This document shows positions 1-36,365 of a stretch of 36,365 bases of DNA, piece after piece. A program made the position numbers and the translations under genes. Each line of letters starts with the position of its first letter. The first letter of the stretch is position 1. The notes under the pieces are model-generated. The model was not told the origin of the DNA and searched no databases. It worked only from the letters and a program-made list of their open reading frames with translations. Origin of the DNA: Marinilabiliaceae bacterium (GTDB lineage Bacteria; Bacteroidota; Bacteroidia; Bacteroidales; Marinilabiliaceae); contig JALVJU010000287.1 of NCBI GenBank assembly GCA_027034005.1, forward strand, positions 1-36,365, written 5' to 3'.

Positions 1-773
1 TCCGAACCAAACCACAACATGCCGTCAATCTCGGCAACTGAGGTCAGTTTTACACAGGGCAACTTTTGATCACTCTTTGTCACCTTCTCCAGCCCCTTGT
101 CGTAGATGCTGTATCCGTTACTTGTGGCAATGGCAAGCTCACTGTGGTTTTTCATCAGGGTAAAAGCTGTGAAGCCCGTTCCGTCAAGTTTCTTTTGAAG
201 CTCTTTGGCTTTGGCATCTAAAAAGAAAAGTCCGTTCCTGGTAAGTATCCAGAAACCGTTGTAGTCTTTATCAAAGCGGATATCAACTATCGTGCTTCCT
301 TTAGGCAGTTTTCCTTTCCACAACTCACCGGTTTTATCAACATATTTCAGGCCTTTGTCCGATCCCACAAGAAAATCAAAATCAGCGCCCGTATCAAAAG
401 TTTTAACATCTTTCAGGTCATACTGCACATAGACAGTCCCGGCCCAGGCATTGCTCAGCAACGCCTTATCGGTAAGATACATGTACTGCTCCCGGTATAG
501 TTTCATGTCTATGATGTCCATATCCGTCAACGGCCTGTAAAGGTACTGTTTCACAATGGTCTCCTTGTTTGGTTTCATCAATCCTTTATCGGTAAGTATC
601 TGAACCACGGTGTTCCTGTCAACAAAAACTTTCTCCATCACAGGAGTTGCATCGGCATTGCCAAAAACATACTCACTCTTGTCCTGCCAAAAAGGAACAT
701 CCTCATAAACCGGCTGCTGTGCAAATCCGGCAAACGACATAAAAACGCTTAGAAGAAAAACCAATCTTTTCAT
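1..773 (-). CDS. Exported beta-propeller-like protein, 3' part missing at the window edge
   Basis: The reading frame starts at the ATG whose complement is at 771-773 and stays open to base 1, giving 257 codons with no stop, so the C-terminus lies outside the window. The N-terminus MKRLVFLLSVFMSFAGFAQQ is a clear Sec signal peptide with a probable cut after GFA. The mature part contains repeated short hydrophobic/aromatic strands such as GFWILTRNGLFFLD and GMLWFGS. These resemble the blades of two-component-regulator propellers or YncE-like proteins. I do not recognise a specific family and see no catalytic motif. It is divergent from the phosphoesterase gene at 965, with 191 bp between the two starts, so the promoters of both probably lie there. 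A periplasmic or surface beta-propeller is the likely form; the role is unknown. Confidence 0.8.
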   Translation of the reverse strand, partial: MKRLVFLLSVFMSFAGFAQQPVYEDVPFWQDKSEYVFGNADATPVMEKVFVDRNTVVQILTDKGLMKPNKETIVKQYLYRPLTDMDIIDMKLYREQYMYLTDKALLSNAWAGTVYVQYDLKDVKTFDTGADFDFLVGSDKGLKYVDKTGELWKGKLPKGSTIVDIRFDKDYNGFWILTRNGLFFLDAKAKELQKKLDGTGFTAFTLMKNHSELAIATSNGYSIYDKGLEKVTKSDQKLPCVKLTSVAEIDGMLWFGS

Positions 774-925
774 AACTATTTCTTTTAAATTATTTCAATG
801 ATTTATTTGGCACAAGATACCACCATATATAAACTAACCATTCCTTATTTTTAATTGATACATATTAAAATTTAACCCATAAATATTTTAAATTAACCCA
901 GACTATCATTTTGCATTTAAATATT

Positions 926-933
926 TATATTTG
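926..933 (+). promoter_or_regulatory. Candidate -7 element for the phosphoesterase gene
   Basis: TATATTTG fits the Bacteroidota -7 consensus TAnnTTTG and lies 31 bp before the ATG at 965. No TTTG sits at the ideal 19-21 nt upstream; the nearest (910-913) is too close, so the promoter is only a candidate. The rest of the 774-964 gap is AT-rich with no other structure that I can see. Confidence 0.4.
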
Positions 934-964
934 GTCACTTACTTAATCAATAAAAAATAAAAAC

Positions 965-2125
965 ATGAAAAGATTATTCTCAGTAAAAATTGCGATCTTA
1001 CTGTTGATCCCGTTTTTCACCGGTTGTACAACCCCGCAAAACGACAACGATAAAAAAGATCAAAAAGAAACAAAGATCATCGGCCCATACCTCCAGAAAA
1101 TGAGCACACGAGGAGTGACGGTATGCTGGGCAACCCTTGACGGTACAACTACAGTGACCAAACCCGACGGCAGTGTAAAAAAGGTGAACCGTTACACCGA
1201 ACATCAAACCATACTTTACGGATTGGAACCGGGCAAGAAGTATTCGTACGATGTGTTCAACGATGGTACAGACAGGGGCAAAGGAACTTTTACCACTTTC
1301 CCTAAAGGGACACAACCGTTCCATTTTGCCGTTCTAGGCGACACACGCTCACGCCACGATGTACATCAGAAGGTAGTAAACGAGATCATCAAGGAAGATC
1401 CGCTGTTCGTTATCAACACCGGCGACCTTGTAGCGCATGGAAACGAAATGAGTGACTGGGAACACTTCTTCGACATCAACAAAGAGCTGATACGCAACGT
1501 GCCCTACTACACCGTTCTTGGCAATCATGAGCAAAACTCCGACAACTACTTCAACTTCTTCGATCTTCCTGGAAATGAGAGTTACTATTTCTTCACTGTT
1601 GGCGATGCCCTTTTTGTAGTGCTCGACATGGAAGGCGAAGATATTCACACCCCGGCATACCTGAATGCAGAGCAGCGTGAAGAGTTTTGGGAAAATGTAA
1701 GCAAAAGATATTTCGAGAAAGAGAAGCAATGGCTCGAAGATGTACTGAACCTGAACAAAGATGCCGGTTATATCTTCGTGATGTTCCATCCCACATGGTA
1801 CAGTGTAAAGAAAAGCCGAACCGAAGAAGCTGCCCTGAGGCGCAAGTTCTGGGGCGATATTTTCGAACGTCACCATGTAACCGCTGTGCTTAACGGACAC
1901 GACCACTACTACCATCATGCACGCCACGGTGGTGTTGACTACATAGTGACTGCAGGCGGAGGCGCCCCTCTGTACGACATAGATGCCATACAGCCTGAAA
2001 CAGTAAAAGCCGTTAAAATAGAACATCACATGCGCATTGATATAAACAATAAAGAAGCCGTGATGAAGGCCATAGATATCAACGGAAAGCTGATTGAAGA
2101 GATACGTGTACCAAGAAGGCATTAA
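965..2125 (+). CDS. Calcineurin-like metallophosphoesterase lipoprotein (purple acid phosphatase-like)
   Basis: Predicted dimetal phosphomonoesterase or phosphodiesterase anchored in the envelope. The signal peptide ends in lipobox FFTGC (Cys21). Residues 37-115 look like the fibronectin-type N-terminal domain of purple acid phosphatases, and the catalytic domain follows. Metal motifs seen in order: GDTR (Asp126), GDLVAHG (Asp154), GNHE (Asn187-His188), FHPTW (His275) and GHDHYYHH (His312, His314). Motif I reads GD-T-R, not the GDxH of most calcineurin-like enzymes; plant-type purple acid phosphatases also lack that His, so this fits the PAP branch. Its length (386 aa) is ordinary for bacterial members. 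A hairpin terminator follows at 2146-2188, so it may be a single transcription unit with only partial read-through into the next phosphoesterase. Substrate unknown. Confidence 0.9.
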   Translation: MKRLFSVKIAILLLIPFFTGCTTPQNDNDKKDQKETKIIGPYLQKMSTRGVTVCWATLDGTTTVTKPDGSVKKVNRYTEHQTILYGLEPGKKYSYDVFNDGTDRGKGTFTTFPKGTQPFHFAVLGDTRSRHDVHQKVVNEIIKEDPLFVINTGDLVAHGNEMSDWEHFFDINKELIRNVPYYTVLGNHEQNSDNYFNFFDLPGNESYYFFTVGDALFVVLDMEGEDIHTPAYLNAEQREEFWENVSKRYFEKEKQWLEDVLNLNKDAGYIFVMFHPTWYSVKKSRTEEAALRRKFWGDIFERHHVTAVLNGHDHYYHHARHGGVDYIVTAGGGAPLYDIDAIQPETVKAVKIEHHMRIDINNKEAVMKAIDINGKLIEEIRVPRRH

Positions 2126-2145
2126 CCCTGAATAAATTTTCACAT

Positions 2146-2188
2146 AGCCGGTGTTGGTTGTTCTTGAACGGCCGGGCCGGCTTTTTTT
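2146..2188 (+). terminator. Rho-independent terminator after the metallophosphoesterase
   Basis: Arms AGCCGG (2146-2151) and CCGGCT (2177-2182) are followed by a run of seven Ts (2182-2188). The right half also contains GGCCGGGCCGGC, which can form an alternative, shorter hairpin. It lies 20 bp after the stop of the 965 gene and 25 bp before the ATG at 2213, so it may act as a partial attenuator between two related genes. Confidence 0.7.
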
Positions 2189-2212
2189 ACCCTAAATCAA
2201 AAAATAACGATC

Positions 2213-4750
2213 ATGAGAACGTCCCTAACCTTAGCAATATCTTTGTTCTTGTCCCTAGCCCTGATACGATGCTCTGAGCAAAACAAAAACATCGACACCC
2301 GGCAGGTTGGCCCGCAGCCCGTTGGGAGCATCCTTGTGCCCACCAACCAGCTTCTCAGGCCGGCAGGTTTCCAGATACAACTTCCCGGACGCCCCGTTGA
2401 CCTTGCCCTCAGCCCCGATGGTAAGTGGATGGCCGTTTTGAACGAGAGCACACTCGACCTCATCAGGGTGCTCGACAGGACATTGATGCAGAGATTGCCC
2501 ATCAGGCGTGATGGCTCATACAACGGTGTGACCTTCTCAAAAGACGGCAAAAAGATTTATGTCAGCCAGTCGAGAGACTTTGTCATGATTGCCGAATTTG
2601 GGGATGACAAAGTGTTGCACTTCACTGACAGGATAAAGTTCCCGCTACTCGTTGTGGGCGGCCATCCGGTGCCGGGAGGTATGGAACTGAACGAAAAAGG
2701 CGATAAACTTTATGTAGTACTTAACCGTAACAACACCCTCGGCATTGTTGACCTTGCCACAAAAAATATTAAACAGATACCAGTAGGTGTGGCACCGTAC
2801 GAGGTAAAACTCTTCTCCGAAAACAAAGCTTATGTTTCAAACTGGGGAGGCAGGCATCCCAAAGAGGGAGAAGAGTCGTACCCGTCGTCAGGGACAGAAA
2901 TGCTCGTTGACCCCGAAACAGGAATAGCAAGCAGCGGAACCGTTTCTGTTATTGACCTGAACGAGGGGAAAGAGGTAAAAAGCATTGAAACAGGGCTGCA
3001 CCCGACAGCCATGATCTTCAGTCCCGATAAGAGCAAACTGTATGTTGCATGCTCAAACAGCGACATCATCTCGGTGATAGACACAAAGAGTGATGAAGTG
3101 ACAGATTCCATCTCCGTACACATCTCCAAAGAGCTCCCTTTCGGCTCTGCCCCGAATGCACTTGAGATATCCGCCGATGGTTCCAGGCTGTACGTAGCCA
3201 ACGGAACGGACAATGCCGTAGCAGTTATCGACCTTAAGAACAAAAAACTTCTCGGGCTGATACCTACCGGATGGTATCCCGGGGCACTTCAATTCGATAA
3301 GGATAAAAAGTATCTTTTTGTGGCAAACACAAAAGGCATAGGTACCCGTAACATGCGTGCCGACCGTCCGGGGTACAACACCCACAACCCCATGGGTACT
3401 ATCTCTGCCATCCCCGTTCCGGGTGACAAGGAGCTTGCAAAAATGACAGAGACGGTCAAGGAGAACAATTCGTATGCAAAACTTCTTGAGGAGATTTATA
3501 AAAAAGACAAAAAGAACAACAAGGTTGCCGTGCCGGTTTACCCTGGACAGACATCGCACTTCAAACATGTTGTTTACATCATTAAAGAAAACAGGACTTA
3601 CGACCAGGTACTTGGTGATATGCCGCAAGGGAACGGCGACACGGCACTCGTACATTTTGGCAAAGAGGTGACGCCCAACCACCATGCCCTAGCTGACGAA
3701 TTCGTCCTGATGGACAACTACTACTGCAGCGGAGTGCTTAGCGCCGACGGCCACCAATGGACGGATGAGGCCTATGCCACCGACTACCTTGAAAAGTTCT
3801 TCGGCGGCTTCCCGCGAAGCTATCCCTACAACGGTGACGACCCTCTTGCCTACTCTCCCACGGGTTTTATATGGGACAATGTTCTGAAACACGGACTGAC
3901 ATACCGGAACTACGGTGAATTCGTATCTGCAAAGATCAAACCGGCAGGCCTGCGGTTTGCCGACATCTACAGGGATTTCCTTTCGGGTGAAGGGAAGGTT
4001 TCGATACAGGCAAAATGCAACCTCCCGCAGATGGAGCCATACACCTGCCCTACCTACATCGGTTTCCCCAACATTGTTTCCGACCAGTACAGGGCATCGG
4101 AGTTCATCAAAGAGCTTAAGGAGTTTGAGAAAAACGGCAATTTCCCGAACTTCATTATCATGCTGTTACCTGCCGACCACACATCGGGCACAAAACCATA
4201 CATGCCCACACCAAAGGCGGCAGTTGCCGACAACGACCTTGCACTTGGAAGGATAGTGGAAGCGATATCGCACAGTAAGTTCTGGAAAGAGACATGCATA
4301 TTTGTCACCGAGGACGACCCGCAGGCAGGCCTCGACCATGTTGACGGGCACAGGACTGTTGGCTATGTGATAAGCCCCTACACAAAACGCCACGAGGTGA
4401 TTTCCATGAACTACACACAGATAAACATGTTCCGCACCATGGAAAACATCCTCGGGATACCGCCCCTGAACAAGTTTGACCTGACAGCAGAACCAATGAC
4501 CGACTGCTTCACAGAACATGCTGATTACACACCATACAAGGCCAGGCCTAACAACATACCTCTTGACAAACTGAACCCTCCCCTCTCTGCCCTTTCGGGC
4601 AAAGCCCTCTATTGGGCTAAAGAGTCGATGGAGCAGGAACTTGACGAGCTTGACATGATTGAGGAGGATACTTTTAACCGCATCATCTGGCATGCCGTGA
4701 AAGGTTACGATGTACCGTACCCGGTGCTTGCGAAGAATGAAAGCGATTAG
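2213..4750 (+). CDS. YncE-type beta-propeller fused to alkaline-phosphatase-superfamily phosphoesterase
   Basis: An 845-aa two-domain lipoprotein; the signal ends in lipobox ALIRC (Cys20). Residues ~55-400 hold repeated propeller blades of the YVTN/YncE type (LALSPDGKWMAVLNE, MIFSPDKSKLYVACSNSD, LEISADGSRLYVANGTDN). Residues ~445-830 form a phosphoesterase domain of the AcpA/phospholipase C class. It contains HVVYIIKENRTYDQVLGD, in which Thr462 is the expected nucleophile, plus ADGHQWTDE, the metal-binding ITEDDPQAG-like segment (VTEDDPQAGLDHVDGHR) and LPADHTSGT. This architecture is known in Bacteroidota as a bifunctional YncE/alkaline phosphatase-family protein. The protein is probably in the periplasm or at the surface and releases phosphate from organic phosphates or phospholipids. 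Substrate unproven. The neighbours on both sides are also exported phosphoesterases. Confidence 0.9.
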   Translation: MRTSLTLAISLFLSLALIRCSEQNKNIDTRQVGPQPVGSILVPTNQLLRPAGFQIQLPGRPVDLALSPDGKWMAVLNESTLDLIRVLDRTLMQRLPIRRDGSYNGVTFSKDGKKIYVSQSRDFVMIAEFGDDKVLHFTDRIKFPLLVVGGHPVPGGMELNEKGDKLYVVLNRNNTLGIVDLATKNIKQIPVGVAPYEVKLFSENKAYVSNWGGRHPKEGEESYPSSGTEMLVDPETGIASSGTVSVIDLNEGKEVKSIETGLHPTAMIFSPDKSKLYVACSNSDIISVIDTKSDEVTDSISVHISKELPFGSAPNALEISADGSRLYVANGTDNAVAVIDLKNKKLLGLIPTGWYPGALQFDKDKKYLFVANTKGIGTRNMRADRPGYNTHNPMGTISAIPVPGDKELAKMTETVKENNSYAKLLEEIYKKDKKNNKVAVPVYPGQTSHFKHVVYIIKENRTYDQVLGDMPQGNGDTALVHFGKEVTPNHHALADEFVLMDNYYCSGVLSADGHQWTDEAYATDYLEKFFGGFPRSYPYNGDDPLAYSPTGFIWDNVLKHGLTYRNYGEFVSAKIKPAGLRFADIYRDFLSGEGKVSIQAKCNLPQMEPYTCPTYIGFPNIVSDQYRASEFIKELKEFEKNGNFPNFIIMLLPADHTSGTKPYMPTPKAAVADNDLALGRIVEAISHSKFWKETCIFVTEDDPQAGLDHVDGHRTVGYVISPYTKRHEVISMNYTQINMFRTMENILGIPPLNKFDLTAEPMTDCFTEHADYTPYKARPNNIPLDKLNPPLSALSGKALYWAKESMEQELDELDMIEEDTFNRIIWHAVKGYDVPYPVLAKNESD

Positions 4751-4807
4751 TTGAAAGCTTGAAGGAGTAAAAACAATTAAAAACAACATAAAAAAGTAAA
4801 AACGATC

Positions 4808-5623
4808 ATGAAGAATTTAACATTAACAGCATTTGTTCTTATCCTGACACTTCTTGCAGGATGTAGTAAAAAGCCACAAGTAAAAGTCATTGCCCACCGC
4901 GGGGGCAGCCACCTTGCACCGGAGAATACCGCTCCCGCATTCGCCAATGCCATGAAACTTGGCGTTGACATGATAGAGATAGATGTGGAGCAGACCATCG
5001 ACGGAAAAGTGGTGGTGATACACGATGCCAGGGTTGACCGCACTACCAACGGCACCGGGGCTGTCGATTCGCTCACCTTCGATTACGTCAGGTCGCTTGA
5101 TGCAGGCAGCCACTTCAGCGACAAGTATAAGGGAACGCAGATCTCCACGCTTGACGAGGTGATACAACAACTGAACGGCAAAACGGGACTGCTGATCGAG
5201 ATAAAGCAAGGCAGCGAGCGCTATCCCGGCATTGAGCAAAAAGTGGTGGATGAGATACAAAAACACAATGCTTACAAATGGGTGGTCGTGCAGTCATTCA
5301 ACAAGAAGGCCATCGACAGGGTGAAGAAAGCCGACAATAAGATCGAGACGGTCTATCTGCTTGGACAAAGTACTTTTCCAGCATACTACAACAAACTGAT
5401 AAAAGGGGAAGTTAAACCCGATTTCCAGGGTCTGGCAGTAAGCCGGAAAGCATGGAGCAAAAACTCTCTTGACAGTGTGAAAATGTTAGGGCTCGACACC
5501 TACGCCTGGACTGTGGATGACACGACCGCCATGAAACAGCTGATAAACTGGAATATCTCAGGCATCATCACCGACGACCCCGACAAGCTGATAGATATAC
5601 TGGAAAAGATGGGCAAAAGGTAA
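4808..5623 (+). CDS. Glycerophosphodiester phosphodiesterase lipoprotein (GDPD family)
   Basis: Hydrolyses glycerophosphodiesters (deacylated phospholipids) to glycerol 3-phosphate and an alcohol. Signal peptide with lipobox LLAGC (Cys19). All canonical GDPD residues are visible: His30-Arg31 (IAHRGG), Glu39 (PENT), Glu57 and Asp59 (IEIDV), His72-Asp73 (VIHDA), then the barrel strands LLIEIK, VVQSFN and the C-terminal TDDPD. Its length (271 aa) is typical. The ATG is 57 bp after the propeller-phosphatase stop, with no terminator between them, so co-transcription is likely. With the two upstream genes it forms an exported phosphate- or glycerophosphate-scavenging cluster. Whether phosphate starvation induces it cannot be seen from this sequence. 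Confidence 0.93.
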   Translation: MKNLTLTAFVLILTLLAGCSKKPQVKVIAHRGGSHLAPENTAPAFANAMKLGVDMIEIDVEQTIDGKVVVIHDARVDRTTNGTGAVDSLTFDYVRSLDAGSHFSDKYKGTQISTLDEVIQQLNGKTGLLIEIKQGSERYPGIEQKVVDEIQKHNAYKWVVVQSFNKKAIDRVKKADNKIETVYLLGQSTFPAYYNKLIKGEVKPDFQGLAVSRKAWSKNSLDSVKMLGLDTYAWTVDDTTAMKQLINWNISGIITDDPDKLIDILEKMGKR

Positions 5624-5679
5624 AGACAATACCGTATCTTCTAAACAAAAAAACTTATGCCTTCTACAATACTTTAATC

Positions 5680-5802
5680 CCTCGGGGTATGACAGCCCCG
5701 GGGGCAAGGAATTAATTTATGAATGAATTTCATTAGTCCCGTTAGGGACGAAACTATGGTAAAACAAATAAACAAACCAGGTTTTTAAGCCCTGTTAGGG
5801 CT
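5680..5802. repeat. REP-like cluster of three short GC hairpins
   Basis: Three palindromes lie in the 228-bp gap after the GDPD gene. CCTCGGGG/CCCCGGGG has arms at 5680-5687 and 5696-5703, with one G-T wobble. GTCCC-GTTA-GGGAC spans 5736-5749 and is followed by the tail GAAACTATGGTAA (5750-5762). AGCCC-TGTTA-GGGCT spans 5788-5802. No long T-run follows any of them, so they are better read as dispersed repeats (RAYT/REP-type elements are common in Bacteroidota) than as terminators. The first could still end transcription from the GDPD gene. A related hairpin with a similar tail occurs at 29792-29817. Confidence 0.65.
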
Positions 5803-5851
5803 ACATTACAACACATACAAGAAGGCAGTCCCATAAATTCACAGAACCCAA

Positions 5852-7126
5852 ATGAAAAAGAACAAATCGTTAACCATCATCATGGCAGCCCTGCTGCTTG
5901 GTTTTGCCTGGCAGATACGCGGCTCCGGAACTTCCGACCCATCGGTTGTTGCTGTCCTTTTTCTCCTCTTCCTATCGGTCAACTACAGCCCGCGCAGGAA
6001 GTTCGGCTTGTTCGTTTTCGGGTTGATAGCGCTGTCGTTCAATGTGATGAGAACAGGTTGGGGAACATTCATTTCGCAGGCAGGCCTGCCGGGGATAATT
6101 CCGGGTTACCTCCCACCGGACATGACCATTGAAGTGCCCTGGTGGTACGGCTATTCCTGGCTCTTTGTAGTAGGGATATCATGGATGGGAATACCTTCAC
6201 TGCTTTTTGGCGGCTATTTTTTTACTAAAAAAAGTTACTCGTGGAAAGACGTTACAGTGATAGTTGTAATTTTTATTGCAGCAAACTATTTGCTCTCATT
6301 TATTGTCGAACCGCTCATTCCTCTCCTCGCACCTGAATACTACAAAGGCATTTACCTTACCGGAATATCCGACAGGAGTTACGGTTCTATGATCGGCAAC
6401 CTATCTACCGCCCTCGCGATCATCCCGGTACTGCTCTACATCCTTTACGTTAAAAAAGACAAGAACCTTTTCAAAAATTCACTTGCAGCCATGCTGATCT
6501 TTGCATTCTCCCTCTCTGTCGCCAATGTCTGGCGTCCGATTTCCACCCTTACCGGAGTGGCAAAATACGGCGGCTGGAGCATGTGGGAATACACATCCGG
6601 GCTCTTGTTTGGAGGCTTTATCTTTTGGTACTACAGCAGGATCCCTGAAAAAGAGCTTAAAGAGACCGACCTGCCTGTTGACCTGAAGTATGAACGGTGG
6701 AACCCCGTATTTAAGTTCCTGCTTCTGGCATTCTCTTTTTACAGATTGGTCCTGTACGGCATAGGCGAAGGCCTCAACGGGGCAGTCCGCAAATCGTTGT
6801 CTGCTCTTGGCTACGAAAATTCACCGTTAGGTGAATCGTTGATGCTTGCCACGGTTGTCATCGGGATAATTTTGTATGCGCTTTACTTTACCGGAAAGAT
6901 AGGCAAACGGTTTGCCCAAAAGAGTTTCAGAGAGAAAAGCCTTATCGCACTGTTAGTTCTGCTGCCCCTGCACTACATACTGTTCGCGACACATCACATC
7001 CTTGAAGGCAACCTGTTCCTGTGGCAAAAGGACAACATTGCCGTTTGGACAGATACGATATCGTTTGCGATTGTTGAGACATATTTGATATATCTTTGGG
7101 GGAAGATGAACACGGAGACACAGTAA
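5852..7126 (+). CDS. Polytopic inner-membrane protein of unknown function
   Basis: A 424-aa protein with roughly ten to eleven hydrophobic segments spread over the whole length, separated by short charged loops. The first begins right at the N-terminus (LTIIMAALLLGFAWQIRG). The segment AWQIRGSGTSD and the Trp/Gly/Pro-rich loop at ~80-105 (GYLPPDMTIEVPWWYGYSW) are the most distinctive parts. I cannot assign it to a transporter or enzyme family. The last residues (MNTETQ) are encoded by a stretch that belongs to the repeat patch starting near 7108, so the original C-terminus may have been altered by repeat insertion. No partner gene is evident; the upstream phosphoesterases are separated from it by REP-like hairpins. 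Confidence 0.8.
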   Translation: MKKNKSLTIIMAALLLGFAWQIRGSGTSDPSVVAVLFLLFLSVNYSPRRKFGLFVFGLIALSFNVMRTGWGTFISQAGLPGIIPGYLPPDMTIEVPWWYGYSWLFVVGISWMGIPSLLFGGYFFTKKSYSWKDVTVIVVIFIAANYLLSFIVEPLIPLLAPEYYKGIYLTGISDRSYGSMIGNLSTALAIIPVLLYILYVKKDKNLFKNSLAAMLIFAFSLSVANVWRPISTLTGVAKYGGWSMWEYTSGLLFGGFIFWYYSRIPEKELKETDLPVDLKYERWNPVFKFLLLAFSFYRLVLYGIGEGLNGAVRKSLSALGYENSPLGESLMLATVVIGIILYALYFTGKIGKRFAQKSFREKSLIALLVLLPLHYILFATHHILEGNLFLWQKDNIAVWTDTISFAIVETYLIYLWGKMNTETQ

Positions 7127-7318
7127 CACGGAGAAAAGCATTTAAACTGAACTTTTTGTCGGAATATGGATATTGAAAAATGAACACGGTCCTGCCCGAA
7201 TGCATAGTCAGGCGGGCCCGACTGCGTGATCAGGCCTGTCTGCCTGTCTAACTGCGTAGCCAGGTAGAACTGCACAGCCAGGCAGGCGGGAACACGGAGG
7301 AACAGAGTATGATGTTTG
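7108..7318. repeat. Degenerate repeat patch (GAACACGGAG motifs and imperfect 20-30-bp tandem units)
   Basis: Copies of the core AACACGGAG occur near 7109, 7126 and 7291. Between them, 7198-7289 holds about four diverged units around CTGCGTAGCCAGGCAG, each with CAGGC/CTGCG, which make the patch much GC-richer than its surroundings. The last unit (7290-7318) matches 21984-22012 at 24 of 29 positions. No open reading frame of its own. The rest of the 7127-7381 gap shows nothing else. Confidence 0.6.
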
Positions 7319-7381
7319 GGGATTCTTGCTTCAGCCTTGAATAATTACGATATCATAATGTGAAAAGTTTATAAAGTAGAA

Positions 7382-8106
7382 ATGAGTGACAGGAATATTT
7401 TCAAAGAGTTGTTTTCGCTGAAAGGGAAAACAGGGATAGTTACCGGTGCAGCGAACGACCTGGGGCTGGAGATGAGCCGGACCCTTGCCATTGCAGGAGC
7501 TAAGGTGTTTTGCCATTAGCCGGTCGGACAAGGTGAAAGGTGAAACTGATAAACCGTTACCGGAAACCGTGGAACACATTGCTGTCGATGTTACGGATTA
7601 CGACCGGATTGGAAAAATTATTGACCGAATCGGGAAAGATCATGGCATCGATTTTCTGGTGAACAATGCCGGCATAACCAACCGCACCCCGGCAGAGGAG
7701 TAGGACATGAAAGATTTTGATAAGATAGTAAAGATCAATGTTGATGCTGTGTTCAACCTTTGCAAAGCCTGTTGCCCATGCATGAAGAAAGCACAGGGCG
7801 GCGGCAGTATCGTGTCCATATCATCAATGGCAGCACACCTTGGCTTTCCCGAAGTGGTGCGGTACAGTGCAACCAAATCGGCAATAACGGGCATGACTAG
7901 TGGGCTTACCAAAGAAGTGGGTCATTGAAAATATTCATGTCAACTCAGTTGCTCCCGGATGGTTCCTCTAGGAAATACTGTAGCTGATACTGGACGATAA
8001 GCTTAGAAATAAGATACTGAACCGTATGCCTACACACCGTTCGGATGGCCTAGGGAAGCTGGCAACCATGAACCCTTGTATTTACCTGCCGAATCCTATA
8101 TTACCG
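7382..8106 (+). pseudogene. Decayed short-chain dehydrogenase/reductase (gluconate 5-dehydrogenase-like)
   Basis: From the ATG at 7382 the translation begins FSLKGKTGIVTGAANDLGLE, a typical SDR start with a modified TGxxxGxG motif. An extra T in the run at about 7507-7512 shifts the frame and gives a stop in the first reading. Removing it restores KVFAISRSDK and then DFLVNNAGITNRT. A TAG at 7701-7703 interrupts what follows. Past that comes SIVSISSMAAHLG and YSATKSAITG, the SDR Ser and YxxxK. A further G insertion near 7918 breaks TKEW-IENIHVNSVAPGWF, and two more TAGs and another shift precede a remnant of the C-terminal end. At least three frameshifts and several nonsense changes show it has been inactive for some time. 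The two short ORFs inside it (7485-7703, 7707-7928) are fragments, not genes. Confidence 0.85.
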
Positions 8107-8154
8107 AAAATTACATTAAAAAGAATGATAAAACACAATTATTTTCAATAATAA

Positions 8155-8205
8155 TTTGACACTATCAAATATCATTTTATATTTGTCCTACATGTAAACA
8201 TGTAG
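8155..8205 (+). promoter_or_regulatory. Promoter with overlapping palindromic operator for the catabolic operon
   Basis: TTTG (8155-8158), a 19-nt spacer and TATATTTG (8178-8185) match the Bacteroidota -33/-7 promoter consensus exactly. Immediately downstream, where transcription should begin, is an 8-bp perfect inverted repeat CTACATGT-AA-ACATGTAG (8188-8205). Its size and position fit an operator for the GntR/FCD regulator encoded 78 bp further on, giving autoregulated repression of the whole block. The rest of the leader (8206-8283) is AT-rich with no further structure that I recognise. I did not find a second copy of the palindrome in the window. Confidence 0.75.
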
Positions 8206-8283
8206 ACATACAGACACGTGGATATCTAAATAAAGTATTCCGCTTTTTGAAAGGACTCTTTAATAAATTAGAATTATTAAACT

Positions 8284-9000
8284 ATGGAAGGCTTAAACAA
8301 AAAGGAATTTTCACCAATAAAACGACCAAAAAAGTTAAGCTATCAAATAGAAGAACAGATATTGAATGCCATTAGGCAAAAAGTTTTTGGTGTTGGTGAT
8401 CTGTTGCCTGCCGAAAATAAATTAACAGAAATATTTAATGTTAGTAGAGGTGTAATTCGCGAGGCACTGCAAATGTTATCAACTAAAGGATTAATCGAAA
8501 TTCAGAAAGGTAAAGGTGCAATTGTTCTAAATCCCTCTATTGAAGCAATACTCGATCCATTTTCTTCATTTATAGATTATAAATGTGGGAACAAAGGTCT
8601 TATTTGTTCTTTAGGGGCCAGGATAAACATTGAACCACAAGTTGCTGCTTTAGCTGCCCAGAACAGAACAAATAGAGATATTGAAAAATTGAAGGGATTT
8701 TATGAGAATATGGAAAAGAATAAAAAAGATATAGAAACTTTGCATTTTTATGATATTGAATTCCATAATGCAATCTCAATAGCTAGTGGTAATCCTTTGT
8801 TTGCTATAATTTTAGAACCTATTTATCATTTTCAGCAAACTTATTATAAAGAAGCCCTAAATATTTTCCATCAAGATCATGAGACTTTTGATTATCATTT
8901 AAAGATTCTTGATGCCATAAAGGAAAAAGACAGCAAATCTGCAGCTCAGTTTATGAAAGAACACTTATCAATTGCCTTAAAATACATAGAAAGTCTATAA
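8284..9000 (+). CDS. GntR-family transcriptional regulator, FadR/FCD subfamily
   Basis: The N-terminal winged helix spans residues ~15-85 and carries the GntR signature (LPAENKLTEIFNVSRGVIREALQ, read in two parts, then GLIEIQKGKGAIV). The C-terminal all-helical FCD effector domain spans ~100-235. It has the usual metal/ligand residues: Asp and His in YDIEFHNAI, plus His residues near HQDHETF and KEHL. Members of this subfamily usually repress sugar-acid or carboxylate catabolism genes and are released by a pathway intermediate. It is the first gene of the AT-rich block and sits just behind a palindromic operator (8188-8205), so it most likely controls the genes from here to 21924 and itself. 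The effector is unknown, but the FCD domain points to an acidic metabolite. Confidence 0.93.
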   Translation: MEGLNKKEFSPIKRPKKLSYQIEEQILNAIRQKVFGVGDLLPAENKLTEIFNVSRGVIREALQMLSTKGLIEIQKGKGAIVLNPSIEAILDPFSSFIDYKCGNKGLICSLGARINIEPQVAALAAQNRTNRDIEKLKGFYENMEKNKKDIETLHFYDIEFHNAISIASGNPLFAIILEPIYHFQQTYYKEALNIFHQDHETFDYHLKILDAIKEKDSKSAAQFMKEHLSIALKYIESL

Positions 9001-9063
9001 TATGATTTATTTCACGGATGAAGTTAAGATCAATAACCAAATGAAAATAATCAATCTTAAAAA

Positions 9064-9852
9064 ATGAGAGCGAGCAAAGTTTTAAAAAAATTACGAAAAG
9101 GGGAGGTAGTGAGCTGTTTCAATGTTCATTTGGATGCCCAGGTGTCTGATATTGCAGGGTTAGCAGGCTATGACTGCCTTTGGATAGACAGGGAACATCT
9201 GGCTCAGGATTGGAGCATTCTTCAATCACATATTTGGGCAGCTAAAGCTCATGATACGGATGTCATGGTAAGGGTATCACGTGGTAGTTACAGCGATTAT
9301 ATAAAACCACTTGAAATGGACGCATCAGGAATAATGGTACCACATATCATGGGGCTGGAAGATGCCAGGAATGTAGTTAAAATGACACGTTTTCACCCAA
9401 TTGGCCGTCGACCATTAGATGGTGGAAATGCAGATGGGGATTATGCATCTATGAACTATGCCGAATACCTACCACAAGCAAACAGAGAACGGTTTGTAAT
9501 TGTACAAATTGAAGATCCTGAACCATTAGATGAGCTTGATGCAATCGCTGCATTAGACGGGATTGACATGCTTTTTTTTGGCCCTGCCGATTTTAGTCAT
9601 TCAATTGGTGCACCGGGCGAATGGGGCCACCCAAGATTATTAGAAGCACGAGAATTAGTGGCCAAGGTTGCCAAAAAACATGGCAAATATGCCGGGATCC
9701 CGGCTAATCTTGAGAACATGGAAGAACTTGTTGCCATGGGTTACAGATTTATTACTCTTGGCGCTGATGTGGTAGCCGTTGGAGCATATTGCAAAAATTA
9801 TATCAATAAATTTTCTGAAACATTTAATAATTTTAAAGATAAAACAGTATGA
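9064..9852 (+). CDS. HpcH/HpaI-family class II aldolase (2-keto-3-deoxy acid type)
   Basis: The family cleaves 2-keto-3-deoxy acids, such as 2,4-dihydroxyhept-2-ene-1,7-dioate or 2-keto-3-deoxysugar acids, into pyruvate (or a close analogue) and an aldehyde with a divalent metal. Seen here: WIDREH near residue 42, Arg in MVRVSRG (~75), GIMVPHI (~95), metal ligands Glu150 (VQIEDPE) and Asp176 (FFGPADFS), then the C-terminal ITLGADVVAVG. Its length (262 aa) is normal. The stop overlaps the start of the aminotransferase by 4 bp (ATGA), so the two are translationally coupled and probably act in sequence or share pyruvate. The ordinary metal ligands are intact, so activity is expected; the specific substrate is not determinable. 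Confidence 0.9.
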   Translation: MRASKVLKKLRKGEVVSCFNVHLDAQVSDIAGLAGYDCLWIDREHLAQDWSILQSHIWAAKAHDTDVMVRVSRGSYSDYIKPLEMDASGIMVPHIMGLEDARNVVKMTRFHPIGRRPLDGGNADGDYASMNYAEYLPQANRERFVIVQIEDPEPLDELDAIAALDGIDMLFFGPADFSHSIGAPGEWGHPRLLEARELVAKVAKKHGKYAGIPANLENMEELVAMGYRFITLGADVVAVGAYCKNYINKFSETFNNFKDKTV

Positions 9853-11219
9853 GCAAAGATTGGTGGAAAGAGTCCGCAAATGGAATCCCAAATATTATTA
9901 CAGATTTACCCGGCCCAAAATCAATTAAAATGCATGCTAATGCAAGCAAGTATATACGTGGGCTCTCATCACAGGTAAAGCAGTTCCCCGTAGCTTTCGA
10001 AAAAGCCAAAGGGATTACCATGACAGATGTTGACGGAAACAAATACCTTGACTTTTCATCCGGGATATATGTAACATCCCTGGGGCACATTCATCCTAAG
10101 ATTTCAGAAGCCATCTCAAAATGGGCGAATAAGTTAATGAATTGCCATGATTTCACAACACCTGTTAAGGAGAAATTGCTGGAGAAAATGTCTGATGTGC
10201 TTCCCGGAAGCCTCAATTCTATTCAGTTGTACAGTGATGGAAGTTCTGCAGTGGAGGCAGGAATCAGGGCTGCAAGGGCTATTGGAAATCATCACGAATT
10301 TATCTCCTGCTTTCGGGATTTTCATGGTAAAAGCATGGCGGCCGTAAGCATGGCACAAATGGTTCGAGGAGATGTTTTCAGTTATGGCCCTACACGTGCA
10401 CCCGGTTTTTATATGGTACCGCGCCCTGATCCCTATCGCCCATTATTTAAAAAAGATGATGGAAGCATTGATACAGATGCATATATTAGCTTTTATAAAG
10501 AATTCATCCGCGAAAGCACTGTTGGAAACGTTGCAGCTTTTGTTTTAGAACCTGCACAAGGTTGGGGGGGGTCGATCTTTCCCCCGGACGACTATTTTCC
10601 AAAATTAAAAAAATTATGCGATGAACATGGGATACTTCTCTTTGCTGACGAAGTACTTACCGGCATGGGACGTACCGGGGAATGGTTGTGTATGAACCAT
10701 TGGGATGTAACGCCAGATATCGTCACCTTGGGCAAATCCTTCGGAAATGGATTTCCTGTTACCGCCATGGTTGTTAAAGATGAATATGCCGAAGCTTTAG
10801 ATAAAATTTCTGCTTCTTCAAGTTATGGTGGTAATCCAATGGCATGTGCTGCCGCCTTGGCTTCTATTGAGGTAATTGAAGAGGAACAGATATTGGAGAA
10901 TGTACAATCAGTTGGGGCATATTTTATTAAAAGGATGAACAAAATGAAAGAAGATCATCCTATTATTGGTGACGTGAAAGGGAAAGGGTTTTTACTCGGA
11001 ATGGAATTGGTGAAAGATAAAACTACTAAAGAACCTTTTGATGAAGCAGGAAAACTGGTTTATCAAAAAGCATTCAGCAAAGGCCTTGCTTGGATTCCGG
11101 CAGGGCATATTCTCAGGATGTCCCCACCACTTATCATGGATGAGAAATATGCGGATTTGGGTTTGGATATTATTGAAGAGTCTATAGCAGAGGTTGAAAA
11201 AGAGTTTGGATATAAATAA
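9849..11219 (+). CDS. Class III pyridoxal-phosphate aminotransferase
   Basis: A fold-type I, subgroup II (omega-type) aminotransferase of 456 aa. Key signatures: SDGSSAVEAGIRAAR near residue 128 (cofactor phosphate region), LFADEVLTGMGRTG with the PLP-ring Asp, and TLGKSFGNGFPVTAMV with the Schiff-base Lys296. Class III enzymes transfer amino groups from omega- or beta-amines, amino sugars, or semialdehydes to pyruvate or 2-oxoglutarate; glutamate-1-semialdehyde mutases are relatives. Translationally coupled to the upstream aldolase, whose pyruvate product could be the amino acceptor. The next gene starts 17 bp after. In this operon it suggests that the growth substrate carries an amine, or that an aldehyde intermediate is aminated. 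No missing catalytic residue seen. Confidence 0.92.
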   Translation: MSKDWWKESANGIPNIITDLPGPKSIKMHANASKYIRGLSSQVKQFPVAFEKAKGITMTDVDGNKYLDFSSGIYVTSLGHIHPKISEAISKWANKLMNCHDFTTPVKEKLLEKMSDVLPGSLNSIQLYSDGSSAVEAGIRAARAIGNHHEFISCFRDFHGKSMAAVSMAQMVRGDVFSYGPTRAPGFYMVPRPDPYRPLFKKDDGSIDTDAYISFYKEFIRESTVGNVAAFVLEPAQGWGGSIFPPDDYFPKLKKLCDEHGILLFADEVLTGMGRTGEWLCMNHWDVTPDIVTLGKSFGNGFPVTAMVVKDEYAEALDKISASSSYGGNPMACAAALASIEVIEEEQILENVQSVGAYFIKRMNKMKEDHPIIGDVKGKGFLLGMELVKDKTTKEPFDEAGKLVYQKAFSKGLAWIPAGHILRMSPPLIMDEKYADLGLDIIEESIAEVEKEFGYK

Positions 11220-11236
11220 TTGCAAATAATAAACAC

Positions 11237-12067
11237 ATGAAACAATATAGATTAAACCGATTATTTAATAAAAAATCGAAACGCTGCCTCAATGTAGCAA
11301 TAGATCACGGTTTTTTTAATGAATTTGGGTTTTTAAAAAGTATTGAAAATATTGAACAAGCCATAAATACAGTAATAGAAGCAGCTCCGGATGCTATTCA
11401 GCTCACTGTGGGCCAAACAGATTATTTACAATCCAAAATAGGAAAAGACAAACCAACTTTGGTTATGAGGACCGATGTTGCCAATGTTTATGGTCAGCAA
11501 CTGCCCGATTATTTGTTTAGCAGGATGATCGAGTACCCGGTTGAACAAGCGCTAAACAAAGACGCAGCCTGTGTTGTTGTCAACCTATTTAGGATACCAG
11601 GTCAACCGGAAGTATCAGATCAATGCATCCAAAATATATTGAAAATAAAACCTCTTTGTGATCGTTTTTCAATGCCCTTAATGATAGAGCCTCTTGTTTT
11701 TCAATCAAACGAAAAAGCAGGTGGTTATATGGTTGATGGAGACCTTAATAAGATCTTACCATTAGTCCGTCAGGCAGTTGAACTAGGAGCTGATATAATT
11801 AAAGCTGACCCAACTGATAATATAGAAGATTATCACAAGGTCATAGAAATTTCCGGGAAAGTTCCTGTACTGGTCCGGGGCGGAGGAAAAGTTTCGGACA
11901 AGGAAATCCTTACCCGCACCAAAGCAATTATTGACCAAGGGGCTGCCGGTATAGTGTATGGAAGAAATATTATCCAACACAAAAACCCAAAAGCAATTAC
12001 CAAATCACTTATGAGCATTGTGCATGATAATCTTAACGTAGAACAAGCTCTTGAATTTTTGGCATAA
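11237..12067 (+). CDS. DhnA/LsrF-type class I aldolase (DeoC/FbaB superfamily)
   Basis: Schiff-base aldolase of the archaeal-type FBA family (COG1830 group), which also contains LsrF and the aromatic-pathway ADH synthase. Seen: NVAIDHGFF near residue 20, PLMIEPL near 150, ADIIKADPTD with the Schiff-base Lys189, VPVLVRGGGK with the phosphate-binding glycines near 215, and GAAGIVYGRNIIQHKNP. Those last two loops normally hold a sugar-phosphate group, so a phosphorylated substrate is likely. This fits the kinase that follows. Length 276 aa is typical. A 114-bp gap with a GAAT tandem repeat separates it from the kinase gene. This is the second aldolase in the operon and has a different fold class and mechanism from the HpcH/HpaI one at 9064. 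Confidence 0.9.
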   Translation: MKQYRLNRLFNKKSKRCLNVAIDHGFFNEFGFLKSIENIEQAINTVIEAAPDAIQLTVGQTDYLQSKIGKDKPTLVMRTDVANVYGQQLPDYLFSRMIEYPVEQALNKDAACVVVNLFRIPGQPEVSDQCIQNILKIKPLCDRFSMPLMIEPLVFQSNEKAGGYMVDGDLNKILPLVRQAVELGADIIKADPTDNIEDYHKVIEISGKVPVLVRGGGKVSDKEILTRTKAIIDQGAAGIVYGRNIIQHKNPKAITKSLMSIVHDNLNVEQALEFLA

Positions 12068-12150
12068 ACCGAACTAAAAATTAACACTTGGCTTAAATAC
12101 TGAAAAATAGTTAATATAGCCACTATACATCTTTATCGATTAAAGTATAT

Positions 12151-12166
12151 GAATGAATGAATGAAT
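12151..12166 (+). repeat. GAAT tetranucleotide tandem repeat (four units) before the kinase
   Basis: Four perfect GAAT units lie 15 bp upstream of the TTG start of the FGGY kinase. The region has no long ORF. In-frame TAA at 12170-12172 lies between the repeat and the start, so a slip would not change the kinase frame, but it would change the spacing of any upstream signal. Confidence 0.6.
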
Positions 12167-12181
12167 AAGTAATTTATAAAA

Positions 12182-13477
12182 TTGTCAAAAAACATAGCCA
12201 TAATAATAGATATCGGTACAAGTTACATTAAGTGTTACTGTATTAATTCTGATCATAAAATCTTGACTTCTCATCAAAAAAAATTCCCAATGATAGAAGT
12301 TCATGATAGTTATGAGCTTGATTTCCAACTATTTCTAAGAACTACAAAAGGCCTTATTTTCAAATGCTTACAAGATATAAACATCAAAGGATCAGGCATT
12401 GAGGCATTATTGATAACAAGTCAGGCTAACACTTTTGTACCTGTCAATTATGATTTCGAACCATTATGCAATGGTATTGTTTGGTTGGATGAAAGAGCAG
12501 TAAAGGAAGCAGGCTATCTTAATTGTGAATTACCCGATTATTCAAAATATTCGGGCTTTAAACAAATACACCCCAGTCTGTATGCAGCAAAATTATTATG
12601 GCTAAAACGAAATGAAGCTTCAATTTATAAAAAAGCTGCACATTTCCCGCTAATAAATGAATACATAGTTTATAAACTCACTGGCCATTACTATTCTGAC
12701 ACTACAAGTTTTGGGATGAGTGGCATGTACGATCACATTGAAAATGAGCCTATTCTCAAGTTGCTACAAATACTCGAACTTACCGGCAATCATTTCCCAA
12801 TGATTGAAGATCCCGCAAAAAGGGGCGAACTGATTTCAATCGATTTTATGAAAGAATTGGAGCTTGACCATAGATTCCCAGTCTATTTATGCGGAAATGA
12901 CCAAGGTGCTTCAGCTATTGGTGCGGGATTAAGAGACCCCGGTGATATCAATATAAATTTTGGCACTGCCATGGTTTTGTACACTATTACCCAAAAGCTT
13001 AGCAATAAGTTGAACAATCAACAAATCGCAGGAAAACATCCTGTGGGGGATTACTATTTTTTGTTGAATTATGAAGCTGATTTTGGAATTCAAATCCGAT
13101 GGCTAAAAGATTATTTTTTCAGAGAAGGAACATATGATCAGTTGTTTAAAACATACCTTGATTATCCCTCAACAGCTGAAAAAGTCCCATTTTCCAAAGC
13201 AGACGACCTGAATTTGATCAGTTCTTCAGAATCGCCACAATATTGTGCAGGTATCATAAAATATTATTTGAACAGATTAAAAAGACATTTATCTCAAATC
13301 AAAAAATCGATTAAGATAAATAACGTATTTATTTCCGGCGGCATGGCGCAATCAACAGTATGGCTTGAGATACTTAACAACACTCTAAATATGCCAATTA
13401 CGGAAAATCGCGAGAAACATGCAGGTATTTTGGGTGCGTATGGAATATATCAACAATTCAAAATTAAAAAAGATTAA
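12182..13477 (+). CDS. FGGY-family carbohydrate kinase
   Basis: ATP-dependent kinase of the xylulokinase/ribulokinase/glycerol kinase family; phosphorylates an open-chain sugar, keto-sugar or polyol. N-terminal phosphate-1 loop IIDIGTSYIKCYCIN (residues ~8-22), NGIVWLDERA near 98, GNDQGASAIGAGL near 238, INFGTAMV near 258 (ATP site), and VFISGGMAQSTVWLEI near 382 (adenosine motif). Length 431 aa is a little short for the family. The start has to be TTG: an in-frame TAA lies at 12170-12172 and the first ATG is too far inside the phosphate-loop domain. It is 1 bp from the NagB-like gene. In the operon it most likely makes the phosphorylated intermediate for the DhnA-type aldolase. Confidence 0.88.
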   Translation: MSKNIAIIIDIGTSYIKCYCINSDHKILTSHQKKFPMIEVHDSYELDFQLFLRTTKGLIFKCLQDINIKGSGIEALLITSQANTFVPVNYDFEPLCNGIVWLDERAVKEAGYLNCELPDYSKYSGFKQIHPSLYAAKLLWLKRNEASIYKKAAHFPLINEYIVYKLTGHYYSDTTSFGMSGMYDHIENEPILKLLQILELTGNHFPMIEDPAKRGELISIDFMKELELDHRFPVYLCGNDQGASAIGAGLRDPGDININFGTAMVLYTITQKLSNKLNNQQIAGKHPVGDYYFLLNYEADFGIQIRWLKDYFFREGTYDQLFKTYLDYPSTAEKVPFSKADDLNLISSSESPQYCAGIIKYYLNRLKRHLSQIKKSIKINNVFISGGMAQSTVWLEILNNTLNMPITENREKHAGILGAYGIYQQFKIKKD

Positions 13478-13478
13478 C

Positions 13479-14414
13479 ATGGGCAAATTTACTTACGAAC
13501 CTTCAAAACATGTGCCTTTCCGGGATAAGAAAATCCTGGAAAGAGTACGTAAAATTGAACGAAAAGATATTGAAAAGCATAAAAACCCTGATTTTAGGAT
13601 TAAGGTAATTCCCGATGCTGATATGAGTATTATTATGCTTTTTGATATTTTTCACCGTATAAAAACTGCCTCAGATAATAATGAAGCTATTGTTTTGATT
13701 ATGCCAAATCCCTGGCCTCATTACAGAATGTTGGCACACATGCTAAATAAGTTTCGTGTTGATTGCAGTAAATTATATACTTTCAATATGGATGAATATG
13801 CCGACCAGGATGGAAATATAGCCCCGGAAAATTGGAGATACGGTTTTGGCTATGCATTTAAGAACTACTTCTTTTATAATTTAGACAAAGACCTCAGGCC
13901 TCCTGAAAATCAAATACACACATTTACTAATAAAAACATAAATGATTATGGTAAGATGATAACCGACCTCGGTGAGGCTGACATGGTTTATAGCGGCCCC
14001 GGCTGGACTGGTCATCTGGCATTTATTGAACCTGATGCGCCGGAATTTAAAGCCAATTCAATGGATGAATGGATGGAGATGGAATCCCGAATCGTTACTC
14101 TTAGTCCGTTTACTCTTGCACAAAACTCTTTACATGGCAGCTTTGGAATGAGTGGCGATTTGGCAATGGTGCCTCCTAAAGCAGCCACTATTGGCCCGGC
14201 ACAGGTAGTACGAGCAAAAAACAGAATGCAATTTTGTGGAATTAGTGTGCATGGAACAACTACATCATGGCAAAGACTGATCACCCGACTTGTTTTACAT
14301 GGCGACCCAACACCTCTAGTCCCGGAATCAGTACATCAATTATTACGAACAGACTCCTATGTGTCGGAAACCATTGCAATGAATATCGAACCAGATTTTG
14401 AAAAAGGATATTAA
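13479..14414 (+). CDS. NagB-like (glucosamine-6-phosphate deaminase/6-phosphogluconolactonase superfamily) protein with altered active site
   Basis: The ATG at 13479 is chosen over an in-frame start at 13419 because the latter overlaps the kinase; the kinase stop is 1 bp before. The NagB fold is supported by FNMDEY with Asp105 (E. coli Asp72, the base), GPGWTGHLAFIEPD (E. coli GVGxDGHIAFNEP) and the downstream SPFTLAQNS-MVPPKAATIG region. Compared with NagB, His179 and Glu184 are kept (His143, Glu148), but Asp141 is replaced by Thr177 and the Asn of NEP by Ile. The spacing matches exactly, so this is a substitution and not a misalignment. At 311 aa it is longer than NagB (about 266). It probably isomerises or deaminates a phosphorylated amino sugar, but the change at 177 makes a different reaction plausible. 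Confidence 0.82.
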   Translation: MGKFTYEPSKHVPFRDKKILERVRKIERKDIEKHKNPDFRIKVIPDADMSIIMLFDIFHRIKTASDNNEAIVLIMPNPWPHYRMLAHMLNKFRVDCSKLYTFNMDEYADQDGNIAPENWRYGFGYAFKNYFFYNLDKDLRPPENQIHTFTNKNINDYGKMITDLGEADMVYSGPGWTGHLAFIEPDAPEFKANSMDEWMEMESRIVTLSPFTLAQNSLHGSFGMSGDLAMVPPKAATIGPAQVVRAKNRMQFCGISVHGTTTSWQRLITRLVLHGDPTPLVPESVHQLLRTDSYVSETIAMNIEPDFEKGY

Positions 14415-15427
14415 TGAACAGGGCACCATCAAAAAACATATTACGTAAAAAAAAGGCTGTCGTCGATGCGCATACCCATGTTGGTATTTCGCCCAGGTTT
14501 TATAGTCAATATGGCTATCCTTATGCTCTTTCATTCGAAGACTTGAATTTAAGAATGAAAGTTCTTGGAATTGATTACTCCGTTGTTTTTCCGTTTGTCG
14601 ACTCCCGATATTATGAGTATGATAATGATTCAGCAGAAATTACAACAACCACAAAACATTGTAATTTTCCTTATGAACTTGAAAACAAGAATTTACTAAA
14701 TGAGATATACAATATATTTCCAAAATATAGCCATAAAGCACTACCTTTTCTCATGTTCGACCCTTCACGCGAAACAGAAAAGCAGGCTGATTTTATGGAA
14801 GGTTTAATGGAGAAATATCCTGTTTTCGGCTTAAAAACAGCTTCTACCTACATACAGTCTTTTATCTCAGATTTGGAAATCAAAGGCAAACCAATACTTG
14901 ATTTAGTAAGAAAGAAAGAGCTCCCTATCACTTTTCACTCCTCGGTACACCCTAAAGATCCCTGGGCCGGAGTAAATGATATTTTAACTTTTGCAAAACA
15001 CAACCCTGATATTAGGGTCTGTATCGCCCACTCTGCCCGCTTTTTAAAACCGGCGTTGCAAGAAGCAGATAAATTAGAAAATTGTTTTGTTGACCTTTCT
15101 GCTTTTATCATCCATTGTAGGCTGGCAGTCCAAAACTCAAAAAACATAGCTGTTCCGGGACTGCGGTTTGATGCGGATTATGAAGACCCTCTATCCGTGA
15201 TGTTTAAATTAGCCAAAACATATCCGGACACAATAATATGGGGAAGCGATACACCTTTCAACTATTGGATTCAAAAATATCATACTGCCGATGGTAAATT
15301 AATAGAAGACCGCTTAGATTGTCGTTATGACGAAGAATCTCAATTGTTAAAGGGATTATCTTCGGAAATAAGAACCAAGATTACCTATACAAACACAATG
15401 CGATTTCTTTTTGGAAGTAAAATCTGA
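14414..15427 (+). CDS. Amidohydrolase-family (amidohydrolase-2 type) metal-dependent hydrolase
   Basis: TIM-barrel metalloenzyme of the amidohydrolase superfamily. His20-x-His22 in VVDAHTHVG, the His pair in TFHSSVH (~175) and CIAHSARF (~206), and the C-terminal Asp in IIWGSDTPFNYW (~276) are the expected metal ligands and catalytic Asp. Family members hydrolyse amides or lactones or decarboxylate. There is no signal peptide, so it is cytoplasmic. The ATG overlaps the NagB-like stop by 1 bp (TAATG), and the next gene is 6 bp downstream, so coupling is tight. In this pathway it could open a lactam or lactone or release an N-acyl group. The family alone does not decide which. Confidence 0.85.
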   Translation: MNRAPSKNILRKKKAVVDAHTHVGISPRFYSQYGYPYALSFEDLNLRMKVLGIDYSVVFPFVDSRYYEYDNDSAEITTTTKHCNFPYELENKNLLNEIYNIFPKYSHKALPFLMFDPSRETEKQADFMEGLMEKYPVFGLKTASTYIQSFISDLEIKGKPILDLVRKKELPITFHSSVHPKDPWAGVNDILTFAKHNPDIRVCIAHSARFLKPALQEADKLENCFVDLSAFIIHCRLAVQNSKNIAVPGLRFDADYEDPLSVMFKLAKTYPDTIIWGSDTPFNYWIQKYHTADGKLIEDRLDCRYDEESQLLKGLSSEIRTKITYTNTMRFLFGSKI

Positions 15428-15433
15428 AGAAAA

Positions 15434-16741
15434 ATGAAAACACTTTTAGTTGGATCAGCCATTATCGATGTAACGCCTAAAAAACCAATGTTTCTGCATG
15501 GTTATCCCCATGTAGAGAGAGTTAGTGAAGGAGTTCACGACCCTCTGTATGCCTCTGCATTAATTATAGACAATGGAGAGACTCAGATCGGGTTTTGCGC
15601 AGTAGATGTCATATTTATTTCAAAGGACATAACAATGCGTGTCAGGAAACAAGTTCAGGAAGCAACCGGGATAAAAGGTGAGAACCTGATGATTTCCGCC
15701 ACTCACACTCATTCCGGCCCGGTAACATTTAGCGATATTTTTTATGACCCGGTTGTGCCAAAGGCAGATGGTGAATATATTACTTTTTTGGTAAATAAGA
15801 TCGCGACAGTTTACATTGAGGCTTTTCGCAACAAAAAAGCATCTAAAATTGCAATCACTACGGCAGATGCTACCGGAGTTGGAGGCAATAGGCGAAGCAT
15901 AAATGACGTAATTGATCCAGAAGTCCCTATTATTGTTTTAAAAGATATGGCTACGGATAAAATATTCGCCTTATCTACGATATATTGCATGCATCCTACT
16001 GTTTTGCACGAAGATTCCAAACTATATTCAGCCGATTTTCCAGGATATACGAGAACATATATCAAAGAAAAATTAGGTAAAGATATCGTTTTATTATACC
16101 ACACCGGGCCTTCCGGCAATCAATCTCCGAGACATTTTATCAATTCAAATACATTTGAAGAAGCAGAGCGATTGGGTTTTAAATTGGGCAGACTAATTAC
16201 TAAAAGTATCTTAAGATTAAATGAATCGGATTATCAAAATTGGATCTCCATTAACATAAAACAATTCAAAATAAACCTGCCTCAAAAAAAATTTATGACA
16301 GTTGATGAGGCAGAAAAAAAGGTGATTTTTGTAAAAAACAAGTTAACAAAAATGCAACTTGATAAGGAACCCGCCAAAGAGATCAGAACTGTTGAATGTG
16401 ACTGGTTTGGCGCATTGGAGAACAAACAACTATCAAAAATGCATGAAAATGGAGAGCTTAAAAAAGTATATGAATCTGTATTACCGGCCGAAATAAATAT
16501 AATTGGGCTTGGAGATGTTCAGTTTGTTTTTTTACCGGGTGAGTTGTTTGTAGAATATTCATTGGAGATAAAAAAACATTCAGCAAAAAGAACATTCGTC
16601 AATAGTTTGTCCAATGGGGTACTTGCCGGATACCTTGTTACACCAGAGGCTGAAAAAGAAGGTGGTTATGAAGCTTCTAACAGCATATTCTCAGCTAAAG
16701 CAGGTCAAGTCTTAATAGAGGAACTCAGTACTAAAATATAA
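15434..16741 (+). CDS. Neutral/alkaline non-lysosomal ceramidase-family hydrolase, cytoplasmic
   Basis: It begins with SAIIDVTPKK, the usual start of ceramidase-family domains. It then shows ISATHTHSGPV near residue 95 with the zinc His, IYCMHPTVLH near 180 and TGPSGNQSPRH near 220. The last of these is where ceramidases carry GDxSPN with the catalytic Ser. In true neutral ceramidases the enzyme cuts the amide of N-acyl sphingosine. Bacterial members in sugar-catabolism operons have unproven substrates. This one has no signal peptide and at 435 aa lacks the C-terminal domain of ceramidases (about 650-700 aa), so lipid ceramide is an unlikely substrate. An amidase for an imported N-acyl compound is a better guess. 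The symporter gene starts 7 bp downstream. Confidence 0.8.
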   Translation: MKTLLVGSAIIDVTPKKPMFLHGYPHVERVSEGVHDPLYASALIIDNGETQIGFCAVDVIFISKDITMRVRKQVQEATGIKGENLMISATHTHSGPVTFSDIFYDPVVPKADGEYITFLVNKIATVYIEAFRNKKASKIAITTADATGVGGNRRSINDVIDPEVPIIVLKDMATDKIFALSTIYCMHPTVLHEDSKLYSADFPGYTRTYIKEKLGKDIVLLYHTGPSGNQSPRHFINSNTFEEAERLGFKLGRLITKSILRLNESDYQNWISINIKQFKINLPQKKFMTVDEAEKKVIFVKNKLTKMQLDKEPAKEIRTVECDWFGALENKQLSKMHENGELKKVYESVLPAEINIIGLGDVQFVFLPGELFVEYSLEIKKHSAKRTFVNSLSNGVLAGYLVTPEAEKEGGYEASNSIFSAKAGQVLIEELSTKI

Positions 16742-16748
16742 AATAACC

Positions 16749-18242
16749 ATGGAAAAAATATCATTAACAATTATTGACTGGATAATAATTATTGCCTATG
16801 GTATAGGGATGTTACTTGTAGGTTTTTATTTTTCACGTCAAAATAAAAACGCTGAAGATTATTTACTTGGAGGTCGAGGAATGAAATCATGGAAAGTAGG
16901 GATATCTCTTTTTGCTACCATGTTTAGTGCTATAACTTATCTTTCCTTGCCCGGCGAAATGGTAAAACATGGGCCAATGATATTCATAATGATTTTTGCT
17001 TTACCATTTATATACTATGTCGTTGCTTATTTTTTCATCCCTTTTATAATGAGACTCAACGTAAGTAGTGCTTATGAATTACTGGAAAAAAGGGTTGGAA
17101 AGCAAAATCGCGTAATTGCCTCTGTTTATTTTTTAACAATGCGTTTTCTATGGATGAGCGTGATTATTTATATGGTTTCAGAAAAGATAATTATCCCGAT
17201 AATGGGATGGTCTGAACAAACTGCATTGATGGTTGGTATTGTAATGGGAATTATTACCATTATTTATACCTCATCAGGGGGATTACGAAGCGTGGTACTT
17301 ACTGATGTTGTTCAATCCTTTGTTTTATTTGGGGGGACTATACTTGCAATCACTCTGATTGTTAAGGACCTAGGCAGCCCGGCAGATATCATCCCTAAAG
17401 AATGGCCGAAAAACTGGTCAGGCTGGGTGTTTTTTGATACCGATGTCAGAGTGAGTTTCTTAACTGCATTTATTTCAACATTTGGATGGTATGTATGTAC
17501 GGCAGGTTCTGACCAGATGGCCATCCAACGATATCTTGCTACTAAGGATGTTAAAGCGGCAAAAAGGATGTATCTGAGCTCTGTCTTGGTTAATATTTTT
17601 GTTTATATATTACTTCTCATTCTGGGACTAGGACTTTTTGCCTATGTAAAAATCCATCCGGAGATATTAAGTGGTGTATCCATTGAAGAAGGGGCGGATT
17701 CCCTGTTTCCAAAATTTATTGCTATCGGCCTTCCAGCAGGGTTCTCAGGGCTTGTTTTGGCCGGCCTACTTGCAGCGGCTATGTCCAGCCTTTCGTCAGG
17801 TATAAATTCTTCTTCATTATCAATTGTTGACGATTTTATCCTTCATTCAGGAGCCAAATTAATGAGCGACAAGAAAAAGATCAAATTGGCCCAAGGCATC
17901 TCAGTAATTATAGGGGTGGTAATTGTTTTTGTGAGTTTGCTAATTAGTAATATTCAAGGAAACCTTTTAGAAATTACCTTTAAAACCAGTAATTTATTCG
18001 TTGCCCCGCTTTTTGTACCATTCTTTATGGCAATGTTTATAAAAAAGGCATCCCCAAATGCAACTTTTATTGGCACACTACTTAGTGGTATCTCTGCCAT
18101 ATTAGTTAGTTTCTCAAATGAATTATTTAATGTTAATATATCATTTTTATGGATTATCCCTATCTCGTTTATAGTTGGAATTTCTTTCAGCATTGCTTTA
18201 AGTTATCTTCCTTTTAGATATGGAAAAGTTATTTCTGATTAA
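16749..18242 (+). CDS. Sodium:solute symporter (SSS family)
   Basis: A 497-aa inner-membrane protein with about 13 hydrophobic segments and the LeuT-fold SSS layout. Signature stretches: AEDYLLGGRGM near residue 35, TMFSAITYLSLPGEM near 57 (the unwound TM1/TM2 binding region), YTSSGGLRSVVLTDVVQ near 175 and LAAAMSSLSSGINSSSLSIV near 340. The family imports sugars, polyols, sialic acid, carboxylates or amino acids with Na+. It is the only transporter in the operon, so its substrate should be the pathway substrate or its immediate precursor, probably small and monomeric. It lies 7 bp after the ceramidase-family gene and 12 bp before the aldo/keto reductase. Confidence 0.92.
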   Translation: MEKISLTIIDWIIIIAYGIGMLLVGFYFSRQNKNAEDYLLGGRGMKSWKVGISLFATMFSAITYLSLPGEMVKHGPMIFIMIFALPFIYYVVAYFFIPFIMRLNVSSAYELLEKRVGKQNRVIASVYFLTMRFLWMSVIIYMVSEKIIIPIMGWSEQTALMVGIVMGIITIIYTSSGGLRSVVLTDVVQSFVLFGGTILAITLIVKDLGSPADIIPKEWPKNWSGWVFFDTDVRVSFLTAFISTFGWYVCTAGSDQMAIQRYLATKDVKAAKRMYLSSVLVNIFVYILLLILGLGLFAYVKIHPEILSGVSIEEGADSLFPKFIAIGLPAGFSGLVLAGLLAAAMSSLSSGINSSSLSIVDDFILHSGAKLMSDKKKIKLAQGISVIIGVVIVFVSLLISNIQGNLLEITFKTSNLFVAPLFVPFFMAMFIKKASPNATFIGTLLSGISAILVSFSNELFNVNISFLWIIPISFIVGISFSIALSYLPFRYGKVISD

Positions 18243-18254
18243 TTAAAAATTCAA

Positions 18255-19211
18255 ATGAACAAAAGACCCCTTGGAAAAACCGGTATAGAAGTCTCAGAAA
18301 TTGCATTTGGTGGCGTAGAAATAGGAATGCCTTATGGTATAGGTATAAATAATAAATCCGATATGCTCCCTCGGTCGCAGGCAATTTCATTACTGCAATC
18401 TGCTTTGGACAGGGGCATTAATTTTTTTGATACTGCACGAATGTATGGTGAGAGCGAATCTATCATAGGACAAGCATTTAAAAAGATCAGGGATCAGGTA
18501 GTTATCAGTACCAAATGTCGACATATTAAAGACCCAAAAGGATATCTGCCTGATTCTAATCGTATTAAGAAGATCATAGAAGGATCTGTAATAAAAAGCC
18601 TTAACGAATTAAAGACAGGATACATAGATGTATATATGTTACATCAGGCAGATACAGAGATTCTTGAAAACGAAACAGTTAGCAAAACATTTTTAGATTT
18701 GAAACGGAGAGGGACAATCCGGGCAACCGGTGTTTCCACCTATTCGGTAGAAGAATCAAAAACCGCAATTGAAAGCGGTATATGGGATGTGATTCAACTA
18801 CCATTTAATTTGATGGACCAGTCTCAGGAAACTGTTTTTGCATCAGCAGCAAAACAGGGAGTTGGTATAATGGTGCGTTCAGTACTATTCAAAGGATTAT
18901 TAAGTAGTAAAGGCAGGAAACTGCACCAAAAGCTGAATACTGTAGAGCAGCACATCAGACAATATGACGAGCTAATCAACAGTTCTGCCCCTGACCTTAC
19001 ATCTGTTGCAATTAAATTTGCCCTTTCTTTTAGGCAAATTTCGTCCGTATTGGTGGGGATAGACAAAATGGATTATTTACAAAAAGCTGTTGATATAGCA
19101 AATGGATATTACTTCAGCAAAGAAATATTAAAACGTGCCAAAAAACTCCAATACCCTGATCTGCAATTCCTTGATCTACCTAAATGGGACAGGATGGGTT
19201 GGTTAACCTAA
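18255..19211 (+). CDS. Aldo/keto reductase
   Basis: NAD(P)H-dependent oxidoreductase with the AKR (beta/alpha)8 fold. The full catalytic tetrad is present: Asp59 (FFDTARMYG), Tyr64, Lys87 (ISTKCRH) and His130 (YMLHQAD). The C-terminal cofactor loop region reads SSVLVGIDKMDYL. Length 318 aa is normal. It probably interconverts a sugar or aldehyde/ketone intermediate in the catabolic pathway, or an L-fucose/rhamnose-type lactol. Neighbours: 12 bp after the symporter; the next gene is a decayed lipoprotein remnant. Confidence 0.9.
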   Translation: MNKRPLGKTGIEVSEIAFGGVEIGMPYGIGINNKSDMLPRSQAISLLQSALDRGINFFDTARMYGESESIIGQAFKKIRDQVVISTKCRHIKDPKGYLPDSNRIKKIIEGSVIKSLNELKTGYIDVYMLHQADTEILENETVSKTFLDLKRRGTIRATGVSTYSVEESKTAIESGIWDVIQLPFNLMDQSQETVFASAAKQGVGIMVRSVLFKGLLSSKGRKLHQKLNTVEQHIRQYDELINSSAPDLTSVAIKFALSFRQISSVLVGIDKMDYLQKAVDIANGYYFSKEILKRAKKLQYPDLQFLDLPKWDRMGWLT

Positions 19212-19260
19212 GCTGCAAGATTCACGTATTTGATTTGATGCATGTATGATAATAAACTAT

Positions 19261-20147
19261 ATGAAAATAATCAAAAACCGCTTTAGAAAGTTTTTTTGTC
19301 AAGGTTTAGTTTTGATAATCAGTGCATCTAAAATCTTTTCTTGTAAAAATGAAACTATAAGTTCATCACAAGAATTTATAGGTTTGAAAAAAATGGTGAT
19401 GTAATGTCAGTGATGCAAAATAAAAATACGGGGAAATTTGTTGCCTGTTCCAAAGGTTGGGCTAACGCAAGGCCATCACACCGACATTTTGTACGTGTAG
19501 AAAATGACGATTTTATTCATTGGCCTGAGCCAGAGGTAGCGATTAGGCATGCTAATGATTCTATTGGCCCAAAATCTTATGGAATAAATACTTCACATTA
19601 TGGAAGCAGTTACATAGTGTTGCTGCATTCATATAAAAAAACCGGTAATGAAACCATTGATATCCAATTGACCATTAACCATGAAAATAAAAACTGGATA
19701 CATGTTGCCAATAAGGAGACTTTTATTCCAGTTGGTGCAGTAGGTACCTTGAACAATGGGATGCTCTTTACCGCCCCATCAATTAATCATAGTGACAAAA
19801 GGCAGAACTATTATGGTGCATGGGATGGCCAACATGACATAAAAGAGCATAAAAGCGGAATTGATTTGGCTACTTTGCGAAATAATGGTTTTGTTTCGCT
19901 CTATGCAACCGTCTGGGAACATATCACAACATATCCCATAAAAGACACCAGTGGATATTTGCTCGTAAATATTAATGCGACAGGAGGTCCAATGCCTGCC
20001 GAACTGTTAAATGAAAATGGCAAGCCAATTAGTGAGTATACATTAAATGAATCTGTTCCTATTCATTCCGATGAAATTTCAGTCCCAGTTCAATGGGAAA
20101 ACCATATTAAACTACCTGAACAGGCATATAGCATTCGTTTTCATTAG
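19261..20147 (+). pseudogene. Decayed exported beta-propeller/glycosidase-like gene (lipoprotein start plus C-terminal part)
   Basis: The ATG at 19261 starts a 47-aa frame with a lipoprotein signal: a hydrophobic stretch ending KIFSC (Cys28). It ends at TAA 19402-19404, inside which a new ATG (19404) opens a 247-aa frame in another phase. That second frame, read a little upstream, gives FEKNGDVMSVMQNKNTGKFVA, which looks like the middle of a five-bladed-propeller protein. The C-terminal VSLYATV and LNENGKPISEY resemble the ends of GH43/GH32-like or BNR-like Bacteroidota lipoproteins. The usual N-terminal catalytic half is missing and the A7 run at 19387-19393 is at the phase change. I read it as a frameshifted gene with an internal deletion. 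The 247-aa frame could still be translated by coupling at TAATG, but would stay in the cytoplasm. Exact family unsure. Confidence 0.7.
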
Positions 20148-20202
20148 AAGAATGCTTCATTATACTATTTTTATACAGATCACAATGCTAAACGGCGTAA
20201 TA

Positions 20203-21126
20203 ATGATTAAAATTGGAATTCTAGGATTAAACGAAGGGAATGGCCACCCTTATTCATGGGCTGCCATTATCAACGGAGATTACAACGAAAAAGAGATGGA
20301 GAAGTGTGGCTATGCAGGAATACCCCTCTACCTGAAAGCAAACAAGAATACATTGGGCATTGACGGTGCAGCAGTCACACATATTTGGACCCAGGACAGA
20401 AAACTATCCGAACATATTGCCAGGGCTTCGGGCATTACACATGTTGTAGAAAAAGCCGAAGAAATGATCGATCAGGTTGATGCTGTAATACTGGCTAGAG
20501 ATGATCCCGAAAACCACGTTGCTATGGCAAAACCATTTTTGGACGCAGGAGTCCCCATTTTCATAGACAAGCCTTTGGCCATGTCATATGCCGACCTGAA
20601 TTATTTCAAATCACAACAACAAAAAGGAAAGTTCATCATGTCATGCTCCTCAATGCGCTATTCGTCTGAATGCCTATCTTTAAAAACAGAATTAAACACG
20701 ATAGGGAAAATAGAGCTGGCTACTGTTGTTGGCAGCAAAGACTGGACAAAATACGGGGTTCACATGCTGGAAGCCTTATTTGCACTATTGGATGATCCAA
20801 AAGCTGTAAATGTGCAAAATATTGGAAAACCTGGAAAAGAGATCGTCAGTGTTGTTTTTGACAATGAACTGCAAGTTACAGTACATATCTATATGGATAT
20901 ATCAGCTACTTTTCAAATATCCCTTTATGGACAAAAGGGATGGCAAACAATTGACATCAAAAACTCTTACGTCATGTTTAAAGAAAACCTGAATGAGTTT
21001 GTCCGTTCCGTCCGGGAGGGCAAACCAAGGATCCCGTTTGAAAAAACAGAAAATATTATTAGAACCCTCATTGGAGCCAAAGAAAGCCTTGGGCAAAATG
21101 GTAAAATAATTGACCTTACAAATTAA
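20203..21126 (+). CDS. Gfo/Idh/MocA-family oxidoreductase
   Basis: The start ATG at 20203 gives MIKIGILGLNEGNGHPYSW, which puts a Rossmann beta strand at the very N-terminus. The alternative ATGs at 20185 and upstream only add AT-rich codons. Residues 1-120 form the NAD(P) domain, with a modified glycine-rich loop (GLNEGNGHP, not GxGxxG). VDAVILARDDPENHVAMAKP and IFIDKPLAM are the family signature (DKP where most have EKP). Residues ~125-300 form the C-terminal dimer domain. At 307 aa it is short for the family (330-450). The degenerate dinucleotide loop suggests altered cofactor binding. It is likely cytoplasmic and acts as a sugar or inositol dehydrogenase, or a related enzyme, in the operon. 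It starts 55 bp after the pseudogene and 21 bp before the SDR. Confidence 0.83.
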   Translation: MIKIGILGLNEGNGHPYSWAAIINGDYNEKEMEKCGYAGIPLYLKANKNTLGIDGAAVTHIWTQDRKLSEHIARASGITHVVEKAEEMIDQVDAVILARDDPENHVAMAKPFLDAGVPIFIDKPLAMSYADLNYFKSQQQKGKFIMSCSSMRYSSECLSLKTELNTIGKIELATVVGSKDWTKYGVHMLEALFALLDDPKAVNVQNIGKPGKEIVSVVFDNELQVTVHIYMDISATFQISLYGQKGWQTIDIKNSYVMFKENLNEFVRSVREGKPRIPFEKTENIIRTLIGAKESLGQNGKIIDLTN

Positions 21127-21147
21127 GAAGTAAAAAATAGACAAATA

Positions 21148-21924
21148 ATGAATGTTAAAGATTTATTAAGTTTAAAAGGTAAAATTGCTCTTGTTACCGG
21201 TGGCGCTGGAAATTATGGCAAGTGTATTGTAGAAGGTCTTGCAGAAGCTGATGCCACTGTGATTACTGCTTCCAGAAATATAGAAAATAGTAAAAAGTTT
21301 GCGCAAAAATGTATAGCCAATGGATTAACTGTACATGTTATGCAAGTTGATCAGGCAGACCATGATTCTGTTATGTCATTAAAACAACAAATAATAAAAA
21401 AATTTGGAAGACTTGATGTTTTTGTCAACAATGCCGTTAGTCGCCCTATGTCCGGCTATAACGACCCTATTGAACTTTTTGAAGAATCTATGCGTGTAAA
21501 TGCAACCGGAATGTTCGATATCCTTCGTGAAATGACTGGTCTGATTACATTAGCCGGTGGAGGCAGTATTATCAACATAAGTTCTATGATGGGCGTTTTT
21601 GGCCCCGACCTGACAAATTATGAAGGTACAGATATGGGGGACATGCCCCCTGATTATTTCTTTCACAGGGGAGGTTTGATAAATCTTACCCGCTATTTAG
21701 CAAGAATGTTGGCAAATAAAAACATACGTGTCAATTGCATCAGTCCGGGAGGTCTTTTCAATAATCAACCTAAACGGTTTGTTGAAAATTATTGTAAAAA
21801 AGTTCCCGTTGGTCGAATGGCAAATAATGATGACATAAAGGGCCTAGTGGTATTTTTAGCTTCAAAGGCATCTGCTTATGTCAATGGTGAAAATATTTTA
21901 ATGGACGGTGGAATGCATGCATAA
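21148..21924 (+). CDS. Short-chain dehydrogenase/reductase with Arg in place of the catalytic Lys
   Basis: Classical SDR of 258 aa with cofactor motif VTGGAGNYGKCI near residue 16, VNNAVSRP near 95 (NNAG-like), Ser145/Ser146 in INISSMMG, and the C-terminal NIRVNCISPGG and ENILMDGGM. The active-site Tyr170 (DYFFHRGG) is followed by Arg174 where YxxxK requires Lys; the codon is AGG, one base from AAG. In SDRs the Lys lowers the Tyr pKa and binds the nicotinamide ribose, so activity may be reduced, changed or lost. The rest of the sequence is conserved with no frame damage, which suggests retained function. It is the last gene of the block and ends at 21924. Confidence 0.88.
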   Translation: MNVKDLLSLKGKIALVTGGAGNYGKCIVEGLAEADATVITASRNIENSKKFAQKCIANGLTVHVMQVDQADHDSVMSLKQQIIKKFGRLDVFVNNAVSRPMSGYNDPIELFEESMRVNATGMFDILREMTGLITLAGGGSIINISSMMGVFGPDLTNYEGTDMGDMPPDYFFHRGGLINLTRYLARMLANKNIRVNCISPGGLFNNQPKRFVENYCKKVPVGRMANNDDIKGLVVFLASKASAYVNGENILMDGGMHA

Positions 21925-21983
21925 ACAACTATGTTTCCAAACCAAAATTAACACACCTTTTTTATAATCGTATTGTATTATAT

Positions 21984-22012
21984 GAACACTGAAGCACAGA
22001 GGATGATGTTTT
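21984..22012 (+). repeat. 29-nt repeat matching 7290-7318 (right flank of the AT-rich block)
   Basis: Starts GAACACTGAAGCACAGAG and matches 7290-7318 at 24 of 29 positions with no gaps. The same 183-bp gap (21925-22107) also holds a 7-bp inverted repeat TGCCCGG/CCGGGCA (22016-22022 and 22083-22089). The 60-bp loop and lack of a T-run argue against a terminator. No gene is visible in the gap. Confidence 0.5.
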
Positions 22013-22107
22013 ACCTGCCCGGAAAAAACATTAAAACCAATTTTGCCCTTAACATAAAATCTTCATGAATTATCAGAGAATACCGGGCATTAACATATAA
22101 AAACCTA

Positions 22108-22719
22108 TCACCTGATCATAAAGTCAAGCATCTGCTCATCCTCGATGTAGAGCTGCAGCCTGTCGTCAATCTTCACCGGGCCTACTCCGGCAGGCGTTCC
22201 AGTGAAAATTATGTCCCCTATCTTCAGTGTGAAATATTTTGAGAGGTGAGAAACAATGGTATCTATCTTGTATATCATCATAGAAGAATTGCCCCTCTGT
22301 CGGGTCTCGCCGTTAATATCAAGTCGGAAATTTATGTTGTTTATGTCAGGATATTTTGATTTCGGAACAAACTCACTGATAGCTGCCGAACTGTCGAATG
22401 CTTTGCACTTCTCCCACGGCAGTCCTTTTTTCCGCAGTTTGTTCTGCAGGTCGCGTGCAGTAAAATCAATGCCGATACCGATCTCCTCGTAATACCTGTG
22501 GGCAAATTCAGGCTCAATGTTTTTCCCCAGTTTGTTTATCTTCACAAGCAGTTCAACCTCGTAGTGAAACTCATCGGCAAAATCCGGAATGTAAAACGGG
22601 TTCCCGTTACGCAGCAAAGCGGTATCAGGTTTAAGGAAAACAACCGGCTCACCGCTTACCTCATTCTCCAGCTCTTTAATGTGCTCTACGTAATTCCGTC
22701 CTATGCAAAGGATCTTCAT
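22108..22719 (-). CDS. Fumarylacetoacetate hydrolase-family protein
   Basis: Cytoplasmic 203-aa FAH-fold protein. Metal-binding Glu54 and Glu56 (FHYEVELLV) and Asp85 (GIGIDFTARD) are present, as is the basic residue in WEKCKAFDSS and the C-terminal FTGTPAGVG loop. Short members of the family act as acylpyruvate hydrolases, oxaloacetate decarboxylases/tautomerases or 2-hydroxyhepta-diene-dioate isomerases. Its length fits acylpyruvase/oxaloacetate-type members. It lies 26 bp downstream of the exonuclease gene on the same strand and is probably co-transcribed. It is convergent with the operon, separated by the 183-bp gap. Confidence 0.92.
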   Translation of the reverse strand: MKILCIGRNYVEHIKELENEVSGEPVVFLKPDTALLRNGNPFYIPDFADEFHYEVELLVKINKLGKNIEPEFAHRYYEEIGIGIDFTARDLQNKLRKKGLPWEKCKAFDSSAAISEFVPKSKYPDINNINFRLDINGETRQRGNSSMMIYKIDTIVSHLSKYFTLKIGDIIFTGTPAGVGPVKIDDRLQLYIEDEQMLDFMIR

Positions 22720-22745
22720 TTGATAAAGGGTTTAAGGTTCGACAA

Positions 22746-23516
22746 TCACTTTTTCAGCTTCCTTAATTTGATCTCAGTAAGCACTTTCTTGGTATAAAGC
22801 GGAAAATCCCCGTTCATCATCCAGCCATAATAGCCTGGATCCTTCTCAAACACTTCCTCCACTTTCTTTCCTTTGTACTTTCCAAAATTGAACACCTCTT
22901 CATTCTTGTCGTTAAAGATGATCCTGCCCACAAAATCGGCATTCTTGTTAAAAGTCGAGAAACCGGCAAGATAGTCTATCTCATTCTTCAGCTGGGGTTC
23001 ATACCTTTCAAGCTGCGCTTTAAGTATCTCGTATGTAGCCACAGTATCCGCCTCTGCCGAATGGGAGTTTTTAAGCTCCTTGTCGAGATAAAACTTGTAG
23101 GCCGATTTAAGGTCCCGTTTTTCCATCTTGAAAAAGATAGTCTGCACATCAACAAATTTCCTCTTCTTCAGATCAATATCGACACCTGCCCTCAGGAACT
23201 CCTCGGCAAGTAAAGGAATATCAAACTTATTGGAATTGAAACCACCAAGGTCACATCCTTTGATGAACCGTGCTATCTCGTTAGCTATCTCTTTAAAAGT
23301 GGGGGAATCCTTGATATCTTCATCAGTAATCCCGTGAATATCCGTCACCTTCTTTGGAATGGGAATCTCCGGATTTACACGGTAGGTTTTAAGCTCTTCA
23401 CTACCGTCAACATTTACCTTCAAAAGCGAAACTTCAACTATCCTGTCTTCAGCAATATTCAGTCCGGTAGCTTCAAGGTCAAAGAAAACTATCGGATTCT
23501 TTAAATTAAGATCCAT
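22746..23516 (-). CDS. DEDDh 3'-5' exonuclease (DNA polymerase III epsilon-like) with ExoX-like C-terminal domain
   Basis: Exonuclease core at residues 1-170. Motif I is FFDLEATGLN (Asp13, Glu15), motif II is in GFNSNKFDIPLL, and motif III is SHSAEADTVATYEI with the DEDDh His. HGITDEDI is the usual loop. Residues ~210-256 (FNFGKYKGKKVEEV, DPGYYGWMM) match the small C-terminal domain shared with exonuclease X-type proteins, thought to contact DNA. Cytoplasmic, DNA repair or proofreading role. Start ATG 63 bp after the TPR/PD40 gene stop; FAH gene 26 bp after its stop. Nothing unusual in its active site. Confidence 0.92.
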   Translation of the reverse strand: MDLNLKNPIVFFDLEATGLNIAEDRIVEVSLLKVNVDGSEELKTYRVNPEIPIPKKVTDIHGITDEDIKDSPTFKEIANEIARFIKGCDLGGFNSNKFDIPLLAEEFLRAGVDIDLKKRKFVDVQTIFFKMEKRDLKSAYKFYLDKELKNSHSAEADTVATYEILKAQLERYEPQLKNEIDYLAGFSTFNKNADFVGRIIFNDKNEEVFNFGKYKGKKVEEVFEKDPGYYGWMMNGDFPLYTKKVLTEIKLRKLKK

Positions 23517-23563
23517 TAAAAAACATTTATGATGCCGTGAAAGGGCATTGAATTAACATTTCG

Positions 23564-23571
23564 CAAATGTA
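23564..23571 (-). promoter_or_regulatory. Possible -7 element for the exonuclease-FAH pair
   Basis: On the minus strand TACATTTG fits TAnnTTTG, 47 bp before the exonuclease ATG, and sits within the imperfect palindrome ACATTTCGCAAATGT. No good TTTG lies 19-21 nt upstream. Weak evidence; the pair may instead be transcribed from the 25154 gene. Confidence 0.3.
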
Positions 23572-23579
23572 ATCAAATA

Positions 23580-25154
23580 TTATTTTTTAGAGGCAGGTGT
23601 CAGGACATACATTTTATCGTGTGGAACAGCCCTGTAAAGTTTTTCGGGAACCGATATGGTATCAACGAAGGACCGTATCGCCTCATCCTCAACCTTCAGA
23701 TAGTAATCACCCGGAGGAAGGGCCATGATAAACCTGGCGGAATCCCCGGCCATTGCATAACTGCCCACCTTCAGGTCCAGTGTATCAAAAACATTTATCT
23801 GCGGGGTAAACCATGGTACAACAAGCCCGGTATCAGTCTGTACTCGCAACGAACAGCGATAGATCACGTCAGACGCCTCCCTGTTTACGAATACCACCTT
23901 GTAGATATCCCTGCTACCATATCCTTCGGGCCGCACGGCAGAAACATAGCCGATACGCTTCCCTTTCACCCACGAAATGGAGTAGTTGTCATAAGTGTCG
24001 TTAATGGGATATCCGAGATTGACCGGCTCGCCCCATTCGCCTGTGGCGGTGTCAAGCTGCGAATAGAAAAGATCATACCCGCCCATGGACTTTGGATTGT
24101 TACTTGAAAAATATATCCGTTTTTCATCCGACATGTAAACGGGAAAGTTCTCGTCGTACTTACTGTTTATCTTTCCGGGCAACGGGCGTGATACGCCCCA
24201 CTCGCCTGTCGGGAGTTTCAATGCATAAAAAAGGTCTGTCGAACCATTCTTTGCTTCGGCAGAGTAAATTATGGTATCACCTCCTTCGGTCATACAAACG
24301 CCGTACTCCCCTCCTTTCATGTCGATGGGATACCCAAAATCTGACATCAGGTCGAACCGGTAATGCCCTTTATATTTTGCATAAGCGATCACATTGTCGC
24401 CATAGCGGTTATGAAAAATAAAAACCTCATCACCGGAAGGACTTATCCCGGCCACTATCTCATCAAAATCAGAGTTCACATATGATCCGGGCATTTTATA
24501 CTTTCCCCAGCCTTCGTCCTGCATCTGCGATACACAAACATTAAAGTAATAATTCCCGATGCGGTTGTTGTACCTTTTATCAGAAGAGTAGAACAGTGTT
24601 GATTCATCGCTTGTAACAAAAGGGCTTAACTCCGACCTCGGGGTATTAATATTTTGTCCCATGTTAATAAGATCGACAATTTGCGGTTCACTGGTGTATG
24701 CTATCGCATTTTTTATATAACTTCTCAACTGTTTTATCTTATCAAGGCTTTGCGGTCTGAGCAGCTTTACCTGCTTCTCATACCTGTCCAGATAGTCCTG
24801 TGCTTCATCAAACTTATGCCCGTGAAAATAGGCCTTTGCAAGATCGAAAAGAATCTCCTTGTTCTCCGGCTTAAGCTCTTCCAGCTTTAACAGATACGGG
24901 ATCGCTTTATCCTTCAGCTGATTACCTGTCAAATAACAATACGATATTTTATAGAGTACCTCCGGATTATTGTTGTTCTTTTTGTATGCTTTCAGATATT
25001 CCTTCAAGGCCCTTTCGTAGTTGTATACTTTTAAATACTTGTCACCACGCTTCTCGTAATCTTTCGATGTAAAAGACATGACACCAAGCAGTAAAAGCAT
25101 CGCTACGGCTATTTTCATATATCCTGAATTAGACAGGCGTTTTTTTAAACTCAT
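23580..25154 (-). CDS. Envelope protein with TPR and PD40 (WD40-like) repeats
   Basis: Signal-anchor or signal peptide around residues 10-30 (MKIAVAMLLLLGVMSFTS). An internal Met13 could equally be the true start. TPR-like helices follow at ~30-150 (YNYERALKEYLKAYKK, FDLAKAYFHGHKFDEA), then PD40 propeller blades at ~165-400 (LSPFVTSDESTLFYSSDKR, FPVYMSDEKRIYFSSNNP). A beta-rich tail holds LPPGDYYLKVEDEA. The architecture is like the N-terminal part of Bacteroidota OmpA-family proteins (PorE-like) but lacks a C-terminal OmpA peptidoglycan domain; the 524 residues end in APASKK-type basic residues. Role is probably envelope-associated, unknown. It is divergent from the superoxide dismutase at 25248 with 93 bp between. 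Confidence 0.82.
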   Translation of the reverse strand: MSLKKRLSNSGYMKIAVAMLLLLGVMSFTSKDYEKRGDKYLKVYNYERALKEYLKAYKKNNNNPEVLYKISYCYLTGNQLKDKAIPYLLKLEELKPENKEILFDLAKAYFHGHKFDEAQDYLDRYEKQVKLLRPQSLDKIKQLRSYIKNAIAYTSEPQIVDLINMGQNINTPRSELSPFVTSDESTLFYSSDKRYNNRIGNYYFNVCVSQMQDEGWGKYKMPGSYVNSDFDEIVAGISPSGDEVFIFHNRYGDNVIAYAKYKGHYRFDLMSDFGYPIDMKGGEYGVCMTEGGDTIIYSAEAKNGSTDLFYALKLPTGEWGVSRPLPGKINSKYDENFPVYMSDEKRIYFSSNNPKSMGGYDLFYSQLDTATGEWGEPVNLGYPINDTYDNYSISWVKGKRIGYVSAVRPEGYGSRDIYKVVFVNREASDVIYRCSLRVQTDTGLVVPWFTPQINVFDTLDLKVGSYAMAGDSARFIMALPPGDYYLKVEDEAIRSFVDTISVPEKLYRAVPHDKMYVLTPASKK

Positions 25155-25247
25155 TTTTTTCAGATCAAAAAACAGATTAATTGAACAAATACCCTCCGTT
25201 AATCGTTTATAATGAACTTACGAAAATAAATCAAAAAAGATACAAGA

Positions 25248-25991
25248 ATGCACAGAAGAGGTTTCATAAGTTTAGTAGGTTTAGGTGTCATCTCGGCATG
25301 TGTACCAGGCACATCTAAGTCATCTGACAAAAATACCAAAGCAAAAAGCAGTTCGCCCGGGACTATCTCCGAACACAAATTCCCGCCGCTGCCCTTTGCT
25401 TATAACGCACTTGAACCATACATTGATGCCCGTACAGTTGAAATACATTACGATAAACATCACAGGGGATATTTCAAAAAATTCTCAGCTGCCATAAAAG
25501 GCACCGAGCTTGAAAAGATGCCTATGTACAAGATCTTTGCAAACGTGTCGGCATACAGCGAAACAGTTAAAAATTATGGCGGAGGATATTACAATCACAT
25601 GCTTTACTGGGACAATCTCAGCCCTAAGGGAGGAGAACCGTGTGCAAAGTTGCTGAGTAAGATTGTGAAGTATTTCGACTCTATGGTTCAGTTCAAGGCC
25701 GAATTCAACAAAGCTGCGAAAACACTGTTCGGCAGTGGTTGGGCATGGCTGATAATGACAGATAACAAAGAGCTGAAGATTGTTACTTCAACAAATCAGG
25801 ACAACCCGCTTATGGACTTTGCGGAAGTAAAAGGTGTGCCTTTGCTTACCATCGATGTTTGGGAACACTCGTACTACCTGAGATACCAGAATCGCAGGGC
25901 TGACTACATAAACAATTTCTGGAACATAGTAAACTGGAATACTGTAAACGAAAGGTTTCTCGGGGCTAAAGAAGGTACATGGAAAGGGTGA
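25248..25991 (+). CDS. Exported lipoprotein superoxide dismutase (Fe/Mn family)
   Basis: Fe/Mn SOD with all four metal ligands: His67 (EIHYDKHH), His117 (YYNHMLYW), Asp203 and His207 (IDVWEHSYY). GSGWAWL at 163-168 is also the family standard. Unusual is the N-terminus: MHRRGFISLVGLGVISAC has a twin-Arg pair, a hydrophobic stretch and a lipobox Cys18, followed by a 25-residue Ser/Lys-rich linker before the domain. This indicates export, probably by Tat because the enzyme binds its metal in the cytoplasm, and lipid anchoring in the envelope. Most bacterial Fe/Mn SODs are cytoplasmic. Metal preference cannot be decided. A two-sided terminator lies at 26013-26037, shared with the convergent gene. 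Confidence 0.93.
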   Translation: MHRRGFISLVGLGVISACVPGTSKSSDKNTKAKSSSPGTISEHKFPPLPFAYNALEPYIDARTVEIHYDKHHRGYFKKFSAAIKGTELEKMPMYKIFANVSAYSETVKNYGGGYYNHMLYWDNLSPKGGEPCAKLLSKIVKYFDSMVQFKAEFNKAAKTLFGSGWAWLIMTDNKELKIVTSTNQDNPLMDFAEVKGVPLLTIDVWEHSYYLRYQNRRADYINNFWNIVNWNTVNERFLGAKEGTWKG

Positions 25992-26012
25992 CACTCTAAC
26001 CACTAAAAATAA

Positions 26013-26037
26013 AAAAGGGAGCTGAAAGCTCCCTTTT
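26013..26037. terminator. Bidirectional terminator between SOD and the GH109-like gene
   Basis: Perfect 11-bp stem AAAAGGGAGCT (26013-26023), 3-nt loop GAA, and AGCTCCCTTTT (26027-26037). The A-run on the left gives a T-run for the minus strand, so it can end both convergent transcripts. It ends three bases before the minus-strand stop codon region at 26041. Confidence 0.85.
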
Positions 26038-26040
26038 CTG

Positions 26041-27414
26041 TTAATAATCATCGTTTAATGCAAATATCGGTTTTCTCTTTATCCAGTTGCCCCGTGTAAA
26101 ATCGGGGAATGTCTGAGGTGCATTTCCTTCGGCAAGTGACCTTTCCGAAAGCGGAGTAATAGCACTCCATGCAGCTGCATCATAAACATCCAGTGGCGGC
26201 TCCTCCTTACGCTTAACAACTTCTACAAAAGCATGATCAACAAAGAAGTCCATACCTCCGTGCCCTGAACCGGCTGCATATTCTCCATATTTCTTCCAGA
26301 GCGGGTGATCATACTTTTTAAGCCACTCACGCATATCGTCCCAGTGATGAGGCTTGCTCACTCCTTCAACATAAATACGTTTTTTATCGTAATCGAATTC
26401 TGTCAACCCCTGTGTTCCCTGAACCTGAAAGTCAAGAGAGTAAGGCTTGGGAGAATTGGTATCATGGGTAACAATTATAGTTTCACCCATAGCAGTATTT
26501 ATTGTTGTGGTAACAATGTCGCCGAGTCTCCATTTCAGTTTTGCATTGGGATGGTCTTCGCCTGCATGATCGACGATATATTTGTGCAATCCACGCGACT
26601 TGGTTGCATGTGAAGTCAGGGAAACAAATGCATTGCCCCTGTTAACGTTCATCATGGTGGCAACAGGCCCTACTCCATGTGTAGGATAAAGGTCAGCATT
26701 CCGCTTCAGTGAATGCTGGGTACGCCACCTTGCTTCTCCATTGGCACCTTTACCGAATTCCACACCAGGGTTGAATTTAACCCCGCGCAGATCATGACGA
26801 TAGCCGCAGCGGGCATGCAGTAATTCTCCGAAAACATTCTGACGGACCATGTTCATAACTGCCATCACATCACGACGGTAGTTGACATTCTCAAGTATCA
26901 TCAAAGGTGAACCTGTCTCTTCATAAGTATCAACAAGATCCCAGCACTCAGCGAGTGTTGTGGCCGCAGAGACTTCAACCCCAACATATTTCCCTGCTTT
27001 CATTCCGTCAACCGACATTGGAGTATGCCATAACCAGGGCGTGGCAATGATAACCCCCTCAACGTCATCCCTGGCAAGAAGTTTTTCATAGGCATGCTCT
27101 CCGTCCTGATAAACCTCAGGCTTTGGAAATCCCGCTTTAGAGATCATATCCAAAGCTTTCTCAATTGCTTTAGGATCAATATCGCAAATGGCAGGAATTG
27201 CCACATCGTCCCTTTTCAGGATGTTATGCAGGTGCGAACGCCCGCGCCCGCCAACACCTATAAAACCGATCTTAACCTTTTTTGACTTATCTTTTTTATT
27301 TTTGCCAAAAGCCATGTTTGGCGCTACGGAAATTGCTGCTCCGGCAGCAGCTGCAGTTTTAATGAATGAACGCCTGGGCAGCCTTTCTTTATCATTTTTC
27401 ATATCGAATAGCAT
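26041..27414 (-). CDS. Tat-exported GH109-like (Gfo/Idh/MocA) NAD-dependent glycosidase
   Basis: Residues 12-40 (LPRRSFIKTAAAAGAAIS...) form a strong twin-arginine signal. A Rossmann domain follows with GFIGVGGRGRSH at 50-61 and CDIDPKAIEKA. VIIATPWLWHTP, VGVEVSAATTLAECWDLVDT and MILENVNYRRDVMAV are characteristic of GH109 alpha-N-acetylgalactosaminidases, which use tightly bound NAD+ in a redox-elimination mechanism. Tat export fits a cofactor bound before secretion. The predicted role is removal of alpha-linked GalNAc (or a similar sugar) from glycans in the periplasm. The protein is 457 aa, usual for the group. Met5 is an alternative start. Nearby sialidase-like and SusCD genes make a mucin- or glycoprotein-type diet plausible. 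Other Gfo/Idh/MocA activities are not excluded. Confidence 0.85.
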   Translation of the reverse strand: MLFDMKNDKERLPRRSFIKTAAAAGAAISVAPNMAFGKNKKDKSKKVKIGFIGVGGRGRSHLHNILKRDDVAIPAICDIDPKAIEKALDMISKAGFPKPEVYQDGEHAYEKLLARDDVEGVIIATPWLWHTPMSVDGMKAGKYVGVEVSAATTLAECWDLVDTYEETGSPLMILENVNYRRDVMAVMNMVRQNVFGELLHARCGYRHDLRGVKFNPGVEFGKGANGEARWRTQHSLKRNADLYPTHGVGPVATMMNVNRGNAFVSLTSHATKSRGLHKYIVDHAGEDHPNAKLKWRLGDIVTTTINTAMGETIIVTHDTNSPKPYSLDFQVQGTQGLTEFDYDKKRIYVEGVSKPHHWDDMREWLKKYDHPLWKKYGEYAAGSGHGGMDFFVDHAFVEVVKRKEEPPLDVYDAAAWSAITPLSERSLAEGNAPQTFPDFTRGNWIKRKPIFALNDDY

Positions 27415-27453
27415 TATAATTAAAAAACCAAAGTATAAAAATAAACATTTTTA

Positions 27454-27921
27454 TCAGATCAACTTATAGACAGTACTGTTTTTTAATTCATTCATAACAA
27501 ATGAACTTCGTACATTGCCTATGTTGTCAATGGTCGCAAGCTTGTTGTAAATGAAATCGTGATACGAATCCATGTTCTCGGTCGTGACCTTAAGCATGTA
27601 GTCATACATACCCGCAATATGATAGCACTCCATCACTTCCGGAAATTTAGTGATCTGTGTCTCGAAATGATGGATATACTCCCGTGAATGTTCCTTGATC
27701 GACACATTACAAAAGGCTATGAGTTTTCGGCCTATCTTCTCTTTGTTCAGCATTGCCACATATCGTTCGATAACTCCTTGCTTTTCCAGCCTCTTGATCC
27801 TCTCGAACACCGGGGTCACTGTCAGCCCGAGATGATGGGCGAGCTGTTTAGTTGTCAGTTTTGCATCCTCCTGAAGCAGCATCAGGAGTTTCCTGTCCGT
27901 TGAATCCAGTTTAATTTCCAT
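27454..27921 (-). CDS. Lrp/AsnC-family transcriptional regulator
   Basis: 155-aa protein with the AsnC-type helix-turn-helix in residues 5-55 (LDSTDRKLLMLLQEDAKLT, LGLTVTPVFERIKRLEKQG) and the RAM effector-binding domain at ~65-150 (GMYDYMLKVTTENMDSY). Binds amino acids, usually Leu, Met or others. It is divergent from a Cys/Met-metabolism PLP enzyme with 161 bp between them. That arrangement normally means the regulator controls this neighbour and itself. It ends 40 bp before the GH109-like gene start on the same strand. Confidence 0.93.
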   Translation of the reverse strand: MEIKLDSTDRKLLMLLQEDAKLTTKQLAHHLGLTVTPVFERIKRLEKQGVIERYVAMLNKEKIGRKLIAFCNVSIKEHSREYIHHFETQITKFPEVMECYHIAGMYDYMLKVTTENMDSYHDFIYNKLATIDNIGNVRSSFVMNELKNSTVYKLI

Positions 27922-28050
27922 TTCAGAATTATTTTCTGGTTTAAAACAATTTTCAAATCAAATAAATCATTTTATTTCTGCTTATCAAATTTTATTTAGG
28001 TTTTTTTTCCTGTTTATTGATTTTTTTAAGAATCTATAACCACTCATTCG

Positions 28051-28058
28051 TAACTTTG
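28051..28058 (+). promoter_or_regulatory. Candidate -7 element for the Cys/Met PLP enzyme
   Basis: TAACTTTG fits TAnnTTTG and lies 24 bp before the ATG at 28083. No TTTG exactly 19-21 nt upstream, only a T-run at 28021-28027. The region between the two divergent starts is very AT-rich and probably contains Lrp sites. Confidence 0.4.
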
Positions 28059-28082
28059 GATAAATAAAAAACTTAAAAAACC

Positions 28083-29381
28083 ATGAAAAGTCCATCAATG
28101 TCTCCCGAAAGTTATATGATGTCACTTGGTTACTCTGCCAAAGAACATCAGGGAGCGGTAAAGTCACCGATATTCCAGACCTCAACATTCGCTTTTCACA
28201 CGGCGGAGGAAGGGAAAGCCTTCTTCGAGATCGCTTACGGATTAAGGGACAAGAAAGAAGGTGAAGAGCTTGGAATGATCTACAGCAGGGTGGATAACCC
28301 CAATATGCATGTTCTTGAGCAGCGGCTTGCCGTATGGGACAACGCCGAAGCCGGAGCCTTTTTCAGCAGCGGCATGGCGGCGATAACAACTACTGTGCTC
28401 ACATTCGTACGGCCGGGTGACCTGTTCGTGTATGCTTCACCGGTGTACGGAGGCACCGACCACTTTTTCAATCATGTGCTGCCGCAGTTTGGTATTAAAG
28501 TAATAAAATTCTTCCCGGGAGAAACAGAAACAGAGATACAGAAAAGAATAAAAAAAGAAGCTCCGGGGCTGGAACCTGCCATGATATACGTAGAAACGCC
28601 AGGGAACCCCATCAACTCTCTTATCGACCTTGAGACGGTGAGGGATATGGCCGATGGCTTCACAAGTTTTGAACGTGAATGCCTCATGGTCGTGGACAAT
28701 ACTTTCCTCGGGCCTGTTTTCCAGCATCCCATGAAATTCGGCGCCGACCTTGTTGTTTACTCAGCTACCAAGTTCATTGGCGGGCACAGTGATGTAATTG
28801 CAGGTGCATGCGTGGGAAACAACAGCCTGATAGGCCAGATAAAGGCAATGCGCACGTTCTTTGGCAGCCAGATAGACCCCAACTCTGCCTGGCTCCTGAT
28901 GCGCAGCCTTGAAACACTTAAAATAAGAATGGAACAACAGTCACGCAGTGCCATTGAGATCGCGCAGTATCTGTTAAGCCATAACATGGTAACGAACCTG
29001 CATTACCTTGGATTCCTTGAAAATGGATCTGATCAGGAACGTATTTACAAAAAACAGTGTGAAGCCCCGGGATCGATGATAGCATTTGAGATAAAAGGAG
29101 GAGAAAAAGAGGCATTTGCATTTCTGAACAACCTTGAGATGTTCAAACTGGCTGTAAGTCTCGGCTCAACTGAAAGCCTGGCCGAACACCCCGCAACCAT
29201 GACCCATGTGGATGTCTCTCCCGAAGACAGGAAGCGCCTCGGGATAGCTCCAAACCTAATACGTCTCAGCATCGGACTTGAAAACCCGGGAGACCTGATT
29301 CTTAAAATAGAAAAAGCTCTGGAGATCGCCGAAGAGGTTCATTCTGGACGAAAAAAACGGAACACAGTTTCTAACACCTAA
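28083..29381 (+). CDS. Cys/Met-metabolism PLP enzyme (cystathionine gamma-synthase/methionine gamma-lyase family)
   Basis: Fold-type I PLP enzyme of 432 aa. GAVKSPIFQTSTFAF at the start, SRVDNPNMHVLEQRLA, FFSSGMAAITTT and VYGGTDHFF near residues 95-128, VVDNTFLGP with the PLP Asp205, YSATKFIGGHSD with Schiff-base Lys230, and RLSIGLENPGDL at the end are all standard. The reaction (gamma-elimination of methionine, gamma-replacement, or beta-cleavage) cannot be told from the sequence alone. The divergent Lrp/AsnC gene suggests amino-acid-responsive control and hence a catabolic gamma-lyase or amino-acid supply role. A strong terminator follows at 29402-29445. Confidence 0.9.
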   Translation: MKSPSMSPESYMMSLGYSAKEHQGAVKSPIFQTSTFAFHTAEEGKAFFEIAYGLRDKKEGEELGMIYSRVDNPNMHVLEQRLAVWDNAEAGAFFSSGMAAITTTVLTFVRPGDLFVYASPVYGGTDHFFNHVLPQFGIKVIKFFPGETETEIQKRIKKEAPGLEPAMIYVETPGNPINSLIDLETVRDMADGFTSFERECLMVVDNTFLGPVFQHPMKFGADLVVYSATKFIGGHSDVIAGACVGNNSLIGQIKAMRTFFGSQIDPNSAWLLMRSLETLKIRMEQQSRSAIEIAQYLLSHNMVTNLHYLGFLENGSDQERIYKKQCEAPGSMIAFEIKGGEKEAFAFLNNLEMFKLAVSLGSTESLAEHPATMTHVDVSPEDRKRLGIAPNLIRLSIGLENPGDLILKIEKALEIAEEVHSGRKKRNTVSNT

Positions 29382-29401
29382 TATGATCAAACACCGGAAG
29401 G

Positions 29402-29445
29402 CTCCCGCTCCATCGGTTTTTTCCGAAGGAACGGGAGTTTTTTTT
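29402..29445 (+). terminator. Rho-independent terminator after the Cys/Met PLP enzyme
   Basis: Interrupted stem CTCCCG/CGGGAG (29402-29407, 29432-29437) with an inner TCC/GGA and CGG/CCG, followed by eight Ts (29438-29445). It begins 20 bp past the stop codon. Confidence 0.8.
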
Positions 29446-29518
29446 ATCAAACCTTAAATCTGCAATAGTGTTTCTGCTGCAACCTCCAAAGTCACATCAT
29501 TATTGAAAATACTCGTTT

Positions 29519-29559
29519 GAAGCTTCTCACCGTAGCTAATGCTACGCTTACGATGCTTC
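29519..29559. repeat. Nested inverted repeat, dispersed-repeat type
   Basis: Inner arms CGTAGC-TAAT-GCTACG (29531-29546) lie inside outer arms GAAGC (29519-29523) and GCTTC (29555-29559). Surrounding text (GAAGC-, TTCTTCGCTGC) resembles repeat families scattered in Bacteroidota genomes. No T-run, so not a terminator. Confidence 0.5.
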
Positions 29560-29791
29560 TTCGCTGCTACAAAGCACCCTTGCGGATTTAAGGTCAAAAA
29601 TAAAGTGACGTGACCTGGCTTTATTCATTTGAGAACCATACAGCCATATCAAGGGGAGGGAGACGACAAAATCCACGAAATAAAAATAAGGTATAAAAAC
29701 AGAAATATTATTGTTGTACCAATTTCACAAACTGCTAATTGATATATTTGGGACACATAAAGCAAAATATCCCTATCCATGGCCAAAGCAA

Positions 29792-29817
29792 GCCCCATCG
29801 GGGCGTAACAATGGTAA
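29792..29817. repeat. REP-like hairpin with tail
   Basis: GCCCC-ATC-GGGGC (29792-29804) is followed by GTAACAATGGTAA (29805-29817). The tail matches 11 of 13 bases of the tail behind the hairpin at 5736-5749, so hairpin and tail recur together. Confidence 0.6.
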
Positions 29818-30013
29818 CCCCGTAACTTAGGAGATCTTATTGCCTTTTTCAAAAGGATGCATATCCGATAAAAACATCATTCTGCCTTCCAAAATAACGG
29901 ATAACATAAAAGCTGTTTCATAACGATCCCCTGGAATTATATTCCTTTCATTTGATTTTCAGCAAGAAAAAAAGTAGTTTCAGCTGTTAAAGATTAACCC
30001 ATACACAAAAATC

Positions 30014-31798
30014 ATGTTACGGACCATATTTATTTTATCCATCTCACTTGCTTTTTTAATATCCTGCAGCACAAATTCCGTTAAAGTAAAAGAGCCTGTG
30101 AAAAAAGTAACTCTAAAGCTGGAACCGGGCCCGGGAAACCCGAGGAACAGTGAAGGCGATTTCATCAAACTAAAAGACGGAAGGATACTTTTCGTTTATA
30201 CTCATTTCACAGGAGGAACAGGAGATGCAGCCAGCGCCTTCCTGGCCGGCAGATACTCCTCGGACAAAGGAATGACCTGGACAAAGCAAGACACTGTTAT
30301 CCTGCCCAACGAGGGAAAACAGAACACAATGTCTGTATCTTTGCTGCGTCTCACATCAGGAGATATCGCCATGCTGTACCTGCGCAAGGACAGTGATGAC
30401 ATCTGCATGCCCTATCTGCGCAAATCAAATGACGAAGCACATAGCTGGGGTTCTCCTGTCAAATGCGTTGATGAAAACGGATACTATGTTGTCAACAACG
30501 ACAGACTGGTGCAATTGAACAACGGCCGGCTCATATTCCCATCTTCACAACATTTCATGTCCAGTGCGAGCCACGGTGTGATAAGCGCCCACTTCTCCGA
30601 TGACAACGGGAAAACATGGAAACGCTCGGAAGCAGTCCCTAACCCGGAAAAAATCATTTTACAGGAACCTGGACTGATAGAACTGAAAGACGGCAGGCTG
30701 CTGTTGTTTTGCCGTACTCCTGAAGGCCATCAATACTTCTCCTTTTCCGGTGACAATGGCAAAACATGGAGTGCAGTCGCCCCCGGTAACATAAAATCAC
30801 CTCTTTCACCTGCTTCAATAAAGAGAATCCCCAAAACAGGCGACCTGCTGCTGGTGTGGAACAACAATTTTGCAAAAGGGCGTGACGGAGGCAGGCGTAC
30901 TCCATTCAACATGGCAATATCGAAAGATGAAGCAAAAACCTGGGAGAAGGTAAAGACCATAGAAAGTGATCCCATGGGCTGGTACTGTTACACTGCCATC
31001 GAGCTTGTTGACGATAATGTTTTGCTCGGACACTGTGCAGGTGATACCCGCACCAATAACGGACTGTCAACAACCAACATTACAGTTGTGAACCTCGACT
31101 GGGTATATGCCGACGCTACTCCTGCCCCATACATTGCATCGGACGATAACGGATTGATAACACTGGGATGCAAAGACAGGAATGCACAAATCTTCTACAC
31201 TCTTGACAGCAACCTGCCTGGATATAAAAAAGGAGAACTTTATGAAAAACCTTTTAAGATAACACACCTTACACCTTTGACGATGCAGGCATTCAGTCCC
31301 GGAAAAACAGAGAGCAGGATCGTCAGCATCACGGCAGGAACAGGTATCATCATGTCTGCTGTCACCTCCATCAGCAATCCCCACAAAGGGTTCAAGTACC
31401 GGTATTTTGAAGGCAAAGCACATAACACATCGCAAATAAAAGATTTAACATTGATAGCAAAAGGCAATGTTCAGAATATTTCACTCGAAAAAGCACGCAG
31501 GGAAAAGGATTTTGCATTCATCTTCGACGGTTTCATTAATGCACCGGAAAACGAGATCTATACTTTTTACCTGACATCCAACGACGGTAGTGCCCTTTAC
31601 ATCGATAACATTAAAATAATTGACAATGACGGAGCTCACGGCAAACTTGAAAAGAGTGCTAAAGTAACACTTCAGAAAGGTTTGCATAAGGTCACTCTTT
31701 ACTACTTTCAGAATGGCGGAGGTTCTGCTATCAAGGCTGAATGGGCGGGGAAAGGTATGGAAAGACAGCTGCTGAAAACTGCAGTACAAATTGAATAA
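30014..31798 (+). CDS. BNR/sialidase-like lipoprotein with HEX_C-type and PA14 domains
   Basis: A 594-aa exported protein with lipobox FLISC (Cys18). Residues ~40-365 form a six-bladed sialidase-type propeller with Asp-box repeats (SSDKGMTWTKQ, SDDNGKTWKRSE, SGDNGKTWSAV). Residues ~378-440 (YTLDSNLPGYKKGELY) look like the chitobiase/hexosaminidase C-terminal domain. Residues ~455-590 (YFEGKAHN, LTSNDGSALYIDN, VTLYYFQNGGG) are a PA14-type carbohydrate-binding domain. The N-terminal FRIP motif of GH33 sialidases is absent; the start reads GNPRNSEGDFIKLKDGR, so true sialidase activity is uncertain. Envelope glycan hydrolase or binding protein; the SusCD pair is convergent and may import its products. 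Confidence 0.87.
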   Translation: MLRTIFILSISLAFLISCSTNSVKVKEPVKKVTLKLEPGPGNPRNSEGDFIKLKDGRILFVYTHFTGGTGDAASAFLAGRYSSDKGMTWTKQDTVILPNEGKQNTMSVSLLRLTSGDIAMLYLRKDSDDICMPYLRKSNDEAHSWGSPVKCVDENGYYVVNNDRLVQLNNGRLIFPSSQHFMSSASHGVISAHFSDDNGKTWKRSEAVPNPEKIILQEPGLIELKDGRLLLFCRTPEGHQYFSFSGDNGKTWSAVAPGNIKSPLSPASIKRIPKTGDLLLVWNNNFAKGRDGGRRTPFNMAISKDEAKTWEKVKTIESDPMGWYCYTAIELVDDNVLLGHCAGDTRTNNGLSTTNITVVNLDWVYADATPAPYIASDDNGLITLGCKDRNAQIFYTLDSNLPGYKKGELYEKPFKITHLTPLTMQAFSPGKTESRIVSITAGTGIIMSAVTSISNPHKGFKYRYFEGKAHNTSQIKDLTLIAKGNVQNISLEKARREKDFAFIFDGFINAPENEIYTFYLTSNDGSALYIDNIKIIDNDGAHGKLEKSAKVTLQKGLHKVTLYYFQNGGGSAIKAEWAGKGMERQLLKTAVQIE

Positions 31799-31840
31799 GT
31801 ACAAAGCTCAAAAAAAAAGCAGAGCCAACAGGTAAAATAA

Positions 31841-31872
31841 AAAAAGAACCGGAAAAAACCGGTTCTTTTTTT
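31841..31872. terminator. Bidirectional terminator between sialidase-like gene and SusD
   Basis: Perfect stem AAAAAGAACCGG (31841-31852), AAAAAA loop and CCGGTTCTTTTT (31859-31870), with T-run to 31872. The A-run on the left also works for the minus strand. Located 43 bp after the stop at 31798 and 25 bp beyond the susD stop at 31897. Confidence 0.85.
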
Positions 31873-31896
31873 GTCAAATAACTTTGGAACACTCTT

Positions 31897-33783
31897 CTAT
31901 TGATATCCTGGATTCTGCTGAAGCTGAGTAGCCTTATTGATCTCAGTCCTTGAAATAGGTATCCAGTACTGACGGTTATCCGGCCATGTCCTGTCGTCAA
32001 CTATGGTTTCTGTATCATAGTTCCATTCTACACTTCCGTCATCATAATGGAAGATCTTAATAGGATGAACATTTTCTATCACCTGATCGGCGATCATCCA
32101 CTTACGGATACAGTACCAGCGATCACCTTCACCAAACATCTCTATCTGACGTTCGTGGCGATACCACTTACGTGCCTGAGCCTGATCAACTCCTGTATCC
32201 CTGTCGGGCAAACCGGCACGGTTACGCAGCATGTTCACAGCACCTAATCCCTCGGCCACATCACCAAGTTCTATACATGCCTCGGCATAATCCAAAAGGA
32301 CCTCTGCATAACGAAACTCTATCCATGCATTCTCATTTCGATAAAACTGACCAATAGTATTTATATCCACATATTTCTTGAGATAGTATCCAACTTTGGT
32401 CCCGTTCCATGCTTCAATAAGGCTTTGACGTGTATCCAGACCTGCTGTTACTGTCCCATCATCATGTACCCAATAACCTGTCTGAACGCGGCCTTCCGGG
32501 TCCATTCCGGCACCGTCACTCGGACGCTGCTGCCATTTTGCACCATCAAAAAGTATTGTTGCATAGAAACGCGGTTCTCGTCCGTTGTATGGATTTCTTT
32601 CCGGGTCGGCAGCCAGCTCGTCCGCAGTAGCAGTACGGACATTATCATTCCCCGGATCATATTTATCCCACTGAAAAGGAGTACCGTCCTTCATCTCAAA
32701 CTTACGAACCACAGGTTCCAGAGGGTTGTTGTTACCCCAGTTATGATAACCATTAGGCCCCCACCATATATTCTGCCAGCTTTGATTACCTTTCTCGTTC
32801 AGATACTGAACTCCCCAGATAACCTCCTGGTTCCATTCTCCTTTCTGGGTAAATATGTTATAGAAATTATCAGCATATTCCATAACCTGCTCTTCCGTCA
32901 TATTTGCCGGGGGATCATCAGTAGAGCCGGTCAGGCCAAATTCACCATATTTGCCATCAATGATATCTTTGGCTGCTGCTTTGGCTGCTGCAAGCCTTTC
33001 CTGACGAGTACCTGTTGTGAAAGACACAAGAGGATTACTTCCCTCGTATCCTCCATTGACAAGTTCTCCTGAACAGAAACTCAACAATCTTGATTTCAAT
33101 GCTGCGGCAGCGCCTTTTGTAGCACGCCCCTGTTCTATGTCCCCGTTTTTAGGAAGCCCCTGTATTGCCTTGTCGATATCGGCCAATATGAATTGCAGCG
33201 TCTCATCAAGAGATGATCTTTTATAAGTACTAAAATCTTCACCCAGTTCAAATGGTTTGTCAACCAGGATCAAGCCACCATAAGAACGCAAAAGATTAGT
33301 ATAGTCAAAAGCCCTGATAAAATATGCTTCAGCTTTCATCCTTGCAATAAGATCTTTATCACCCTGTGTTTCTGCCGGGACGTTATCGATATTAGCAAGC
33401 AAAACATTGACATTCTGGATGTTTTTATACAATGGCTCCCATCGTATCCAGTCAAAACGAGTATTTCCGAAATGTCCAAGTTCATCAGGACTAAGAGTAC
33501 CCTTTACAAAAGTGTAACCACCCGGACGGTGAATACACAAACCTTCGTCAGTAGCAGAGGCAAGCAGGTCTTCACGTAAACCAAGTGTCACGCCGGCTCC
33601 CCACCAGGGACCTGAACCGCCCATAAAATCATAACATTTTCCAAGATAAGCTTTGGTCAGGTTTATATCCTGGAAAACCGAGTTTTGGTCGAAAGAATCA
33701 ACCGGAGCCTGGTCAAGTACATTCTCACAAGATGTTATTATAAGTAACATCAGAGGAAGTATCATATATATTAATTTCTTCAT
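31897..33783 (-). CDS. SusD/RagB-family outer-membrane lipoprotein
   Basis: A 628-aa surface glycan-binding lipoprotein with lipobox LIITSC (Cys19) and typical start ENVLDQAPVDSF. The N-terminal TPR-like half (KAYLGKCYDFMGG, DLIARMKAEAYFIRAFDYTNLLRSYGG, LDETLQFILADIDKAI) and the C-terminal half (FRYAEVLLDYAEACIELG, VNMLRNRAGLPDRD, WYRHERQIEMFGEG) are standard for the family. It caps the SusC channel and brings oligosaccharide to it. Its gene starts 33 bp after the SusC stop, so the pair is one transcript. The glycan cannot be predicted from these sequences. Confidence 0.97.
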   Translation of the reverse strand: MKKLIYMILPLMLLIITSCENVLDQAPVDSFDQNSVFQDINLTKAYLGKCYDFMGGSGPWWGAGVTLGLREDLLASATDEGLCIHRPGGYTFVKGTLSPDELGHFGNTRFDWIRWEPLYKNIQNVNVLLANIDNVPAETQGDKDLIARMKAEAYFIRAFDYTNLLRSYGGLILVDKPFELGEDFSTYKRSSLDETLQFILADIDKAIQGLPKNGDIEQGRATKGAAAALKSRLLSFCSGELVNGGYEGSNPLVSFTTGTRQERLAAAKAAAKDIIDGKYGEFGLTGSTDDPPANMTEEQVMEYADNFYNIFTQKGEWNQEVIWGVQYLNEKGNQSWQNIWWGPNGYHNWGNNNPLEPVVRKFEMKDGTPFQWDKYDPGNDNVRTATADELAADPERNPYNGREPRFYATILFDGAKWQQRPSDGAGMDPEGRVQTGYWVHDDGTVTAGLDTRQSLIEAWNGTKVGYYLKKYVDINTIGQFYRNENAWIEFRYAEVLLDYAEACIELGDVAEGLGAVNMLRNRAGLPDRDTGVDQAQARKWYRHERQIEMFGEGDRWYCIRKWMIADQVIENVHPIKIFHYDDGSVEWNYDTETIVDDRTWPDNRQYWIPISRTEINKATQLQQNPGYQ

Positions 33784-33816
33784 TTTATTATATTTTTAAT
33801 TTATTCATTAAATTAA

Positions 33817-36365
33817 TTAAAACGTAACCTTAGCTCCAATGGCTATTGTTCTTACAGCAGGATAGGTCATTGGCCGGCCTATTTCAGGATCGAAATTATG
33901 CTGCGCTGAATAAATGAGCGCAAGATTATTACCTGACAAGTACACGCTGAAGTCATTTAATCTAAGATCCCTTATAATATTCTTAGGTAAAGTATAAGAA
34001 AGGATAAGGTTCTTCAAACGGCAATATGCCATATTGTCCCAGTGGTATGTACTGTTATTACGGCCAAATGCCCAGTAAAGGTCATTCCTGTTGTATGCCC
34101 TGGCAATATCAGTATGGATATGATCCGGTGTCCAGCGGTTCTCATAACTCCATTTGAAGTAGTTTCCTGCTTCCCCGCGGCGACCGTCCTGAATATTCAT
34201 CCTGTAGTAAGTTCCTTGTCCCTGGAACAATATGGAGAGTGTAAAATTCTTGAATGAAGCATCCAGTGATAAACCGTAAAATATCTCAGGTGCGTCGGCT
34301 TTATCGAGAAGTATTTTATCATCACTATTTATTACACCGTCATTATTGTAGTCATCAAAAATCACATCACCCGGTTTTGCTCCCGGCCAATGCGGATAGT
34401 TATCAACTGCTGCCTGGTCGGCAAAAACGCCGATAGATTTGTAAAGAAGAACGGCTCCATATGGGTGACCGGTACGCTGTTGCCATGGTACAGCCCTCTC
34501 GGGTTCATCCATAAACACAACTTTGTTCCTGTTAAAACTGAAGTTTCCGTTAACATTGAACATAAATGTATTATGTCCTTTGTAATGATATCCTCCATCT
34601 ATCTCAAATCCGTGGTTTTTAACTTCTGCTATGTTCTCGTCCGGAAGCTGAAGCCCTGTGAATGAAGGTACAGATGCGTTCCTTGGAGCAAGAATATCAG
34701 ATCGTTTGTTCCAGAAGAATTCAGCATTCAGATGGAACATATTGTCCAGTATCTGGGAATCAAAACCTGCATTATAGGTTGTTTGCTTCTCCCAGGTAAT
34801 ATTCGGGTTGGCAACACCGGCTTGTTGAACTATAGTTTCAACAATTTTATCGGTCCCAAATGTCATACCTTTCGCCAGCTCATATTTATTCATGTACTGG
34901 AAAGGAGCTCCCGGGTCCATACCCATTTTACCATACGAGGCTCTCAGCTTAAAATAATTGATAGCACTAAGATTGTTTTTCCAGAATTCCTCTTCTGAGG
35001 CACGCCAGCCCAGCAACAGTCCGGGGAAGTTACCCCACCTACTGTCCGGCGGGAACTTAAGTGATCCGTCACGCCTGAAGATGAACTCTGCAAGATATTT
35101 ATTTTTGTAGTTGTAGTTAACACGGCCAATCCATGATTTACGTGCATATATTCCTATACCGCCCCAGTTGTCTTTACCTTCATCAGCACCTGCACTAAGA
35201 GTCTGAACAATATCAGAGATATAATCTTTACGGAAAGCTCCGAAGTTGTTCCAGTCTTCCTGTATCTGCTCATAGGCGCCAAAAAACTTCAATCTGTGAT
35301 TACCGAATTTATGTTCGTAAGTGAAACTCGAGTTCCACACTTGTCTCATATATCTGTCATAATACTCGCTCAACTGAGGTGAGGGATATCCTCTTGGCGT
35401 AGGGGTCAGATCCATTGATGTTATAAAACCTTCACTGTCACGCACAGCTGTATCCCACTGCGGGAAATACAGTATCCAGGGCTTCATAAACCTTTTCCTG
35501 TATGAGTTTGTTATGTCGAAAGTGTAGTAAACATCTATGGACAATCCTTTGAGCGGAGTTAAAGATCCGAGAAATTTAGTCTGGTTCTTATATACATTGG
35601 TATCGTCCGTACCTGTCTCGAATGTGGATGTAACCACCGGGTTGTCACCATATTCAATATCAGGCCCGGGTTCACCTGTTGGCCAGTATGCCCATTGTGT
35701 CGGCACAAGGCGTGTTGCCTGACCGTAAATGGAGCTTGCACTCTTGGTCGGATAAAGTTTCTTGTTTACATATCCTGCATAATCGATCGAAGTCCTGAAC
35801 CATTTGGTGATCGGAAGATTCAGGTTAGCACGCAGGTTGTACTGCTTGTAATTTGTTGATTTGGCCTTGTAGATTGCTTCCTGGTTCCTGTAACCAAACG
35901 ACACAAAATATGTCCTCCCTTTGTTACCTCCTTCTATAGAAACATTGTGCTTCATTGAAGTAGTGTTCTTTGCAATAAGTTCTCCCATCCAGTCAGTATT
36001 CGGGTGCTCCCAGGGGTCACGGCCGCTGTAGAAAAGTTCTATATCACGGTCGCTGTATGTACGCTCGCGTCCTTCATAATCCTGATATTCGCTAAGCATA
36101 GTTGCATAATCGCCTGCATTAAGGACTTCAGGAAGAACCGTCGGTTTCATGAATCCCTGATAGAACTGATATGTTATTTTCGGCAAGCCCTGTTTCCCTT
36201 TTTTGGTTGTAACCAGAATTACACCGTTGGCAGCAGATGATCCGTAGATCGCAGCTGCAGCATCTTTCAAAATAGAGATACTTGCAATATCAACAGGGTC
36301 AACTTCACTCAACGATCGACCGGGAATACCATCAATAACAACCATAGGCCCGGTGTTCTTTCCTA
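33817..36365 (-). CDS. SusC/RagA-family TonB-dependent outer-membrane channel, 5' part missing at the window edge
   Basis: Open from the right edge to the stop at 33817, about 849 codons. Missing are the signal peptide, the carboxypeptidase-like N-terminal domain and part of the plug. The remaining plug reads [20 protein letters not shown] and [20 protein letters not shown], the SusC plug signature, and the beta-barrel ends with the C-terminal IAIGAKVTF (terminal Phe, as for outer-membrane barrels). Sequence continues in frame upstream of the first internal Met at 36345. Imports an oligosaccharide with TonB energy; paired with SusD. The neighbouring sialidase-like lipoprotein and GH109-like enzyme suggest an animal-type or GalNAc-containing glycan, as an inference. 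Confidence 0.97.

Follow-up and report, generated by a model that had tools for sequence, protein, structure and literature searches.

A predicted cytoplasmic N-deacylase of the neutral ceramidase fold in an amino-sugar type operon of a Marinilabiliaceae bacterium

The 36,365-nucleotide stretch of Marinilabiliaceae DNA analysed here (contig JALVJU010000287.1; in the following, the window) carries an amino-sugar type operon, one gene of which encodes a single-domain protein of the neutral ceramidase fold. We consider it probable that this protein is a cytoplasmic Zn2+ N-deacylase that takes part in breaking down an amino sugar imported with an N-acyl group, most likely N-acetyl. Proteins annotated as "neutral/alkaline non-lysosomal ceramidase N-terminal domain-containing" are widespread in bacteria and archaea and owe their name to a lipid substrate; the conserved cassettes described below predict a cytoplasmic branch that acts on amino sugars. 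If this is true, a widespread family would be re-annotated, the ceramidase fold would be used as a sugar deacylase, and a catabolic route would exist that includes an active-site-altered relative of NagB and NagS-like proteins outside Streptomyces. A literature search on cytoplasmic bacterial ceramidases in sugar operons yielded no relevant paper.

The ceramidase-fold protein and its active site

The gene begins with ATG and encodes 435 residues on the forward strand (Table 1). Its product matches Pfam family PF04734 (Ceramidase_alk) with 67.1 bits, the cut-off being 32.1 (E 1.6e-18). This is the only Pfam domain in the protein, starting at about residue 4, and the protein is the sole PF04734 member in its own genome (3.9 Mb, 87% complete). 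An earlier note, made from the sequence alone, had described a ceramidase N-terminal domain signature on a protein without a signal peptide and without the C-terminal domain, a description which our analysis confirms. The two motifs concerned, ISATHTHSGP and GPSGNQSPRH, lie at residues 87-96 and 225-234. No hydrophobic stretch of the kind expected of the secretion signal of a neutral ceramidase is seen at the N-terminus, where the first strand of the model occupies residues 5-12; and because the open frame comprises 437 codons, at most two of them before the ATG, no signal peptide can be gained through an earlier start. The C-terminal domain is absent, the protein having 435 amino acids versus 646 and 688 residues in the chains of the Pseudomonas aeruginosa enzyme (PaCD) and the human enzyme (ASAH2), and the alignment stops with the catalytic domain. 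The NCBIfam equivalog model for neutral ceramidase (NF041649) scores 24 bits against a cut-off of 1200. No amidohydrolase match to the protein is found in NCBIfam (TIGR00221) or Pfam, and it is thus not a member of the NagA family; it is predicted to work like NagA without being one. Relatives in viral contigs were not found in a single-protein scan.

A profile built from 52 relatives was searched against solved structures, and the same alignment was supplied to AlphaFold2. The profile matches exactly two solved families, 2zws (E 4.5e-47) and 4wgk (E 4.4e-44), with matches that span both halves of the domain. The AlphaFold2 model (pLDDT 95.6, pTM 0.93) gives as its top four Foldseek hits 2zws, chains A and B of 4wgk, and 2zxc, with TMq values of 0.74-0.77 and E-values of about 1e-28 (0.77 and 1.4e-28 for 2zws). 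Beyond the neutral ceramidases Foldseek revealed no credible fold match in the PDB.

In the published structures of PaCD the Zn ligands are H97, H204, E411 and Y448, with Ser274 as the catalytic serine and Arg160 and His99 as further active-site residues; their counterparts in the window protein are listed in Table 1. Among the 129 homologues collected the Zn ligands are retained in 126-129, H91 being present in all 129 and the neighbouring H93 in 128. The position of Ser274 is more variable, with Asn in 73 homologues and Ser in 22, the window protein included. S231 is invariant in the clade formed by the window and Verrucomicrobiota proteins, and since most other relatives have Asn here, activity may differ between branches. 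On the strength of the alignments and the predicted model, a ceramidase-type metal site in a soluble single-domain protein can be regarded as established.

Table 1. Features of the operon and residues of the ceramidase-fold protein that align with the PaCD active site (window coordinates)
Feature	Position	Strand	Basis or remarks
GntR/FCD regulator	8284..9000	+	NanR is the nearest NCBIfam model, at 149 bits under a cut-off of 260
HpcH/HpaI aldolase	9064..9852	+	57-69% identical homologues near ceramidase-fold genes in loci L068, L181 and L184
Class-III aminotransferase	9849..11219	+	60-67% orthologues adjoining Verrucomicrobiota ceramidase-fold genes
DeoC/LacD/DhnA-type class-I aldolase	11237..12067	+	63-68% orthologues in Verrucomicrobiota cassettes
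FGGY carbohydrate kinase	12182..13477	+	domain match
Divergent NagB-like protein	13479..14414	+	TIGR00502, 47.6 bits; 53-67% orthologues
Amidohydro_2 metallohydrolase	14414..15427	+	HxH, H, H and D complete on inspection by eye
Ceramidase-fold single-domain protein, 435 aa, predicted cytoplasmic Zn2+ N-deacylase	15434..16741	+	PF04734, 2zws profile, AlphaFold2, Foldseek
H91-T-H93 (ATHTHSGP), PaCD Zn ligand H97 and active-site H99	15704..15712	+	2zws alignment
R153, PaCD active-site Arg160	15890..15892	+	2zws alignment; 115/129 homologues
H187, PaCD Zn ligand H204	15992..15994	+	2zws alignment, homologues
S231 (GNQSPRH), PaCD catalytic Ser274	16124..16126	+	2zws alignment, homologues
E370 (PGE), PaCD Zn ligand E411	16541..16543	+	2zws alignment, homologues
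Y400, PaCD Zn ligand Y448	16631..16633	+	2zws alignment, homologues
Na+/solute symporter (SSS)	16749..18242	+	profile match
Aldo/keto reductase	18255..19211	+	profile match
Gfo/Idh/MocA oxidoreductase	20203..21126	+	
SDR oxidoreductase	21148..21924	+	46-47% homologues in L181 and L184

The operon and its genomic setting

The gene order runs from the GntR/FCD regulator and the HpaI aldolase through to the SSS symporter, the aldo/keto reductase, the Gfo/Idh oxidoreductase and the SDR oxidoreductase. Between 9064 and 19211 the genes are co-directional and overlap or are separated by 17 bp or less, the sole exception being a gap of 114 bp before the FGGY kinase. The "sugar-type operon" of the earlier note is borne out by the gaps of 6 bp (15427/15434) and 7 bp (16741/16749) that flank the ceramidase-fold gene. 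A tblastn search of plasmids with the window amidohydrolase gave no match. Just upstream of the operon, at 7380-8130, lies what appears by eye to be the remains of a decayed SDR dehydrogenase gene, interrupted by stops and broken frames. Near the operon's end, at 19250-20147, a lipoprotein-like start and a downstream frame of 247 amino acids, which has no Pfam match, stand in different frames; this region looks like a broken secreted protein.

The NagB-like gene upstream starts at 13479 and not, as a correction, at 13419. Its product scores 47.6 bits with TIGR00502, where the cut-off for NagB deaminases is 236.9, and gives a profile match to NagB in the PDB with an E-value of 8.7e-15. It keeps the catalytic MDE, H and E of NagB, with the Asp of GxGxDGH changed to Thr. 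The NagB-like proteins of all of these cassettes retain the MDE and GH motifs and lack this Asp, having Thr in the window clade and Asn in the Devosia type (for example, L035:5377-6078). The reaction probably differs from GlcN-6P deamination, the altered Asp suggesting an amino sugar other than plain GlcN-6P. Class-III aminotransferases usually use terminal amines, and this habit, together with the loss of the Asp from NagB, argues for a pathway other than plain GlcNAc catabolism. Neither NagA nor a PF01182 NagB was found in the genome, of which 13% may be missing, so that in this organism any hexosamine route would need to be encoded by the operon itself. Plain GlcNAc catabolism through NagA and NagB was rejected for the window on these grounds, neither protein having been found in the 87% complete genome and the active site of the NagB-like protein being altered.

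The block at 8-22 kb has a GC content of 34-40% versus 42-49% in its flanks. Searches of 71 genomes of the family, 295 of the order and 396 of the phylum revealed no protein more than about 31% identical to the ceramidase-fold protein over a long stretch; there was one short match of 40% over 98 residues. The AT-rich block and the lack of close relatives of this protein in the family, order or phylum point to horizontal acquisition. The operon has the appearance of an acquired island, and the only close relatives of its ceramidase-fold protein are found in Verrucomicrobiota.

Relatives and their gene neighbourhoods

Two Verrucomicrobiota relatives with 40% identity were first found in a genome scan, and a search of the whole phylum revealed close relatives (E<=1e-35), most of them 38-45% identical, in 24 of 388 genomes. 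Together with the window protein they form one clade (99 and 100% SH-aLRT), the members of which are single-domain proteins and, with few exceptions, have no hydrophobic stretch upstream; every full-length member keeps all catalytic residues, the serine included. Twenty-two Verrucomicrobiota loci were examined for neighbouring genes and, since many contigs are short, the counts are lower bounds: FGGY kinase in 15, class-III aminotransferase in 12 (60-67% identical), NagB-like protein in 11 (53-67%) and DhnA aldolase in 5 (63-68%). An amidohydrolase is present in 11 loci, either Amidohydro_2 (7 loci; 36-49% homologues) or NagA-like (4 loci) and never both, an exclusion which is suggestive but not significant, as about 1.3-1.4 co-occurrences are expected by chance in 22 loci. 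A single locus, L184, combines AKR, Gfo, HpaI (60%), SDR (46%), Amidohydro_2, NagB-like and FGGY genes. The Verrucomicrobiota loci thus repeat the gene set of the window in a shuffled order, and the retention of content without order argues for functional linkage over inertia. In L188 an acetyl-CoA synthetase gene (L188:4127-6088) lies next to the NagA-like gene and on the same strand as this and the NagB-like gene, which is consistent with a putative release and salvage of acetate. The L183 cassette contains a polysaccharide deacetylase.

More distant cytoplasmic relatives occur in Proteobacteria, Actinobacteria, Chloroflexi and Firmicutes, in cassettes with NagA-, NagB- and NagS-like genes and sugar importers. 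The order in Devosia, Nitratireductor and Ponticoccus is LacI, NagB-like, SIS, NagA-like, ceramidase-fold, sugar ABC transporter, and Granulosicoccus, Ktedonobacter, Pseudonocardia, Actinopolymorpha and Firmicutes have the same genes. In the Devosia-type cassettes the SIS protein is a UPF0309 member that matches SCO4393 (PDB 9eol, E 9.7e-37); such a NagS-like protein is constant in the catabolic cassettes of Proteobacteria, Chloroflexi and Firmicutes (L035, L060, L045 and others). The NagA-like proteins score 166-182 bits with TIGR00221 in several cassettes and 342, above the cut-off, in L053, and have the metal-binding and catalytic residues. N-acylglucosamine 2-epimerases (102-127 bits) often accompany the distant cassettes, and some of these carry a mannose-family PTS nearest to AgaW/AgaE. 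Every one of these partners belongs to a family of amino-sugar enzymes. On the tree, the amino-sugar cassette trait undergoes nine changes.

Same-strand genes of NagB, NagA or SIS type within 8 kb were counted for the 111 family members whose flanking sequence amounts to 6 kb or more. They are present in 41 of the 80 members without a signal-like stretch versus 4 of the 31 with one (Fisher p 2e-4), a contrast which is descriptive and not proof, because cassette members had served as seeds for the scan that supplied the loci, and the counts are phylogenetically non-independent. SSS symporters adjoin ceramidase-fold genes in several separate clades, and the phylogeny of SSS-neighbouring ceramidase-domain proteins, which the earlier note had offered as a test, is therefore not specific.

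Several other arrangements were observed. In Bacteroidales, family members that seem to carry a lipoprotein signal peptide (L122, L140, L004, L032) adjoin NagB-like and Gfo/Idh genes, and another member of this branch (L068) also carries a PIG-L deacetylase; the same chemistry may take place outside the cytoplasm too. Four Acidobacteriota loci (L043, L044, L051, L058), which form a clade with 100% support, share a conserved trio of ceramidase-fold, Gfo/Idh and SSS symporter genes; this cassette is of another type, and in three of the four the residue corresponding to Ser274 is Ser. A megaplasmid of Enterococcus raffinosus has two adjacent ceramidase-fold genes (L037:6808-9233), preceded by an Amidohydro_2 gene and followed by a beta-glucoside-type PTS. 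The first of the two copies has lost active-site His residues (HFRQ) and may be a non-catalytic partner.

Proposed pathway, alternatives and known systems

The operon context points to amino-sugar catabolism, for which the following route can be proposed. The SSS symporter would import the compound, and the ceramidase-fold enzyme, in sequence with the adjoining amidohydrolase, would take off the acyl group or groups. A Zn-activated water would attack the amide carbonyl of the imported amino-sugar derivative, with the participation of H91, H187, E370 and Y400 and of S231, H93 and R153. The aminotransferase, the NagB-like protein or both would then take away the freed amine; the FGGY kinase would phosphorylate the sugar and the class-I aldolase would split it, while the oxidised and reduced fragments would go to the HpaI aldolase and the reductases. 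Amide hydrolysis, the substrate class and this order of steps are deduced from gene content and conserved residues. The proposal of the earlier note, an amidase acting on some small N-acyl compound taken up by the cell, stands in part: the cytoplasmic single-domain branch, the complete catalytic site and the linkage across phyla to amino-sugar and importer genes agree with it, and the hydrolysis and the identity of the compound stay at the level of prediction. The panel it suggested, with N-acetyl sugars, N-acyl amino acids and ceramide, can be restricted to derivatives of amino sugars.

A second amidohydrolase is present in nearly every cassette, so the bond opened by the ceramidase-fold enzyme may be a different one, and the group that it removes may be the N-acetyl or another acyl group. 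In its fuller form, to which we give a lower but appreciable probability, this alternative has the enzyme open another bond of the same compound (a second amide, a lactam, an amino-acid amide, an ester or a lactone), while the Amidohydro_2 or NagA-like partner de-N-acetylates. A pair of enzymes catalysing the same step would be superfluous, yet cassettes in several phyla hold both an intact NagA-like and a ceramidase-fold protein, and in Verrucomicrobiota one or the other amidohydrolase accompanies the ceramidase-fold gene. Against this, no activity other than N-acyl amidase is known for the neutral ceramidase fold, no NagA was found in the genome of the window, and the Amidohydro_2 family, to which the partner belongs, has many non-amidase members. 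A sugar substrate with two amide groups would explain both the paired amidases and the aminotransferase/NagB-like pair, although this is speculative. The HpaI aldolase, the two amidases, the aminotransferase and the lactaldehyde-type reductases hint at a di-N-acyl nonulosonate or di-acetamido sugar, an idea set aside as speculation only, HpaI not being constant in the cassettes.

Two further alternatives are much less probable. That the protein is an isomerase, lyase or epimerase, reusing the ceramidase Zn site for a reaction without hydrolysis, seems improbable to us: relatives with Asn in place of Ser dominate the wider family and several orphan steps of the pathway need catalysts, but every full-length member of the window clade keeps each ceramidase catalytic residue, S231 among them. 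We give slightly less credit still to a cytosolic ceramidase or lipid amidase recycling the cell's own sphingolipid-type N-acyl lipids. The best-known members of the fold do cut ceramide, and the window protein retains the serine and all Zn ligands; however, the missing C-terminal domain, the lack of secretion, the sugar partners in several phyla and the 24 bits against 1200 with NF041649 make ceramide unlikely as the substrate, as does the result for serine palmitoyltransferase, for which neither of the two strong hits to a related model in the incomplete genome passes the curated cut-off. One of these hits is a glycine C-acetyltransferase and the other scores 285 against 640. The N-deacylase of an imported amino sugar is hence the reading that we prefer. 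It is possible, though we put this forward more tentatively, that the ceramidase fold provides cytoplasmic amino-sugar N-deacylases with a third class, unrelated in structure to the others and central to a route, so far undescribed, that Verrucomicrobiota and some Bacteroidota share, with a NagA/NagB/NagS-like variant in Proteobacteria, Actinobacteria, Chloroflexi and Firmicutes.

PaCD (2zws/2zxc) and human ASAH2 (4wgk) share with the window protein the fold of the catalytic domain, the four Zn ligands, the serine (Ser274/Ser354), the Arg and the second His. In the structure alignment identity is 15-17%, and the window protein differs in having neither the signal peptide nor the C-terminal domain and, unlike PaCD and ASAH2, in being encoded in an amino-sugar type operon. 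An inter-domain metal site has been described for ASAH2 (PMC13022665); without the C-terminal domain the window protein lacks such a site. NagS (SCO4393) belongs to a GlcNAc-6P dehydratase route of Streptomyces, and its reaction has been called limited to Streptomycetaceae, in a paper which does not mention a ceramidase (PMC12680351). The SIS protein of the Devosia-type cassettes resembles this NagS, whereas the window's own operon has no NagS-like gene. The N-acetylhexosamine-6-phosphate deacetylases NagA and AgaA have an unrelated fold, the amidohydrolase TIM barrel, but would perform the same chemistry as that proposed here, and they keep the same company of NagB-like, SIS/NagS-like and sugar importer genes. 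In many relatives a NagA-like gene adjoins the ceramidase-fold gene rather than being replaced by it.
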